Shown here: in pieces, positions 1 to 62,626 of the stretch
Layout of the letters: every line of letters starts with the position of its first letter
Numbering within the stretch: position 1 is the first letter of the stretch
Assembly: GCA_945865815.1 (NCBI GenBank)
Contig: CAMBFR010000010.1
Location: 1 to 62,626, forward strand
Source: Candidatus Sulfopaludibacter sp. SbA3
GTDB taxonomy: Bacteria; Acidobacteriota; Terriglobia; 20CM-2-55-15
Direction: 5' to 3'
Length of the DNA: 62,626 nucleotides
The notes under the pieces: model-generated
The model's database searches: none
The model's input: the letters and a program-made list of their open reading frames with translations, nothing else
Told to the model about the DNA's origin: nothing
Position numbers and translations under genes: made by a program

Positions 1-57
1 GAGGCCGCAGGGCGACAGCCCCGGCAATGACAATTGGATTAGTAAGGAGGAAGCGAA

Positions 58-489
58 ATGCGAATCACAATGATGATCGTCGGTGCGGCAGCCGCTCTGG
101 GACTTCTGGCGGGTGCGATGCCGTTGGAAGCGCATCACGCCTTCGCGGCGGCCTTTGACGAGACAAAGCCGATTAACTTGCAGGGGGTCGTTACAAAGGT
201 GGAATTAGTGAATCCCCACTCGTGGCTCTGGCTCCACGTGAAGGATAAGGACGGCAAGGTTATTACGTGGGGTATCGAGGGCGGGCCTCCGAGCAATCTT
301 TTCCGGAACGGCATCACCAAAACCAGCCTGCCTGTCGGAACGGAGATCAAGGTCTTCGGGTATCAGGCCAAGAGCGGAGAGACCAAGGGCGTCGGAGTGT
401 TCGTCGAGTATCTCGACGGACGCAAGGTGTTCATGGGCGGGTCCGCGCCTGGCGCCAATGGCCGGGAGAGCGCGCCACAGGGCCGTTAG
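58..489 (+). CDS. DUF6152 family secreted protein
   Basis: This 143-residue protein has a hydrophobic signal peptide (about residues 1-25) ending in LEA, followed by the HHAFAAAFD stretch that is typical of DUF6152 proteins. The rest looks like a small beta-rich domain (GVVTKVELVNPHSWLWLHV), so a periplasmic or secreted location is likely. A strong Shine-Dalgarno AAGGAGG at 44-50 lies seven bases before the ATG and fixes the start. The next secreted-protein gene begins two bases after the stop, so the two are probably cotranscribed. The family is common in Acidobacteriota and some Proteobacteria. Its function is unknown and nothing here reveals a ligand. Confidence 0.8.
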   Translation: MRITMMIVGAAAALGLLAGAMPLEAHHAFAAAFDETKPINLQGVVTKVELVNPHSWLWLHVKDKDGKVITWGIEGGPPSNLFRNGITKTSLPVGTEIKVFGYQAKSGETKGVGVFVEYLDGRKVFMGGSAPGANGRESAPQGR

Positions 490-491
490 AC

Positions 492-1364
492 ATGAGGTGT
501 CCGATGAGTATTCGTTCCAGATTCCTTCTGGCTGTGCTGTGGGCGGTCGCGATCCCCGCCGTGGCTCCAGCCCAATCCGCGGCGCAGTTTCCACGTTACA
601 CGGCGGCCCGGACCACGGATGGCAAGCCTGATTTGAACGGGATCTGGCAATCCTTCACCACGGCGAATTGGGACATTCTGACGCACGCCGCGCAACCGGG
701 ACCTCACCCTGAACTGATGGGGGCGTGGGGCGCAGCTCCGGGCGGACAAGGCATCGTGGAGGGCAATGAAATCCCTTACCAGCCGTGGGCGGCGGCAAAA
801 CAAAAGGAAAACTTCGAGAAGCGGATGATTGTAAAGGTCACCAATGACCCGGCACGCTATGACACCGGCGAGCCGGAGCTCCAGTGCTACCGGCCTGGCG
901 TGCCGCGCGCCAACTACATGCCTTTTCCGTTTCAGATCTTTCAGACGCCGCGGGAGATCCTGATCGTGTATGAGTACAAAGGCGCGGTGCGCACCATCTA
1001 CATGGATCCTCATCGGGAGTCTCCCAGTGAGTCGTGGATGGGTTGGTCAAATGGCCGCTGGGAGGGCGACACGCTGGTCGTCGACGTCACGGGGTTTACC
1101 GACCATACCTGGTTCGACAGGGCGGGAAATTTCCATAGCGCGGATCTCCACGTGGTCGAACGCTACACACCCATCAGTCCTTACCATATTCAGTACGAAG
1201 CTACGATCGAGGATCCCAAGGTCTTTACACGGCCGTGGAAGGTCCGCTTTCCGCTCTATCGCCGCGTGGAGCCGAACGTTCAACTCGTCGAGTTCAACTG
1301 TGTGCCGTTCGTCGAAGAGATGATCTACGCGCCGCTCGGACTCTACAAACGGCAGAGCCCGTAA
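492..1364 (+). CDS. Secreted protein of the 'GKPDLNGIW / GRWEGDTLVVD' family
   Basis: This is a 290-residue secreted protein of unknown function. A signal peptide (about residues 5-30, ending APAQSAAQ) is followed by TTDGKPDLNGIWQ and later GRWEGDTLVVDVTGF, two signatures of a paralogue-rich family in Acidobacteriota. I place the start at ATG 492, with ATG 504 as the alternative, because the longer upstream frame has no signal peptide and overlaps the DUF6152 gene. Coupling with the preceding gene suggests a shared role at the cell surface or in the periplasm. No catalytic motif is recognisable. Confidence 0.75.
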   Translation: MRCPMSIRSRFLLAVLWAVAIPAVAPAQSAAQFPRYTAARTTDGKPDLNGIWQSFTTANWDILTHAAQPGPHPELMGAWGAAPGGQGIVEGNEIPYQPWAAAKQKENFEKRMIVKVTNDPARYDTGEPELQCYRPGVPRANYMPFPFQIFQTPREILIVYEYKGAVRTIYMDPHRESPSESWMGWSNGRWEGDTLVVDVTGFTDHTWFDRAGNFHSADLHVVERYTPISPYHIQYEATIEDPKVFTRPWKVRFPLYRRVEPNVQLVEFNCVPFVEEMIYAPLGLYKRQSP

Positions 1365-1397
1365 ACATCCGGCCCAAAAAGAGGGCGCCCGCAAGCG

Positions 1398-1949
1398 ATG
1401 TCTCTTCTTCGTTTCTTCGAATGGCTGGCGGCCACACCCGGGAGCATCGCGCTTCACGAGTCCCGCTACATGTTTCTCGTTGTGTTGACGGTCCACGTGC
1501 TGACTTTGTGCGTGTTTGTCGGGACGGCTGTGATGCTGGATCTACGATTGCTGGGCCTGACGCTGCAACGTGTGCCCGTATCGGAGGTCATGGGACGGCT
1601 TCTGCCGTGGATTGCAGCCGGCTTTCTGGTGATGATCGTCTCCGGCGCGCTTCTTTTCTATGCTGCGCCGGCGCCGAGGTACCAGAATCTCTTCTTTCGG
1701 CTCAAGATGGCAACGCTGGTCCTGGCTGCGTTGAATGCGTGGGTGTTTCACCATACGGTGTATCGCAAAGTTGCGGACTGGGACGCCGATCTGATTCCGC
1801 CGCGAGGAGCGAGAATGGCCGGCGGCCTGTCGCTTGTCTTGTGGGCGGTCCTGATCACGTTGGGACGCATGATCTCATACCAGATGTATTGGTTCGACTG
1901 CGGCAGACAGCCGCAATCTGCGATCGTTGTTTTCCTCATGGGTTGTTGA
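1398..1949 (+). CDS. DUF6644-like multi-pass membrane protein, copy 1
   Basis: This 183-residue inner-membrane protein has about four transmembrane helices (roughly residues 25-50, 68-88, 100-118 and 138-158). The motifs GTAVMLDLRLLG and FFRLKMATLVL match those of the next gene, so the two are tandem paralogues. I assign it to the DUF6644-like group of small acidobacterial membrane proteins from memory of the pattern, not from a search. Function is unknown. The Shine-Dalgarno is weak (GAGGG), but the ATG directly precedes a sensible N-terminus. It ends with an unusual tail (about 20 residues) that its paralogue lacks. Confidence 0.6.
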   Translation: MSLLRFFEWLAATPGSIALHESRYMFLVVLTVHVLTLCVFVGTAVMLDLRLLGLTLQRVPVSEVMGRLLPWIAAGFLVMIVSGALLFYAAPAPRYQNLFFRLKMATLVLAALNAWVFHHTVYRKVADWDADLIPPRGARMAGGLSLVLWAVLITLGRMISYQMYWFDCGRQPQSAIVVFLMGC

Positions 1950-1960
1950 CCGAGGTCGAA

Positions 1961-2446
1961 ATGTCTCTCTTCGAGCTCTGCCAGTGGATTCAGTTTTCTC
2001 CGCCGCTTGTCGCGATGCGCAGCTCGCCGTGGCTGTTTCCCGTCATCGCGAGCATCCACCTCATGGGATTGGCCATGATCGGCGGAGCGGTGTTGGTGGG
2101 GGATCTGCGCATGCTCGGGTTCGGATTCTCGCGGCAGCCCATGGGGCTGGTTGCGCGAGACGCCGAGCGGTGGCTCATTGCCGGACTTCTCGTGATGGTG
2201 CCCACGGGGATCCTTCAGTTCATGTGTTTCGCTACCAAGTATTACTTCCTGAAGTTCTTCTGGGTGAAGATGGCGTCTCTCGTTCTGGTGCTCGTGTTTA
2301 CCTTCTCCGCGCGCCGCAGAATAGTGGCTATGGCTGATAAAGCGCCGGCGCGCGCCGGGCGTGGAAGGAGCAGGCTGGCGGCCGTGGTTTCACTCTCGCT
2401 GTGGGTGACGGTAGCCATCGGCGGACGCTGGATCGGATTTCCATAG
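1961..2446 (+). CDS. DUF6644-like multi-pass membrane protein, copy 2
   Basis: This 161-residue membrane protein is paralogous to the gene just upstream. Shared positions include MSL at the start, GGAVLVGDLRMLGF, the AGLLVM helix and FFWVKMASLVLV. About four transmembrane helices are visible. The start at ATG 1961 is chosen because it aligns with the paralogue's N-terminus; an upstream in-frame extension is only a shadow of copy 1. It lies 11 bases after copy 1, so translation may be coupled. Function is unknown; the pair may form a heteromeric membrane assembly (inference). Confidence 0.6.
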   Translation: MSLFELCQWIQFSPPLVAMRSSPWLFPVIASIHLMGLAMIGGAVLVGDLRMLGFGFSRQPMGLVARDAERWLIAGLLVMVPTGILQFMCFATKYYFLKFFWVKMASLVLVLVFTFSARRRIVAMADKAPARAGRGRSRLAAVVSLSLWVTVAIGGRWIGFP

Positions 2447-2561
2447 TTCTCGGACTAATCCCAGTGCACGACATCCCCGTTGTAGACTTGATGTCCACCT
2501 CAGATAGGGCGTCGAGAGAAAGATCAGCGGCCTTTGCGCGCTTCCAGTCGAAGCTTACCTT

Positions 2562-2590
2562 GCATTATCAAAGTACATATTTGACAATGC
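2562..2590. promoter_or_regulatory. 29-bp imperfect palindrome over the DUF4143 ATPase start
   Basis: Left arm 2562-2572 and right arm 2580-2590 are inverted repeats matching at 10 of 11 positions, around a 7-base spacer GTACATA. The core is TCAAA-N7-TTTGA. The likely start codon at 2587 lies inside the right arm. The patch is clearly more AT-rich than its surroundings. It looks like an autoregulatory operator, which is inference; no protein in the window can be assigned to it. Confidence 0.55.
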
Positions 2591-3825
2591 TCGGTGTGAA
2601 ACGCGGCTATGCCCGCCTGATGCATTCCTATCTCACGACCTTCCCCTGCGTGGCCTTGCTCGGCGTGCGGCAGTGCGGCAAGACAACTCTGCTCCAGACT
2701 CTGGGCTCTCAATGGACGCATTTCGACCTCGAACGCAGGGCCGACTACGCGGTCCTTTCGCGGGACCCCGACGCGTTCTTCCGGCTCCATCCGCGGCGCA
2801 TTGCGATCGACGAGGCTCAGGTGTTCCCTGAAATTTTCCCGGCCCTGCGTGTCGCCATTGATGAACATCGATCCGAAAAGGGCCGGTTCGTTATCACCGG
2901 TTCCAGTTCTCCCGCGCTGTTGCGATCGGTTTCGGAGAGCCTGGCCGGCCGCGTCGGAATCATTGAGATGGCGCCATTCTCCTGGGAGGAGGTCACCGAA
3001 ACAGCCGGCCGCGACTCGTTTCTGAAGCGGCTGCAGGAGCGCCGGACGACTCCAGCGGATTTGATCGAACGCCTGAGGCCCAGAGGAGAGTTGGCGGAGG
3101 CGCATCAATTCTGGTTTCGCGGAGGGTTTCCGGAGCCGTGGCTGAATCCGGGCGACGAGTTCCGGTCGCGTTGGGTGGACCAATACATCCAGACGTATTT
3201 GTTCCGCGACGTGAAAAGGCTTTTCCCGGGGCTGGATGATGTTCGCTTTCGAAGGTTCCTTGAAATGCTAGGTGGCCTCTCGGGCCGGGTCTTGAATTAC
3301 GCCGAGGTGGCTCGGGCGCTGTCGGTATCCCAGCCGACGGCGAGGGACTATTTCGATATCGCGCACGGAACATTCATCTGGCGGGCGATCCCGGCCTACA
3401 CGCGAAACACGGTCAAGCGAGTCGTCAAACATCCCAAAGGCTACTTACGCGACAGCGGCCTGCTGCACGCGTTGCTTCGGATCCCGGACGGCGGCGCCCT
3501 GTCCAGCCATCCCCAGATGGGCGCATCGTGGGAGGGAATGGTTGTGGAAGAAATCATCCGGCAGCTGAACACGCTGGGCGTGGCCCACGAATATTCCTAT
3601 TACCGGACCGGAGGCGGGGCGGAAATCGATTTGGTACTGGAGGGCGCTTTCGGCCGCGTGGCGATGGAGATCAAGTACACATCAACGGTTGAAGGACGGG
3701 ACATCCGCGGGCTGCGCGATTTCGTCACCGAGTGCAAGGCGCGGCTGGGCGTGGTGATCAACAACGATGTTGCGGCCAGGCATTATGGCGAAAACCTGCT
3801 CGGGCTGCCGTTTACGCACCTGTAG
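2587..3825 (+). CDS. AAA ATPase with DUF4143 domain
   Basis: This is a 412-residue cytosolic ATPase. The N-terminal AAA_14 domain carries a Walker A GVRQCGKTT (about residues 22-30), a Walker B RIAIDEAQ, and ITGSSSPALL resembling sensor 1. The C-terminal DUF4143 part ends with a nuclease-like fold region (GGGAEIDLVLEG...VAMEIKYT) of the type seen in restriction-endonuclease-like domains. The start at 2587 gives the family's usual short lead before Walker A. ATG 2491 is possible but adds an atypical extension. Such ATPases are widespread accessory genes of uncertain function. The gene stands alone between unrelated loci. Confidence 0.85.
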   Translation: MLGVKRGYARLMHSYLTTFPCVALLGVRQCGKTTLLQTLGSQWTHFDLERRADYAVLSRDPDAFFRLHPRRIAIDEAQVFPEIFPALRVAIDEHRSEKGRFVITGSSSPALLRSVSESLAGRVGIIEMAPFSWEEVTETAGRDSFLKRLQERRTTPADLIERLRPRGELAEAHQFWFRGGFPEPWLNPGDEFRSRWVDQYIQTYLFRDVKRLFPGLDDVRFRRFLEMLGGLSGRVLNYAEVARALSVSQPTARDYFDIAHGTFIWRAIPAYTRNTVKRVVKHPKGYLRDSGLLHALLRIPDGGALSSHPQMGASWEGMVVEEIIRQLNTLGVAHEYSYYRTGGGAEIDLVLEGAFGRVAMEIKYTSTVEGRDIRGLRDFVTECKARLGVVINNDVAARHYGENLLGLPFTHL

Positions 3826-4092
3826 TCTCTCTGACGAATCGAACTCGCTCATCCCGTCGTTCATCATGCACGCCGCGTACAACACCACCCTCTTCACGAC
3901 GTAATATCCTCAGCAACATGCGGTGCGGCGACCGGATAAATCCGTCTCAACAGCGACTACAGTCTCGCGGATTGTCGCGAGTTTGCCGACTCTTTTCCCC
4001 TGCGGGCACGGGCTTCAGGAACATGCCATCGTGAAACGCCGGTTTGGCAATCAATAATGAGATTTGCCTTGCAACACAATGGGAACCAAGTG
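3826..4092. other. Non-coding gap before the efflux operon
   Basis: No convincing gene is present. The minus-strand frame entering from the ATPase gene has no recognisable protein. A small hairpin (CTCGCG at 3964-3969 with CGCGAG at 3976-3981) is the only structure seen. The 3' part presumably holds the efflux operon promoter: a weak -35-like TTGCAA at 4069-4074 precedes the palindrome at 4093. Confidence 0.4.
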
Positions 4093-4110
4093 TAAGTAAG
4101 TACTTACTTA
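4093..4110. promoter_or_regulatory. Perfect 18-bp palindrome, probable TetR operator
   Basis: TAAGTAAGTACTTACTTA is its own reverse complement over all 18 bases. Its last base is the A of the likely ATG of the TetR-family gene. TetR regulators commonly bind such palindromes in front of their own genes, so this is a strong candidate for the autoregulatory operator of the whole efflux operon (inference). If transcription starts near here, the regulator mRNA would have almost no leader. Confidence 0.75.
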
Positions 4111-4709
4111 TGAGCAAAGATCGAAAGCAGGACATCTTGCTGGTTGCCATGGAGCTCTTTGCAAAGAAGGGATTCCGCGGCACCACGACCCGCGATCTGG
4201 CCGCGCACGCGGGCGTGAATGAGGCGATCATTTTTCGCCACTTCAAGACCAAGGATGAGCTTTATTCCGCGATTCTCGAACACAAGGCCTGCGAGATGCG
4301 CGACGACCGGTTCGAGGAAATCCAGCGGCTCGCGGCCGGGAATGACGACCTGAAATTTTTCGAGGCCATCGGCCGTATCTTCCTGGAGCGTCACGAAGCG
4401 GATTCCACATTTTTGCGGCTCCTGCTCTTCAGCGCTTTGGAAGGGCATGAGCTTTCCGAAATGTTTCTGACCAACATGGCGAGGCGCAATCCGGTCGCGC
4501 AATATATCGAGCGCCGCATAAGAGAGGGCGCATTCCGGCAAGTGGACCCGGTCCTTGCGGCGCGCGCCCTTATGGGCATGTTCGTCAGCTATCTCGAGGG
4601 ACAGGAGATATTCGGTCAGAAAAAAACGCAGCAATACGATCGTGAAGAGGTCGTACGCACTTTTGTCTCAATTTTTCTATCAGGCATCAATAAAGGAACG
4701 GAACAATGA
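4110..4709 (+). CDS. TetR/AcrR family transcriptional regulator
   Basis: This 199-residue regulator has a TetR_N helix-turn-helix at about residues 5-50 (DILLVAMELFAKKGFRGTTTRDLAAHAG, then the signature AIIFRHFKTKDELY) and a helical ligand-binding C-terminus. It probably represses the pump operon that follows and responds to a pump substrate. The ATG at 4110 is preferred because DRKQDILLVAM then sits at the family's usual place. A TTG at 4044 would add 22 atypical residues translated from the operator. No ribosome binding site is visible before 4110, so leaderless translation is possible. It overlaps the adaptor gene by ATGA. Confidence 0.9.
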   Translation: MSKDRKQDILLVAMELFAKKGFRGTTTRDLAAHAGVNEAIIFRHFKTKDELYSAILEHKACEMRDDRFEEIQRLAAGNDDLKFFEAIGRIFLERHEADSTFLRLLLFSALEGHELSEMFLTNMARRNPVAQYIERRIREGAFRQVDPVLAARALMGMFVSYLEGQEIFGQKKTQQYDREEVVRTFVSIFLSGINKGTEQ

Positions 4710-5893
4710 GAATTCTTGTCTTACCTCTCGTCCTCATAATTTCGGCCTGCTCGAGTTCGAGTCCCGAGCAGGTTCCGCAAGCGGAGGCGGCCGTGGAGGC
4801 GGCTGCCGTGCCGATCGAAACAGCGAAAGTGGAAGTTCGTGAACTCGATCGATTTGTCGAAGCCGTGGGCACGCTCGATCCGAACGAAGAAGTCACGATC
4901 ACCAATCAAGCCGAAAGCACGGTCGAAAAAGTCTTTGTAGACCTTGGCGACGCAGTGCGGCAGGGCCAGCTGATTGCCCAGCTCGACACGCGCGAGCTGG
5001 AGCTGGCCGTGAGCCAGCAGGCGGCGGCGCTGCAGCAGGAGTTGGCCCGGCTTGGCCTCCCCGACCCGAATGCCGCGGTCGACGAGACGACGACCAGCCA
5101 GGTGCGGCAGGCGGAAGCAAACCTCCAAGAAACGAGGATTCGTCTCGACCGCACTAAACAGCTGGCCAATGAGGGCGTCGTCGCAAAACAGCAGCTCGAC
5201 GAGCAGCAGGCCAGGTACGACATAGCCGAAGTGGGGCTGCGATCGGCGCGCGAGACAGTCCGCAACATTCGCGCCACGATTGCGGCGCGCAAAGCGGCCC
5301 TCGCCCTGTCCGAAAAGAAATTGGCAGATGCCAGGATCACCGCTCCCATCGCCGGGTACGTCAAGGATCGCCTGGTAACCGAGGGGCAGTATTTGAGGGC
5401 CAATAGCCCGGTGGTGACGATCGTCCAGAGCAGTCCGTTGAAGCTGCGCGTCGAAGTACCCGAAAACGCGATTGCTTCCGTGCGCGCCGGACGGCCGGTC
5501 CGGTTTCGCGTGGATGCGTTTCCGGATCGCACGTTCGAGGGGCGGATTTCGCGGTTGGCGCCTTCAGTGAACCAGGAGTCGCGAACACTGAAACTCGAGG
5601 CCCTGGTGATCAATCCCGACGCCATTCTGAAGCCCGGGCTCTTCGCGCGCGTCACAATCCAGACCGACAGGACCGACAAGGCCCTGGTTGTCCCCCTGGA
5701 GGCGGTGTTCAGCTTTGCGGGTCTCGAAAAGGTTTTCGTCGTCGAAAACGGCAAGGTGGGGGAGCGAATCGTTCGTTCGGGCGTCAGGCTGGAGAACGAC
5801 GTTGAGATCGTTGAGGGAGTCAGGGAGGGCGAGGTTGTTGCAACCTCCAATCTCGAAAATCTTCAACAGGGCCGGGAGGTCTCTGTCCGATGA
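4706..5893 (+). CDS. RND efflux periplasmic adaptor (lipoprotein, HlyD/AcrA family)
   Basis: This 395-residue membrane-fusion protein links the RND pump to an outer-membrane channel. A lipoprotein signal with lipobox IISAC places the lipidated cysteine near residue 15. It is followed by half of the barrel-sandwich hybrid (TITNQAESTVEKVFVDLGDAV), a coiled-coil hairpin (about residues 95-200), the second lipoyl half (ARITAPIAGYV) and beta-barrel and membrane-proximal domains. It overlaps the regulator upstream and the pump downstream by four bases each, which indicates coupled translation. Substrate specificity cannot be read from the sequence. Confidence 0.92.
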   Translation: MRILVLPLVLIISACSSSSPEQVPQAEAAVEAAAVPIETAKVEVRELDRFVEAVGTLDPNEEVTITNQAESTVEKVFVDLGDAVRQGQLIAQLDTRELELAVSQQAAALQQELARLGLPDPNAAVDETTTSQVRQAEANLQETRIRLDRTKQLANEGVVAKQQLDEQQARYDIAEVGLRSARETVRNIRATIAARKAALALSEKKLADARITAPIAGYVKDRLVTEGQYLRANSPVVTIVQSSPLKLRVEVPENAIASVRAGRPVRFRVDAFPDRTFEGRISRLAPSVNQESRTLKLEALVINPDAILKPGLFARVTIQTDRTDKALVVPLEAVFSFAGLEKVFVVENGKVGERIVRSGVRLENDVEIVEGVREGEVVATSNLENLQQGREVSVR

Positions 5894-8800
5894 AGCTAGC
5901 TGAAGTCTGCGTCCGGCGGCCGGTTTTCGCGACGATGCTCGTGATGACGTTTGTCGTCCTCGGCCTTTTCTCATACACGCAACTGGGCATCGATCTTTTT
6001 CCAAAGGTCGACCTGCCGACGGTGACCGTTCGAACGGTATTGCCGGGCGCCAGTCCTGAGGAAATCGAATCGCAGATCACCAAGCCGATCGAGGAAGTGA
6101 TTAACACGATCAGCGGCATCGACGAACTTCGCTCGACAACCCTGGAAGGCATGTCGAGCGTCGTCGTTCAGTTCGTACTCGACAAGAGCGGCGACGTGGC
6201 GGCGCAGGAGGTGCGCGACAAGGTGGCGACCATCGTCGGGCAGCTTCCGCGCGACGCGGAGACTCCAATCATCGAACGCCTTGATTTCGACGCTGCGCCC
6301 GTCCTCGCGATTTCTGTTTACGGCAATCGGCCGCTGCGCGAGCTGACCGAGATTGCCGAGAAGCAAATCAAGCAGCGGCTCGAATCCGTGCGAGGCATCG
6401 GTTCGATCCAGATTGTCGGTGGCCGCACGCGCGAGATTCAGATCTGGCTGGATGCGGACAAGCTCCAGGCCTATCGCCTCACAATTGACCAGGTCCGCAA
6501 TGCGGTCCGCTCGCAAAATGTCGAAGTGCCGGGAGGCCGGATCGATCAGGGCCCCAACGAATTGATTCTTCGAACGCTGGGCCGGATCGAACAGGTTCGC
6601 GACTTTGAAACCATGGTCGTGGGCAACGCCGGTTCAGCGCCGATCTACCTCGGAGACATCGCAACGGTCGAGAACGGCGTCGAGGAGCCGCGCAGTATGG
6701 CCCGCCAGGACGGCATTCCGGCCGTGTCCCTGCTGGTGCGCAAGCAGTCCGGCACGAACACGGTCCAGATGGCGGATACGATCCGTGAAGAACTCGACGC
6801 CCTGCGGCCCGGGCTTCCATCCGACATTCACGCGGATATCATTCGCGACCAGTCCCCGTTCATCAAGGCGTCCGTAAATGCGATCAACGAGCACCTCATC
6901 CTTGGAAGCCTGCTCGCCAGCATTGTTGTGCTCGTCTTCATGCGCAGCCTGAAAAGCACGATCATCGCGGCTCTGGCTGTACCTATCTCGATCATCGCTA
7001 CCTTTACGGCGATGCGCGGCCTCGACATGACGCTGAATAACCTCACGCTGCTGGGTCTGACCCTGGCCGTCGGTATCGTCATCGACGACGCGATTGTCGT
7101 CCTGGAGAACATCTATCGGTTTATCGAAGAAGAAGGCTATCCGCCCATCCAAGCCGCGATCGCAGCCACCGAGGAAATCGGAATGGCGGTCATGGCGACT
7201 ACTCTTTCGCTGGTCGTGATCTTCCTTCCGGTGGCATTTCTGAGCGGCATCCCCGGCCGCTTTCTCGGGAGCTTCGGCCTGACCATGGCCGTATCGATCC
7301 TGGTTTCCATGGTCGTGAGCTTTACGCTGACGCCGATGCTCAGCTCGCGCTGGCTGAAGCCCGCCTCAGGCGGGAACAAATCGAAGGAGTCCGGTTTCTA
7401 CAGGGTGATCGATCGCGTGTATGGACGCATGTTGAACTGGTCACTGAATCACCGGGCAGTCATGGTGGGCATTTTCACCGTAACGGTCCTCATGACGATT
7501 CCCATGGCGATGCTCGTGGGAACGGACTTTTTTGCCGCGGACGACCAGAGCGAATTCGAGATTGTCATTCGAACCGCGGATGGCACGTCATTGACCGGTA
7601 CGGACGCGGCAATTCAGAACATCGAGAAGGAGGCGTGGAACCTCCGAGGAGTCCGGCACGTACTGTCTACAATCAACGGCGGCGGGACATCCGGCGTAAC
7701 CAATGGCTCGGTCTATGTGGCCCTCGCGGATCTCGCAGAGCGCGACTTCTCGCAATTCGACGTCATGGACGACGCCCGCCGCATGATGCAGGAGAAGTTT
7801 CCGGGCCTGCGCGCCGCCGTTCAGTCCGTAAACGGCGTTGGCGGAGGCGGAGGTGGGGGCGGCCGGGCGCAGGCTGTTGTGCTGAACCTCCGCGGCCCGG
7901 ATCTTGACGAACTGTCCAGGCTATCCGGTCAGGTATTGCAGATGATGAAATCCATTCCGGGCATGGTTGACGCCGACACCACGCTGAACATCGGCAATCC
8001 CGAAGTCCATGTACATCTGGACCGCGCGAAGGCCGCCGATCTTGGCGTCCGTGCCACGGACGTCGCTTCGGCTCTTCGCACCATGGTGGCGGGCGAAGAG
8101 GTCTCGAAGTTCAAGGACGGCGAGGATCAATACTCTGTGCGGTTGCGCCTCATGCCGGAAGATCGCGATCGGCCGGAAAAGATCCGGAACCTGTGGATTC
8201 CCTCCAGCCGGCTGGGCCAGGTGCAATTGGCGAACTTCGCCACCATCTCAAAGGACCTTGGCCCGTCCACAATCGAACGCGCGGGGCGTCAACGCCAGGT
8301 AACCCTTTTTGCCAACCTGGAAAACAATGTCGGCGTGGGCGACGCGGTGGCCGCCATGGACCAGAAGCTTGCGGCCCTGGAACTGAAGCCCGGCTACGCG
8401 GCCGCCTGGACCGGACGGGCACGAACGCTGGAGGAGCTGCAGCGAAGCTTCCTGCTGGCATTCCTGTTTTCCGGCATTTTCATGTACATGGTTCTAGCCG
8501 CGCAGTTCGAAAGCTACCTGCATCCGATCACGATCATGCTTTCACTGCCTCTGAGCATTCCGTTCGCGCTGTTCTCGTTGTGGATCATGGGTTCGCGGCT
8601 TGATCTGTTCAGCGGACTTGGCATTCTGCTGTTGTTCGGCATTGTGAAGAAGAACTCGATCCTCCAGATCGATTACACGAACACGCTGCGCGCGCGGGGT
8701 GTCGAACGGCATGAAGCGATCATCAGGGCGAATCACGCGCGCCTGCGTCCAATTCTTATGACGACGTTGTCGATTGTGGCCGGCATGATACCGATTGTGC

Positions 8801-8991
8801 TGAGCACGGGGCCCGGCGCAGGTTCCCGCGCGCCGATTGGAGTTGTCGTTGTCGGAGGGCAGTTGCTTTGCCTGCTATTGACGTTGCTGTTTACGCCGGT
8901 GGCGTATTCCCTGTTCGATGACATCAAGATTCGCCTGCAAAAAACCTCGGCGAACTATGGTGAGGCCGTTGAGCCGATGAAGGCGGACTAG
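5890..8991 (+). CDS. RND family efflux pump permease (AcrB-like)
   Basis: This 1033-residue inner-membrane proton-driven transporter starts with VRRPVFATMLVMTFVVLGL (TM1) and has the usual duplicated layout of two periplasmic loops and about 12 helices. The proton-relay acidic pair is visible as VIDDAIVVLEN (D399, D400), equivalent to the AcrB TM4 aspartates. Length matches HAE1-type pumps. An unusual run of eight glycines (651-658) lies in the second periplasmic half. The gene is flanked by its own adaptor upstream and a second, MacA-like adaptor eight bases downstream. Confidence 0.95.
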   Translation: MKLAEVCVRRPVFATMLVMTFVVLGLFSYTQLGIDLFPKVDLPTVTVRTVLPGASPEEIESQITKPIEEVINTISGIDELRSTTLEGMSSVVVQFVLDKSGDVAAQEVRDKVATIVGQLPRDAETPIIERLDFDAAPVLAISVYGNRPLRELTEIAEKQIKQRLESVRGIGSIQIVGGRTREIQIWLDADKLQAYRLTIDQVRNAVRSQNVEVPGGRIDQGPNELILRTLGRIEQVRDFETMVVGNAGSAPIYLGDIATVENGVEEPRSMARQDGIPAVSLLVRKQSGTNTVQMADTIREELDALRPGLPSDIHADIIRDQSPFIKASVNAINEHLILGSLLASIVVLVFMRSLKSTIIAALAVPISIIATFTAMRGLDMTLNNLTLLGLTLAVGIVIDDAIVVLENIYRFIEEEGYPPIQAAIAATEEIGMAVMATTLSLVVIFLPVAFLSGIPGRFLGSFGLTMAVSILVSMVVSFTLTPMLSSRWLKPASGGNKSKESGFYRVIDRVYGRMLNWSLNHRAVMVGIFTVTVLMTIPMAMLVGTDFFAADDQSEFEIVIRTADGTSLTGTDAAIQNIEKEAWNLRGVRHVLSTINGGGTSGVTNGSVYVALADLAERDFSQFDVMDDARRMMQEKFPGLRAAVQSVNGVGGGGGGGGRAQAVVLNLRGPDLDELSRLSGQVLQMMKSIPGMVDADTTLNIGNPEVHVHLDRAKAADLGVRATDVASALRTMVAGEEVSKFKDGEDQYSVRLRLMPEDRDRPEKIRNLWIPSSRLGQVQLANFATISKDLGPSTIERAGRQRQVTLFANLENNVGVGDAVAAMDQKLAALELKPGYAAAWTGRARTLEELQRSFLLAFLFSGIFMYMVLAAQFESYLHPITIMLSLPLSIPFALFSLWIMGSRLDLFSGLGILLLFGIVKKNSILQIDYTNTLRARGVERHEAIIRANHARLRPILMTTLSIVAGMIPIVLSTGPGAGSRAPIGVVVVGGQLLCLLLTLLFTPVAYSLFDDIKIRLQKTSANYGEAVEPMKAD

Positions 8992-8998
8992 GCTTGTT

Positions 8999-10504
8999 AT
9001 GAAAAACATGACATTTAAGAAAGCATTGTTGATTGCCGTGGTGCTGCTCGTTGTAGCGGCTGCCGTTATCTTCTCCACACGCAACCGGGAAGGGTCCGCG
9101 AGCCAGTTCTTTACGGCTCCAATCCAATCCGGTCCGCTCCGCAACATCGTCAATGCCACGGGCGTTGTTCAGACGCTTGTGACCGTGCAGGTGGGAAGCC
9201 AGGTTTCCGGACAGGTTGAAGAGATTGACGCGGATTTCAATTCGGTTGTAAAGCGCGGGCAGCTGCTGGCCCGGCTCGATGCGCGTAACTTCCAGGCACA
9301 GGTTGAAAATGCCCGCGCCAGCGTCGCCGCCGCCCAGGCGCGTGTGCGCAGCGCGGAAGCGGATCAGGTTACACAGGCGGCGAACATGCAAAGCGCGAGG
9401 GCCAATCTCGAGGCGGCCCGCGTGGCGCGGGACAATACAGCGACACTGTACCAGCGGGCAGCCGGCCTCATGCGAGACGGGCTCATTTCGCAAAACGAGC
9501 TCGACAATGTAAAAGCGAATGCGGATTCCGCTCAGGCCAAGTATGAGCAGGCGGCTGCATCCGTCGCGCAGGCCGAGGCGCAGGGACATTCCTCCGCCGC
9601 CCAACTCGAGCAGACGAAAGCCCAGCTTCAGCAGGCGGATGCGGACTTGAATCGGTCCAGGCTCAATCTTGAATACACGAATATCTACTCTCCGGTAGAC
9701 GGCGTCGTGATTTCACGCAACGTCGATGTCGGCCAGACGATTGCGGCGAGCATGCAGGCTCCGACTCTCTTTACGATCGCAAACGATCTGGCGCGGATGC
9801 AGGTGCACGCCAATGTGGATGAAGCCGACATTGGGAACATTTCCGAATTGGCGGCGGTGAAGTTCACTGTCGATGCGTACCCGAACGATGTTTTCGCGGG
9901 GAAGATTTCGGAAATCCGTCTGAGTCCGCAAACCGTGCAGAACGTGGTGACCTACAGCGTGATATTGAGCATCGACAACCCGGAGCTGAAGCTGAAGCCT
10001 GGAATGACGGCGAACATCGCGATTACAGTCGATGAGCGCGCGAGTGCTTTGAAAGTTCCGAATGCGGCATTGCGCTATACGCCGCCGAACATCCAACGGG
10101 AGGACGTTGTTACGAGCGCGGCGGCGCTTCCTGTCGGCGGAGAAGCCGAGCCGGCGGATGAAATCCAGGAAGACTACGCCGATGCCGCCGCCGATGTTCC
10201 TGTTGTTCCGAATCTGGCGCCGGGTCAGAAATGGAATCCATCCGAAAAGATCCGGTTTGTGCAGCCGAGGCGCGTGAGTCATCGCCCGGCCTCTGTCTGG
10301 ATCTCGAATGCCGAAGGAAAACCGGAATTGCGAAAAATCGTCCTGGGAATCACAGACGGCGCCACGACCGAGGTCGTGTCGGGAGACTTGAAGGCAGGCG
10401 ATACCGTCATTGTGGGAGACAGCACCCAGGGCGCGTCCGTTCCTCCCGGAAACGCGCCGCAGGGAGGCGGCTTTGGCATGGGCTTTCGGGGCGGCAGGCC
10501 ATGA
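8999..10504 (+). CDS. macA: MacA-like periplasmic adaptor
   Basis: This 501-residue membrane-fusion protein has one N-terminal helix (about residues 7-24), a lipoyl half ([20 protein letters not shown]), a long alanine- and glutamine-rich coiled coil (about 95-220), a second lipoyl half ([20 protein letters not shown]) and a beta-barrel. It is longer than typical MacA: residues about 365-425 form an acidic, proline-rich insertion, and the C-terminus is glycine-rich ([11 protein letters not shown]). It directly precedes and overlaps the ATPase gene, as expected for a MacAB pair. It may also contact the upstream RND pump, but that is speculation. Confidence 0.88.
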
Positions 10505-11304
10505 TCGAAACAGTTCCGCAACAACATGGAGAACAGCCCGTGAAGCCGGCGGATGGCGATACGATCATTCGGGTTGAGCGCGTGTACAAGACATACCGCA
10601 TGGGTGACATCGAGGTGCACGCCCTGCGGGGCGCGTCGCTCATGGTAAACCGCGGTGAATTTGTCGCCATCATGGGGCCTTCAGGTTCGGGCAAATCGAC
10701 GATGATGAACATTATCGGATGCCTGGACCGGCCGACAAAGGGACAGTACTTCCTCGAAGGCGAGGACGTATCCGTCTTCGGGAAAGCGGAGCTTGCCGAT
10801 ATTCGAAACAAACGCGTCGGTTTCGTTTTCCAGAGCTTCAATCTTGTGCCGCGGACTTCGGCGTTGGAAAACGTTGAGCTGCCGCTGCTGTATGCCGGAG
10901 TTTCATCGAAGGAACGCGTCCGGCGCGCGCGCGAGGCATTGGCAACAGTTGGATTATCCGATCGAGAAAAGAACATGCCGAATCAGTTGTCCGGCGGACA
11001 GCAGCAGCGCGTGGCCATAGCGCGCTCGCTGGTAAACAATCCGTCGATCATCCTGGCCGACGAGCCGACCGGAGCCCTCGACACGCGGACTTCAGTCGAA
11101 GTGATGGAAATCTTCCAGCGGTTGAATCGAGAGCGTAATCTGACCATTATTATCGTTACTCACGAACACGACATTTCACAGTATGCCGGCCGTGTCGTTC
11201 AATTTCGAGACGGCCGGATTCGGCGCGACGAGCCGGTGGAAGATCGCAAGGACGCTGCCGAGGTGCTGGCGAACATGCCTTCGAGCGAAGACGACGATGA
11301 ATAG
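10501..11304 (+). CDS. MacB-type ABC transporter ATP-binding protein
   Basis: This 267-residue ATPase energises the permease encoded next. Walker A is GPSGSGKST, the ABC signature is LSGGQQQR and Walker B is [12 protein letters not shown], with a switch histidine in IIIVTHEHD. The ATG at 10501 overlaps the adaptor stop by four bases. An upstream in-frame extension is a shadow of the adaptor gene and is rejected. Unlike E. coli MacB, the ATPase and permease are separate polypeptides, as in LolD/FtsE-like systems. Substrates could be antibiotics, lipids or lipoproteins. Confidence 0.94.
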
Positions 11305-12520
11305 CTTTGCCATTCTCAAGGTTGCATTGCGTGCGCTTGGCCGCAACAAGCTGCGGTCAGCCCTGACGATGCTTGGCATCATCATCGGCGTCGGCGCCGT
11401 GATTGCAATGGTATCGATCGGGCAGGGCGCCCAGGCAATGATCGAGCAGCAGATCAACAGTATGGGAAGCAATGTGCTGTACGTTATGCCGGGCAACATT
11501 ACGACTGGTGGAGCCAGTCTGGGGCAGGGCGCTGCCAACACCTTGACCGATGAAGATGTCGAAGCCATGCGGCGCGAGATCCCGACGATAGCGGCCGCAT
11601 CGCCTGTTGTCCGCAGCCAGACCCAGATGGTTTTTGGAAATCAGAACTGGTTTGTACGGATTGAGGGTACCAATGAGTTCTTTCCGGAACTACGCAACTG
11701 GACGGTCGATCAGGGTACGTTCTTCACCGAGGGTGACGTGCTCTCCGCGGCCAGGGTCGTGGTGCTGGGAAGAACCGTTGCCGAAAGACTGTTTCCCGGA
11801 CTGGATCCGATCGGCCAGACCATTCGCGTTCGCAATCTGGCGTTTCGTGTGGTTGGCGTTCTTGCGGAAAAAGGGCAGTCGATGGTCGGCCAGGATCAGG
11901 ACGACACGGCGGTGATGCCGTACACAACGGTCCAGAAGAAACTGCTCGGCCAGGTGATTCCGTCGGTCAACCAGGCAATGGTCTCAGCGGTCAGCCAGGA
12001 GGCGACAGTCGTCGTACAGCGCCAGATTAACGAATTGCTAAGGCAGAGGCATAAAATCGGCCCCGGCGAAACCGACGATTTTTCGGTCCGCAACATGTCC
12101 GATGTCGCCGCCGCAAGCCAGCAGATGACGACGATCATGACGTTGCTGCTCGGAAGTATAGCCGCCATCTCCCTTATCGTCGGAGGCATCGGCATTATGA
12201 ATATCATGCTGGTCTCCGTGACCGAGCGCACGCGCGAGATCGGCATCCGGATGGCGGTTGGCGCCCGGCCGAGCTACATCCGGCTGCAGTTCCTGGCGGA
12301 GTCGCTGGTTCTGAGCTTGACGGGCGGTTTGATCGGCGTGGTCATCGGGGGAAGTCTGGCTGCGGCCATTTCCGGCGTGCTCGGCTTTCCGACACTGGTT
12401 TCGGCGCTTTCGATCACGGTTTCGTTTGCGTTCGCCACGTGTATCGGCATTTTCTTCGGTTACTATCCTGCGCACAAAGCTGCGGCATTGGATCCCATCG
12501 AAGCCCTGCGCTATGAATGA
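11297..12520 (+). CDS. MacB-type ABC transporter permease (FtsX-like)
   Basis: This 407-residue permease has a first transmembrane helix at about 20-42 ([20 protein letters not shown]), a large periplasmic MacB_PCD domain (about 50-280) and three C-terminal helices with the FtsX signature ([20 protein letters not shown]). The start at ATG 11297 overlaps the ATPase gene by eight bases and gives the canonical N-terminus [20 protein letters not shown]. Together with the preceding genes it forms a MacAB-type mechanotransmission exporter working with a TolC-like exit duct. Confidence 0.94.
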
Positions 12521-12549
12521 GTAGTTGCTTCTTTTCGAGGAGTCAGACA

Positions 12550-14235
12550 ATGAGAGTCCCTGTCACATTAGTAACGTTAGTCCTGGTTATCACGCTCTCG
12601 ACGCCGGTTCAGGCTGCGGGACAGAACTTTGTTGAACAGTTCCTCAGCCGGTATCGGCCGGGTTCGGTCACCATGCCGATATTCCCGGCGGAGCGTCCGC
12701 AACAGACGCTTGGGGACCTGATCCGTTCCGGCGCATTGCCGTTGACCGTCGGCGATGTGATCAATCTGATGATTCAAAACAACCTCGATATCGGCGTGAA
12801 TCGGTTGAGCCCGCTTTCGACCAGTTTCCTGATCGAAACGTTCTACCGTCCGTTCGAGCCCATGCTGCGATTGCAGGCCAGTGTGAGCCGCGACACAACT
12901 CCGTCGACATCGCAGTTGACCGGCGCGCCGTCCCTGAGCGTCTTGACTCAGGGATACACCGTGGGTTTTGGCCAGACGCTGCCTACCGGCACGGATGTGG
13001 GCGTCGACTTCACGATGAATCGAAGCTCTTCCAACAGCGCATTCAATACATTCAATCCGGCGTGGAGGGGAAACATCCGGTATTCCTTCAATCAGCACCT
13101 GCTGCGTGACCGCGGGCGCATTAACAACACCAGGCAGATCCGCGTAGCCCAGAACAACAAATCGATTTCGGAAGTCCAGTTCGAACGGCAGTTGATCGAC
13201 CTGGTTGCGCAGGCGCAGCGTCTCTATTGGGACCTGGTTTTTACGGCCGAGGACATCAAGGTGAAGCAGCGATCGATGGATCTGGCGCAGAAGACGCTTT
13301 CCGACAACCAGATCCAGGTCCAGATTGGAACCCTTGCGCCGATCGATGTCGTACAGGCCGAATCGGAAGTGGCCACGCGCCGTGAGCAACTGATCGTTTC
13401 CACGTTTACCCAGTCTCAAATGGAGGACCAGGTCAAGAAGCTCATATCGCCGCAGGGCGATCCCGGAATGGTTCTCGCCCGCCTTTCGCCCACGCAAAGC
13501 GCGAGGCTGCCTGGTCCCGCGGATCTGCCCGGTGTGGAACAGGCAATCCGGGTCGCCCTGGAAAACCGTCCCGAAATGAGGCAGCTCGACTTTGACGCCG
13601 AAAACAGGGAGATCGATCTTCAGTACTTGAAAAACCAACTGCTCCCGACCGTCGATGTTTTCGCCAACTATGCGCAGACAGGCGTTGGCGGGCGGGAAAC
13701 GTTGCGCGCCGGGTTCGGCGGCACGGCGCCCATCATATCGGTACAGGAAGGTGGCCTGGGCGACGCTTTCGGGCAACTTTTCGGGTACAACTTCACGGGG
13801 TACGCCATTGGTTTTTCCGTTCAGATCCCATTGCGCAATCGCGCCGCACAGGGCGAACACGCGCGGGCGACGACCGAAAAACGGATCGTGGAGAATCGGA
13901 AGTCGGCCCAGGCGCAACAGATCGCCCTGGAGGTGCGGAACGCGGTGACGATTCTCGAGATGAACCGCGCTCGAATCGAGGCCGCCCAGAAAGCGCGCGA
14001 ACTGGCGGAACGGCGCCTGGATGCCGAGCAGAAGAAGTTCGATCTCGGCGCGTCCACGATTCGATTCGTGCTGGAAGAGCAGAGGAACGTGACGCAGTCG
14101 CAGACAAACGAGATTGCCGCCCTCGTCAATTACACCAAGGCGACCGTGGACCTCGACCGCGCCATGGGAATGATCCTTCGGAACAACAATATCGAAATCG
14201 ATAAGACGCTTGCCCCCCCGGCCGCAGCAAGGTAA
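12550..14235 (+). CDS. TolC-family outer membrane efflux protein
   Basis: This 561-residue outer-membrane factor has a signal peptide (residues 1-23, ending VQA) followed by two OEP repeats rich in long helices (such as RQLIDLVAQAQRLYWDLVFTAEDIKVKQ). The start at 12550 is supported by GAGGAG at about 12538-12543. The gene closes an operon holding two adaptor/pump pairs, so one channel could serve both the RND and the MacAB machines. That sharing is inferred from gene order. Length is slightly above average because of an insert in the second half. Confidence 0.92.
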   Translation: MRVPVTLVTLVLVITLSTPVQAAGQNFVEQFLSRYRPGSVTMPIFPAERPQQTLGDLIRSGALPLTVGDVINLMIQNNLDIGVNRLSPLSTSFLIETFYRPFEPMLRLQASVSRDTTPSTSQLTGAPSLSVLTQGYTVGFGQTLPTGTDVGVDFTMNRSSSNSAFNTFNPAWRGNIRYSFNQHLLRDRGRINNTRQIRVAQNNKSISEVQFERQLIDLVAQAQRLYWDLVFTAEDIKVKQRSMDLAQKTLSDNQIQVQIGTLAPIDVVQAESEVATRREQLIVSTFTQSQMEDQVKKLISPQGDPGMVLARLSPTQSARLPGPADLPGVEQAIRVALENRPEMRQLDFDAENREIDLQYLKNQLLPTVDVFANYAQTGVGGRETLRAGFGGTAPIISVQEGGLGDAFGQLFGYNFTGYAIGFSVQIPLRNRAAQGEHARATTEKRIVENRKSAQAQQIALEVRNAVTILEMNRARIEAAQKARELAERRLDAEQKKFDLGASTIRFVLEEQRNVTQSQTNEIAALVNYTKATVDLDRAMGMILRNNNIEIDKTLAPPAAAR

Positions 14236-14260
14236 ATCCGGGCAGTGGTCAGTACACCTG

Positions 14261-14285
14261 TGGGCGCCGGGCTTCAGCCCCGTGC
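14261..14285 (+). repeat. REP-like GC hairpin, copy A
   Basis: This 25-base element contains GGGCTTCAGCCC and matches positions 38768-38792 at 23 of 25 bases. It lies just downstream of the efflux operon. Its self-complementary core resembles bacterial interspersed palindromic repeats. Confidence 0.6.
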
Positions 14286-14482
14286 CCCTGGAGTCTGGAC
14301 AGTAGCATCGACGTCTTCAACTTCACGCTTCGCAGCGTGAGTCCGAATTGGCGCAGACGGGGTGGTACGCAATGACGCGAAGCCACGTTATGGATGCTCG
14401 CGTAGCGCTCATTCAAATCCGGACTTCGATCCACATTACGGAGTTGCTGCGCCACACGCCCTGACGCCTTCCACAAACCGCA

Positions 14483-14507
14483 TGGGCTCGGTATATGACC
14501 GAGCCCA
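14483..14507 (+). terminator. Hairpin upstream of the acyl-CoA ligase
   Basis: TGGGCTCGGT (14483-14492) pairs with ACCGAGCCCA (14498-14507) around the loop ATATG. There is no clear T-run after it, so it may be a weak terminator of the efflux operon or a processing structure. It sits directly before a promoter-like sequence. Confidence 0.4.
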
Positions 14508-14513
14508 GTCTCT

Positions 14514-14522
14514 TGCTATACT
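14514..14522 (+). promoter_or_regulatory. Extended -10 promoter candidate (TGCTATACT)
   Basis: TGC followed by TATACT forms an extended -10 element about 34 bases before the ATG of the acyl-CoA ligase. No good -35 is visible, which is usual for extended -10 promoters. The same TTGCTATA core occurs before ispG on the minus strand. Confidence 0.45.
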
Positions 14523-14555
14523 CCGGACCTCTATCATCAAGTGTTGGGGGACCAC

Positions 14556-16028
14556 ATGGCCTACTTGTCCGAACTCTTTGAAGAAGCTGTCGAGGCGCAT
14601 CGTTCGAGTATCGCAGTAATTGAAGAAGACCGGCGGTACGCGTTTGGCGAATTGTCCGATGAGGTGAACCGGATTGCCGCGGTTATCCGTGAAAAAGTAA
14701 AAGGGGACACCGTCGGAATTCTGCTGCTCAATTCGCAAAAATACGTGGCGGTTCTGCTTGCGGTCTGGAAGGCGGGCAAGACTGCCGTCCCGCTGAATTA
14801 CCTGCTTCAGCCTGCCGACATCGGTTTCATCATCAAGGACTCCGGAATGTCGGGCTTGATTTCATCGCAGTTCTTCGCCCAGTCCCTGGCGGCTCTCAAG
14901 CCGCTGTTTGGAGATAAAGGCGTGATTCTGATGGCGGACGAGCCGGATTTTGCTGCCGGACCGGCCACTGTGGATAGTGCCTATCGCGATCCCGCCTTGT
15001 ACCTCTACACTTCGGGTACGACCGGGCGTCCGAAAGGCGTTGTTCTCTCTCACGAGAATCTGGCGCACAATGCGCAATCCTGCCAGCGCGCCGGCGAGTT
15101 CGACAGCCGCGACAGCTTCCTGTGCCTGCTTCCCTTCTTCCACACGTACGCGATTACAGGCACGATCCTTCTGCCCTTGCTGAATGGCTGCAAGATGGTG
15201 CTTGTGGACCGGTTTCAGCCTGCCAAGGTGCTGGGCTTGATTCAGGAACACAGCATCAGTGTCTTCCTCGCGATTCCCTCGATGTACCGGGTGATGGCGG
15301 CATCGGAAGGCGACTTCAACGTATCGTCGGTGCGATTCCCGATTTCGGGAGGTGAGCCCCTTCCGGTTGCCGTGGCCGAAGCTTTCGAAAAACGTTTTGG
15401 AGTACCGATTTTCGAAGGGTACGGCCAGACCGAGGCCGCTCCCGTCGTGACGCTGAACGTTCCGGGCGCGCGAAAGGTTGGGACGATAGGCCGGGCTTTG
15501 CCGGGCGTTGAGGTTGCGATCTGGAACGAGCAGAAAGAGCCGGTCGCCCTCGGTGAGGTCGGTGAAATCATGGTGCGGGGCGCCAATGTAATGCAGGGAT
15601 ATCATCGTTTGCCCGAAGAAACGTCGAAGACCATCACCAATGGCTGGCTTCATACCGGCGATCTGGGCAGGATGGATTCCGACAGCTTTGTCAGCATTAC
15701 CGGACGCAAGAAGGATCTCATCATCTCGGCCGGCGAGAATATTTACCCGCGTGAGATCGAAGAGGTCCTGGCGGTGCACCCGAAGGTGAAGGAAGTGGCC
15801 GTTATCGGCGTGAAAGATGAAGTTCGCGGCGAAGTACCGAAAGCGTTCGTCATTGTTCGTGAAGGCATGACGCTCGACGACAAAGAGCTTCGAACGTTCT
15901 GCCGCGAGAATCTGGCCAGCTATAAGGTACCGAAGTATTTCGAACTGGTTGCCGATTTGCCCCGGACGCCAACGGGTAAGGTGCTCAAGCGTCTGCTTCC
16001 CACCGAAGCAAGGTCGGCGGCCGGGTAA
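14556..16028 (+). CDS. Long-chain fatty acid--CoA ligase (AMP-binding)
   Basis: This 490-residue cytosolic or membrane-associated enzyme of the ANL superfamily activates a carboxylic acid through an acyl-adenylate to its CoA thioester. Visible motifs are the phosphate loop [17 protein letters not shown] (about residues 149-166), GYGQTEAAP, the adenosine-contacting GWLHTGDLG, the hinge ITGRKKDLIISAGENIYP, and the catalytic lysine in PRTPTGKVLKR near the C-terminus. ATG 14556 follows a GGGGGA ribosome site; a GTG at 14541 is the alternative. The chain length of the substrate is not determined by these motifs. Confidence 0.9.
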   Translation: MAYLSELFEEAVEAHRSSIAVIEEDRRYAFGELSDEVNRIAAVIREKVKGDTVGILLLNSQKYVAVLLAVWKAGKTAVPLNYLLQPADIGFIIKDSGMSGLISSQFFAQSLAALKPLFGDKGVILMADEPDFAAGPATVDSAYRDPALYLYTSGTTGRPKGVVLSHENLAHNAQSCQRAGEFDSRDSFLCLLPFFHTYAITGTILLPLLNGCKMVLVDRFQPAKVLGLIQEHSISVFLAIPSMYRVMAASEGDFNVSSVRFPISGGEPLPVAVAEAFEKRFGVPIFEGYGQTEAAPVVTLNVPGARKVGTIGRALPGVEVAIWNEQKEPVALGEVGEIMVRGANVMQGYHRLPEETSKTITNGWLHTGDLGRMDSDSFVSITGRKKDLIISAGENIYPREIEEVLAVHPKVKEVAVIGVKDEVRGEVPKAFVIVREGMTLDDKELRTFCRENLASYKVPKYFELVADLPRTPTGKVLKRLLPTEARSAAG

Positions 16029-16058
16029 ATCCAGGTCAAAATTTGTCCGATCTGCCCG

Positions 16059-16086
16059 TTGACGCCGGTATTGTGAAATGTATAAT
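16059..16086 (+). promoter_or_regulatory. Sigma-70 type promoter of the ferredoxin gene
   Basis: The -35 TTGACG (16059-16064) and a perfect -10 TATAAT (16081-16086) are separated by 16 bases. Transcription should start near 16093. A Shine-Dalgarno AAGGAG follows at 16121-16126, five bases before the ferredoxin ATG. This is the clearest promoter in the window. Confidence 0.75.
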
Positions 16087-16131
16087 CGTTGTTTCGTTTT
16101 GGCGCTGAACTAGATCCAGTAAGGAGAACCT

Positions 16132-16398
16132 ATGGCATACATCATTTGCGAACCCTGCGTCGGTACGAAGGACACTGCCTGTGTTGACGCGTGCCCGGTG
16201 GACTGCATCCATCCCAAAAAAGACGAGCCGACATTTGAAGCCGCCACGATGCTCTACATTCATCCGGAAGAGTGCATTGACTGTGGCGCTTGTGAGCCTG
16301 CATGTCCGGTGACCGCGATCTTTCCGGAAGATAACGTCCCGGAACAGTGGGCGAGCTATATCCAGCTGAATTACGAGTACTACGGCAAGTCGAAGTAA
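16132..16398 (+). CDS. fdxA: Seven-iron ferredoxin (FdxA type)
   Basis: This 88-residue electron carrier is very similar in layout to actinobacterial and proteobacterial FdxA. The first half has cysteines at 9, 17, 21 and 25 (EPC...TACVDACPVDC), expected to bind a [3Fe-4S] cluster together with one [4Fe-4S] ligand. The second half has the classic C48-x2-C51-x2-C54-x3-C58-P motif. An additional cysteine is present at position 6. The C-terminal region (PEDNVPEQWASYIQLN) is also family-like. It has its own promoter and terminator, so it is monocistronic. Confidence 0.93.
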   Translation: MAYIICEPCVGTKDTACVDACPVDCIHPKKDEPTFEAATMLYIHPEECIDCGACEPACPVTAIFPEDNVPEQWASYIQLNYEYYGKSK

Positions 16399-16417
16399 CT
16401 GAGTCATCGTTCTCCGA

Positions 16418-16462
16418 GCCGCGGAAGACGTGGATCTCCATCCACGTCTTCCGCGGCTTTTT
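16418..16462 (+). terminator. Rho-independent terminator after fdxA
   Basis: A perfect 17-bp stem (16418-16434 with 16441-16457) closes a six-base loop TCTCCA and is followed directly by TTTTT (16458-16462). It separates the ferredoxin transcript from acetyl-CoA synthetase, which begins 18 bases later. Confidence 0.92.
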
Positions 16463-16480
16463 CGTGTAGATCTGAAGACC

Positions 16481-18430
16481 ATGTCGGAAAAAAATATCGA
16501 ATCCCTTTTGAAGGAAAAACGAGTGTTCCCGCCGAGCGCGGCGTTTTCATCGCAGGCGCACATCAAAGGCCTCGATGCGTATGAGGAGATTTCAAGAAAG
16601 GCGCTCGAAGATCCCGAAGGGTATTGGGCCGGCATTGCTTCCGAGCTTCACTGGTTCGAGCCATGGAAGACGGTCCTCGAATGGGAACTGCCATTTTCGA
16701 AGTGGTTCGTCGGCGGGAAGACAAACATCTCCTTCAACTGCCTTGACCGCCATCTCGGCACCCCGCGCAAGAATAAAATCGCAATCCTGTGGGAAGGCGA
16801 GCCGGGCGAAGTTCGCGCGCTCAGTTACCAGATGTTGCATCACGAGGTGTGCAAGTTTGCGAATGTCCTGAAATCGTTTGGGCTTCAGAAAGGCGACCGC
16901 GCGACGATTTATATGGGTATGGTGCCCGAGCTGCCGGTGGCGATGCTTGCGTGCGCGCGCATGGGAGTGATGCACAACGTCGTTTTTGGCGGCTTCAGCG
17001 CGGAAGCTCTGCGCGATCGGGTCAATGATTCACAGTCGCGTATGCTCATCACCGCCGATGGCGGTTACCGCCGGGGAACGACTATTGCGTTGAAGAAGAG
17101 TGTGGACGACGCGCTGGCCGGCGCGCCTTCCGTCGAGAAGGTGATCGTATACAAGCGCACAGGCGACCCGATCAATATGGTTGCCGGCCGCGATGTCTGG
17201 TGGCACGAGGCAATGGCCGTTGCATCCGCCGATTTCCCGGCGGAAGCGCTCGACTCCGAGCATCCTTTATTCATGCTGTACACCAGCGGCACGACGGGAA
17301 AGCCGAAAGGAGTCGTTCACACGACCGGTGGATATATGACCGGGACGTATCTCACGACGAAGTGGGTTTTCGACCTGAAGGAAGAAGATACGTATTGGTG
17401 CACTGCCGACATCGGTTGGGTCACGGGCCATAGTTACATCGTCTACGGGCCGCTCCTTAACGGCGCCACGAGCGTGATGTACGAGGGCGCTCCGAACTTT
17501 CCCGAACCGGACCGCTTCTGGTCCATCATCGAGAAATACAGGATCAATATCTTCTACACCGCGCCGACCGCCATCCGGACCTTTGTCAAATGGGGCGATC
17601 AATGGCCCGCCAAACACGACCTTTCGAGCCTGAGGTTGCTGGGAACCGTGGGTGAGCCGATCAATCCGGAAGCGTGGATGTGGTATCGCAAGAACATTGG
17701 CGGCGACCGATGTCCCATCGTCGATACATGGTGGCAGACCGAAACGGGTTCGATCCTGATTTCGCCGGTTCCCGGCGCCGTGCCGACGAAACCCGGATCA
17801 GCGACACGGCCCTTGCCAGGCATTGTCGCCGACGTTGTGGATCGCCAGGGAAACCCGGTCGGTCCAAATCAGGGTGGATTCCTGGTGCTGAGACGGCCCT
17901 GGCCATCGATGCTGCGGACGATCTATGGAGATCCGGAGCGGTACCATCGCCAGTATTGGAGCGAAATTCCCGGGATGTATTTCACGGGCGACGGAGCGCG
18001 TCGAGACGAAGACGGATATTTCTGGATCATGGGCCGTATCGACGACGTGATCAACGTTTCCGGACATCGAATCGGAACGATGGAAGTGGAAAGCGCCCTT
18101 GTGAGCCATCCCACTGTTGCGGAGTCCGCTGTCGTCGGCCGTCCCGATGACCTTAAAGGCCAGGGTATTGTTGCGTTCGTGACGCTTTCAGCCGGCAATC
18201 AGGCGCTTCCCGCACTGAAGGAAGAGCTGAAGATTCACGTTGGGAAAAGCATCGGCAGCTTCGCGAAGCCCGACGAGATCCGGTTCACGGATTCCCTTCC
18301 GAAGACCAGGAGCGGCAAGATCATGCGCCGGCTTCTGCGGGATCTTGCTTCCGGCGCCAAAACGGTAGGAGATACCACGACCCTGGAAGACTTTTCAGTC
18401 CTGGCAAAATTGCGAGAAGAAGAGGAGTAG
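16481..18430 (+). CDS. acsA: Acetyl-coenzyme A synthetase
   Basis: This 649-residue enzyme makes acetyl-CoA from acetate, ATP and CoA. The ACAS N-terminal region ([20 protein letters not shown]) is followed by the phosphate loop [19 protein letters not shown], the acetate-pocket region [25 protein letters not shown], and the C-terminal motif [11 protein letters not shown]. Catalytic K613 in that motif is the residue typically controlled by reversible acetylation. Length is standard for the family. The start at ATG 16481 is just after the fdxA terminator; a longer in-frame reading would run through that terminator. The Dabb gene follows 14 bases after the stop. Confidence 0.96.
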
Positions 18431-18444
18431 CCGACGGCATCATC

Positions 18445-18753
18445 ATGATTCGTCATTTTGTCCTGTTCAACCTGAAGCCCGAAATTGAAAACGCAGATCG
18501 TGAATGGCTTTTCGGCCAGATTCACGATCTCGCTAACGTCGAGCCGGTGAAGCGGCTCGCTCTCGGCAAACTGCTGGATCCCGAAGAATGGTACAAGCCC
18601 CGGATGGCCGACGATTACGGCTGGTGTCTTTCCATGGAATTTGACGACGAAGCCGGTCTCTACGCGTATCAGAAAGATCCGTATCACGTGACTGTCGCAC
18701 AGGAGATCCGGAAGCGGGTCAGTGTAATCAAAGTGATGGATTTTGTTTCATGA
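18445..18753 (+). CDS. Dabb (stress-responsive alpha/beta barrel) protein
   Basis: This 102-residue protein begins MIRHFVLFNLKPE and contains DPYHVTVAQEIRKRV, both typical of the Dabb dimeric ferredoxin-like fold. Family members include small stress-induced proteins and a few enzymes or cyclases; no specific activity can be assigned. It lies between acsA and a metallopeptidase and overlaps the latter by ATGA, so all three may be cotranscribed. Confidence 0.8.
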   Translation: MIRHFVLFNLKPEIENADREWLFGQIHDLANVEPVKRLALGKLLDPEEWYKPRMADDYGWCLSMEFDDEAGLYAYQKDPYHVTVAQEIRKRVSVIKVMDFVS

Positions 18754-20345
18754 AGTCGGAAATCGGCCAGTACATCAGGCACCACGAGAAAACCATTACT
18801 CCTCTCTATAAGGACTACAGCCTCAGGTCCTGGGAACTCTCGCTTACCGGCACGCCGGCGCATGAGAAGGCGTTGGTTGAGGCGAAGGGAAAGTTCCTCA
18901 GGGTCTACAACAATCGCGATGAGTTCCGTCAGGTGAAGCAATGGCAGTCTTCGGCATCGCAGCTGGATCCGGTGGAGGCGCGTCAGCTCAAGGTCATTCA
19001 CGACAGCTTTGTTCCTCATCAGATTGAGGAAGATGTGCTTCGCGACATTGTTGAACGTGAGACCAACATCGAGAATCTGTTCAACACTTTTCGCTCCAGC
19101 TTCGAAGGTGGACCGGCATCGGAGAATCAACTCCGCGACATCCTGCGATCCGAAACCAATATCGCGCGCCGCCGCGCCGCCTGGGAAGCAAGCAAACAAG
19201 TCGGCCACGAGGTTGCCCCCCGGCTGCTGGAGTTGATCGCTGTTCGGAACCGCGAAGCCCGGAAGCTCGGTTACAGCGACTACTACTCCATGATGTTCGA
19301 GCTGCAGGAACTGGACGAAGCCCGCGTGTTCTCCCTTTTCGACAGCCTGGAGCAGCTTTCGGAAGAGGCCTTCGTTTCAATGAAGGCGGAGCTCGACGAG
19401 ACGCTCAAGCTCAAGTACGGAGTCACGGAGGCCGCGGCTTATCCGTGGCTGTACAGCGATCCTTTCTTTCAGGAATTTCCGGCGGCCAGCGCAGGCGAAT
19501 CACTGGACGAGATATTCAAAGACAAGGACATCGAAGGACTCACTCGAGATCACTACGACAGCATCGGTCTCGATATTCGAGATCTGCTCGCTCGCGCCGA
19601 CCTCTACGAGCGGGAAGGTAAGTCACAGCATGCGTTCTGCCTCGATGTGGATCGCGCAGGTGATATCCGCGTCCTTTGCAACGTGCGGAAGAACGAACGC
19701 TGGATGAGCACCATGCTCCACGAATTCGGCCATGCGATTTACGACAAGTATCACGACTCCGGCCTGCCCTTCCTGCTGCGCACGCCGGCCCACATCCTGA
19801 CCACGGAAGCGATCGCAATGCTCAACGGGCGGATGTCCAAGAATCCGGAATGGCTCATGAAGATTGCAGGCCTGTCCGAGGCCGCCGCCAGGCGGATCAG
19901 CGCCAGTGCTTTCAAGGCGCTCCGTTCGGAGATGCTGATCTTTCTGCGGTGGGCGATCACCCTGGTGCGCTTCGAACGCGACATGTATCGCAATCCCGGC
20001 CAGAATTTGAATCGTTTGTGGTGGGAGTACGTTTCCCGAATCCAGAAGATCACGCCGCCGCCGGATTCCACGAAGCCGGACTGGGCCTCAAAGAATCATC
20101 TTTCGACATCACCCGCCTATTATCAGAACTACGTCCTGGGCGAGTTGATGGCCTCACAACTGCTGCAGCATATCCACAAGACGGTCGTGCATGCGGAAAG
20201 CTTTGTGGGTAACTCTTCAGCCGGGCAGTTTCTCGTGCAGAAGGTATTCATGCCGGGAGCGCGAGAAGAGTGGAATGCGATGCTGAAGCAGGCGACCGGG
20301 GAAGAACTGAATCCGAAGCATTGGGTGGAGCAGTTTGTAAGGTGA
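18750..20345 (+). CDS. M3/M2-like zinc metallopeptidase
   Basis: This 531-residue, mostly helical peptidase has no signal peptide and is probably cytosolic. The zinc motif H324-E-F-G-H328 lies in MSTMLHEFGHAIYDKYHDSG, and downstream TTEAIAML supplies the likely third zinc ligand (glutamate), as in gluzincins. Overall it resembles oligoendopeptidase F-like or M2 dipeptidyl carboxypeptidase-like proteins common in Acidobacteriota. It probably cleaves short peptides. It overlaps the Dabb gene and ends in front of a long inverted repeat. Confidence 0.85.
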   Translation: MKSEIGQYIRHHEKTITPLYKDYSLRSWELSLTGTPAHEKALVEAKGKFLRVYNNRDEFRQVKQWQSSASQLDPVEARQLKVIHDSFVPHQIEEDVLRDIVERETNIENLFNTFRSSFEGGPASENQLRDILRSETNIARRRAAWEASKQVGHEVAPRLLELIAVRNREARKLGYSDYYSMMFELQELDEARVFSLFDSLEQLSEEAFVSMKAELDETLKLKYGVTEAAAYPWLYSDPFFQEFPAASAGESLDEIFKDKDIEGLTRDHYDSIGLDIRDLLARADLYEREGKSQHAFCLDVDRAGDIRVLCNVRKNERWMSTMLHEFGHAIYDKYHDSGLPFLLRTPAHILTTEAIAMLNGRMSKNPEWLMKIAGLSEAAARRISASAFKALRSEMLIFLRWAITLVRFERDMYRNPGQNLNRLWWEYVSRIQKITPPPDSTKPDWASKNHLSTSPAYYQNYVLGELMASQLLQHIHKTVVHAESFVGNSSAGQFLVQKVFMPGAREEWNAMLKQATGEELNPKHWVEQFVR

Positions 20346-20351
20346 AGGGGG

Positions 20352-20423
20352 GATGGGAGATCTGGGGACAGACTCCGAATTCCTGAACTTCAGAATTCGG
20401 AGTCTGTCCCCAGATCTCCCATC
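20352..20423. repeat. 31-bp near-perfect inverted repeat between convergent genes
   Basis: Positions 20352-20382 and 20393-20423 are exact reverse complements over 31 bases, separated by CTGAACTTCA. The arms contain TGGGGACAGACTCCGAATTC. Short GGGGACAGACTCC-type palindromes recur in many bacterial genomes and are often linked to REP-associated Y1 transposases; that link is recalled, not tested. Between two convergent genes it could also act as a bidirectional terminator, although no T-run is present. Confidence 0.75.
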
Positions 20424-20432
20424 AATTCCCTT

Positions 20433-20945
20433 CTACGGTCTCAGGCTCTTGGCGTACGCCAGAATACCCTGCGCGGAAGATTCCGTGGCAGCGATGTACT
20501 GTTTCCACTGATCGTCCGTAAAGCCTCCCGGAGCCGGCTGAGTTTTCATCTTGGCGATCGTGTCGACGGCCTTCTGCGCATACTGGACCGCGCGATCGAG
20601 GGTTTTGCGCTCGACCGCCATGTTGCGAGCCACGGTCATTAATGCGGAGACGTTTTCACCGTCGATCCTGATGACCTTCTCGCCAAGTTCGATGGCCTTG
20701 GTCGGGTCGTTCTTCTGCCGGTAGATTTCCATCTGCATGGTGTAAATGTCCGACAGGACCTTCGACATCGGATAATCTTTCTCATACTGCTGAAGCAGCG
20801 TGAGTTTGGCGTCCGGATTGTTCTCCGCAAGGATTGCCGAAAAAGCCTTGTCTTCCGGACTTCCGGCAACCAATTGTGCGTTCGCGTGCGAAACTAGTCC
20901 GAGAACAAAGACAACGCACAGCGTCACGATGACTTTTGTCTTCAT
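20433..20945 (-). CDS. Secreted TPR-like protein of unknown function
   Basis: This 170-residue protein has a clear signal peptide (residues 1-23, cleavage after ANA) and an all-helical mature part with TPR-like spacing (DPTKAIELGEKVIRIDGENVSALMTVARNMA). It is likely periplasmic. On the minus strand an AGGAG Shine-Dalgarno precedes the ATG by seven bases. It is divergent from the ABC exporter genes and convergent with the metallopeptidase. No partner or enzymatic role can be deduced. Confidence 0.7.
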   Translation of the reverse strand: MKTKVIVTLCVVFVLGLVSHANAQLVAGSPEDKAFSAILAENNPDAKLTLLQQYEKDYPMSKVLSDIYTMQMEIYRQKNDPTKAIELGEKVIRIDGENVSALMTVARNMAVERKTLDRAVQYAQKAVDTIAKMKTQPAPGGFTDDQWKQYIAATESSAQGILAYAKSLRP

Positions 20946-21032
20946 AGCGATACTCCTAACTTCACCGGTAGGGGAGTCACTCTATCAGAACTCGCCGGAG
21001 CGAGAGCAAGCTTTTTTGTAGTGGTGGTATTC

Positions 21033-22019
21033 ATGGATAAAGAAATCTCCGTCCAGCGCCTTCGTAAGCACTACCAGGTGCACCAGAAGGAGGCGGGCTT
21101 TGCCGGCTCGCTCCGCGCCTTCTTCCGACGCCGCTATGAGTGGGTACGGGCCGTCGATGACATCTCGTTCCGCATTCCGCAGGGCGAGATTGTGGGGTTT
21201 CTCGGACCCAACGGCGCCGGTAAAACCACCACACTCAAGGTGTTGGCCGGATTGCTCTATCCGACCGCAGGCAGTGTTGCCGTTGGTGGATTCCAGCCAT
21301 TCGAGCGGAAGAACGAATTCCTCCGGCAAATCACGCTCGTCATGGGCCAGAAGAACCAGCTCATCTGGGACCTTCCGGCAATTGAATCCTTTGAAGTCAA
21401 CAGGGCCATCTACGAGATTTCTCGCGGAGACTACCTGGAGGCGCTGAAGGAGATGACCGAACTTCTCGACCTCGGGCCGGTACTGAAAAAGCAGGTCCGA
21501 AAGCTGTCGCTGGGCGAGCGCATGAAGTGCGAACTGGCTGCGGCCCTATTGCACCGTCCCCGAGTCCTGTTCCTGGACGAACCGACGATTGGCCTGGATG
21601 TGACGATGCAGGCGCGCATGCGTCAGTTCCTGATGGAATACAACCGCCGCCATGGCGCAACGATTCTTCTGACAAGTCACTACATGGCGGATGTCGTTGC
21701 GCTTTGCGAGCGGATACTGGTAATTGACCACGGGCGTCTCGTTTATGACGGTCTGCTGGGCGCGCTCGTCGAGCGGGTGGCTCCCTACAAGAACGTGCGG
21801 ATCGTTACCCGGCGGCCGATTCAGGCGGGCGAACTGGAGCCGTTCGGTGAAATCCTGTCGATCGATACCATGGAAGCGACTCTGATAGTTCCGCGCGACC
21901 GCACGTCGGCGGTCGCCGCCGAGTTGTTCCGTATATTGCCCATTGCCGATGTAACCATCGAAGACCCCGAGGCCGAAGAGATCATCCGGCGCATCTTTAC
22001 CGAAGGGATGCTGCCGTGA
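21033..22019 (+). CDS. ABC-2 type exporter ATP-binding protein (COG4586-like)
   Basis: This 328-residue ATPase has Walker A GPNGAGKTTT, a Q-loop region MGQKNQLIWDL, signature LSLGERMKCELAAALLHRP, Walker B VLFLDEPTIGLD and switch histidine SHYM. The N-terminal lead (HYQVHQKEAGFAGSLRAFFRRRYE) and NQLIWDLP are typical of the COG4586 group, which works with two membrane proteins encoded next to it. ATG 21033 is chosen over GTG 21021; neither has a strong ribosome site. Substrate is unknown. Confidence 0.88.
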   Translation: MDKEISVQRLRKHYQVHQKEAGFAGSLRAFFRRRYEWVRAVDDISFRIPQGEIVGFLGPNGAGKTTTLKVLAGLLYPTAGSVAVGGFQPFERKNEFLRQITLVMGQKNQLIWDLPAIESFEVNRAIYEISRGDYLEALKEMTELLDLGPVLKKQVRKLSLGERMKCELAAALLHRPRVLFLDEPTIGLDVTMQARMRQFLMEYNRRHGATILLTSHYMADVVALCERILVIDHGRLVYDGLLGALVERVAPYKNVRIVTRRPIQAGELEPFGEILSIDTMEATLIVPRDRTSAVAAELFRILPIADVTIEDPEAEEIIRRIFTEGMLP

Positions 22020-22810
22020 AGAACTTCTTCAAATTGGCGCTGGAGGTGCGTGCCGCGTGGCATCTGGCAATTGAGTACCGGATCGCCGTCTTCATCTGGA
22101 TGTTTTCGATGGCGCTTCCGCTGATCATGATGGCGGCCTGGCTGTCGATAGCTGAAGCCGGGCCGGTGGGCCGGTTCAACCGAGGGGACTTCATTGCCTA
22201 TTACGTGACTGCGGTGCTGATCCGGAATCTCACGGGAGTCTGGATCATTTGGGAGCAGGACGCCGATATTCGGCATGGGAACCTGTCGTTCAGGCTGCTC
22301 AAGCCCATGAATCCAATTCTCCACTACATCGCGGTAAGTTGGGGCTCGAAGCCGCTGCGTCTGCTCATCGTTGTTCCCATGGTCACGGTGGCCGCGTATG
22401 CGATTCCGGGAGTGGATTTTGTGAGCGATCCCCTGAAGTTCGCGCTTTTTATCGTATCCATCATCGCGACCTGGGCAATTCTCTTCCTGCTGCAATACAC
22501 CACGGGACTCCTGGGTTTCTGGATCACCCAGGCGACCAACATACACGACGTTTGGTTTGCCGTGTTTTCGCTCTGTTCCGGGTTCCTTATCCCACTGGAG
22601 TTGTTTCCTCCGGCCTTGCGCGCTCTGCTTTACTTGACGCCGTTCCCATACATGCTGTCGTTTCCTGCCGAGATATTCACGAACCAGTTGGAGATTTCAC
22701 AAATAGCGAGCGGCTTGGCCGTCCAGTGGACGTGGGTGGGAGCGTTTTATGGGTTGTATCGATTCGTGTGGTCGCGCGGCTTGAAACGATACAGCGCGGT
22801 CGGGGCGTAG
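22016..22810 (+). CDS. ABC-2 family permease (COG4587-like)
   Basis: This 264-residue integral membrane protein has about six helices and belongs to the ABC-2 family that pairs with COG4586 ATPases. It starts with GTG overlapping the ATPase stop by four bases (GTGA), which shows tight coupling. Motifs such as IRNLTGVWIIWEQDADIRHGNLSFRLLKPMNP (residues about 65-95) fit the cytoplasmic coupling loop of this group. It probably forms a heterodimeric channel with the next gene product. Confidence 0.82.
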   Translation: MKNFFKLALEVRAAWHLAIEYRIAVFIWMFSMALPLIMMAAWLSIAEAGPVGRFNRGDFIAYYVTAVLIRNLTGVWIIWEQDADIRHGNLSFRLLKPMNPILHYIAVSWGSKPLRLLIVVPMVTVAAYAIPGVDFVSDPLKFALFIVSIIATWAILFLLQYTTGLLGFWITQATNIHDVWFAVFSLCSGFLIPLELFPPALRALLYLTPFPYMLSFPAEIFTNQLEISQIASGLAVQWTWVGAFYGLYRFVWSRGLKRYSAVGA

Positions 22811-22816
22811 TAACCA

Positions 22817-23605
22817 ATGCGACGTTACCTGTATCTGCTTTTCATTTATTACCGAAGCGGCCTTCTGGCGGAAATGGAATACCGCACCAATCTTATTGCA
22901 AGCGTCGGCATGAGCGTCGTGTGGACAGCGTGGGTCGTGGGTGGCGTGACAATTTTTTACTATCATCGGGAAACACTCGGCGGCTGGACCTACAACCAGG
23001 TGCTCGTGGTCATGGGTTTGTGGAACATCTTCGGTGGGCTGATGAGCGTGATCCTGGCGCCGAATGTGCAGAGGATGGTAGAGCACATCCAGAAGGGAAC
23101 GCTCGACTTCCTGATCATCAAGCCCGCCAATAGCCAGTTCTTGGCGACCCTGACCGCCTGTTCACCTCTCAAGTCCCTCGACATTGTCTTTGGATTCGGT
23201 CTGATTGCCGCCGGGCTCTACCGCGACGGTTACTGGCCCAGCGCCGGGAATCTGGGGGTCTTCACTCTTATGCTGGTGTCGGGCGCAACGATGGCGTACT
23301 CGTTGTGGCTCCTGCTGGTGACGCTGGCGTTCTGGTTCGTGAGAGTTGACAACTTCACGGAAATTTTTTCCACATTTCTCGAGGCCGGCCGGTTTCCGGT
23401 TACTGTTTACCGCGGCTGGATCCGCTTTCTTCTCACTTTTATTGTCCCCATTGCCTTCCTAACCACTTTTCCCGCCGCAAGTCTCTTTGGTCAGCTTTCA
23501 CCGGTATATCCGGCAGTCTCAGTGGCGATTGCGCTCGTGCTGTTCCTGATTTCCAGGCGATTCTGGAATTACGCCATCCGGTTCTATTCCAGCGCCAGTT
23601 CATGA
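22817..23605 (+). CDS. ABC-2 family permease (COG3694-like)
   Basis: This 262-residue membrane protein has about six helices and is the second permease of the exporter. The stretch VEHIQKGTLDFLIIKPANSQF corresponds to the LLKP loop of the upstream permease, showing distant paralogy. It begins six bases after the previous gene. The ATPase-permease-permease trio is complete. Related systems are annotated only as general ABC-2 exporters, so the cargo is unknown. Confidence 0.82.
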   Translation: MRRYLYLLFIYYRSGLLAEMEYRTNLIASVGMSVVWTAWVVGGVTIFYYHRETLGGWTYNQVLVVMGLWNIFGGLMSVILAPNVQRMVEHIQKGTLDFLIIKPANSQFLATLTACSPLKSLDIVFGFGLIAAGLYRDGYWPSAGNLGVFTLMLVSGATMAYSLWLLLVTLAFWFVRVDNFTEIFSTFLEAGRFPVTVYRGWIRFLLTFIVPIAFLTTFPAASLFGQLSPVYPAVSVAIALVLFLISRRFWNYAIRFYSSASS

Positions 23606-23687
23606 TGATAAACAGGGCGCCGGCCCGTCTAATCCGCAGTCAGACCCGGTGGACAATTGCCTCAAAGCCGTTCTCTGTGTTTGACCT

Positions 23688-23693
23688 TATAAT
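23688..23693 (+). promoter_or_regulatory. Possible -10 (TATAAT) before the TPR gene
   Basis: A perfect TATAAT lies 26 bases before the ATG at 23719, and a GGAGGA ribosome site lies between. No good -35 at the right distance is seen, so this is a moderate candidate only. Confidence 0.4.
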
Positions 23694-23718
23694 CATCATT
23701 AAGGCAAATGGAGGATCT

Positions 23719-24339
23719 ATGCGAGTGTTGGCCGTTTTCGGGATCTTCATCATGGTACTGGCGGCTGCAGGCGGTTCGATGGCCTCCGCTCAGAGCCTTG
23801 AGCGCGGGATCGAGCTGTACAACACGTACAAGTACGCCGAGGCCGAGCGCGCTCTGTCGCAAGTAGCCGAAGCGGAACCGGACAATGTTCAGGCCCACGA
23901 GTATCTGGGTCTGGCGCTGCTGGGAGCAGGAAAGACCGCCGAGGCGGAGGCGGCTTTGAGCGAGGCGGAGAAGCTCGATCCGAACTCGGATTCCGTCAAG
24001 ATCGGGCTGGCCCGCGTGTTCATCGAAAGGAAACAGTTCGACCGCGCAGAGGCTGCCCTGCGAGAGGCCGCCGCGCTTAACAATGACAACGCCGAGGTTC
24101 CCCTTTACAGGGGCGCGATCAAGCTTGCCCAGCGAAACTATCAGGGCGCGGCCGACGATTTGACCAGCGCGGTGTCCCGGAACACGGATAACGCGTACGC
24201 GCACTACTACGCGGGGCTTGCGTGGAACGGTCTGCGGAAGCCGGACAAGATGATCGAAAGCTTTCAGACGTTTTTGAGGCTGGCGCCCGACGCTCCGGAA
24301 GCCGATCGTGTGAGATCGCTGCTGCGAAGCGTGCGTTAG
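23719..24339 (+). CDS. Secreted tetratricopeptide repeat protein
   Basis: This 206-residue protein has a signal peptide (residues 1-25, ending ASA) and about five TPR units, for example NVQAHEYLGLALLGAGKTAEAEAALSEAEKLDP (about residues 55-88). It is expected to be a periplasmic scaffold. The start is ATG 23719 because of the adjacent GGAGGA site and signal peptide; a longer in-frame reading to 23602 is rejected. It ends 22 bases before the TamB-BamA fusion gene, so a role in the same envelope process is possible but unproven. Confidence 0.82.
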   Translation: MRVLAVFGIFIMVLAAAGGSMASAQSLERGIELYNTYKYAEAERALSQVAEAEPDNVQAHEYLGLALLGAGKTAEAEAALSEAEKLDPNSDSVKIGLARVFIERKQFDRAEAALREAAALNNDNAEVPLYRGAIKLAQRNYQGAADDLTSAVSRNTDNAYAHYYAGLAWNGLRKPDKMIESFQTFLRLAPDAPEADRVRSLLRSVR

Positions 24340-24361
24340 TCCCATCCTGGGATCTATACGT

Positions 24362-27300
24362 ATGTCTGCCCGGAGAGTTCTTCGATTCTCAGCCATCCTG
24401 GCGGCCGGCGCGCTGCTGCTCACAGGACTGATTCTCGGGCTTCTTCACACGTCACCCGCCAAGCAATACATCCTGGCGGAAGCTCGCGCGGCCCTCGAGC
24501 GGCAGGGCATTCTCTTCGAGGCTTCCGGCCTGGACTACGATCTCTTTTCTCTGCGGTTCACTATCGCGGATCTGCGCATTCGAGCGGTCGCTGCTCCGGA
24601 TCTGCCTGAGCTTTTCAGAGCGGATCTGGCATCCGTGGATCTGCACCTCCTGGATCTGTTACGTGGCCGTTACCGGGTCCAATCCGCCGACATCCAGGCT
24701 CCCCGGATTCACTTCGTAACCGACGAGCAAGGCCGCACGAACCTTCCGGCCCCCGCATCGGAAAGCGCAGGAGAGCCGGCGGACTGGTTTGTGGACGTGC
24801 TTCGCGTTTCCGGCGGTTCTTTAACGGCTGAAGATCGCCGGAGGCACGTCGACGTTCGCTTGCCGGCCTGGCAGGCCACCGTGCAGGGCGATGAGGAGGG
24901 GGTTCGTGAAACTCTCACCTGGACTACGGATAGTCCGGGCGAGATCCGGCATCCGGGCGGCTCGATTCCCATTGATGCGGTTACTGCCGAGCTGGTCCTG
25001 GAGAAACGTGATAACCGCATCGATGTTCGTGATGTCCGCATTGCGAGCGGCGCGTCCGATCTCCAGGCGAGTGGCTCGATCCGCGACCTTGCCGCGCCCG
25101 TGCTGGACCTGACGACAAGCGGGACCGTCGCGCTTGCCGAGCTTGCGCGCATCCTCCGTCTCGGAGAAGCAATGTCTGGCGAACTGCGTGTTCAGGCCGC
25201 GGTCCGCGGCCCAGCCTCAAGCCCGGAGATCAGCGGCGGCATGGAAGGCGAAAGAATAGCGCTTCCTTTTCTGGGTGAATCGGGTGTTCAGGCACAGGCG
25301 TCGTACGACCTCGCGGCGAATCGTCTTCGCGTAAGCACTTTCGCGCTTCGGTCTCCCATGGCCTCCGCGGCCGGCAACGCCGATCTGGCGCTCGATTCCG
25401 CGGCCGGCGAGAGCCGCGTTGAGATAGGGCTGGAATCGGTCGAGTTCCGGCGGCTGACTCGGCTTCTGGATCTACCCATACCCATTACCGGTCAGGCGTC
25501 CGGAAGAGTCCGCGCCTCATGGCCGGGCCTTTCGTACCGTTCGCTTTCCGGAAACGGGCAGATCCGGCTTCGAGACGTCAACGCCACGGACGGCTCCATC
25601 AAAATCGTAAAGCTCGGCGGTCCACTGGACCTGGTGGTCCGAGAGGGAAGCATCAGGATCACGGCAAGCCCGTTGATCGCCGAAGGCGCGCGGATCGAGG
25701 GGGAGTTTGGGCTCTCGGCGCAAAACGCAGTCGATGGCAGTATCCGAATCGACTTGTCCGGCGCCGGCGCTGTATTAGAGGATGCGCCCGTTTCCGGAGC
25801 GCTATCGGCCACAATCCAGTTGGCCGGAACGCTGACCCGGCCGTTGATCGAAGCTCGCCTCGAGGCGCCGGCGCTTTCTTATGGCGGGATTGATGGCATC
25901 CGGATTGAAGCCGCGGCTCATTACGCGTCAGACGTAATCGACATTGACGAGGCCTTTGTACGCTGGCAAGGCCAGACGCTGGAAACGCGAGGCCGGATTG
26001 CGTTTGCAGGGGAAAGTTCCAGCCTGGATATTGCGGTCGAATTGCCGGACGCGGCGCTTGGGCCGGTGCTCGCCGGAATTCCTGACCTGAACATTCCCGC
26101 CACCGGCCGGATCAGCGCCTCGGCCGCGGTCACGGGGACCATTGAGAATCCACTGGTCCGTCTCCAACTGCGGACGGCCGGCCTTGAGGCATACAACGAA
26201 CCCCTGGGCACGCTTTCAGCGGAAGCCCGATTCGAGAACGAAACTATCTATCTCGATAACATCGTTTTGAACCACGATGAGGGTTCGCTTCGGGCCGATG
26301 GCCGTTTGGATGTCGTCTCCCGGAACTATGACCTGAACGTTGAAGGCCGCGGCCTTAAACTCTGGCATTTTGTGTCACCCGAAGGCTTTCCCGTTCGGGG
26401 AACAATCGCCCTCGCGGGGCGCGTTCACGGGACACTCGCCGATCCCGAAGCGTCGTTGCGGATTGAAGCTGCCGGGCTGCGAGTTCAGGATCACGACCTG
26501 GGTGATCTCGGTGCAGACGTCACCGTGTCCGGGCGATCCGCAGCGATCGAAGCCACTCTGCCGTCCTTTGGAAGCACAGCAAACGCATCGATCCGAATCG
26601 ATCGGCCGTTTTCCACGGAGTTTACCCTTCGAACAAACGACGTCGACATTTCGCGGCTTCTATTAGAGCCGAATATGGATCTGGCGGGAAGAGTCACGGC
26701 AACGATCACCGGCAACGGCCCACTTGCCGATTCGAGCGCGATGCAACTGCTCGCGCGGATTGAGCCGTTGGATCTCCGATGGATGGGGCGCAGCGTCACT
26801 AGCGATGGACCGATTGCAGTTGAACTCGCGAACGGCAACCTGACCGTTCGCGAACTCTCACTCCGCACCGCGAACTCGACGGCGCGGCTGGCCGGCTCAT
26901 TCCCGCTGACAAATACGGCGATGCCGGGAAATCTCGGGATCGACGTTGACGCGCGGCTTGAGGACCTGCTTCAGTTCCTGGCCGGGGAAGAGGACGCCGG
27001 TGTGAACTCGCCGCCACAGGTGGAGGGAAGGCTTGGCGTCCACGCGAACCTCCGAGGATATTCGAAGTCGATCGAAGCGAGTGGGGACATCACTGTCGAC
27101 AACGCGACGATCGCGGCCGGCGTATTACCTGCACCGCTGACGAACGTCAACTTGAAGGCCACGATGGCAGATGGCAAGCTGGAACTCGAACGGCTTACCG
27201 GCGCCTGGGGATCGGCCATTATCGAAGCTCGCGGGAACCTGCCGCTGTCACTGATCGTTCCATCACTTCCAGTTGCGTTGAGCGAGTCTGCGCGTCCGTC

Positions 27301-30300
27301 ACATTTTTCCGCGGAGATTCGAGATTTCAGACTTTCCTCGCTTCCCAACGTTCCCGAGGGCGTCGACGGTACGATGTCGATGCGAATGGAGGCTGACGCT
27401 CCGTCGGGTGACCTGAAAGCGCTGACCGCTGCCGTGGCGTTTCCCGATCTGCGATTGCGGGTGGGCAGTTACGAAATCCAGCAAGCTGGAACGTCGTCGC
27501 TCGAAATTCACGATGGCCTTGTGAACATTCGCCAGATGGAGTTCACCGGTCCCGAAACGCGCCTTCGGGTTACGGGTAACGCGGGCATCCGGAATTCAAT
27601 GGCTGCCGACCTGCTGCTTGAAGGCAATGCGGATGCGTCCATACTCAAGTTATTCACGAGAGACTTTCCAATCTCTGGAAACACGGAGGTTCGGCTGACG
27701 GCGCGGGGAAGTCTGCTCGAACCCGGCCTGGACGGATTCCTCGACATGACAAACGGACAGCTCGCGCTCGCGGAGCCCCGCGTGAACGTCGAGAACCTGA
27801 GGATGCGACTGGAACTGGCGGACAACCGGCTGACGCTGGCCCGGCTTGAGGGCGCGCTCAACGGCGGCGCGATGACGGGCGAAGGCGGCGCCACGCTGTC
27901 CGCCGCGGGAATCGATTCGGTACAGATGAAACTTGAATCCAGGGGGTTCTATCTGGAATTTCCCGAAGGCGTGCGGACCGTTTCCAATGCGGATGTAACC
28001 GTCACCGGGAACACTCAAGCACTCACGTTTTCGGGAAATGTAGACATCCTGGAAGGATCCTACAACCAGCCCCTGGCCATCGAGCGCAGCGTGTTCGGGT
28101 ATTTTTCGAATCGGCCGGCGCCGAGCGTCGTGGCGTCCGATTCGAATCTCGACTGGCTTCGAATGAACATCGGACTGCGGACACGGACTCCGCTGGCAGT
28201 CGAGACCGATTTCGCGCGCGGCAGCGTCACTGCGGATCTCCAGTTGCGCGGCTCGGCGGCCAGGCCCGGTATCACAGGCCGTATCGTTGTAGACGAAGGC
28301 GCCGAGCTTACGCTTCGCGAACGGACCTACCTGGTGGAACGCGGTGTGGTCAGTTTCACCAACGAGCGGGAGATCGAGCCTGTGCTGGATGTGATTGCAA
28401 GAACCAAGGTTCCAGGCTACGAGATCACGATGCAAGTCCAGAGCGATGCAGGCCGAAGGATCACCACCACGCTGACCTCGGAGCCGCCTTTGCCGGAAAC
28501 GGATATCGTCGCGGTCCTGGCGACGGGCCGAACGTTGTCGGAAGCGCAGTCGGCCGGAGTTGAAATCGCCAAGGAACAACTGCTCTCTTATCTGGCGGGA
28601 GGCCTTGGAGGCGGGCTGACTCAACAGGCGGGCCGCGCGATTGGGTTGAGCCAGCTCCAGATTGAGCCGAGTCTGATCGCCTCCGAGGCGGAGCCCACGG
28701 CGCGCCTCACGGTCGGCAAAAAATTCACGCCACAGCTCAACTTCGTTTACTCCATGAACCTGCGCAACAGCAGCGACCAGATCTGGATCGGCGAGTACGA
28801 TATCGCTCGCCGGTTCTCGACCCGGGCGCTTCGCCAGAACGACAACACGTACCGGTTCCAGTTCCAGCACAATCTGTTTTTCGGCGGTCTCGGCGAAGAC
28901 AACACCGACGGCCGCAACGCCGTTCCACCAAAGAGGATTGGCGCCATCCGGTTCTTCGGTGACATGCAATTCTCCGAGCCGGAGCTTCGCAGAGTCTCCG
29001 GCCTGGAACCCGGAAAACCAGACGACTTTTTCTCGGCGCGCCGCGCGCTCGACCGGATCCGCGAACACTACTCTTCGGCGGGATTTCTCGAAGCACGGAT
29101 ATCTCTGACTCGAACCGAAAACGGATCAATCGTGGATCTGCGTTTCGATCTGCAAGAGGGCCCGCGCGTTGAAATGGTTTATGAAGGCTGGAATGTATCC
29201 GGGGAAACGAAGCAGAAGATAAACAGACAATGGGAGTCTGTTCCTATCGACGCGCTCCGTCTGCAGGATGCGATTGCGCTGATCGAAAGTGAGATGGCGC
29301 AGAGCGGCTATCTCCGGGCCGGCGTTGAAACGGAGATTGCCGAAACTGCGGATAGCAAGCGCGTCTTGTTCAGCATTCAGCCCGGCATTCATCACGAGAG
29401 TTTTGCGGCGGCGTTCGAGGGTGCGAATTTCATTCGAGCATCGGATCTGGGAGAACTCCTGGAGCGCGCGGGATATATGGAGCGGCTCCATTCCAGCGGA
29501 GCCGAGGCCTCCCGGTTCATCCAGCAGCACTATGTTGCCATGGGATTCCTCGAAGCCGCCGTGGCCGAACCGCAATATGAACTGGACCTGGAATCCGGCA
29601 GCAGCCGCCTGGTGTTCCCGGTTACGGAGGGCCCGCAGTACCACTTCGGCGAAATTGTATTCTCGGGCAATCGCGTGTTCAGCGAAGGCGCTCTTCGCAG
29701 GATACCGGCCATGGTTGAGCCGGACCAGGCCGCCTCCGCCGAAGCCGTGGAGAGTGCGAGAGCAGCCGTTGAAAGTTACTACCAGGATGAGGGTTTCAAC
29801 GACGTCGTGGTTCAGTACCGCTTCAGTCCCGACAAGGAGAGACGTGTCGCGGATGTGACCTTTGAGGTGGAGGAAAACCGGCGTCGCGTGCTCGATAGCA
29901 TTCAGGTTCAAGGCAACGACAACACAAGCGGTCAGATGATCGCTTCCCAAATCGGTTTGAGTGCGGGAGATCCGGTGAGCGGCAGCAAGCTGGCGCAGGC
30001 CCGGAGCGGTCTGTACGGCACCGGCGCTTTCTCTCTTGTGGATATCGACGTATTGCCTAAGCCGGACCAGACGGGCGCGGCGGCCGGTGATGTTGCGGTT
30101 ACCCTGGTCGTGCGCGTGCGTGAAGTTCCCCCGTTCGAGCTGCGGTACGGCGGGTTTTACGACACGGAGCGCGGCATGGGCGGCATTGCGGATTTCGTGA
30201 GCCACAACGTGCTTGGTGGGGCAAGAACCGCCGGCCTGCGCACCCGGTACGACTCGGATCTGCGTGAAGTCCGCGGGTACTTCAGCCAGCCCCCGCTGGG

Positions 30301-31135
30301 GCGGCTGCCGTTGAAATCCGTGGCTGCGGTGTTCTTCCGCCGTGAGTCGGAGACGGATTTTCTGACGGATCGCAAAGGCTTTTCCGGGAACGCGGAATAC
30401 CGCCTCGGGGACAAGAATACAGTTGGCGCCGGTTATCGCCTGGAGTGGGTTCACACCTACGACAAGATTCCGGACCCATTGTTCCCGTTCGACGTGCGGC
30501 TGCGCGTGGCGCCGCTGACCGGCAGCTTTACGAGGGATACTCGCGACGACACTCTCGATGCAACGCGCGGCAAGCTCATGTCCCATACGCTGGAATGGAC
30601 TCCGGGGGTTCTGGGCTCCGAACTGCGTTACGTGAAGTATTTCGGCCAGTATTTCCACTATGTGCCGTTCGGCCGGGCTTCCCAAATCCCCTGGGTGGGC
30701 GGCGCGCGGAACCGCATCGTGTATGCGGTGGGAGGCCGTGTGGGGCTGGCGCACGGTTTCGACGGACAATCCATTGCTCCCAGTGAGCGTTTCTTTTCCG
30801 GGGGCGGGACAACGATCCGTGGCTTCGATCAAAACGCGCTCGGCCCGCTGGATTTCGAGGGCCAAGCCACCGGCGGTAATGCTGTGCTGATACTGAACAA
30901 CGAATTCCGTTTTCCGGTTTATGGATTCGTGGACGGTGTGGGTTTCCTCGATGCCGGCAACGTGTACCGCCGCGTCGAAGACCTCACGCTGTCGGGACTC
31001 CGCACTTCCGCCGGCGCCGGTCTGCGGATCCGCACACCGTACGCCCTCATTCGCCTGGACTATGGAGTGAACGTGCGTCCTCGCCCAGGAGAACCCCGCG
31101 GTAAATTTTTCTTCAGCATCGGGCAGGCGTTTTGA
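24362..31135 (+). CDS. TamB-like / five-POTRA Omp85 (BamA-like) fusion protein
   Basis: This single uninterrupted frame of 2257 residues joins two proteins that are normally separate. Residues 9-28 form an N-terminal membrane anchor. Residues about 35-1510 are repetitive beta-strand sequence of the AsmA/TamB type, ending in the conserved TamB C-terminal region (LTVGKKFTPQLNFVYSMNL). Then come five POTRA-like domains at roughly 1525-1599, 1600-1676, 1677-1758, 1759-1838 and 1839-1922. The 16-strand-type barrel (about 1923-2257) carries the Omp85 loop-6 motif IRGF (R2153) in GGGTTIRGFDQNALGP, and it ends in a terminal phenylalanine. In other bacteria TamB is anchored in the inner membrane and its C-terminus docks on the POTRA of TamA or BamA. 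Here the docking partners are covalently linked. Expected role: outer-membrane protein or lipid delivery. Confidence 0.92.
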   Translation: MSARRVLRFSAILAAGALLLTGLILGLLHTSPAKQYILAEARAALERQGILFEASGLDYDLFSLRFTIADLRIRAVAAPDLPELFRADLASVDLHLLDLLRGRYRVQSADIQAPRIHFVTDEQGRTNLPAPASESAGEPADWFVDVLRVSGGSLTAEDRRRHVDVRLPAWQATVQGDEEGVRETLTWTTDSPGEIRHPGGSIPIDAVTAELVLEKRDNRIDVRDVRIASGASDLQASGSIRDLAAPVLDLTTSGTVALAELARILRLGEAMSGELRVQAAVRGPASSPEISGGMEGERIALPFLGESGVQAQASYDLAANRLRVSTFALRSPMASAAGNADLALDSAAGESRVEIGLESVEFRRLTRLLDLPIPITGQASGRVRASWPGLSYRSLSGNGQIRLRDVNATDGSIKIVKLGGPLDLVVREGSIRITASPLIAEGARIEGEFGLSAQNAVDGSIRIDLSGAGAVLEDAPVSGALSATIQLAGTLTRPLIEARLEAPALSYGGIDGIRIEAAAHYASDVIDIDEAFVRWQGQTLETRGRIAFAGESSSLDIAVELPDAALGPVLAGIPDLNIPATGRISASAAVTGTIENPLVRLQLRTAGLEAYNEPLGTLSAEARFENETIYLDNIVLNHDEGSLRADGRLDVVSRNYDLNVEGRGLKLWHFVSPEGFPVRGTIALAGRVHGTLADPEASLRIEAAGLRVQDHDLGDLGADVTVSGRSAAIEATLPSFGSTANASIRIDRPFSTEFTLRTNDVDISRLLLEPNMDLAGRVTATITGNGPLADSSAMQLLARIEPLDLRWMGRSVTSDGPIAVELANGNLTVRELSLRTANSTARLAGSFPLTNTAMPGNLGIDVDARLEDLLQFLAGEEDAGVNSPPQVEGRLGVHANLRGYSKSIEASGDITVDNATIAAGVLPAPLTNVNLKATMADGKLELERLTGAWGSAIIEARGNLPLSLIVPSLPVALSESARPSHFSAEIRDFRLSSLPNVPEGVDGTMSMRMEADAPSGDLKALTAAVAFPDLRLRVGSYEIQQAGTSSLEIHDGLVNIRQMEFTGPETRLRVTGNAGIRNSMAADLLLEGNADASILKLFTRDFPISGNTEVRLTARGSLLEPGLDGFLDMTNGQLALAEPRVNVENLRMRLELADNRLTLARLEGALNGGAMTGEGGATLSAAGIDSVQMKLESRGFYLEFPEGVRTVSNADVTVTGNTQALTFSGNVDILEGSYNQPLAIERSVFGYFSNRPAPSVVASDSNLDWLRMNIGLRTRTPLAVETDFARGSVTADLQLRGSAARPGITGRIVVDEGAELTLRERTYLVERGVVSFTNEREIEPVLDVIARTKVPGYEITMQVQSDAGRRITTTLTSEPPLPETDIVAVLATGRTLSEAQSAGVEIAKEQLLSYLAGGLGGGLTQQAGRAIGLSQLQIEPSLIASEAEPTARLTVGKKFTPQLNFVYSMNLRNSSDQIWIGEYDIARRFSTRALRQNDNTYRFQFQHNLFFGGLGEDNTDGRNAVPPKRIGAIRFFGDMQFSEPELRRVSGLEPGKPDDFFSARRALDRIREHYSSAGFLEARISLTRTENGSIVDLRFDLQEGPRVEMVYEGWNVSGETKQKINRQWESVPIDALRLQDAIALIESEMAQSGYLRAGVETEIAETADSKRVLFSIQPGIHHESFAAAFEGANFIRASDLGELLERAGYMERLHSSGAEASRFIQQHYVAMGFLEAAVAEPQYELDLESGSSRLVFPVTEGPQYHFGEIVFSGNRVFSEGALRRIPAMVEPDQAASAEAVESARAAVESYYQDEGFNDVVVQYRFSPDKERRVADVTFEVEENRRRVLDSIQVQGNDNTSGQMIASQIGLSAGDPVSGSKLAQARSGLYGTGAFSLVDIDVLPKPDQTGAAAGDVAVTLVVRVREVPPFELRYGGFYDTERGMGGIADFVSHNVLGGARTAGLRTRYDSDLREVRGYFSQPPLGRLPLKSVAAVFFRRESETDFLTDRKGFSGNAEYRLGDKNTVGAGYRLEWVHTYDKIPDPLFPFDVRLRVAPLTGSFTRDTRDDTLDATRGKLMSHTLEWTPGVLGSELRYVKYFGQYFHYVPFGRASQIPWVGGARNRIVYAVGGRVGLAHGFDGQSIAPSERFFSGGGTTIRGFDQNALGPLDFEGQATGGNAVLILNNEFRFPVYGFVDGVGFLDAGNVYRRVEDLTLSGLRTSAGAGLRIRTPYALIRLDYGVNVRPRPGEPRGKFFFSIGQAF

Positions 31136-31141
31136 AAACGT

Positions 31142-32575
31142 CTACGGGAAGACACCCAACTGTTCGTACGTCAGCGCGACTTTCTCGATGGCAATGATGA
31201 AAGCCGCGGTGCGCAGGCTTTCCTGCGGTACGCGCGCGTGGAACACCTCGCGTATTTCCCGATAGGCGGAAACCATGGTCTCTGCAAGGCCCGAGTTGAC
31301 AAGGTCGATTTCCTCCGGGCCGCGCACGAGGAATTGTTTGTCGGCTGCGGGAATCTCTTTGCCGATCGCCTTCTCGATTGTGCTGACGAGCCTTTGGCTC
31401 TTGATCTCTTCAAGGTTCTTCTGAAGTCTTCCGAAGCGCATGTGCGAAAGGTTTTTGCCCCACTCAAAATAAGAGACTGTCACGCCGCCCGCGTTCAGGT
31501 AGATGTCGGGGATGATGAAAATGCCACGCGAGAGCAGGGATTTCTCAGCTCCGGGTGTAGTCGGCCCGTTGGCCGCCTCGGCAATGACCTTCGCGCGGAT
31601 ACGGTCGCAGTTTTCGAGAGTGATCTGGTTTTCGAGCGCGGCGGGAATCAGGATGTCGCAGGGAATGTCCCAGATTGAGTCGGGAGGCCGGGTTTCCGCT
31701 CCAGGGAAGTTTTTGATTGAACCGGTTTGTTTCTTGAACTGGTTGAGACTTTCGATATCCAGGCCTTTGGGGTCGTACACCGAGCTGTCCCATTCCGCCA
31801 CACCGATGATCTTGCAACCGTCTTCCTCCGAGAGAAACTTGGCGCCGTAATAGCCCACGTTGCCAAAGCCCTGGAAAACGACAGTCTTGCCCTCGAGCCC
31901 GGGACTGAGCCCCAATGTTTTCAGGTCTTCCATGTGCTGGAATGCTTCACGGATTCCATATTGGACACCGCGTCCGGTTGCTTCCCGCCTTCCACTGATG
32001 CCACCCTGCGACACCGGTTTTCCGGTCACGCACGCGAGGTTGTCGATTCCTCCCGGATGAAACGTGTCGTAGGTGTCGGCGATCCATGCCATTTCGCGTT
32101 CGCCGGTCCCGACATCGGGAGCGGGAACATTTTCGCCGGGACCGATGAAAAGCTTGCGAATGAGCTCGGCTGTGAATCGGCGCGTGATCTTCTCCAGCTG
32201 TTCCGGCGTGTACTTCCGGGGATCCAGGCGAACACCACCTTTTGACCCGCCGAACGGAACGTCGACGATCGCGCATTTGTAGGTCATAAGGGCGGCCAAA
32301 GCCATGATTTCGTCCTGGTTGACCATCTCGCTGTATCGCAGGCCGCCTTTGACGGGTTTCTTGTGCTGGCTGTGTTCCGCGCGCCATCCCTCGAATATTT
32401 CGTAATGGTCGCCGCCGAAGCGAACTGGAAACTGGAAATAGTAGACGCTGTTACAGGCCTTGATTTGACTGAGGAGCGCGGGATGGATCTTCAGGTGCTT
32501 CGCAGCGCGGTCAAACTGTTGCGAAACGATCCGATTAAAGTTCAGGTCCTCATGGACTGCCTTTGGCGTGGCCAT
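31142..32575 (-). CDS. Glu/Leu/Phe/Val dehydrogenase (glutamate dehydrogenase)
   Basis: This 477-residue cytosolic oxidoreductase is expected to interconvert glutamate and 2-oxoglutarate plus ammonium with NAD(P). The dimerisation domain contains KGGLRYS and PFGGSKGGVRLDP with the catalytic lysine, and the Rossmann domain has VVFQGFGNVGYYGAKFLSEE. Substrate motifs around AALENQITLENCDRIRAKVIAEAANGPTTP (residues about 320-350) are also present. Glutamate specificity is likely but not certain, because leucine and phenylalanine dehydrogenases share the fold. A GGAGA ribosome site precedes the minus-strand ATG. It ends only six bases from the TamB-BamA stop, tail to tail. Confidence 0.9.
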   Translation of the reverse strand: MATPKAVHEDLNFNRIVSQQFDRAAKHLKIHPALLSQIKACNSVYYFQFPVRFGGDHYEIFEGWRAEHSQHKKPVKGGLRYSEMVNQDEIMALAALMTYKCAIVDVPFGGSKGGVRLDPRKYTPEQLEKITRRFTAELIRKLFIGPGENVPAPDVGTGEREMAWIADTYDTFHPGGIDNLACVTGKPVSQGGISGRREATGRGVQYGIREAFQHMEDLKTLGLSPGLEGKTVVFQGFGNVGYYGAKFLSEEDGCKIIGVAEWDSSVYDPKGLDIESLNQFKKQTGSIKNFPGAETRPPDSIWDIPCDILIPAALENQITLENCDRIRAKVIAEAANGPTTPGAEKSLLSRGIFIIPDIYLNAGGVTVSYFEWGKNLSHMRFGRLQKNLEEIKSQRLVSTIEKAIGKEIPAADKQFLVRGPEEIDLVNSGLAETMVSAYREIREVFHARVPQESLRTAAFIIAIEKVALTYEQLGVFP

Positions 32576-32606
32576 TCGATGGTCTCCAGTGTGTGATGGC
32601 TGCGTT

Positions 32607-33824
32607 CTATTTACGGAAACGAACTTCCACGTACTCGTCCAGAATTCCGATAAAGTCGTCGACGATGGTCGGTCCCTTGAGTGTCGTCATGAGGCGGCCG
32701 TCCACGTACACCGGCGCTCTTGGTTCCTCGCCCGTGCCCGGCAGAGAGATACCGATGTCGGCGTGCTTGGATTCGCCCGGTCCGTTCACAACGCATCCCA
32801 TGACGGCGACCTTCATGTCCTCGATTCCGGGATACAGGCCCTTCCAGGTTGCCCTCCGCGAATCCAGATAGCCCTGAATGTCGGTTGCCAGTTCCTGGAA
32901 AACCGTGCTGGTGGTTCGGCCGCATCCGGGGCACGCAGTGACTCGCGCCGAAAAATTGCGTATGCCGAGGCTTTGAAGAATGTCCTGGCACGTGCGCACC
33001 TCTTCAGTCCGGTCGCCGCCGGGCGCGGGTGTGAGGCTGACGCGGATTGTATCTCCGATCCCTTCCTGCAGGAGCACTCCAAGCGCGGCGGTGCTGGAAA
33101 CAATGCCACTGCGGCCCAGTCCTGCCTCGGTGAGTCCGAGATGTAACGCGTATTCGGAGCGTCGCGCAAGTTCTCGATAAACGTCGATCAGATCCTGCAC
33201 TCCGGATACTTTCGCGCTGAGAATGATGCTGTCGGCCGGCATTCCATACGATCGTGCCAGCTCTGCGGATTCGATGGCGCTCAGCACCATTGCCTCCTTG
33301 ATGACGTCTTCCGCGGATTTCGGAAATTCCCGTTTTCCATTTTCGTCCATGAGACGAGTGACCAGGTTCTGGTCGAGCGATCCCCAGTTCACGCCGATCC
33401 GGACGGGTTTGGCGTTTTCGAGGGCGACTTCGATGATGGCGCGGAAATTGTCGTCATGTTGACGGCCCATCCCCACGTTTCCGGGATTGATGCGGTACTT
33501 ATCGAGGGCGGCGGCGCACTCCGGCGTCTGGCGAAGGAGAATGTGCCCGTTGTAATGAAAGTCGCCGATGATTGGCGTTGTCATACCCCTGTCCCGCAGC
33601 CGCGCGACAATATCGGGAACGGCCCGTGCCGCTTCGGGGGTATTGACGGTCACTCGAACGAGCTCCGATCCCGCAAGCGCGAGTGCCTGAATCTGTCCGG
33701 CAGTCGCCGCTGCGTCAGCGGTATCGGTGTTCGTCATGGATTGCACGGCAATCGAGTGGTCGCCGCCAATCCAGACTTCACCGACTTTGACCGGAATGGA
33801 TCTTCTGCGAATGATTTCAGCCAT
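32607..33824 (-). CDS. ispG: 4-hydroxy-3-methylbut-2-enyl-diphosphate synthase
   Basis: This 405-residue iron-sulfur enzyme catalyses the penultimate step of the MEP isoprenoid pathway, reductively opening MEcPP to HMBPP. The TIM-barrel part begins [30 protein letters not shown]. The C-terminal part has the cluster cysteines in CPGCGRTT and [10 protein letters not shown]. Length is normal for bacterial one-domain-insert-free IspG. The ATG lies eight bases after a minus-strand TATAAT, so the transcript is likely leaderless or nearly so. The gene is divergent from thymidine kinase with only 38 bases between starts. Confidence 0.95.
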
Positions 33825-33831
33825 TGCACGA

Positions 33832-33842
33832 TATTATAGCAA
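33832..33842. promoter_or_regulatory. Overlapping divergent -10 elements between ispG and tdk
   Basis: On the minus strand TTGCTATAAT (33842-33833) is an extended -10 for ispG, ending eight bases before its ATG. On the plus strand TATTAT (33832-33837) can serve tdk. The two -10 boxes share the same bases, so the two transcription units probably compete for polymerase. Neither side has a good -35. This is inferred from sequence only. Confidence 0.5.
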
Positions 33843-33862
33843 CGCGTGGACGGGGATTTTTT

Positions 33863-34438
33863 ATGAGCGAGCAATTCCAACATAGCCGCCACAGTCTCGG
33901 CTGGATCGAAGTAATTTGCGGCAGTATGTTCAGCGGAAAGAGTGAGGAACTGATCCGGCGGCTTCGGCGCGCGCAGATCGGCCGGCAGCGCGTGCAGATC
34001 TTCAAACCCAGGCTGGACGACAGGTACAGCGAAGATCATATCGTCAGTCACAGCGACATGAAGATCAAGTCGCAGCTCGTCGGGCAGGCACGGGAGATCA
34101 TCGATGCGGTCGACGGACGCACGCAGGTGATCGGAATCGACGAGGGGCAGTTCTTCGATCTCGAACTCGTTTTGGTCTGCAACAGGCTGGCCGATATGGG
34201 AAAGCGCGTCATCGTCGCAGGTCTCGACCAGGACTTTCGCGGCCGGCCGTTTGATCCGATGCCTCAGTTGCTTTCAATCGCGGAATACATCACAAAAACT
34301 CTCGCCATCTGCGTCCTGTGCGGCGCGCCGGCGAATCGAACGCAGCGCCTTGTGGAAAGCTCAGACAGGCTCCTGGTGGGTGACGGCGGCGCCTACGAGG
34401 CTCGGTGCCGCCTCTGTTTCGAGCCGCCGCTGGACTGA
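33863..34438 (+). CDS. tdk: Thymidine kinase
   Basis: This 191-residue type II (TK1-like) kinase phosphorylates thymidine in pyrimidine salvage. The P-loop G20-SMFSGKS-27 is followed by the DEGQFF motif (Walker B region), [11 protein letters not shown], and a zinc-binding lasso with CVLC and CRLC cysteine pairs. ATG 33863 gives the normal N-terminus just before the P-loop; a TTG at 33824 would overlap ispG and is rejected. The next gene begins five bases after its stop. Confidence 0.95.
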
Positions 34439-34442
34439 CTCG

Positions 34443-34868
34443 ATGTTCAGCATTCCCCTCCATCTGCTGGTAGTCCACTTTCCGATAGCCCTCACGATCA
34501 TTGCTGTCATTTCCGACGTCTGGGCGTATCGCACGAATCGCCGGGAGCTGCATGCTACGGGCTACCGTCTTACGCTATGGGCCGCAGCGGGGGCTCTTCT
34601 TGCGGTCGGAACTGGCCTTCAGTTAATGGGGGGCGTGGGATTTGACAACGCCAGAACGACTGCCCATGCGGGCGCCGGCATCGTTGCGGGAATTTGTCTT
34701 ATTGCGCTGGCGATCATTCGATACTCCGCGCACACGGCGGGGAGGGACTCCAGGGAACAATATCCAATGACGTGGCTGGTGTTGGAAGTGGCGGCGGGAG
34801 TGATGGTCGCGGCGGCCGCTATCAGCGGCCACCGCCTGGTGCTCTTGGGTGGAGGTCCCGGCCTTTAA
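34443..34868 (+). CDS. DUF2231-like small membrane protein
   Basis: This 141-residue inner-membrane protein has four hydrophobic helices (about residues 5-27, 42-62, 76-94 and 110-132). The opening LHLLVVHFPIALTII is typical of DUF2231 proteins, whose function is unknown. It follows tdk closely and is probably cotranscribed. Its stop codon overlaps the stop of the convergent coiled-coil gene. I chose ATG 34443 because upstream in-frame sequence is a shadow of tdk. Confidence 0.7.
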   Translation: MFSIPLHLLVVHFPIALTIIAVISDVWAYRTNRRELHATGYRLTLWAAAGALLAVGTGLQLMGGVGFDNARTTAHAGAGIVAGICLIALAIIRYSAHTAGRDSREQYPMTWLVLEVAAGVMVAAAAISGHRLVLLGGGPGL

Positions 34869-35809
34869 TCTCGGAACACGGGCCGTTCCGCAGCCAGGAC
34901 TTTGTCTTTCGGCGCGCTCAGGTATCCGCGGATGCGGTCCTTGTCGACGAAATTCACGACGATTTCATAGCGCAGTTTGTCGCGGCCGACCAGAAACTGA
35001 ACGGGTTCGTTGGCGGTCCGATCCTTCTTTTCGAGCTTGGCATCGTCAACTCCGATGACGACGTCGTATTTCTGCTTCTTCTGATCGGTCTTTCGCACTT
35101 CCAGCTGAACGTCGGCTACGCGCTGCATGACATCCTTTTTGCCTTTCCGGATGTCGAATTCGAAGAAGTCGCGGTCACCCTTCAGACGCAGCTCGGCAAG
35201 CTCGCTGGCATTGCGCGCAATCTGCTGGCTTAGAGTGGTTCGGACATCGGTTATTTCGCGGCGGCTTTCGGCAAGATCGGCTCGCGTGGCATCGAGATTC
35301 GCGGCAACGGTCTTGACTTCGCCCGACACGGTTCCGATCTTGGATGCCGCATCCTGCTGGATCTCGACGGCCTTCGCAGTCGCTTCCGCGCGAACAGCGG
35401 CGACATTCGCGGCCACCTCGGTTGATGCCGCTTTGGTAGCCAGTTCGGTTTCGAGCGCCTGCTTAGCGGCTTCCTGCTCTACTCTCAAGCGTTCTGCAAA
35501 CTGTCTCGCGCTCGTGAGTTCCTTGTCCGTTACGCCCAGCCTGTCCGTGACAACATCAAGGTCCGACGCCATCTCTGCCGCTTCGTTCCGGACCGACTTG
35601 ATCTCATCATTGAGTTGAGCCTGCAGTTGGGATTCCAGCACCGTGATGCGCTCCTCGAGGGTCGCGCGCGTGGAGTAAGCGCTGTAGCCAACGCCTGCGA
35701 TCAAGACTAAACAAACAACAAGCGCCACTATGATCCAATTGCCCTGCCCCTGGTTTGGAGGCGCTGGCGGAATGGCCGAGCCGCCCTGTTTTGGTTTCAA
35801 GCTGAACAT
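34865..35809 (-). CDS. Membrane-anchored coiled-coil protein of unknown function
   Basis: This 314-residue protein has a proline-rich cytoplasmic lead (residues 1-25), one transmembrane helix (about 26-47), a long alanine- and glutamate-rich coiled coil (about 50-205), and a C-terminal domain (about 210-314, FFEFDIRKGKKDVMQRVADVQLEVRK...KYDVVIGVDDAKLEKKD). The topology suggests a periplasmic domain on a stalk. I do not recognise the C-terminal fold. No enzymatic motif is present. The gene is alone on its strand. Confidence 0.65.
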   Translation of the reverse strand: MFSLKPKQGGSAIPPAPPNQGQGNWIIVALVVCLVLIAGVGYSAYSTRATLEERITVLESQLQAQLNDEIKSVRNEAAEMASDLDVVTDRLGVTDKELTSARQFAERLRVEQEAAKQALETELATKAASTEVAANVAAVRAEATAKAVEIQQDAASKIGTVSGEVKTVAANLDATRADLAESRREITDVRTTLSQQIARNASELAELRLKGDRDFFEFDIRKGKKDVMQRVADVQLEVRKTDQKKQKYDVVIGVDDAKLEKKDRTANEPVQFLVGRDKLRYEIVVNFVDKDRIRGYLSAPKDKVLAAERPVFRD

Positions 35810-35919
35810 TCGATGTCCTTTCTAATAAGGGTTCTAAAACCTCCCTATTATCCACGATTACCGCTGTTTAGACGAGCCCGGAGTAAAAAGCGTGAGAGAG
35901 TGCTAACATTCCGCCCGCT

Positions 35920-36267
35920 GTGGCCGCGAATCGGATTTACGCCGTCGTCAGACGAATTCCCCGCGGAAAGGTGCTGTCCTACGGTGATGTCGGCCGGCTG
36001 GCGGGGACAGGTCCGCGCCAGGTGGCCGGAGCAATGAAAACGTGTCCGGCGGGTTTGCCCTGGCATCGCGTCGTTGGCGCGGGAGGAGTGATTCGCACTC
36101 CAGGGGAAACAGCATGGATGCAGCGCGAGTTGCTGATAGCTGAGGGCGTCCGATTCCGCGGCGCACGGTTATCGTATCGCTTGCATAAGTGGAGTCATGG
36201 CCAGACAGAGCAGAGCGTGGATCCCATACGGATGAAGCTGCCGGTGCGGAACGGCAAAGGACGATGA
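35920..36267 (+). CDS. Alkyltransferase-like protein (MGMT DNA-binding domain, Trp for Cys)
   Basis: This 115-residue protein matches the DNA-binding domain of O6-methylguanine-DNA methyltransferase (RIPRGKVLSYGDVGRLAGTGPRQVAGAM). The active-site PCHRV motif reads PWHRVV, with W48 replacing the nucleophilic cysteine. That is the hallmark of alkyltransferase-like (ATL) proteins. They bind and flip O6-alkylguanine but cannot repair it, and they hand lesions to nucleotide excision repair. The start is a GTG with no strong ribosome site. The C-terminal tail is longer than usual and ends in a basic stretch. Confidence 0.85.
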   Translation: MAANRIYAVVRRIPRGKVLSYGDVGRLAGTGPRQVAGAMKTCPAGLPWHRVVGAGGVIRTPGETAWMQRELLIAEGVRFRGARLSYRLHKWSHGQTEQSVDPIRMKLPVRNGKGR

Positions 36268-36276
36268 GGTAAGAAA

Positions 36277-36549
36277 ATGGACGAGAGAGATTTCTTCATT
36301 GAAAAGCAGGAAGTCCGGACGCACACGATAAACTGCCCATCGTGCCGGCAGGCCGCCGAGTACCAGATCCGATGGCTCAAGCGCACGAAGAAACCGTCCC
36401 TCCCGCCACGCGCTAATGAAGAAGACCGCATTCGCTTCAAGGCAGCCCGCGATTATATGGTTCGTATTGACGACTTCGTCCGGTGCAACACTCCCCGCTG
36501 CGGGAAACGCATCGAGATCACGAGTCTTCAGACGGTTGCGTTTCTGTAA
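36277..36549 (+). CDS. Small zinc-ribbon-like protein
   Basis: This 90-residue hypothetical protein has four cysteines arranged as NCPSC near residue 20 and RCNTPRC near residue 70, which suggests a zinc ribbon. It follows the ATL gene by nine bases with a GAGGT ribosome site. Its last 22 bases overlap the 3' end of the convergent selenoprotein gene. Function is unknown. Confidence 0.55.
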   Translation: MDERDFFIEKQEVRTHTINCPSCRQAAEYQIRWLKRTKKPSLPPRANEEDRIRFKAARDYMVRIDDFVRCNTPRCGKRIEITSLQTVAFL

Positions 36550-37211
36550 TCCTTCGTGATGATTGTTCCGGGCTCGGCCGGGTAGTGCATCAGAGAGAGA
36601 GCATCGCGGAGTATCCGCTTCTGGAATGCCGGATCGTTTGCCTGGCCGAGTGAATAGCCGGGCTCGAAGGGTTTTGGGTAGAGCGCTCGCGGCGGTCCGG
36701 CTTGTTCGGACTCGTTGGGGGAAACGGTGATGAGCACAGTAGAAATGCCCTGTGTTTCGATGGCGCGTTGAATCGTGACGACCGTCCGATGGCAGAGCGG
36801 TCAGCCACCGGTGAGCACAACAACATCCGGCCGCGTTTTCGCCACGGCCTGGGCGATATCCCAACTCACCTGCTCTTTCAGTTTCCGAAGCTCCATGGTC
36901 AGTCCCATCGAGACGTGGTACTCCGAGATTTTTCCGATCTCTCCGGAATCGAGCAATTCCCTGAGCCGGTCAAGCGGAAACATGATGTTTGCGTCAAGTG
37001 TCCCCTGGGTGATGTCGAAGTGACCCGGGACAAAGCGGATGGTCTTGGCATCGGTGTCCGCCGGAATCAACCGAAAACGGAGATCGCTTTCGGCGAACGG
37101 CTCCGTACCTTCTATATAGGCGCCCGAGGTTGTGACAAGCGCGAGCCGACTGTCTTTCAGCTCGCGCTTGAGGGGGGTATAGGGAATACAGCTTCGGGAA
37201 AGTTCAAGCAT
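36528..37211 (-). CDS. GrdB-family selenoprotein (in-frame TGA read as Sec137)
   Basis: This 227-residue protein is related to glycine/sarcosine/betaine/D-proline reductase selenoprotein B. The start LSRSCIPYTPLKRELKDSRLALVTTSG is typical. A TGA codon at 36803-36801 falls exactly after DVVVLTGG and is followed by PLCHRTVVTIQRAIE, giving U137-x2-C, the redox motif of the family. Reading then continues in the same frame for 90 more codons to a TGA stop at 36530-36528. A conventional caller would report two fragments. An imperfect hairpin follows the TGA. The gene begins 11 bases after a Sec-peroxiredoxin and is probably in its operon. Its exact substrate is unknown; it is shorter than true GrdB, so glycine reductase activity should not be assumed. 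Confidence 0.88.
36782..36803 (-). promoter_or_regulatory. Sec codon and SECIS-like hairpin of the GrdB-family gene
   Basis: The TGA is at 36803-36801 on the minus strand. The bases (U)GACCG-C-UCUG-CCAU-CGGA-CGGUC can fold into a hairpin with two stacked stems and a CCAU loop, starting at the UGA itself. Bacterial SECIS elements lie just downstream of the Sec codon. This one is closer than the E. coli fdhF element, so the assignment is tentative. Confidence 0.45.
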
Positions 37212-37222
37212 CTATTTCGGAA

Positions 37223-37702
37223 TCAGCCATGGATCTTCTTCAATTCTTCGAACAATACCGAATTTTTCGGCTGGTCTCCGATCGGATGGATGTCGATGTA
37301 GCGAATCTTTCCCTGCTTATCGATGATAAAAATTGAGCGCTCGGTAAAACCTTCGGCCCGAAGTACGCCGTACTTCAGGGCTGTCAGGCCGTGCGGCCAG
37401 AAGTCGCTAAGCAGGGGAAAGGCGATGTTTCCCATCGATTTTACCCATGCTTTTATGACTGGGATGTGATCAATGCTGATACCCACGACCTGGGCATCGT
37501 ACCGGTTGAACTCGGAAGTGTCTTCCTCGTACGCCGGTATCTGGATGGTTCAGACTGGAGTGAAGGCGAGGGGATAGAATGCCAGCACGACATTCTTCTT
37601 GCCGCGGTAATCGGACAGCTTCACCTCTTTATCAAGGTGTGATGGCAACGCAAAATCGGGGGCTTCCTCGCCGACTTTCGGTGCACTTACGGGTTTTGCC
37701 AT
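37223..37702 (-). CDS. Selenocysteine peroxiredoxin (in-frame TGA read as Sec51)
   Basis: This 159-residue thioredoxin-fold peroxidase of the AhpC/TSA family reduces hydroperoxides. The conserved peroxidatic site reads [10 protein letters not shown]51[10 protein letters not shown], with TGA (37552-37550) exactly where other peroxiredoxins have the peroxidatic cysteine. The frame continues through [26 protein letters not shown] and a normal C-terminus. The start at 37702 is fixed by AAGGAG seven bases upstream on the minus strand. ORF callers split it into 37550-37732 and 37223-37486. Other cysteines are absent, so this behaves as a one-Sec enzyme that needs an external reductant, for which the neighbouring UxxC protein is a candidate (inference). 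Confidence 0.92.
37500..37552 (-). promoter_or_regulatory. Sec codon and SECIS-like hairpin of the peroxiredoxin
   Basis: Downstream of the TGA (37552-37550) an apical hairpin GGAAG-ACA-CUUCC occupies 37526-37514. It is enclosed by an outer stem UACCGG (37539-37534) with CCGGUA (37505-37500). The apical part begins 24 bases after the UGA, a spacing compatible with bacterial SECIS elements recognised by SelB. Confidence 0.6.
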
Positions 37703-37789
37703 AGAGTCTCCTTCGTTAACGGCCGGTCTCAAAAACAGAATGAAGCAAATGCGAAATCTATCATACTATGCGGCACGAAGACGGAACGG

Positions 37790-38644
37790 ATGAGCAGGAT
37801 TGCGCTTCTAGGCGCGAATGGACAACTAGGCCAGGACTTGCGCCGCAGTTTGCGAGCCCACGATGTGGTTCCGCTTACGCGCGCCGACTTCGACGTTACC
37901 GACCACCTGCTGACGGCCGCCGTTCTCCGGGACATACGCCCGGGTATCATCATCAATACGACGGCTTATCACCGCGTCGATGATTGCGAGACCCAGCCGG
38001 AGCCTGCATACCGCGTCAATGCCCTGGCCGTGCTGAATCTTGCCCGCGTTGCAAACGAAAGCGATGCCGTTCTCGTTCACTTCAGCACGGACTATGTATT
38101 CGATGGCAGGCTTAGCGAGCCGTATACCGAGCAGAGTGAACCGATGCCGCTGAGTGTTTATGCAAACTCCAAGCTCGCAGGGGAGTACCTGGTGCGATCC
38201 GCGGCTCGGAAATGCGTGTTGATTCGAACTTGCGGCCTGTACGGAGAAATGGGCAGCAGGGGGAAGGGCGGCAACTTTGTCGAGATGATGCTCCGTAAAG
38301 CATCGGCTGGAGAGCGAATCCAGGTGGTCAGCGATCAGGTCGTCACGCCCACGTACACGAAAGACCTCGCCGAACAGATTGCGCTGCTTCTATCGACCAC
38401 TCACACCGGATTGTTTCACATCACCAGCGAGGGTGAGTGCTCGTGGTTCGAATTCGCACGGGCGATTTTTGAGTTCACCGGAATCGACGCCGACCTTGTA
38501 CCAACCACCTCGAACCTTTACAAGACGCCGGCCATCCGTCCGCGCTATTCGGTTCTCGAGAATGCCCGGCTGAAAGGACTCGGGATTAACCGCATGCGTC
38601 ATTGGCGCGAGGCATTGAGCGATTACCTCGGATCCGGCGCTTGA
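37790..38644 (+). CDS. rfbD: dTDP-4-dehydrorhamnose reductase
   Basis: This 284-residue short-chain dehydrogenase reduces dTDP-4-keto-rhamnose to dTDP-L-rhamnose. It has the NAD(P) motif GANGQLGQDL at residues 8-17, the family-typical INTTAYHRVDDCE, FSTDYVFDG, and the catalytic YANSK. It opens the polysaccharide locus and is divergent from the selenoprotein pair. The downstream glycosyltransferase starts immediately after its stop. The other dTDP-rhamnose genes (rfbA, rfbB, rfbC) are not in this window. Confidence 0.92.
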   Translation: MSRIALLGANGQLGQDLRRSLRAHDVVPLTRADFDVTDHLLTAAVLRDIRPGIIINTTAYHRVDDCETQPEPAYRVNALAVLNLARVANESDAVLVHFSTDYVFDGRLSEPYTEQSEPMPLSVYANSKLAGEYLVRSAARKCVLIRTCGLYGEMGSRGKGGNFVEMMLRKASAGERIQVVSDQVVTPTYTKDLAEQIALLLSTTHTGLFHITSEGECSWFEFARAIFEFTGIDADLVPTTSNLYKTPAIRPRYSVLENARLKGLGINRMRHWREALSDYLGSGA

Positions 38645-39763
38645 ATGCTGAGCCTTCAGAAGCTCCGGGCACTTCCGATCGTTCTGCTGCTCCTGCCGCT
38701 GGACTTGATCGTCGCCGCCGCCTTCGCGATTGCGGAGGCCGTCGGAACAATTCTTCAAGTTCTCCCGTGGGCGCGGGGCTTTAGCCCCGTGCAAAGATCC
38801 AACAAGGACCTTTCGGGCGCCACAATCCAAATCCTCAATTGGGACGGTAAGCATTTGCTTGAAGAATCGCTTCCCCACGTCCTCGAAGCGATTCGCCACG
38901 ATGGCGGCAACCATGAAGTTCTGGTCGTCGACAACGGCAGCACCGACGGGAGCGTCGACTTCGTTCGCGAGAAATACCCTGGCGTCCGCATACTCGCTCT
39001 CGATCGCAACCATGGATTTGGTGAGGGGAACAATCGTGGTGTTCAGGACGTGCGCACCGGCGTTGTTGTTTTCCTCAACAACGACATGATCGTGGACCGC
39101 GCATTTCTGAAGCCACTGCTCGACGGATTTTCGGATTCCTCCATTTTTGCAGTAACGTCGCAAGTCTTCTTTGCCGATCCGTCGCGGCGCCGCGAGGAGA
39201 CGGGAAAGACCCGCGGCGCTTTTGAAAGCGGCTTCCTTCGTCTTTGGCACGCCGAGATCGGTCCGGATGAGGAGATCCGCGGGCAGGTTCCGGTATTCTG
39301 GGCCGGTGGCGGGTCATGCGCCGTTGATCGGGAAAAGTTTCTTGCGATTGGCGGTTTCGATCCGCTGTTCAGTCCGGCTTATGTCGAAGACACCGACCTG
39401 TCTTATCAGGCGTGGAAGCGCGGCTGGAAGTGCGTGCTTGCGCCGGGGAGCCGTGTTATTCACAAACATCGAGCGACCACCGGTAGGAAATTCGGGAATC
39501 AGTTTGTGGATAATACGATCCGGAAAAACCAGTACTTGTTCATTTGGAAGAATATCAGCGATCGCTCCATGATCTTCGAGCACCTGATCAATCTTCCGCG
39601 CACCCACGCGCGCGGAAGGAGTCAAATGGGCGGCGGTTTTGAGGCGCGGGCATTTCTCCGAGCCTTTATCCAGCTTCCCGCCGCCTTGTACCGGCGCATG
39701 GCGTGCCTGCGCCACTACCTGGTGAGTGATCGCGAGGTGCTCTTGCGTAGCCAGAAGGCATGA
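38645..39763 (+). CDS. GT2 family glycosyltransferase
   Basis: This 372-residue enzyme has a hydrophobic N-terminal segment (about residues 9-38) and a GT-A domain. The nucleotide-sugar site VVDNGSTDGS is followed by the metal-binding DXD-like FLNNDM and the acceptor-site motif EDTDLSYQAWKRGW. It resembles rhamnosyl- or WcaA-like transferases. Residues 42-49 (WARGFSPV) are encoded by a REP-like hairpin repeat, between the membrane segment and the catalytic domain, and look like an insertion. The gene abuts rfbD and overlaps the next transferase by four bases. Confidence 0.88.
   Translation: MLSLQKLRALPIVLLLLPLDLIVAAAFAIAEAVGTILQVLPWARGFSPVQRSNKDLSGATIQILNWDGKHLLEESLPHVLEAIRHDGGNHEVLVVDNGSTDGSVDFVREKYPGVRILALDRNHGFGEGNNRGVQDVRTGVVVFLNNDMIVDRAFLKPLLDGFSDSSIFAVTSQVFFADPSRRREETGKTRGAFESGFLRLWHAEIGPDEEIRGQVPVFWAGGGSCAVDREKFLAIGGFDPLFSPAYVEDTDLSYQAWKRGWKCVLAPGSRVIHKHRATTGRKFGNQFVDNTIRKNQYLFIWKNISDRSMIFEHLINLPRTHARGRSQMGGGFEARAFLRAFIQLPAALYRRMACLRHYLVSDREVLLRSQKA
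38768..38792 (+). repeat. REP-like GC hairpin, copy B, inside a coding sequence
   Basis: GCGCGGGGC (38771-38779) pairs with GCCCCGTGC (38784-38792) around TTTA, a nine-base stem with one G-T pair. It matches copy A (14261-14285) at 23 of 25 positions and is translated as WARGFSPV in the host gene. Confidence 0.65.
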
Positions 39764-40899
39764 ACGTCTTAGTCGTGACAGCCTATCCACCCGTGCTCAA
39801 CATGCATGGGGGCGGCGTGCGGATGTACCACAACATCCGCATACTTTCAGAAGAGCACAGTGTGCATGTGCTGTCGTTTGTGGAAAGCGATGAAGAGCGC
39901 GCCGCTGTCGAGGCGGTGCGCGGAATCTGCGACTCGATTGCCGCCATTCCAAGAAAAGCGGATTTTCGCCCCCGCTGGTTTTCCCTCGCGCCGTTCCTGA
40001 TTCACGAATTCGACACGCCTGAAATGCGCGAGGCGGTCGAGAGCGAATTCCGGTCGCGAAAAATCGATGTCATCCAATGCGAGTATCTGCAGATGGCGCA
40101 ATACCGGCGGCCCGGACCGTTTTCGATACTCACGGAACACGAAGCGGTCTCTGCCAACGCAGTGGCCGCCTTTCAGAGGGAAATAGATCCGGTAGAGAAG
40201 CTGAGGCTCTTTTCCCGATGGATGGCGGCGTTGAACTACGAGGTCTCGGCGTGTCAGAAGTTCGATCGAGTCGTCACAATGACAAAGGAAGATGCCGGCT
40301 ACCTTCGCTCGTACGCCCGCCGAGCCAATATTCGCCATATACCGATCGGCATTGACCCGGAGTATTTTCAGCCCGCATTGCAGGACCCGGCGCGGCCGTT
40401 AGAAGTTCTCTTTATCGGCAATTTCCGGCATACGCCGAATGTGGAAGCCGCGGATTTTCTGCTTAGAGAAATCGCGCCGTGCTTTCCGGATGTGCAGTTT
40501 GTCATTGCGGGCCCTTATGTGCCCGCGACGCTTCCGCGAGCGCGCAATGCCGACTTTCCCGGATACGTTCCCGACACCCGGCAGCTTTTCCACGGAGCAA
40601 ATACGGTCTTCATGGCGCCATTGTTTTCGGGGACCGGCCAGCGTGTGAAGCTTCTTGAGGCGTTCGCGATGGCTTCTCCGGTAATTACGACTTCGGTGGG
40701 CGCTCTTGGCTTTCCAATCTTGAGCGGAAAGCAGGCGATTATTGCGGACCGTGTATCCGATTTTCACAGTTCCTTGACCAGGCTGCTGGCGGCCCGGGAG
40801 TTGCGTGCGCGTATTGGAATTGAAGGCCGGCGCATGATTCTGGAGCACTTCAGTTGGGAAAAGCTGCAGCCGGAATTTCTGGATTTTCCTTGCCAGTAG
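39760..40899 (+). CDS. GT4-like (GT-B) glycosyltransferase
   Basis: This 379-residue protein has the two-domain GT-B layout. The N-terminal half includes PPVLNMHGGGVRMYHNIRIL, and the C-terminal donor-binding half includes VLFIGNFRHTPNVEA, FVIAGPYVP and APLFSGTGQRVKLLEAFAMASPVI with the E-x7-E-like region. It adds a sugar during assembly of the surface polysaccharide; donor and linkage are unknown. It starts with an ATGA overlap on the upstream transferase. Confidence 0.87.
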   Translation: MNVLVVTAYPPVLNMHGGGVRMYHNIRILSEEHSVHVLSFVESDEERAAVEAVRGICDSIAAIPRKADFRPRWFSLAPFLIHEFDTPEMREAVESEFRSRKIDVIQCEYLQMAQYRRPGPFSILTEHEAVSANAVAAFQREIDPVEKLRLFSRWMAALNYEVSACQKFDRVVTMTKEDAGYLRSYARRANIRHIPIGIDPEYFQPALQDPARPLEVLFIGNFRHTPNVEAADFLLREIAPCFPDVQFVIAGPYVPATLPRARNADFPGYVPDTRQLFHGANTVFMAPLFSGTGQRVKLLEAFAMASPVITTSVGALGFPILSGKQAIIADRVSDFHSSLTRLLAARELRARIGIEGRRMILEHFSWEKLQPEFLDFPCQ

Positions 40900-40986
40900 T
40901 GGAACTTGGCGTGCAAACCGAAACTTCCTCCATTATACTGGCGTCCATTTTGAGGTTTGCGTGCCCACAAAGTTCAGGAGTCTGAA

Positions 40987-42984
40987 ATGAATTTTTCGAT
41001 CCGAGCTCTCTTATTGGCCGTGCTGATTTTGGTTTCGCGAATTTCCTCAGAGGCTGCGGTCTCCACGACCGTCGTTATCAGCCAGATTTACACTGGCCTG
41101 GCAGGCTCGACGGGGCCAAGCGACGCTTACGTAGAGATCTTCAACAAGGGAGTTACGACTGTCGATCTGACAACGTGGACGCTGCAATATTCAAATGAAG
41201 GTGCGAGCACCTGGCAGATCGTTGCGCTGTCGGGAAGCCTTGCCCCAGGCCAGTATTATTTGATTCGCGCGAACAGCGTCGGAGGCCGTGGGCGCATGCC
41301 TCAACCGGACAAGACGACCCTGATTAATCTTGGTATCGACGCCGGCAAGATCGCTCTGCTGAGCACTGACACATCGCTGGTGGGGGCCTGCCCCTCGTTC
41401 ACTTCCGTGGTGGATTTTTTGGGCTACGGCAGCGGCTGCAGAGAGGGAAGCTCGCCAACTCTGGCTACCGATGGGAAATCACTTCACCGCAAAGGGGCCG
41501 GATGCACGGAGACGGACAACAATCTTCTGGATTTTGGGAATGCTTCTCCACAGCCTCGCAATACTGTTTCTGCCCGCAGTGTGTGTGAATCAACGACGGC
41601 CGTCGGGCGACGAACTTTTTCGATTGCGGACCGCGGCGCGACTACGTTTCGAAGTAGCGGAACCCCCTCCGGCGTGTCCGTTGGGTATGCCCGCATTCAA
41701 CCGGATACGGGAAAGACGGCTCCGTCAGGGGTAGCGGTATTGGGATTCCGGTCGACCAAGCTTGTTTATGAGGTCGGATTTCCGGCCACGACGGCGATTA
41801 CAAGGGGGTTGTTCTACGCGGAAATCAATGGCCCGAGGAATACCGGACTCGCGATCGCCAACCCCAACAATCAGGATGTGACGGTAGACTTCACGGTCGC
41901 GGCAACATTCGATATCGTTTCCACTGGATCGATAACTATTCCGGCCAACACACAGGTGGCCAAGTTTCTAAACGAACTTCCCTACGATACCCGGGACCCT
42001 CTTGTCGGAACGTTTTCGTTTACAGCCAGTGCGCCCGTTGCGGTAACCGCTCTTCGCGGGTTTACAAACGAGCGGAGTGAATTTTTGTTCGCGAACTTAC
42101 CGGTTGTGGACCTGTCTCTTCCGCCGTCCACCGCCGTAGCTTATATCCCTCACTTTGCTGTCAACGGTGGATGGACGACGGACGTCATACTTGTGAATAC
42201 TGCCGATTTCCCGATAAGTGGCAAAGTCGAATTTTTCAACCCCGGTGGAACTCTGACATCCGTGCCTGTTGGTACATCGACGGTCAGCAGCGTGGAGTAC
42301 AACATTCCGCAGAAGGGTGCATTGAAGCTTAATTTGCCGGACATGGGCGGAGCAACACTTACCGGTTCAGTTCGGGTTACGCCGACCAGCGGTGTGCGTA
42401 CCCCTGTTTCCATGAGCGTCTTTTCCTTGTACAAGGGAGGCGTTCGGGTAACAGAGGCCGGCGTAATTGGTGTTGCGGGAACCCAGCTCCGGACGTACGT
42501 CGAGGAATCCGGTGTGCCGGATTCCATTGGTTCAATCCAGGCTGGGATCGCGATTGCCAACATGGCGGCGCTCACCTCGACGGTTGATATTGAACTGTTG
42601 ACGCTCGATGGAGTTTCTACCGGTCTGACCAGTTCCGTGACGGTTCCTTCGGGAGGTCAGACTTCGAGGATGGTGAAGGATCTCTTTCCATCGCTCGCAA
42701 GACCGTTCAAGGGGATCATGCGGGTGACGTCGTCGAATTCCATCTCCGTACTGGGTCTTCGCATTCGGAACAACGAACAGGGAGATTTCCTGATCAGTAC
42801 GTTATCTCCGAGCAATGAACTCACAACGCCTTCGTCTGCCGAGACTTTCTTTCCCCATCTTGCGGACGGAGCGGGCCACAGCACCGAATTCACGATGTTC
42901 ACCGGTGCTACAGGACAGACTACGTCGGGGGTGATTCTGTTCCGGACGAACGGAGGGCAAAATCTCGGATTGGGATTCCAATAG
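40987..42984 (+). CDS. Secreted lamin-tail-domain protein with beta repeats
   Basis: This 665-residue exported protein has a signal peptide (about residues 1-24), then a lamin tail domain (about 27-180; VVISQIYTG...DAYVEIFNKGVTTVDLTTWTLQY). The rest is about three repeats of a beta-sandwich-like unit. Each repeat carries motifs of the types GLAIANP, VTVDFTV and PVAVTALR or SVLGLRIRNN, and partner phrases such as FPHLADGAG and IPHFAVNGG. CAGGAG precedes ATG 40987. Such proteins are abundant in Acidobacteriota and presumably act at the cell surface. Its place inside a polysaccharide locus suggests it may be decorated by, or bound to, that polymer (inference). Confidence 0.75.
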   Translation: MNFSIRALLLAVLILVSRISSEAAVSTTVVISQIYTGLAGSTGPSDAYVEIFNKGVTTVDLTTWTLQYSNEGASTWQIVALSGSLAPGQYYLIRANSVGGRGRMPQPDKTTLINLGIDAGKIALLSTDTSLVGACPSFTSVVDFLGYGSGCREGSSPTLATDGKSLHRKGAGCTETDNNLLDFGNASPQPRNTVSARSVCESTTAVGRRTFSIADRGATTFRSSGTPSGVSVGYARIQPDTGKTAPSGVAVLGFRSTKLVYEVGFPATTAITRGLFYAEINGPRNTGLAIANPNNQDVTVDFTVAATFDIVSTGSITIPANTQVAKFLNELPYDTRDPLVGTFSFTASAPVAVTALRGFTNERSEFLFANLPVVDLSLPPSTAVAYIPHFAVNGGWTTDVILVNTADFPISGKVEFFNPGGTLTSVPVGTSTVSSVEYNIPQKGALKLNLPDMGGATLTGSVRVTPTSGVRTPVSMSVFSLYKGGVRVTEAGVIGVAGTQLRTYVEESGVPDSIGSIQAGIAIANMAALTSTVDIELLTLDGVSTGLTSSVTVPSGGQTSRMVKDLFPSLARPFKGIMRVTSSNSISVLGLRIRNNEQGDFLISTLSPSNELTTPSSAETFFPHLADGAGHSTEFTMFTGATGQTTSGVILFRTNGGQNLGLGFQ

Positions 42985-43067
42985 GGCGTTGTTCCCATTG
43001 CGAATACTGTCGTTCCTGTACCGGATTTCGGTCCTGCTGATGATTGTTGCCTATCTGGAAGGCAGTC

Positions 43068-43937
43068 GTGACGTCCAGGATTGACGTCCTGATCGTTTTT
43101 CATAACAGTGCGAATTTCGTTCAGCCGCTGCTCGAAAGTCTTCGTTCTCTCTCTATTCCTGTGACGGCGTACTTCCTGGATAACGGATCAAAGGACGCCA
43201 CCTGCGAGACACTTGCAACGGCTTTGCCGCACCTTCCTTTTCAAACGTACTTTCATCGGTCCCTGAGTAACAATGGGTTCGCCCGTGGCATGAACCTGCT
43301 GGCCCGGCAAGGTGCCAGCGAATTCCTGTTCCTGTTGAATCCGGATACTGAACTGGAACAGGGCTGCCTTGAAGAATTGCTCGCTCGAGCCGAATCGGAT
43401 GCGGCAATTGGGATTTGTGAGGCCAGGCAGACTCCGCGGGAGCACCCCAAGACGTACGACGCAAAAACCGGGGAAACTTCCTGGTGTACCGGCGCCGCCG
43501 TGCTGATTCGGCGGAAAGCCTTTGAGGATGTTGGCGGGTTTGATGAACGGGTTTTCTTCATGTACTGCGAAGACGTCGATCTAAGCTGGAAGTTCTGGTT
43601 GCGTCACTGGAAATGCATTTATGTCCCTGATGCGGTCATCCGTCATTACACTCAGGACATCCTGCCCGGCAAGAGAAGGACTCTTGAGAACTACTTTACG
43701 TTTCGAAATTCGCTTTTTCTGTTTTACCGGTTCGGTTCGTGGAAAGAGAAAGACGTGCTATGGAACTTTCTCCTAAGTCGTTTTCTTCTCGGACATTACT
43801 CGTGGCGCAGCCGGATTTTGTACGCGTTTGCTTTTGCGGATCACATCCGATATATTCCGTATCTGCTTCGTACCAGAGACGTTTGGTGTGAGCGGCACCC
43901 TTGGATACGCTTCAATGAGACCTCGCTGGCTGATTAG
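43068..43937 (+). CDS. GT2 family glycosyltransferase (rhamnosyltransferase-like)
   Basis: This 289-residue enzyme has a GT-A fold with LIVFHNSANFVQPLL, YFLDNGSKDAT, the metal-site NPDTEL, WCTGAAVLIRRKAFEDVGGFDE and YCEDVDLSWKFWLRHW. These are typical of WbbL-like rhamnosyltransferases, which fits the nearby rfbD. GTG 43068 with GGAAGG six bases upstream is my preferred start; TTG 43044 is the alternative. The enzyme is probably cytoplasmic and membrane-associated. Confidence 0.87.
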   Translation: MTSRIDVLIVFHNSANFVQPLLESLRSLSIPVTAYFLDNGSKDATCETLATALPHLPFQTYFHRSLSNNGFARGMNLLARQGASEFLFLLNPDTELEQGCLEELLARAESDAAIGICEARQTPREHPKTYDAKTGETSWCTGAAVLIRRKAFEDVGGFDERVFFMYCEDVDLSWKFWLRHWKCIYVPDAVIRHYTQDILPGKRRTLENYFTFRNSLFLFYRFGSWKEKDVLWNFLLSRFLLGHYSWRSRILYAFAFADHIRYIPYLLRTRDVWCERHPWIRFNETSLAD

Positions 43938-44005
43938 GTCTTAGTTGAACCGAGTTCACCAACCTCTACCGATCACGCTGTCAATTTTTAGGAAGTTTAA
44001 TTCTG

Positions 44006-45013
44006 ATGTTGAAGGTTAGTGTTGTCATTCCCACGAAGAATCGTTCTGCGTTGCTTGCGCAGACAATCGAACGTGTCGAATCTCAAACATTTCCGCGGGA
44101 ACAGTACGAAGTGATAGTCATCGACAATGATTCAGCCGATGACACTCGCAGTGTTCTGGAACAAAAGCGCCGAACGTTCTCCAATTTGAAGTGCGGATTC
44201 CAGGACAAGCCCGGAGCAGGGGCCACGCGAAATGCAGGACTGCGAATGGCCGCGGGAGAGCTGGTCGTTTTCATCGACGATGACGTGCAGGCAGAGCCGG
44301 GGCTGATTCAGAGTCACGTGGAGTATCAGGACAAGAACCCCGGCGCCTCGATCATCGGCGCTGTAACGATCCCATGGGGTGAAACGACCGAGCCGTTTCT
44401 CAGGTACCTGCGCGACCACCGGATACTCAATCCATATACTCCGTCAAAGGGCCCAATCGATTTTTCCTACTACCACACGTGCAATGTTTCCACACCGACC
44501 AACGTACTCCTGAAGGTGGGCGGCTTTAACGAGGCCTTTACGATTTACGGAATGGAAGACATTGAATTGGGATATCGCCTGGAAAAAGCCGGTTCTCGAA
44601 TGATCTTCGCCCCCGAGGCGAAAGCGTTGCACTATCGCTTCCCTGAGTACGACGACTTCATGAGGCGCTGTGAGAACGCCGGCTATTCCCTGGGACAGCT
44701 GCTGTCCATGCATCCTGAGCTCAAACCCCGGTTTGTAGAAAGCGGCCGGATAACCCGGCATCTGAAGGGTTTCCATCAACTCTACAAGGGAGCTGCCTTC
44801 ATGATGTCGCCGCTGGTGAGTCTGCTGACAAGCTGGGAACGGCGCCGGGGAACCGGTCAGATTGCGGGACTGATTGATATGCACTACAGTTCGGCTGTGC
44901 GCTACCACTTCTTCCTGGGATACCGCCGCTACACAAAAGACCAAACGCCGTGGGCCGAGAATCAACCAATGACCGCAATCCAGCCATCGCTGGCAAAAGA
45001 ATCTTTTAAATGA
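44006..45013 (+). CDS. GT2 family glycosyltransferase
   Basis: This 335-residue GT-A enzyme starts KVSVVIPTKNRSALLAQTI and contains VIDNDSADDT, the metal-binding FIDDDVQ and EDIELGYRLEKAG with the catalytic-base region. A C-terminal extension (about 230-335) is basic and partly hydrophobic, typical of polysaccharide-polymer transferases. It is three bases upstream of the flippase gene, so cotranscription is likely. Donor sugar unknown. Confidence 0.87.
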   Translation: MLKVSVVIPTKNRSALLAQTIERVESQTFPREQYEVIVIDNDSADDTRSVLEQKRRTFSNLKCGFQDKPGAGATRNAGLRMAAGELVVFIDDDVQAEPGLIQSHVEYQDKNPGASIIGAVTIPWGETTEPFLRYLRDHRILNPYTPSKGPIDFSYYHTCNVSTPTNVLLKVGGFNEAFTIYGMEDIELGYRLEKAGSRMIFAPEAKALHYRFPEYDDFMRRCENAGYSLGQLLSMHPELKPRFVESGRITRHLKGFHQLYKGAAFMMSPLVSLLTSWERRRGTGQIAGLIDMHYSSAVRYHFFLGYRRYTKDQTPWAENQPMTAIQPSLAKESFK

Positions 45014-45016
45014 ACG

Positions 45017-46636
45017 ATGACCGACCCGAAGGTTTCTGATCCACTCAGGAATTCCCAGCCGGTCACGCTTCTCGGAGAGTTTTCAAAAAAGTTCGTAACC
45101 AACACGTTTTTCAATGTGCTTGGCCGTTCGTGGAGTTTCCTCACCGCGCTCCTGCTCACGCCTTACATCCTGTCGCACCTGGGCGTGAATGATTTCGGCA
45201 TGTGGGTGCTGCTCACAGTCTTTATAAACTGGTTCAATTTATTCGAGCTCGGCCTGGGCTCTTCCTTCGTGAAGTACATTTCGGCCTACTACACGCACAG
45301 GGACTACGACCGCATTAATCACGTCCTGTTTTCAGGTTTGCTGTTTTACAGCGCCTTTGGCGTGCTGCTCGTATTCATAGGCCTTGCGCTCGAACCGCTT
45401 TTCAGCTGGTTTCGAATGGCGCCGGCGCCCGGAGTGTATTTCCTGATCCTGATGTCCTGCGCGCTTCAAAACATCGCAACGATGTTCCTGTCGGTCTTCA
45501 AGGGCATTCAGCGGATGGACAAGTCCAACACCATCGAAATTACCCTGAGTCTCGTGAATGTCGGCGGAACCGTGCTTTTCCTGGAAGCCGGTTTCGGAAT
45601 GCTCGGCCTGGCGATAAATGCATTGCTGAGCGCCGTGATCGCGGTGTTTGTGACGTGGCTCACGGTCGCGCGCGTCCTACCCGAGCTGTCGCTGGGTTGG
45701 CACTACGACGGAAAGCTGTTGAGGGCGATGTTCGGCTACGGCGCCAAGATGCAGGTCAGCAGGCTTGGCGGGATGGTCTGTTTCCAGATGGATAAGCTGA
45801 TCATTTCCCGGTTGATGGGCACCGCGGCCGTTTCGTTTTACGAAGTCAGTTCCCGTCTGACATCGTTCATGCGTGCAGTTCCACTGGTGATGCTTTCCGC
45901 CCTGATTCCTGCAACCTCGGAGTTGGGCGCACGGAACGATCGAGAAAAGATCCTCAGGACATATTGGCTGGCATCCCGGTATGTCGCCATGGTCACGGTA
46001 GCGTTGGTTGCCTACGTTGTGCTGGAGGCGGAATCCCTGGTTACGTTGTGGCTGGGGAAAGGCTTTGAACAGTCTGCCGTTCTGATTCGAATTCTGGCCA
46101 TTGGTTACGGAGTAAACGCCCTTGGCGGGGCTGCCAGTCAGACCGGAGCTGGAGTCGGCCGGCCGGAGTTCGATATGCGCAGCACGGTTCTACTCATGAC
46201 GTTGAACCCGATCCTGAGCATGCTGCTCGTTCGGCAGTTCGGCGCCGCCGGCGCAGCAGCGGGGACGTCGGCTGCGCTCGTGATATCTGCCGTGTACCTG
46301 CTCGTCATATTTCATCAGAAGTATGTTGAAGCCTCGGTTTGGACCGCGCTTCGGGGAATTTATGCCCGGCCGATTTTGTCCGCCGGACTTGCCAGTCTGG
46401 CGGTCCTGGTGGTGCATCGAGAAATTCCAGGTTTGCCCGCCCTTGCAGATACACGTTTCCTGATTCCGTTGAAAGTGCTGGCCGATTTTCTCGTTTTTGC
46501 GCCCGTGTACATGGTGTTGCTTGTGGCTTTCCGGCAGGTGACGGCTATTGATCGGAAAAATTTCATCGGTCTGATGGCTTTTGCGTTTGAGTTCATTCGC
46601 CATCCCTTCCGCGAACGAGTGAAGATCTATCGATAG
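45017..46636 (+). CDS. Polysaccharide flippase (Wzx / MOP family)
   Basis: This 539-residue membrane protein with about 12-14 helices belongs to the oligosaccharidyl-lipid flippase group. The first helices (FNVLGRSWSFLTALLLTPYILSHLGVNDFGMWVLL) show the family pattern. It would move lipid-linked repeat units across the inner membrane for assembly. A matching polymerase (Wzy) is not obvious here; the next membrane protein is TMTC-like, not a clear Wzy. It is longer than many Wzx proteins because of a C-terminal hydrophobic extension. Confidence 0.85.
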   Translation: MTDPKVSDPLRNSQPVTLLGEFSKKFVTNTFFNVLGRSWSFLTALLLTPYILSHLGVNDFGMWVLLTVFINWFNLFELGLGSSFVKYISAYYTHRDYDRINHVLFSGLLFYSAFGVLLVFIGLALEPLFSWFRMAPAPGVYFLILMSCALQNIATMFLSVFKGIQRMDKSNTIEITLSLVNVGGTVLFLEAGFGMLGLAINALLSAVIAVFVTWLTVARVLPELSLGWHYDGKLLRAMFGYGAKMQVSRLGGMVCFQMDKLIISRLMGTAAVSFYEVSSRLTSFMRAVPLVMLSALIPATSELGARNDREKILRTYWLASRYVAMVTVALVAYVVLEAESLVTLWLGKGFEQSAVLIRILAIGYGVNALGGAASQTGAGVGRPEFDMRSTVLLMTLNPILSMLLVRQFGAAGAAAGTSAALVISAVYLLVIFHQKYVEASVWTALRGIYARPILSAGLASLAVLVVHREIPGLPALADTRFLIPLKVLADFLVFAPVYMVLLVAFRQVTAIDRKNFIGLMAFAFEFIRHPFRERVKIYR

Positions 46637-46722
46637 TTCGCCGGCTCTTTTGGGCTTGAATACGAGGTCTCTTGGCTGGTAAGCGTACCGTCGTCAGATT
46701 TCTATTGTGAGGACAGATTTCA

Positions 46723-48939
46723 TTGCGCAACAAGACTCTAAGGGGAAGGAACCAGCCTCGAAGTACACAGGCGAGTCCTCTTGTTAGACTGCTTCCCATC
46801 GTCGGGTTGCTGTTTCTGGGGACGGTTGCGTACTGGAATTCGTTCGACGGTCCCTTCGTATTCGACGATCTGGCTTCCATCCGCAACACCTTTGAAGTTC
46901 CAATAAGCGATTACCTAACGCTTAACAGCTTTCTCAGATTTCGCAGGCTGCTGTCTTTCACGTTCACTTTGAATAATTTGATCGGTGGCTCGGACGTGTG
47001 GGGATATCACTTTGTTAATCTGGCGCTTCATCTGGTGAATGGGCTACTGCTATTCGCAATTGGGGCAAAGTTGTATCCCAAACTTGTTGATGAGACCAGG
47101 GTCCGCGCTTACAGCTTCTTGTCGGCTGGATTCTTCCTCCTGCATCCGCTGCAGACGGAATCCGTAACGTATCTTTCGAGCCGCTCGGAACTGATTTCTA
47201 CGTTTTTCTATCTTGGCGCGATCTATTTGTTCGTGAGGACTCCCTCCGAGAAGATTGGTTTTGTCACCAGCGGCCTGGTCATCCTCTTTCTGGTGTTCGG
47301 ACTCACCGGAAAGGAAACCGCAATAACGTTGCCGGCCGCCATTTTTCTCATCGATTATCTCTTCATCGCACGCACGAGCTTTGCATCGATACTTTCACGG
47401 TGGCGTTTTTATATCCCGTTCCTGGTCGGAGGTCTAATCGCTTCGTTCTACATCATGCTGGTGTTCCTGAGACCATCTCTTAATACGGGTTTGACAATAT
47501 CGCCGTGGCACTACCTGCTGACCCAGTCGCGCGTAATCATGAAGTACATCCAATTGATTGTCCTGCCCATGGATCTCAACCTGGACTACGATTTCAAAGC
47601 GTCTTCTTCAATACTGGAGCCGGCGGTCATCGTATCTTCGATTGTGATTTGTGTCTTGATCGGGATTGGCTACAGGATCAGGTATAGTTCGCCCGCATAT
47701 GCCTTTGGCATCCTGTGGTTCTTTATCACGCTGGCTCCCACGTCCAGTTTCGTCCCAATAGTGGATTACATATTCGAGCACCGGCTCTATCTTCCGCTTG
47801 CCGGCGTCAGTTTGGCTTTTCCGATGTTCCTTGAGTGGGTCGTCGGGTTTGTGGCGGACCGGAAGGCAGTTGCTTCAGTGACCGCTCTGGGAGTGGGGAC
47901 TCTCCTTGTGCTCACGGTCGCCACGACCCGGCGTAATGAAGTCTGGCGCGATGAGGTCAGCCTATATAAAGACATAGTTTCAAAGTCTCCCGGCAAATTG
48001 AGGGGCTACAACGGACTTGCTTTGACCTACTTGAACCGGGGTCAACTAGACGACGCAATTTCCGCCCTGAAACAAGGATTGGAAAACGTTCCCGAAGGCC
48101 GCATCAGCACGTTGGAGACTCTGGGCAGTTTTTACCTGAATGGCGGCCGACATGCCGAGGCGATAGATAGTTTCAAGCAGGCCATCGATGAGGCAACTCG
48201 CACCGGCGCCGGCGACGCCGTACTCGCGCAGCTACACAATGATGTTGGAGTTGCTTACCGGCGTGTTGCGGACAGCCTCGAGAGTCTGAGAGGACAGATT
48301 GCTGAGCAAGACTTGTCGGCCCGAAAGGCCGAAGCCTTGCGTGAAGCCCGTTCTGCCTTGGAGAAAAGCGTTGAACTTTATCCGGAGGGACTGTGGGTCC
48401 AGGACAGCCTCGTCGCTGTCATTCACTCGATGGGTGACGGTGAAGCTTATGCGGCAGAATTAACGGCAAGATTGGGCACGAACGAAAACCACCTTCAGCC
48501 TCTGTATTGTCTGGGAGCGTTGCGATCATTGGAAGAGCGCTTTGCGGAATCCGTGACCTATTTCGAGCAAGCTGAAAAGCTCGATGCATCAAGCAGCCTG
48601 CTTTACTTCAACTATGCATTCGCCCTTTCGAGGGCTGGCCAAAGGGATCAGGCAATCGAGAAATATCGTTCTGCCTTGAGGCTCGATCCGGCCATGAACG
48701 CCGCCCAATACAATCTGTCGCTTCTCTTTATTGAAAAATCGGATTACGACTCCGCTATCGCACATTTGCTCGATATCACCGCGCGTGAACCCGGCAACGT
48801 CCAGAGCCACATAAAAGTCGCCGAGATCTATCTTTTTCAGGGAAAGATCCCGGAGGCGCGCCAACACCTGGAAAGCGTGTTAGCGGTAGCACCGGGCAAC
48901 GCGCGGGCTATCGAATTACTCCAGAAGATTCGCTTATAG
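46723..48939 (+). CDS. TMTC-like membrane protein with C-terminal TPR repeats
   Basis: This 738-residue protein has an N-terminal multi-pass domain of about 11 helices (to residue 405). It carries an early FVFDDLASI motif with acidic residues in the first loop, HPLQTESVTYLSSRSELIS, and GLTGKETAITLP. This layout matches GT-C-type O-mannosyltransferase-like TMTC proteins. The C-terminal third (about 425-738) contains roughly seven TPR units. The start is TTG 46723 behind GAGGA at about 46709. It may transfer sugars to exported proteins, or act in polysaccharide assembly (inference). Confidence 0.8.
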   Translation: MRNKTLRGRNQPRSTQASPLVRLLPIVGLLFLGTVAYWNSFDGPFVFDDLASIRNTFEVPISDYLTLNSFLRFRRLLSFTFTLNNLIGGSDVWGYHFVNLALHLVNGLLLFAIGAKLYPKLVDETRVRAYSFLSAGFFLLHPLQTESVTYLSSRSELISTFFYLGAIYLFVRTPSEKIGFVTSGLVILFLVFGLTGKETAITLPAAIFLIDYLFIARTSFASILSRWRFYIPFLVGGLIASFYIMLVFLRPSLNTGLTISPWHYLLTQSRVIMKYIQLIVLPMDLNLDYDFKASSSILEPAVIVSSIVICVLIGIGYRIRYSSPAYAFGILWFFITLAPTSSFVPIVDYIFEHRLYLPLAGVSLAFPMFLEWVVGFVADRKAVASVTALGVGTLLVLTVATTRRNEVWRDEVSLYKDIVSKSPGKLRGYNGLALTYLNRGQLDDAISALKQGLENVPEGRISTLETLGSFYLNGGRHAEAIDSFKQAIDEATRTGAGDAVLAQLHNDVGVAYRRVADSLESLRGQIAEQDLSARKAEALREARSALEKSVELYPEGLWVQDSLVAVIHSMGDGEAYAAELTARLGTNENHLQPLYCLGALRSLEERFAESVTYFEQAEKLDASSSLLYFNYAFALSRAGQRDQAIEKYRSALRLDPAMNAAQYNLSLLFIEKSDYDSAIAHLLDITAREPGNVQSHIKVAEIYLFQGKIPEARQHLESVLAVAPGNARAIELLQKIRL

Positions 48940-49026
48940 AACCGTTTAGCCATTCACTTTGTCAGAATGAACTGCCCCATTCGTCTTTTTCACAGGGATG
49001 GGAGTCTTTACTTACGAGGATAGAGT

Positions 49027-49551
49027 TTGAAGCTGATTGCCTGGCAACCTCTCGATGACAAGAAAGTCATTGAAAGAGTCCTGAGGGGAGACACAGAGGC
49101 CTTTAATCTTCTGGTCCGTCAGTGGGAAAAGCCCATTTATAACTTTATCCTGCGCTTGATCGGCAATCGGGATGAGGCCATGGATCTTTGCCAGGACAGT
49201 TTCATGAAGGCGTATCGGGAACTGGATACACTCAATGACGGCGAACGGTTCTCGGCGTGGCTCTATCGAATTGCCCACAACACGTGCTTCTCGAAGATTC
49301 GCAAGGATCAGGGCAGGACCTGGGTCGAACTGGACCCGGAGATGGCTCCACACCGGATGCCGGTGGAGAATCGGCTCGCAGTAGAGAAGGCGCTCGGGGA
49401 TCTGCCTGAGGATCAACGAGAGGTGGTGGTTCTGAAGGTGTTTCATGGTTTGAAATTCGAGGAAATCGCCTCAGTGCAGGGGGCGCCGGTTTCCACGGTA
49501 AAGTCCAGGCTCTATATGGGTTTTGAAAAGCTTCGGGGCATTCTTCAGTAA
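49027..49551 (+). CDS. ECF-type RNA polymerase sigma factor
   Basis: This 174-residue regulator has sigma region 2 (about residues 20-88; RQWEKPIYNFILRLIGNRDEAMDLCQDSFMKAYREL) and region 4 (about 118-170; ALGDLPEDQREVVVLKVFHGLKFEEIASVQGAPVSTVKSRL). It directs transcription of a stress or envelope regulon. The start is TTG 49027, behind GAGGA at 49016-49020. The next gene encodes its probable zinc anti-sigma factor. Together they stand in front of the type II secretion operon. Confidence 0.92.
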   Translation: MKLIAWQPLDDKKVIERVLRGDTEAFNLLVRQWEKPIYNFILRLIGNRDEAMDLCQDSFMKAYRELDTLNDGERFSAWLYRIAHNTCFSKIRKDQGRTWVELDPEMAPHRMPVENRLAVEKALGDLPEDQREVVVLKVFHGLKFEEIASVQGAPVSTVKSRLYMGFEKLRGILQ

Positions 49552-49582
49552 GTACGTGTTCCAGGGAATTTCTGTTTGATAC

Positions 49583-49608
49583 GGGTACGGGGCTAAATCC
49601 CCGCACCC
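49583..49608 (-). repeat. REP-like GC hairpin, copy C (diverged)
   Basis: CGGGG (49588-49592) pairs with CCCCG (49599-49603), extended by GGGT with ACCC after one mismatch. Read on the minus strand its core matches copy B at 18 of 20 positions. It lies between the sigma factor and the anti-sigma gene and may weaken readthrough between them. Confidence 0.5.
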
Positions 49609-49660
49609 GATCAGGCAGACTGAAAACGTTCGGTGGGCCCGACGCTAAGGAGGTATGCAA

Positions 49661-50248
49661 ATGCCGCATGTGAATGACAAGTTGGCCGAATTCTTTTATG
49701 GTGAGCTTTCGGCGGCGGAAATGGCCGAGGGTCGATCCCACCTGGCTGCATGTGCCAGTTGCCAGACGCAATTGGAACAGTTCGAGCGGACTCACCATGC
49801 CCTGAAGGCTTTGCCCGATGCTGAACCTCCGCGTCACATCGTCTTCGGGTTTGAAAAGCCCCGGCCCGCTGCTTCCGGCTGGCTGGGGCGCTGGTTGGCT
49901 CCCATGGCTGCTTCCGCGGCCGTCTCTCTGGCGATCGTGATGCTTGCGCCGATGCAAATGCCACAGCAGCCGCCTCCGGCGCCAGTTGCAGTGCAGCAGC
50001 CTGTTGCACAGGTTCCCGTGGCTGAGCCCATTGATTACGACAGAATCATTCGGGAGATTCGAGACTCGGAGCGCGCATGGCTTGTGGCCGAGCTCAACAG
50101 GAGGGACGTATCCAGCGGCAGGGAACTTCAAAGAGTAAAGGCAGAACTTGCGTACTACGACGACTTCCAGCGGTCCCTTCAGAAGGATACCTTTGAGAAC
50201 GCCACATCCATCCAGCTTCTGGCACGGCGGGTGGAGACTCGAGACTAA
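49661..50248 (+). CDS. Zinc anti-sigma factor (ZAS type), membrane-anchored
   Basis: This 195-residue protein has an N-terminal anti-sigma domain with the zinc motif H-x3-C-x2-C (SHLAACASC, about residues 27-36), a hydrophobic segment (about 72-92), a proline- and glutamine-rich linker and a helical C-terminal part likely in the periplasm. ATG 49661 sits six bases after AAGGAGGT; ATG 49655 is too close to that site. It should hold the upstream ECF factor inactive until an envelope signal arrives. Confidence 0.82.
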   Translation: MPHVNDKLAEFFYGELSAAEMAEGRSHLAACASCQTQLEQFERTHHALKALPDAEPPRHIVFGFEKPRPAASGWLGRWLAPMAASAAVSLAIVMLAPMQMPQQPPPAPVAVQQPVAQVPVAEPIDYDRIIREIRDSERAWLVAELNRRDVSSGRELQRVKAELAYYDDFQRSLQKDTFENATSIQLLARRVETRD

Positions 50249-50743
50249 ATGATGATGCTAAAAATCGTTCTTTGCCTTTTGTTCGTATCCATTCCTGGTT
50301 TATCGCAGACGACAGCGCAGTTGGACAGGGTCAAGAAGGATGCGGTCCAATTTCAGGGTGAAATCAACGACCTCATCGCCGGAGCTCCCGGCATTTTGGT
50401 CCTTCAGTCTGCCAAGGCCACGTACCTCGACATGTATGGGGTAGTCGTGACTGTTGAAGTCGCACTCGAGCGTCCCCGGAATCCTTTCAGCGCTTCTCGC
50501 AGTCCGGAGGAGCTTCGCACGGTCGTGAGCGAGCGGCGGCAGCAGGTCCAGACCAGGCTCTCCACATTTCTGAAGCAGAGGGTGCCCAGCCTGGAATCCA
50601 TCGGCGCGGCCCAGAGCGTGACGGTGATTGTTCATCTGATGAACACGAATCCGGCGGACGTTCCAAACCTGCCCTCACAATTGATTTTCAGTGTAAAAAA
50701 GCAGGACGCCGCATCGTCCCAGATCCAGGTTCGAGAATTCTGA
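50249..50743 (+). CDS. Secreted hypothetical protein upstream of gspE
   Basis: This 164-residue protein has a signal peptide (about residues 1-20, LCLLFVSIPGLSQ) and an alpha/beta mature domain that I do not recognise (KATYLDMYGVVVTVEVALERP). It starts directly after the anti-sigma stop and overlaps the gspE start by one base (TGATG). The tight packing suggests it belongs to the sigma/anti-sigma/secretion unit, perhaps as a periplasmic sensor partner. That role is a guess. Confidence 0.65.
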   Translation: MMMLKIVLCLLFVSIPGLSQTTAQLDRVKKDAVQFQGEINDLIAGAPGILVLQSAKATYLDMYGVVVTVEVALERPRNPFSASRSPEELRTVVSERRQQVQTRLSTFLKQRVPSLESIGAAQSVTVIVHLMNTNPADVPNLPSQLIFSVKKQDAASSQIQVREF

Positions 50744-52440
50744 TGAAGGCGTTGCTGGCGCTCGAAGCGAAACCGCTCGGACACCTCCTGCGAGAGCGCG
50801 GCCTGCTTTCCGAGGAAGATCTGAACAACGCGCTCGCCCTGCAGCAGGAGCGTCGCGACAAACTGGGCCGAATTCTGATCGACCTCGGCTATGTGGCTGA
50901 ACGCGACATTCTCAGCGTCCTGAGTGAGCAGCTTAAAGTGCCGATCTTCGACGGCGAGTATCCCGCCGTACCCGTGGACCAGGCCAGGCTTCCGTTCCGC
51001 TTTCTGCGCACCTTTTCCACCGTCCCCGTGCATCTGGACGGGAACGTCCTCTCGCTGGTCATGGCAGATCCGCTGGATCTTGAAACGCTGTCTGCGATCC
51101 GCTTGCGAACCGGGTACGAACCTCGCGTGTTTCTGGGAAACGAGACCGCGATTCAGGAGCAGCTTGAACGTTTGTATGGAGGCGAAGAGAACACCACTGA
51201 GAAGCTCATAGAGACGCTCGGTGACGCATTTGGCGGCGACGACGAGAACATCGAGCACCTTCGCGACCTGGCATCCGAAGTTCCCGTGATCCGCATGGTG
51301 AACTTGATCATCTCGCGTGCCGTGGAGTCGGAAGCCAGTGACATCCATGTGGAACCGTTTGAAAAAGATCTTCGCCTTCGTTACAGAGTCGATGGCGTGC
51401 TGCACAACGTCGATCCGCCGCCGAACCAGCTACGCGCCGCGATTATTTCCCGCATCAAGCTGATGGCGAAGTTGAACATTGCCGAGAGGCGCCTTCCACA
51501 GGACGGACGAATCAAGCTGAAGGTCCTGGGCAAGGAAATCGATTTGCGCGTCTCCACGCTTCCGACCATGTATGGAGAAAGCGTGGTCATGCGTATTCTC
51601 GATCGCTCGAACACGTCGCTGATCGATTTGCGCAGGCTTGGATTTCCCGAAGACCTTTATGAAAAAGTCTGTGCGATGACTTCGAAGCCTCATGGCATTT
51701 TTCTCGTTACGGGTCCGACCGGCAGTGGCAAGAGTACGACGCTGTACAGCGCCCTGAAGCGCATCAATATTCCGGACCGGAAAATTATCACCATCGAAGA
51801 TCCGGTCGAGTACCAGATGGACGGAATCAACCAGATTCAGGCAAATCCCCAGATCGGTTTGACGTTCTCGGCGGGGCTGCGGCATATTGTGCGCCAGGAT
51901 CCGGACGTCATCATGATCGGAGAAATTCGCGATCTCGAAACCGCTGAGATTGCGATTCGATCGGCTCTCACCGGTCACCTGGTCTTCAGCACGCTCCATA
52001 CGAACGACGCGCCCAGTGCCGTCACGCGCCTGGTTGACATGGGAGTTGAAGATTACCTGCTCGCATCGTCGTTGATTGGGATTCTTGCGCAGCGCCTGGT
52101 CCGCGTGAATTGTAAAGAGTGCAAGGTGCCGACAAAGGTTCCTGCCGCCGCGCTGCGCGACGCCGGCTTTCCAGCGGAAGGGGACTTCTTCGAAATTCAG
52201 CATGGCGCCGGTTGTTCTCATTGCGGACACACGGGATATGAGAGCCGCCTCGGCATTTTCGAACTTCTGGACATTGACGATGAAATGCGGCGCCTGATGG
52301 TTACGAAATCCGACTCCAATGTCTTGAAGGCGCAAGCCATCCGATCGGGAATGCGCACGTTGAAAGAGGACGGCTGGATCAAGGTTTCGTCGGGAATCAC
52401 GACTCCCGACGAGATTTTGCGGGTCACTCAGGAAGTCTAG
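50743..52440 (+). CDS. gspE: Type II secretion ATPase GspE
   Basis: This 565-residue cytoplasmic AAA+ ATPase powers pseudopilus assembly. The N-terminal MshEN-type domain (LRERGLLSEEDLNNALALQQ...GRILIDLGYV) is followed by the catalytic core. That core has Walker A GPTGSGKSTT (about 324-333), the Asp box ITIEDPVEYQ, Walker B DVIMIGEIRD and the His box TGHLVFSTLHTNDA. The C-terminal tetracysteine zinc element is visible as CKECK and CSHCGH. PilB is an alternative name by homology, but the downstream gsp gene order supports GspE. Confidence 0.94.
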   Translation: MKALLALEAKPLGHLLRERGLLSEEDLNNALALQQERRDKLGRILIDLGYVAERDILSVLSEQLKVPIFDGEYPAVPVDQARLPFRFLRTFSTVPVHLDGNVLSLVMADPLDLETLSAIRLRTGYEPRVFLGNETAIQEQLERLYGGEENTTEKLIETLGDAFGGDDENIEHLRDLASEVPVIRMVNLIISRAVESEASDIHVEPFEKDLRLRYRVDGVLHNVDPPPNQLRAAIISRIKLMAKLNIAERRLPQDGRIKLKVLGKEIDLRVSTLPTMYGESVVMRILDRSNTSLIDLRRLGFPEDLYEKVCAMTSKPHGIFLVTGPTGSGKSTTLYSALKRINIPDRKIITIEDPVEYQMDGINQIQANPQIGLTFSAGLRHIVRQDPDVIMIGEIRDLETAEIAIRSALTGHLVFSTLHTNDAPSAVTRLVDMGVEDYLLASSLIGILAQRLVRVNCKECKVPTKVPAAALRDAGFPAEGDFFEIQHGAGCSHCGHTGYESRLGIFELLDIDDEMRRLMVTKSDSNVLKAQAIRSGMRTLKEDGWIKVSSGITTPDEILRVTQEV

Positions 52441-52447
52441 TTTTTCT

Positions 52448-53659
52448 ATGGCGACATTTGTCTACAAGGCCGTAAACACCCAGGGCAAGTCCGCCGAAGG
52501 ACGGCTGGAAGCCTCTGACAGCCGGACGGCCGCGTTTCGTCTTCAGAGTATGGGCCTGATTCCCGTATCCATCGAAGAGCCTTCAAAACGCGGCGCGTCC
52601 ATTCTGCCGGCCATCCGATTCCAGCGTGTCTCCCGCAAAGACATCCTGATGTTTACCGAGGAACTGTCCACTCTTGTCCGGGCAGGTCTGCCGCTGGACC
52701 GCAGTCTTACAATAACCGCCGAACTGGCGGCGAAGCCCGCACTCCGCCGTGTCATTCAGGAAGTTCTCAGCCAGATCAAGGGTGGAAAGTCGCTCGCAGA
52801 AGCGCTCTCAGCCCATCCGAAGTATTTTACCCGGCTGTACGTGAACATGATCCGGGCCGGCGAGGCCGGCGGCATACTTGACGTGATTCTTGCGCGGCTG
52901 GTCGAGTTCGAGCGCTCCGCCGACGAGCTGCGCGGCTACCTGACGGCGTCGCTGATCTATCCCTGCTTGCTGACCGGCGTGGGCGGCGTGTCGGTAGGCA
53001 TTCTCTTGTACTTCGTGATCCCGAAATTCGCGTCAATTTTCGAGGACATTGGAGCAACGATACCGGCAAGCACGCTGTTCCTGCTGTGGCTATCGACCTT
53101 CACGCAGACTTATTGGTGGGTTCTGGTGCTGGCGATTGTGGGAATAGTTGCGGCCGCGCGAACCTGGGTGAGAACGCCGAAAGGAAGCTGGATCTGGGAT
53201 GCAGTGAAGTTGCGAGTGCCCCTGCTTGGGCCGACGCTCCTGAAGGTGGAGGTCGCGCGTTTTGCGCGGACACTGGGTACGCTCACGGCCAGCGCCGTTC
53301 CGCTGATTGCAGGGGTGCGGATCGTGCAGGATATCGCGCACAATCAGATTGTCGCCGAAGCCATCTCGAAGATTGCGGCGGGCGCCAAGCGCGGTGAAGG
53401 CGTCTCCAAGCCGATGCGCGACGCGGGTGTCTTTCCGGGATTGGCTGTCCACTTGGTGGAAGTAGGCGAAGAAACGGGCCGGCTGGATTCCATGCTGTTA
53501 CAGATCGCCGACATTTACGAAAAAGATGTGAAGACTTCGGTGAAGGCGCTAACATCCGTTTTCGAACCGGCAATCATTCTTGTCATGGGCATCCTGGTCG
53601 GCGCGGTTGTGCTTTCGATGCTGATGGCAATTGTTTCAATCAATGAGATCGGATTCTGA
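52448..53659 (+). CDS. gspF: Type II secretion inner-membrane platform protein GspF
   Basis: This 403-residue protein has two tandem cytoplasmic GspF helical domains (about 70-190 and 273-395), each followed by membrane helices (including YPCLLTGVGGVSVGILLYFVI and IILVMGILVGAVVLSMLMAI). The N-terminus FVYKAVNTQGKSAEG is classic. It forms the platform on which GspE acts. It begins seven bases after gspE. Confidence 0.94.
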   Translation: MATFVYKAVNTQGKSAEGRLEASDSRTAAFRLQSMGLIPVSIEEPSKRGASILPAIRFQRVSRKDILMFTEELSTLVRAGLPLDRSLTITAELAAKPALRRVIQEVLSQIKGGKSLAEALSAHPKYFTRLYVNMIRAGEAGGILDVILARLVEFERSADELRGYLTASLIYPCLLTGVGGVSVGILLYFVIPKFASIFEDIGATIPASTLFLLWLSTFTQTYWWVLVLAIVGIVAAARTWVRTPKGSWIWDAVKLRVPLLGPTLLKVEVARFARTLGTLTASAVPLIAGVRIVQDIAHNQIVAEAISKIAAGAKRGEGVSKPMRDAGVFPGLAVHLVEVGEETGRLDSMLLQIADIYEKDVKTSVKALTSVFEPAIILVMGILVGAVVLSMLMAIVSINEIGF

Positions 53660-53662
53660 GAT

Positions 53663-54103
53663 ATGGCCCACATTTCAAACGTTCGTCGCACAGTGCCCCG
53701 TAACGCCGGCTTGACGTTGATCGAGATCCTGGTCGTGATGGTGATCATCGCCATGTTCGCCACGCTTGTCGGCCAGCGGTTGTTTCGGAATGTCGAGCGC
53801 GCCCGCCAGACAACGGCAAAGGTCCAGATTACGGAATTCGAAAGCGTTCTGGATCTCTTCCGTCTTGACGTCGGCCGCTACCCGACAACTGAAGAAGGCA
53901 TGGCTTCGCTTCGTGTCCAGCCTCCAAACGCCCAGAACTGGGATGGGCCGTACCTTCGTAAAGACGTTCCGATGGATCCATGGGGTCGTCCCTATATCTA
54001 TCGTTTTCCTGGACAAAACCATGAGTTTGAGGTTGTTTCCTACGGCGCTGACGGTCAGGAAGGTGGCGAAGGGGAAGCTGCCGACATTGTGAATTGGAAA
54101 TAA
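53663..54103 (+). CDS. gspG: Type II secretion major pseudopilin GspG
   Basis: This 146-residue prepilin has a short basic leader, cleavage expected after G16 in NAG-LTLIEILVV, and E at position +5 of the mature protein. The C-terminal half has the GspG signature (LDLFRLDVGRYPTTEEGM, WDGPYLRKDVPMDPWGRPY, SYGADGQEGGEGE) including the calcium-site region. It is the main subunit of the pseudopilus. The leader residue after the glycine is leucine, not the usual phenylalanine or methionine. Confidence 0.94.
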   Translation: MAHISNVRRTVPRNAGLTLIEILVVMVIIAMFATLVGQRLFRNVERARQTTAKVQITEFESVLDLFRLDVGRYPTTEEGMASLRVQPPNAQNWDGPYLRKDVPMDPWGRPYIYRFPGQNHEFEVVSYGADGQEGGEGEAADIVNWK

Positions 54104-54146
54104 TACAGACACCGGTTTCGTCTTTTTCTTCTCCCGCCGCGTCTTG

Positions 54147-54557
54147 ATGGTTATGAAGGGCCGTCAAGGATTCTCCCTTATCGAGGTCGTGATCGTTCTG
54201 GCGATTATCGCCATTTCTCTGGGCATTGCCGGACCCCGGATTGGGGCGGGGTTCGGCCGCCTGGAGCTTTTCAAGGCCGAAGGCACTATTAAGGATTTAA
54301 TCAAGTTCGGGCGGTTGGAGGCCCAGCGCCGCGACCGTCCGCATTACCTCCTGCTCGATCAACAGGGGCATTTCGCAGTTCTGCTCAGTTCCGAGATGGT
54401 TGTTCTCCGCCAGGAACCGCTGCCGTCTTCCGTCAGTTTTGTAACTCGCGACGACGTCTCCGTACGATCGGTTTACATCGCTCCGTCAGGGATTCTGCGG
54501 GGAGATTCCATTATGCTGCGAGGCCGGAGCGGCGAAGTCGAGGTATCGCTGCGATGA
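54147..54557 (+). CDS. gspH: Type II secretion minor pseudopilin GspH
   Basis: This 136-residue prepilin-like protein has cleavage expected in RQG-FSLIEVVIVLAIIAIS, with glutamate at +5. Its small globular domain (about 40-136) fits GspH. ATG 54147 is preferred; TTG 54144 and ATG 54153 are in frame. It overlaps gspI by four bases. Confidence 0.85.
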   Translation: MVMKGRQGFSLIEVVIVLAIIAISLGIAGPRIGAGFGRLELFKAEGTIKDLIKFGRLEAQRRDRPHYLLLDQQGHFAVLLSSEMVVLRQEPLPSSVSFVTRDDVSVRSVYIAPSGILRGDSIMLRGRSGEVEVSLR

Positions 54558-54994
54558 GGTCGCCGCGTGGCTTCACCCTGCTCGAGGTCGTGGTCGCCGC
54601 TGCGATTCTCGGAATGGCAGCGACCGCGCTGTTTGGATTGTTATCGCAATCCCTGTTTAATCTTGGAAAAGTCGAGGAGATGCATCGATATCAATTGGCT
54701 GCACAGGACCTGATGCAGCGGGTTCTATTCCTCGAGTTCCTTCCTGGTGCCGGCCGGGCTGAAGGACGCCTTGACGATCTTCAGTCACAATGGACGGTGA
54801 ATGTTTCCCGGTATGCCCCACCGGATACGGAGGTCAAGCCGGCCGAAGCGATAATGAAGATTGACGTTGAAGTGATCTACCCCGGCCGCTCCGGTGAACG
54901 CCGAATAAAGCTCGAGGCCGTGAAACCTGCCAGTCTCCAATACGATCCCGAATATAACTTTGAGGAAGCCATCGAGAATGCCTACCCGAAATAG
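54554..54994 (+). CDS. gspI: Type II secretion minor pseudopilin GspI
   Basis: This 146-residue prepilin has the leader MRSPRG and the methylation/cleavage motif G-FTLLEVVVAAAILG. The downstream domain (QLAAQDLMQRVLFLE and the C-terminal beta strands) fits GspI, which with GspJ and GspK forms the pseudopilus tip. It overlaps gspH by ATGA and gspJ by 17 bases. Confidence 0.87.
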   Translation: MRSPRGFTLLEVVVAAAILGMAATALFGLLSQSLFNLGKVEEMHRYQLAAQDLMQRVLFLEFLPGAGRAEGRLDDLQSQWTVNVSRYAPPDTEVKPAEAIMKIDVEVIYPGRSGERRIKLEAVKPASLQYDPEYNFEEAIENAYPK

Positions 54995-55577
54995 TCGCAA
55001 GGCACTGCGTGGTTTTACCTTGGTGGAGGTGATGGTCTCGCTCGTGATCATGGCGCTGATCGCCACCGTCGCTTTTGCGGGCCTGAATATCGGTATCGAC
55101 AGTTGGACCCGTGGCGCCGGGAAAATCGATCAATTGGACCAGCGAGCCGCAGTCGAACGCCTGCTGAAGCGGCAGCTCGCCGTTGCCTATCCACTGGAAT
55201 TGCCCGTGAATGTGGAAGGACCCGCTGTGATCTTCTTTCGTGGCACAAGCATGAGCGTGGAATTTATTGCGGATTATTCCCTGGCTGATGGGCCAACGGA
55301 TTTCCGGAAAATCGGCTATGAGTTTCGGAATGGCGACTTTCGTTACGAAGAGAAGAATTTGCTCGGTTATGTTCCGCAGGAGTTCGAACTCATCGATGGG
55401 GAAATCCTGGCTGCCTTCTCCGATGTCCGCTTCAGTTATCTTCCCAAGGCCCTGCCAGGAGCAACGGAAAGACCTTCCTGGTCCGCGGAGTGGAAGATCG
55501 GCGACGGGCTGCCGGCCGCAGTGCGAGTTCATCTCGCTGGCGACTCGGTGATTATTCCGCTGGTGAATACAAAATGA
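54978..55577 (+). CDS. gspJ: Type II secretion minor pseudopilin GspJ
   Basis: This 199-residue prepilin has the cleavage motif RG-FTLVEVMVSLVIMALIA near residue 12 and a larger beta-rich globular domain typical of GspJ. ATG 54978 is chosen because it gives a short leader; the extension to 54960 adds non-leader residues from gspI. It overlaps gspK by four bases. Confidence 0.87.
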   Translation: MPTRNSRKALRGFTLVEVMVSLVIMALIATVAFAGLNIGIDSWTRGAGKIDQLDQRAAVERLLKRQLAVAYPLELPVNVEGPAVIFFRGTSMSVEFIADYSLADGPTDFRKIGYEFRNGDFRYEEKNLLGYVPQEFELIDGEILAAFSDVRFSYLPKALPGATERPSWSAEWKIGDGLPAAVRVHLAGDSVIIPLVNTK

Positions 55578-56575
55578 ACACTCAACGCGGAATGGTTTTA
55601 GTAACCGTGTTGTGGGTCGTCCTCATTGTCTCGCTGTTGGCGTTCTCGTTGGCATCTTCGGTGCGTGCGGAACTGGCCACAACCCAAGGTTCATTTGATT
55701 CCGAGCGCGCCTTTTTCATGGCGAAGGGGGCGGCTGAGACGGTTTTCTACGGAATAGTAAAGAATCAGGACATCACGCAGAGTTCTTCAGTGCGGGAAGA
55801 AAAAGGAACATTCATCTTTCCTTTCGAGACCGGCGAAGTGCGTGTTCGATTGGAGTCCGACGCGGGAAAGATCAACTTGAATTCAGCTCCGGATAAACTG
55901 ATCGAGGCCATGCTGGATTCTCTGGGGCTTGAACAGCAGCAACGAAACCAGGTTGTCGACTCGATCCTCGACTGGCGCGATGCAGACGACGTTCCTCATC
56001 CATACGGCGCAGAAGTGCGCGATTACGCCGCCGGCAATCTGGCGTCCGAATCGAGCCCGCAATTGCCCCGCAATGAGGCATTCCAGGCGGTTGATGAACT
56101 GCGGCTGGTTAAGAACATGACGCCGGATATTTTTTACGGCAGGCTTGCGATTGATCCCGCTACCGGACGTTATGTCCGGTTTCCGGGAGTGCGCGATCTT
56201 GTTACCGTAGCTTCGGGCAGCGAGTTTATCAATATCAACCTTGCGGCTCCGGAGGTTCTTTCGGCTTTACCCCGGATAACAAGCGAATTGACGGATGCGA
56301 TAGTCCTCGAGCGCGATAAGGAGCGGTTTACCGGTTCAGGCGATCTGGTGAACCGGGTGCCCGCGATGTCTGATGTTGAAGCCCTTCAATATTTGTCCTT
56401 TGATGACCTCGAGCCGAGCAGCGTGACGGCGAAGGCGACCATTCAGAATTCCGGAATTTCGCGAACGGTCCGGATTTTATACAAGCGTGAGCGGTTCATT
56501 CGATTGGTATCCAGTAATCCGATGCAATACGGATATTTTTTTGAGAACAAGTTCGACCGGTGGCAGTTTCAATAA
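55574..56575 (+). CDS. gspK: Type II secretion minor pseudopilin GspK
   Basis: This 333-residue protein has a hydrophobic N-terminal segment (GMVLVTVLWVVLIVSLLAFS) with a short leader. It lacks the +5 glutamate, a normal GspK feature. A large helical domain follows (LESDAGKINLNSAPDKLIEAMLDSLGL, SILDWRDADDVPHPYGAE, and helix-hairpin-helix-like NLAAPEVLSALPRITSEL). GspK caps the pseudopilus tip. Confidence 0.9.
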   Translation: MNTQRGMVLVTVLWVVLIVSLLAFSLASSVRAELATTQGSFDSERAFFMAKGAAETVFYGIVKNQDITQSSSVREEKGTFIFPFETGEVRVRLESDAGKINLNSAPDKLIEAMLDSLGLEQQQRNQVVDSILDWRDADDVPHPYGAEVRDYAAGNLASESSPQLPRNEAFQAVDELRLVKNMTPDIFYGRLAIDPATGRYVRFPGVRDLVTVASGSEFININLAAPEVLSALPRITSELTDAIVLERDKERFTGSGDLVNRVPAMSDVEALQYLSFDDLEPSSVTAKATIQNSGISRTVRILYKRERFIRLVSSNPMQYGYFFENKFDRWQFQ

Positions 56576-56579
56576 GGCA

Positions 56580-57926
56580 ATGTCGAAATTCACCATTTTA
56601 CGAACAAGTGTAGGTCTGGAGATTACGTCCACGGACCTTCGTCTGGCTGTGCTTCGGGAGAGCATGGGCAGGCTGCGGCTCGTGCATTTGGCATCGATCG
56701 CAGGATTCGTCGATATGCCCGAAGACGAGAAGAAACGCGCAGTGAGTGAACTGGTAAGGAAGCATCGTATTGCGCCTGCGCGGGTTCATTTGAGCCTTCT
56801 TCGCGATAACGGAATCGTCCGGCAAATCGAGTTTCCCGTGGAGGTGCGCGACAGACTGAAGTCGGCAGTCGGGCTCCAGATAGAAACGCTGTCTCCCTGG
56901 CCGTTGGCTGAAATCCATTGGGATTGTTCTCATGCAGCCCCCGGAAAGGGTGCGAAGACGTTGCTGGCTACGGTCGTCATCATTCCGAAGGCGTTGCTGG
57001 ATCCCTGGATTCTGTTCTTCAAATCCGTGGGTCTGCCACTGAGTGGAGCTTCCATTTCTTCCGTAGCTTCGGCGCACGGCGCTTCCGTTTTGTGGCCGGG
57101 AGAGAAGGCTACGATAATTCTGGCCTGCGAACCCGGCTCTGTGGCGGGCGCGTTAGTACAGAAGGAAAACCTGGCGTCAGTCACGATTTCCGGGACCGAG
57201 ACCGCCATGCAGTCCCGGTCTGTGGCCGAGCGGCTGCTTTCGGTGGGCCGGGTGGCTGATCCGGATGCCGTGAGACTGGTCGTTTACGGAACGTCTGCAG
57301 GAAGCGTCGAGGGTGTGCCGCCTGTCCGCCTTCCCCTGGAGAGTGGAGATCCGGAAGCGGGCCGCCAGTTTGGCGTCATTGCTGCTGCATTCGGCGGCAT
57401 GAGGCGCGGTCCGTTCAACGCGAATCTCGTGCCTCCGGATTTACGTTACCGTCGAAGCCAGTTGCAGTTGATTCCGACCTATGTGCTGATCGCGCTGACC
57501 GTCTTGATGGGCGTGGCGATGCTGGTGCGGGAACCGTACCAATTGATGCGGTACGCGGCGAAGATCGACAGCGAAATCCAGCTTGTAGCGCCAGAGGTCA
57601 GGGATGTGTCGGCTCAGGAAGCGGAACTCAATCAGCTATCGGAAAAGTATCGTGTACTGGCCGGCCATTTCCAGAAGCGCGATCAGAACGTTGAAGGTCT
57701 GCTTGAGCTGTCGCGAGTGTTGCCGCCATCCACGTGGCTGACGAACTACGCGTACCAGAATGAAATATTTGCGATTTCAGGATTTGCGGACAGCGCATCG
57801 GAAGTCCAGAAATTGATAGAGGACAGCCCGTTGTTCAGGGATGCGCAGTTCACGGCTTCGGTGACGCGGGACCCTGTCGGTAAGGACCGTTTTACGTTGC
57901 GAACAAATATAGAGGTACGCCGATGA
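56580..57926 (+). CDS. gspL: Type II secretion assembly protein GspL (PilM/PilN-like)
   Basis: This 448-residue bitopic protein has an actin-like cytoplasmic domain at about 5-290 (VGLEITSTDLRLAVLRESMG, VHLSLLRDNGIVRQIEFP) and a transmembrane helix at about 305-325 (LIPTYVLIALTVLMGVAMLV). Its periplasmic coiled-coil/ferredoxin-like domain includes the PilN-like SRVLPPSTWLTNYAYQN. It couples GspE to the membrane complex. The start at ATG 56580, just after gspK, aligns with the domain start. Confidence 0.85.
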   Translation: MSKFTILRTSVGLEITSTDLRLAVLRESMGRLRLVHLASIAGFVDMPEDEKKRAVSELVRKHRIAPARVHLSLLRDNGIVRQIEFPVEVRDRLKSAVGLQIETLSPWPLAEIHWDCSHAAPGKGAKTLLATVVIIPKALLDPWILFFKSVGLPLSGASISSVASAHGASVLWPGEKATIILACEPGSVAGALVQKENLASVTISGTETAMQSRSVAERLLSVGRVADPDAVRLVVYGTSAGSVEGVPPVRLPLESGDPEAGRQFGVIAAAFGGMRRGPFNANLVPPDLRYRRSQLQLIPTYVLIALTVLMGVAMLVREPYQLMRYAAKIDSEIQLVAPEVRDVSAQEAELNQLSEKYRVLAGHFQKRDQNVEGLLELSRVLPPSTWLTNYAYQNEIFAISGFADSASEVQKLIEDSPLFRDAQFTASVTRDPVGKDRFTLRTNIEVRR

Positions 57927-58516
57927 AGATCGAATTGCGGGAGCGCGACCGGCGCGCGCTTATTCTGCTTGCTGGCGCTGGTGTTCTTTACTTGCTGCTC
58001 TGGCAGGTGGCGTTACCCCTGTTCGACCAATTAAAGGTCGCGTCCGGGGCGGCGGCTGAAAAGGAAGACCAGCTGCAGAGGTACCGGCGTGCGCTGGTGC
58101 GCAAGGGAAGTCACACGCTGTTGCTCGAGCAGGCTCGAAAGAATGTTGCGGACGCCGAGGGACGATTGATCCGGGGCGATAATCCGTCGCTCGCGTCCGT
58201 AGAATTCCAGAACCTTGTTGAAGAGGCGGCGAAAAAAGTAGGGATCGCTCTTACGCAGCGGAACATTGCGCCGGCGAAAAAGGCGGACGACTTCTTCAAT
58301 GAGATCACTATGACGCTGGCCTTCGAGTGTACTCCCGGTCAGTTGGCGGGATTGATCGCGGAACTCAGGAATGCGCCGAAATTCATTACCATTCGAAATG
58401 CGCAGGTGGCCCCGACGCAGATTGTTCACGCTCTGCCGGCGAGTGGCGAGTTCCAGAAGAACCTGCGCGTGAGCCTGAATCTGGCCGCGATTATGGCGCA
58501 ACCTCCAAGGGGGTAG
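57923..58516 (+). CDS. gspM: Type II secretion assembly protein GspM (PilO-like)
   Basis: This 197-residue protein has one N-terminal helix (about 12-32), a coiled-coil stretch and a periplasmic ferredoxin-like domain (FFNEITMTLAFECTPGQLAGLIAEL). This is the standard GspM/PilO layout and it pairs with GspL, which it overlaps by ATGA. Sequence conservation in this family is low, so the assignment rests on topology and gene order. Confidence 0.8.
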   Translation: MKIELRERDRRALILLAGAGVLYLLLWQVALPLFDQLKVASGAAAEKEDQLQRYRRALVRKGSHTLLLEQARKNVADAEGRLIRGDNPSLASVEFQNLVEEAAKKVGIALTQRNIAPAKKADDFFNEITMTLAFECTPGQLAGLIAELRNAPKFITIRNAQVAPTQIVHALPASGEFQKNLRVSLNLAAIMAQPPRG

Positions 58517-58520
58517 GACG

Positions 58521-59207
58521 ATGACAAAGCGGATATTGTTCTTCGATTTTCTGCTGCTGGCCGGCCTCGCAATGGGCGCAATGACCCTGCGCGACCAGTG
58601 GCGGAACTTCGAAAGCCTGAACCAAGTGGAGGCAATCCAGGCGATTACCGAGGCACCGGTCACGACGGGGCAGACCTCTGCTGCCGTGCTGGCACCCGCT
58701 CCAGACTGGACCGACATTCCGGGACGGAATCTGTTCAGCTTCGACCGAAATGACATTGCCATTGTCGCCGAGGCGCCAACGCCTCCGGGACCCAAGCCAT
58801 TCTTTTTTGGAACCCTTTCGATCGGATCTCAACGCATGGCAATGGTTGGTCCCGGCCGGCCTGGCAATCGTTCGTATCGGCCGACGAAGACAGGAGAGGT
58901 GGTCGACGGCTGGACCGTAACAGAAATCCAGGACAAGTCGGTCGTGGTTTCCTCGAACGGGATTACAGAAACTCTCATAATGAATGACCCGACGGCCCAG
59001 GTTCCCCGCGAGCGGACTCGCACTTCGGCTGCGTCTACTCCGCCGGTGCAGGTGATCGAACGAGCGCCTGCGCAAGCCCCCCCGGCGGCCAGGGCCGGTT
59101 CGTCGGCAACATCGAATGCGCCGCCTCCGTCACCGTCACAGCCTCCTCCTGGACAGCGCGCCATTCAAACACCATTCGGAACAGCATTTGTAAGAGATCA
59201 ACCCTAA
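58521..59207 (+). CDS. gspC: Type II secretion protein GspC-like (HR domain)
   Basis: This 228-residue bitopic protein has an N-terminal helix (about 4-22) and a homology-region-like domain at about 70-160 (FGTLSIGSQRMAMVGPG...GEVVDGWTVTEIQDKSVVVSSNGI). Its low-complexity proline- and alanine-rich C-terminus ends in PGQRAIQTPFGTAFVRDQP. No PDZ domain is present, unlike classical GspC. The same PGQR-IQTPFG motif occurs near the N-terminus of the adjacent secretin. It probably connects the inner-membrane platform to GspD. Confidence 0.75.
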   Translation: MTKRILFFDFLLLAGLAMGAMTLRDQWRNFESLNQVEAIQAITEAPVTTGQTSAAVLAPAPDWTDIPGRNLFSFDRNDIAIVAEAPTPPGPKPFFFGTLSIGSQRMAMVGPGRPGNRSYRPTKTGEVVDGWTVTEIQDKSVVVSSNGITETLIMNDPTAQVPRERTRTSAASTPPVQVIERAPAQAPPAARAGSSATSNAPPPSPSQPPPGQRAIQTPFGTAFVRDQP

Positions 59208-61333
59208 TGAAAAATAGACTGACCCTTGTCGTACTCATGATGTCTCTGTCCATTGTCGCTACCTCCGGCGCCGCCCGCGAATTCCAACAGGCCGGACAAC
59301 CTCCACTTCAGCCGGGACAACGGGTGATCCAAACGCCGTTTGGGCAGGCGAACGTAAGAGAAGAGGTAGCTCCTGTGGTGCAGCAGCCCGCTCTGCCGCC
59401 GCAGCCCCCTGCGGCCGATGCGCAACCCGCACCCCAGGCGGCGGCAAACCCGGTTCAGGATGAGACGCTCCCGATTCAACTGGACCTGGACAATGCGGAC
59501 ATTCACCAGATCATCAGGATCATCGGCGACGCGCTTCGCATCAACTACATCATTGATCCCGCCGTACAGGGAACCGTAAACATCCATACCGCCGGAGGAC
59601 TCCGGCAATCCGATTGGTTATCAATTCTTGAAACCATGCTGAAGATCAACGGCGCCACCATGGTGAGGGTGGGTAACTTCTATCAGGTCGTGCCTGCCGG
59701 CAGCGCTGTGCGGCAACCGTTACAGGTTCAGGATCAGCGGACCGTTGCGCCTGACGATCAGATGGTGTTGCAGGTTCTTCGGATGAAATTTGTTTCGGCC
59801 GGCGACATGTCTCGGCTGCTGTCGCCGTACCTGAGCGAGGGCGCCAGCATGGTCGTGCAGGAAACGGGCAATGTGATTCTCATCACAGAGCGCCGGAGCA
59901 ATCTGCGAAAGTTGCTCGAGATTGTTGATATCTTCGACATGAATGCCTTCGAAGGTGAGCGAGTCAGGATGTACCCGGTGCGGAACAATCTTGCTCGCCA
60001 GATTGTCGAGGACTTGAGAGCGGTATTCAGCGGTTATGCAATGTCGGAGGCGAGTGCCGTTAGATTGGTTGTCATCGAACGTCTCAATGCCATCCTCGTG
60101 ATTGCGCCAAACGTGGCGGTCTTCCCGGAGGTTATGATGTGGCTGGAGCGATTGGATCAGCCTTCGGCCGTTGGCGGGTTGCGAACTTACGTTTATAAGG
60201 TCAGGAATTCAAAGGCGGCGGATCTGCAGGGTGTCTTGTCGCAATTGTACTCTGCCCAAAGCCAGTTTGGAGCGGTTGTCGCACCCGCCGTGGCTCCGGC
60301 TCAGGCTGTACAGCAGGCACAACTGCCGGTGTCTCCGGAGACTCAGCCTCAAGTTCCGCCTAATCTATTCGGTGCGCCTGTGCAATCGGCGCAACCCGCA
60401 CAGGCCGTTCTAGGGACGGTTCAGGCCGGCAACATTCGCATTATTGCCGATACGATGAACAATATGCTGTTGATTCAAACCACACCCCAGCAATACTCGG
60501 ACATTGAGAGAACCCTGCTGGATTTGGACGTGCTCCGAAGACAAGTGCTCGTGGAGGCGCAGATTTACGAGGTTGTTTTGGATGAGTCGATGTCGTTGGG
60601 ACTTTCAGCTATTTTGCAAGCGAAGGGCACGCTGGGCGCCAATCCTATGACTACTGCCTCGTTCGCCAGTTCTGCCGGTTCGCCACCTTCATTCGGAGCC
60701 CAGACGTTCGCATTTGTCGGCCGTACTCGAGAGATAGTGGGTTTTATCAATGCATCTGAGAATCGGTCCCGAGTCCGCTCGCTTTCCGCACCGTCCGTTA
60801 TGGTGGGCGATAACCAGACCGCGAATTTCACTGTCGGCGCCGATATTCCTGTCCCAACGTCGTCGTCGGTTACTGCCGTGCAGGCCGGTGGAACGAATTT
60901 GTTCGCTCAAACCATCGCATTTCGGTCGGTCGGTGTGATCCTACAGGTAAGCCCCCAGATTAACGATAGCGGCACCGTTACGCTGCAAATCTCTCAGGAA
61001 GTAAGCCAGGCCGGTGCGAATACGCTTTCCTCCATTGTTGCGCCTGTCATCGGAAAGTCCTCTGTAAGTTCATCGATCGTGTTGAGGGACGGTCAGACTG
61101 TCGCGCTCGGGGGATTCATTAGAGATCAGAACGACGTTTCACGGAGTCGGGTTCCGCTACTCGGCCGAATTCCGGGGTTGGGATTGTTGTTTGGAAATAC
61201 TCGGAATTCGCAGAGCCGGACGGAGTTGGTTATCTTAATTACACCGCACGTCCTCCGTACGCATGACGAAGCCGACCTCGCTACAGATGCCTTGAAGCTG
61301 AAGCTGCGTGAGATCCAGAAGAACCTCAACTAG
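59207..61333 (+). CDS. gspD: Type II secretion secretin GspD
   Basis: This 708-residue outer-membrane channel protein has a signal peptide (about 1-25) and a short linker with PGQRVIQTPFGQANVRE (from residue 36). The N0 domain (about 80-150; DNADIHQIIRIIGDALRINYII) is followed by N1-N3 repeats and the secretin core, with VGDNQTANFTVGADIPVP and the C-terminal VPLLGRIPGLGLLFGNTR. The N2-N3 linker is rich in glutamine, alanine and proline. It starts by overlapping the gspC-like stop by one base. A dedicated pilotin is not seen. Confidence 0.94.
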   Translation: MKNRLTLVVLMMSLSIVATSGAAREFQQAGQPPLQPGQRVIQTPFGQANVREEVAPVVQQPALPPQPPAADAQPAPQAAANPVQDETLPIQLDLDNADIHQIIRIIGDALRINYIIDPAVQGTVNIHTAGGLRQSDWLSILETMLKINGATMVRVGNFYQVVPAGSAVRQPLQVQDQRTVAPDDQMVLQVLRMKFVSAGDMSRLLSPYLSEGASMVVQETGNVILITERRSNLRKLLEIVDIFDMNAFEGERVRMYPVRNNLARQIVEDLRAVFSGYAMSEASAVRLVVIERLNAILVIAPNVAVFPEVMMWLERLDQPSAVGGLRTYVYKVRNSKAADLQGVLSQLYSAQSQFGAVVAPAVAPAQAVQQAQLPVSPETQPQVPPNLFGAPVQSAQPAQAVLGTVQAGNIRIIADTMNNMLLIQTTPQQYSDIERTLLDLDVLRRQVLVEAQIYEVVLDESMSLGLSAILQAKGTLGANPMTTASFASSAGSPPSFGAQTFAFVGRTREIVGFINASENRSRVRSLSAPSVMVGDNQTANFTVGADIPVPTSSSVTAVQAGGTNLFAQTIAFRSVGVILQVSPQINDSGTVTLQISQEVSQAGANTLSSIVAPVIGKSSVSSSIVLRDGQTVALGGFIRDQNDVSRSRVPLLGRIPGLGLLFGNTRNSQSRTELVILITPHVLRTHDEADLATDALKLKLREIQKNLN

Positions 61334-61346
61334 ACCGGCGTCCTTG

Positions 61347-61383
61347 CGAGTTGATTTTTCACACTCCGTGAAAAATCAACTCG
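61347..61383 (+). terminator. Hairpin after gspD
   Basis: A perfect 16-bp stem (61347-61362 with 61368-61383) encloses the loop ACTCC. It contains an internal T5 and A5 pair but no T-run after it, so it could work as a terminator for either strand or as an mRNA-end stabiliser of the secretion operon. Confidence 0.65.
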
Positions 61384-61909
61384 GATACAAAATCCCGCCT
61401 TTCATTAAATCGCTGAAAGCACGCACCAGCCGTGTCTTCCAATAACGGCACGCCAGTTGCATTAAGGACGCGTTCGGTGCGTGGTTCAGGAAGGGACCGT
61501 GATATTGAATCGCATTATGAGGCTGGGATGGAATCAGGGCAAAAAAGCTAAAATGTTGATGGAAAGAGCCTTGACAGCTTTGGATACGCATGCTAACGTG
61601 TTGCAGCTTTATGGGCCAATTGGTTGTAGGACAACGAATTAGCTGCTTTTCGGCGCTGCCTGTTGGAACGAATTTGGAACCGGAAAATTCATAATGGAGA
61701 AGGAGGTGGTATGGAGGCCGTTTGCAAGCGGAGAGAGGTGGAACCCCATGGACGACCTTAAGAAGCGGTTATCCTTCCACGGAATTCTCCGGTTTCGTTT
61801 TGATGGATTTGTTCCGGCGGAGGAAATTGAGTAAGGCGGAATCTGCCGGGGTTCATTACTTTTTTGATTCACATTTTCACGTTGAACGATCTCGAAAGGA
61901 GAATACAGA
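61384..61909. other. Long non-coding leader region before the last gene
   Basis: About 526 bases carry no gene with recognisable homology. Two short reading frames with ribosome-site-like starts are present: a 16-codon frame at 61711 behind AAGGAGGT, and a 28-codon frame at 61748-61834. I could not match the region to a known riboswitch. A candidate promoter lies inside at 61571-61599. Confidence 0.4.
61571..61599 (+). promoter_or_regulatory. Candidate promoter in the leader of the last gene
   Basis: TTGACA (61571-61576) is a perfect -35, and TAACGT (61594-61599) at 17 bases is a weak -10. If used, it would give a 5' untranslated leader of about 300 bases before ATG 61910. Confidence 0.35.
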
Positions 61910-62626
61910 ATGAAGTCCAAAGTCTTATTTGGGCTACTAGCGGCGTTACTCATACTGACGCTCGCACCTAGCAGTTTTGCCCAAGTCACGGTGAACCTTA
62001 TTAACACAGCGTCCGCTAGTGAAGTCACAACGAATCAACACGGACAATCATCGGATCCAAACTCGCCTGGTGGCGGCATCATCATTCAGGGCGTGGTTAC
62101 GGGTACTCCGTTAACGACCACGACGCTTTTGACACTGAATCTTGGCGCTCCGATCACTTCGGGTGTTCCTTTGGCCTCGTTGAGTCCTCAGCTTGGCGGC
62201 AACACTGGTCTCATTACAGTCGTTGGATTTGATGTGCCGAGCGCGGGTGAGGCGATTCGCATCACGGGAGCCAGTGGACTTTTTCAGACAATCACGAGGA
62301 TCAACACGATCAATTACGCCAATGGGACGATCGTGCTTGCGCTTCCGGCCGCTGCAAATGCTGCGACTCTTGGCTCCGGAAGTCTGATATTGGCTGGAGT
62401 GAGGCTGGATCTGGATGGGAAGACGGCTCCGCTGTCAGTCACTGCTTCCTTGAGCAGCAGCGCCAACAATTTCATACCGGGTGCCATGAGCCAGACCACG
62501 ATCACGTCCGTGGCCAGCGGTATCAACAGTCTGGCCATCGGCGCACGGTCGGGTCAGACCAACACGGGTACGTCGACCATTTTTACCAACCGGGCTGTGC
62601 CGGATACGGCAGCTTCACTGGTCATG
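61910..62626 (+). CDS. Secreted protein, 3' end beyond the window
   Basis: The frame is open from ATG 61910 to the window edge (239 codons) and is therefore partial. The start is supported by AAGGAG at about 61896-61901. A signal peptide (residues 1-25, SSFA-Q) is followed by a threonine-, serine- and glycine-rich beta-type sequence with no cysteines (for example GGGIIIQGVVTGTPLTTTTLL). I do not recognise the domain. Being next to gspD, and exported by the Sec route, it could be a type II secretion substrate, but this is only positional inference. Confidence 0.7.
   Translation, partial: MKSKVLFGLLAALLILTLAPSSFAQVTVNLINTASASEVTTNQHGQSSDPNSPGGGIIIQGVVTGTPLTTTTLLTLNLGAPITSGVPLASLSPQLGGNTGLITVVGFDVPSAGEAIRITGASGLFQTITRINTINYANGTIVLALPAAANAATLGSGSLILAGVRLDLDGKTAPLSVTASLSSSANNFIPGAMSQTTITSVASGINSLAIGARSGQTNTGTSTIFTNRAVPDTAASLVM

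Follow-up and report, generated by a model that had tools for sequence, protein, structure and literature searches.

Can TamB and its outer-membrane Omp85 partner be made as one polypeptide, and what kind of machine would such a molecule be? This question is raised by a gene present in the 62,626 bp stretch of DNA from Candidatus Sulfopaludibacter sp. SbA3 that was analysed here, and to which we refer as the window. In agreement with an initial annotation, which had noted 2257 uninterrupted codons at this position, the gene (24362..31135; this gene and all its features are on the + strand) starts with an ATG, lacks internal stops and encodes a fused TamB-Omp85 protein of 2257 residues. We consider it likely that this protein is a single-chain TAM, in which TamB and a TamA-side Omp85 partner would be translated as one polypeptide.

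The modules expected for such a protein were all found, and in Pfam searches the TamB, POTRA and Omp85 domains scored far above the cut-offs of the respective models. Residues 6-31 (24377..24454) constitute the sole hydrophobic segment of the protein, which indicates a single N-terminal membrane helix; AlphaFold models a helix at residues 3-28, and the segment is predicted to be an inner-membrane signal-anchor, in line with the N-terminal membrane anchor noted initially. It is followed by a TamB/AsmA-like beta-groove (residues 50-1375; 24509..28486). The AlphaFold model of residues 1-1190 displays, after the helix, near-unbroken beta structure with a mean pLDDT of 83, and residues 50-1430 show the two-residue hydrophobic alternation typical of amphipathic beta-strands (z = 11 versus shuffles). 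The nearest structures that Foldseek retrieved from the PDB for this N-terminal part are the lipid-groove proteins ApoB100, LptD and Vps13, and these matches are taken as supporting evidence only because their TM-scores are low. The TamB domain PF04357 covers residues 1162-1500 (27845..28861; E 2.4e-34; 119.7 bits against a curated cut-off of 22.4). The C-terminal domain of TamB, modelled with low confidence (pLDDT 27-68, here and around the junction), consists of helices at residues 1379-1441 and five strands at residues 1448-1507 (28496..28882). Together, the PF04357 match and the groove model bear out the TamB-type beta sequence seen in the initial annotation, with its end now refined to about residue 1503.

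The C-terminal part also conforms to what had been read from the sequence. In the AlphaFold model of residues 1162-2257, five domains with the beta-alpha-alpha-beta-beta order of POTRAs precede 16 barrel strands: POTRA1 (residues 1525-1598; 28934..29155), POTRA2 (1602-1673; 29165..29380), POTRA3 (1680-1755; 29399..29626), POTRA4 (1761-1837; 29642..29872), which is also recognised by Pfam, and POTRA5 (1841-1921; 29882..30124). Pfam matched POTRA model PF07244 to three stretches (E 7.5e-31). The Omp85 barrel spans residues 1925-2257 (30134..31132) and matches PF01103 over residues 1949-2257 (E 9.7e-41); it contains the IRGF motif (residues 2152-2155; 30815-30826) and ends in Phe, both of which had been pointed out initially. 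Foldseek related this part to BamA (TMt about 0.5-0.6) and to TamA (8us1; TMt 0.73), and in a sequence search of the PDB the BamA entries ranked first.

The two halves are joined at residues 1504-1526 (28871..28939), a linker that leads from the last TamB strand to POTRA1. The TamB portion of the fusion closes with YRFQFQH, which is the place where unfused TamB proteins of relatives stop (for example ...YALEVRKRHAF and ...LDLKFRTRFR). The fusions retain the equivalent TamB C-terminal stretch (ARLTVGKKFTPQLNFVYSMNLRNSSDQIWIGEYDIARRFSTRALRQNDNTYRFQFQH), which is followed by a polar linker and immediately thereafter by POTRA1. Across 50 fusions the linker is 20-38 residues long (median 22; about 22 in the protein of the window), and its sequence is variable between conserved flanks. 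No signal peptide was seen before POTRA1 of the fusions, though a separate Omp85 needs one, nor did any internal start near the junction carry an export signal. Production of a separate Omp85 from an internal start is thereby rejected. GC3 is equal in the TamB and Omp85 halves of the gene.

TamB family proteins bind phospholipids in a U-shaped groove. In the working that we propose for a single-chain TAM, the N-terminal helix would be placed in the inner membrane, and the beta-groove would cross the periplasm and form a hydrophobic slide for phospholipids, perhaps serving also as a scaffold for outer-membrane proteins. A separate BAM would insert the POTRA-barrel end into the outer membrane, and the covalent link would set a 1:1 stoichiometry and take the place of partner finding. 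By analogy, the fusion most likely works in lipid transfer and in the assembly of outer-membrane proteins, because it retains all TAM parts.

How the tethered TamB end would dock is less straightforward. Cryo-EM of TamA-TamB has revealed that parts of TamB other than its C-terminal strand contact POTRAs 1-3 of TamA and that, in one of two states, strand 1 of the TamA barrel is paired with the final strand of TamB, TamB strands 3-6 being inside the barrel lumen (PMC12800296). The initial annotation had placed the junction exactly at the TamB-POTRA contact. Its position just past the natural TamB C-terminus was upheld, but since the C-terminal strand of TamB meets barrel strand 1, the fusion point is not simply the TamA-TamB contact (PMC12800296). 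In the fusion the last TamB strand has no free end, and about 22 residues further on begins POTRA1, which of all five POTRAs is the most distant from the barrel. With a tether of this length, strand-exchange docking of the E. coli type may be hard to reach. Either the POTRA arm would fold back to give a hybrid barrel in cis, or docking would occur in another way, or the chain would be cut. We tentatively put forward an uncleaved polypeptide present in both membranes that would be the sole complete TAM of many Acidobacteriota and would act through tethered docking or a cis hybrid barrel, without an E. coli-style exchange of a free C-terminus with its own barrel.

The last of these options would make the fusion a precursor that is cut at the linker in the periplasm, yielding an ordinary two-protein TAM, the fusion serving only co-expression and export. 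Such a cut would free the C-terminal strand of TamB, like the strand used for the hybrid barrel of E. coli (PMC12800296), and would agree with a variable, polar linker between conserved flanks and with a barrel half that lacks its own export signal. However, no conserved cleavage motif was seen in the linkers of the fusions, and there is no need under cleavage for their rather constant length. We regard processing of this kind as unlikely.

The single-chain TAM that we favour implies that the barrel half belongs to the TamA side, and it had been labelled BamA-type initially. This label holds for the architecture (five POTRAs and a 16-strand barrel) but not for descent. In a tree of Omp85 halves from the window's class, the fusions form one clade that is sister to the split TAM-type Omp85 proteins of the class, and canonical BamA is placed apart from both, as it is in the phylum tree. 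Upon addition of phylum members to the Omp85 tree the fusions fall into two clades and the split forms into one, which meet at a base that is not resolved, and a single clade of all fusions, with BamA as root, was not rejected (p-AU 0.39); the branch of EcTamA is very long, and its exact position is unsure. The TamB halves group in the same way as the Omp85 halves. In a tree of the concatenated halves, one branch with 98% support parts fused from split forms. Because the half-trees are congruent and this branch separates the two forms, the phylogenies point to few and old fusion events and to halves that have travelled together. Judged from these trees, the barrel half is of TamA-side ancestry, and descent from BamA is rejected. 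Heinz and co-workers, who surveyed the evolution of the TAM, had identified a second BamA-like protein of Acidobacteria as the likely root of TamA (PMC4494059).

A fusion of BamA itself to TamB, that is, a merged BAM-TAM chain along the lines of the hybrid of BamA and TamB that has been proposed for Borrelia, would fit the five POTRAs, the PDB sequence search and the fact that the best NCBIfam match of the fusion is the BamA model TIGR03303 (246.4 bits, under the cut-off of 297.15; 340.9 bits, above the cut-off, in the relative L103). It is nevertheless very improbable. In addition to the position of the barrel half in the trees, the genome contains a separate canonical BamA (contig C40) that reaches 524 bits and clears the cut-off. 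Moreover, TIGR03303 does not discriminate BamA from TAM-type proteins, because the split TAM-type Omp85 of the window's genome also scores above the cut-off; annotation is consequently likely to call such proteins BamA. The number of POTRAs is likewise uninformative on descent from BamA, since Pfam recognises at least six POTRA stretches in this split Omp85 (L011:5759-8470), a number that exceeds those of BamA and of the fused form. The NCBIfam equivalog models for TamA and TamB, both narrow, score the fusion below their cut-offs (79.7 versus 625 and 75.7 versus 825 bits, respectively).

The split omp85-tamB pair to which this Omp85 belongs (contig C9) represents, for both halves, the nearest unfused relatives of the fusion within the class. 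Its genes are separate and in the order omp85 then tamB, opposite to that of the fusion, as is the case for split pairs of the class. Read-through of this pair as the source of the fused gene is rejected, given this order and the fact that the pair is sister and not parent. Another arrangement is found in genomes of family f37 (G324, G449, G470 and G613; loci L118-L121), where tamB is located directly upstream of omp85 in an operon with nearly abutting genes. This operon shares gene order and TAM-side clade with the fusion, but it consists of two frames with a stop and clusters with the split forms, away from the fusions; it could be a model for an arrangement able to fuse. The same genomes also carry one or two fused copies elsewhere.

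The fused frame is conserved well beyond the window. An independent assembly from the same genus (G001:C165) has the same frame arrangement and is 73% identical across the junction. When public genome contigs were scanned with patterns derived from the window's class, 37 loci were retrieved, all from Acidobacteriota, and a single frame crosses the junction in all 36 that are informative there, among them that of the nearly complete genome AP025252.1 of Bryobacterales bacterium F-183. Breaks of the frame occur in five loci (L054, L056, L059, L072 and L075), inside TamB or the barrel and never at the junction. In L054 (2441-9237) the TamB part is divided halfway along the groove by a stop that overlaps a start, which is either a frameshift or a real split, while TamB and Omp85 are still fused at the junction. 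An assembly chimera or a stop codon lost in one genome, of which a draft genome of 193 contigs might be suspected, is rejected with next to no residual probability by the intact junction in the same-genus assembly, the 36 public loci, and near-complete and single-contig genomes. Thus, the two outcomes that would have spoken against the initial annotation did not materialise: there is no sign of misassembly, and relatives are not all split, the frame being intact in dozens of other genomes without a conserved stop.

The fusion occurs in at least 80 of the 396 genomes of a phylum sample (counted at a strict threshold and tallied by hand from the result table). These genomes represent about 30 families, and in most cases the fused gene is a single frame of 2000-2450 residues. 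Of 20 phylum loci that were fetched and read, 16 are fused (1964-2539 residues), including that of the single-contig genome G353. The fusion is a phylum-wide form and not the oddity of a single genome. Within the window's class it is present in 16 of 299 genomes, in three families only, and is patchy even within genera. Three genomes (G474, G555 and G634) have two different fused copies each.

Outside the class, 10 of 22 fusion-bearing genomes lack any TamB match besides the fusion, and the fusion-bearing genomes checked there also hold a separate Omp85 of BamA size, not all of these being typed. Since it is the sole TamB match beside such an Omp85, some Acidobacteriota appear to have the fusion as their TAM. 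The window's genome has the fusion, the canonical BamA and the split pair; in view of the split pair, the role of the fused copy in this organism may be a specialised one.

The fusion is immediately preceded by a gene for a secreted TPR protein (23602..24339, + strand; likely start 23719; TPR match), in which no lipobox is evident. The gene is conserved beside the fusion in class-level relatives, with a match at 28 loci, and in the window's class the gap between them is usually 5-50 bases. Mainly within this class, it is the only conserved functional neighbour found across the phylum. The most promising candidate partner of the fusion is the TPR protein, which would perhaps act in the manner of BamD. 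Both genes form a tight operon with those of an ABC-2 family transporter, an ATPase and two PF06182 permeases (21021-23605). The adjacent permease, 88% identical, also neighbours the fusion in the same-genus genome; past the genus, neither the ABC-2 transporter nor the glutamate dehydrogenase and GcpE genes were shared as neighbours. At one locus, in G470, a gene for an MlaD/MCE-domain protein (L122:9555-11015, - strand) is located upstream of the fusion, which hints at a possible link to phospholipid transport.

Compared with the TAM of proteobacteria, the fusion shares the inner-membrane helix, the beta-groove, the helices and strands of the TamB C-terminal domain, the POTRAs and the 16-strand barrel. 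It differs in being one chain with TamB first, whereas E. coli has two proteins and the gene order tamA-tamB, and in having five POTRAs where proteobacterial TamA has three (PMC12800296). In Borrelia, too, TamB has an Omp85 as its direct partner, which is of the BamA kind, and a hybrid barrel has been proposed from models (PMC13382580, PMC11361582), but the two are separate proteins and the partner is BamA itself. WD40-Omp85 proteins join an Omp85 to a domain resembling a BAM partner, which is a BamB-like propeller without TamB (PMC4104836). The long MlaD of Veillonella offers a precedent, by analogy, for a single chain that would span both membranes: its inner-membrane helix and its outer-membrane barrel at the C-terminus are parts of one polypeptide, which forms a lipid bridge across the envelope (PMC10665443). 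This protein is, however, an MCE hexamer, its barrel is small, with 10 strands, and its domains are unrelated (PMC10665443).

The initial annotation knew of no described system of this form. In agreement, our search of the open-licence literature yielded no description of TamB fused to an Omp85, which is not proof of absence, and such a fusion does not appear in the TAM survey of Heinz and colleagues (PMC4494059). Each module of the fusion is a TAM module, and its function is probably that of a TAM as well. The way in which TamB makes contact with its partner in the outer membrane is currently debated, as is whether TamB really forms an uninterrupted lipid bridge. A fusion that occurs naturally fixes both stoichiometry and orientation, with the inner-membrane end of TamB first and the POTRA-barrel end last; it makes the need for a free TamB C-terminus testable and gives structural studies a target that consists of one chain. 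Its existence supports the view that TamB and the TAM-type Omp85 of Acidobacteriota act as one machine, which in this poorly studied phylum would take the form of a widespread transenvelope protein.
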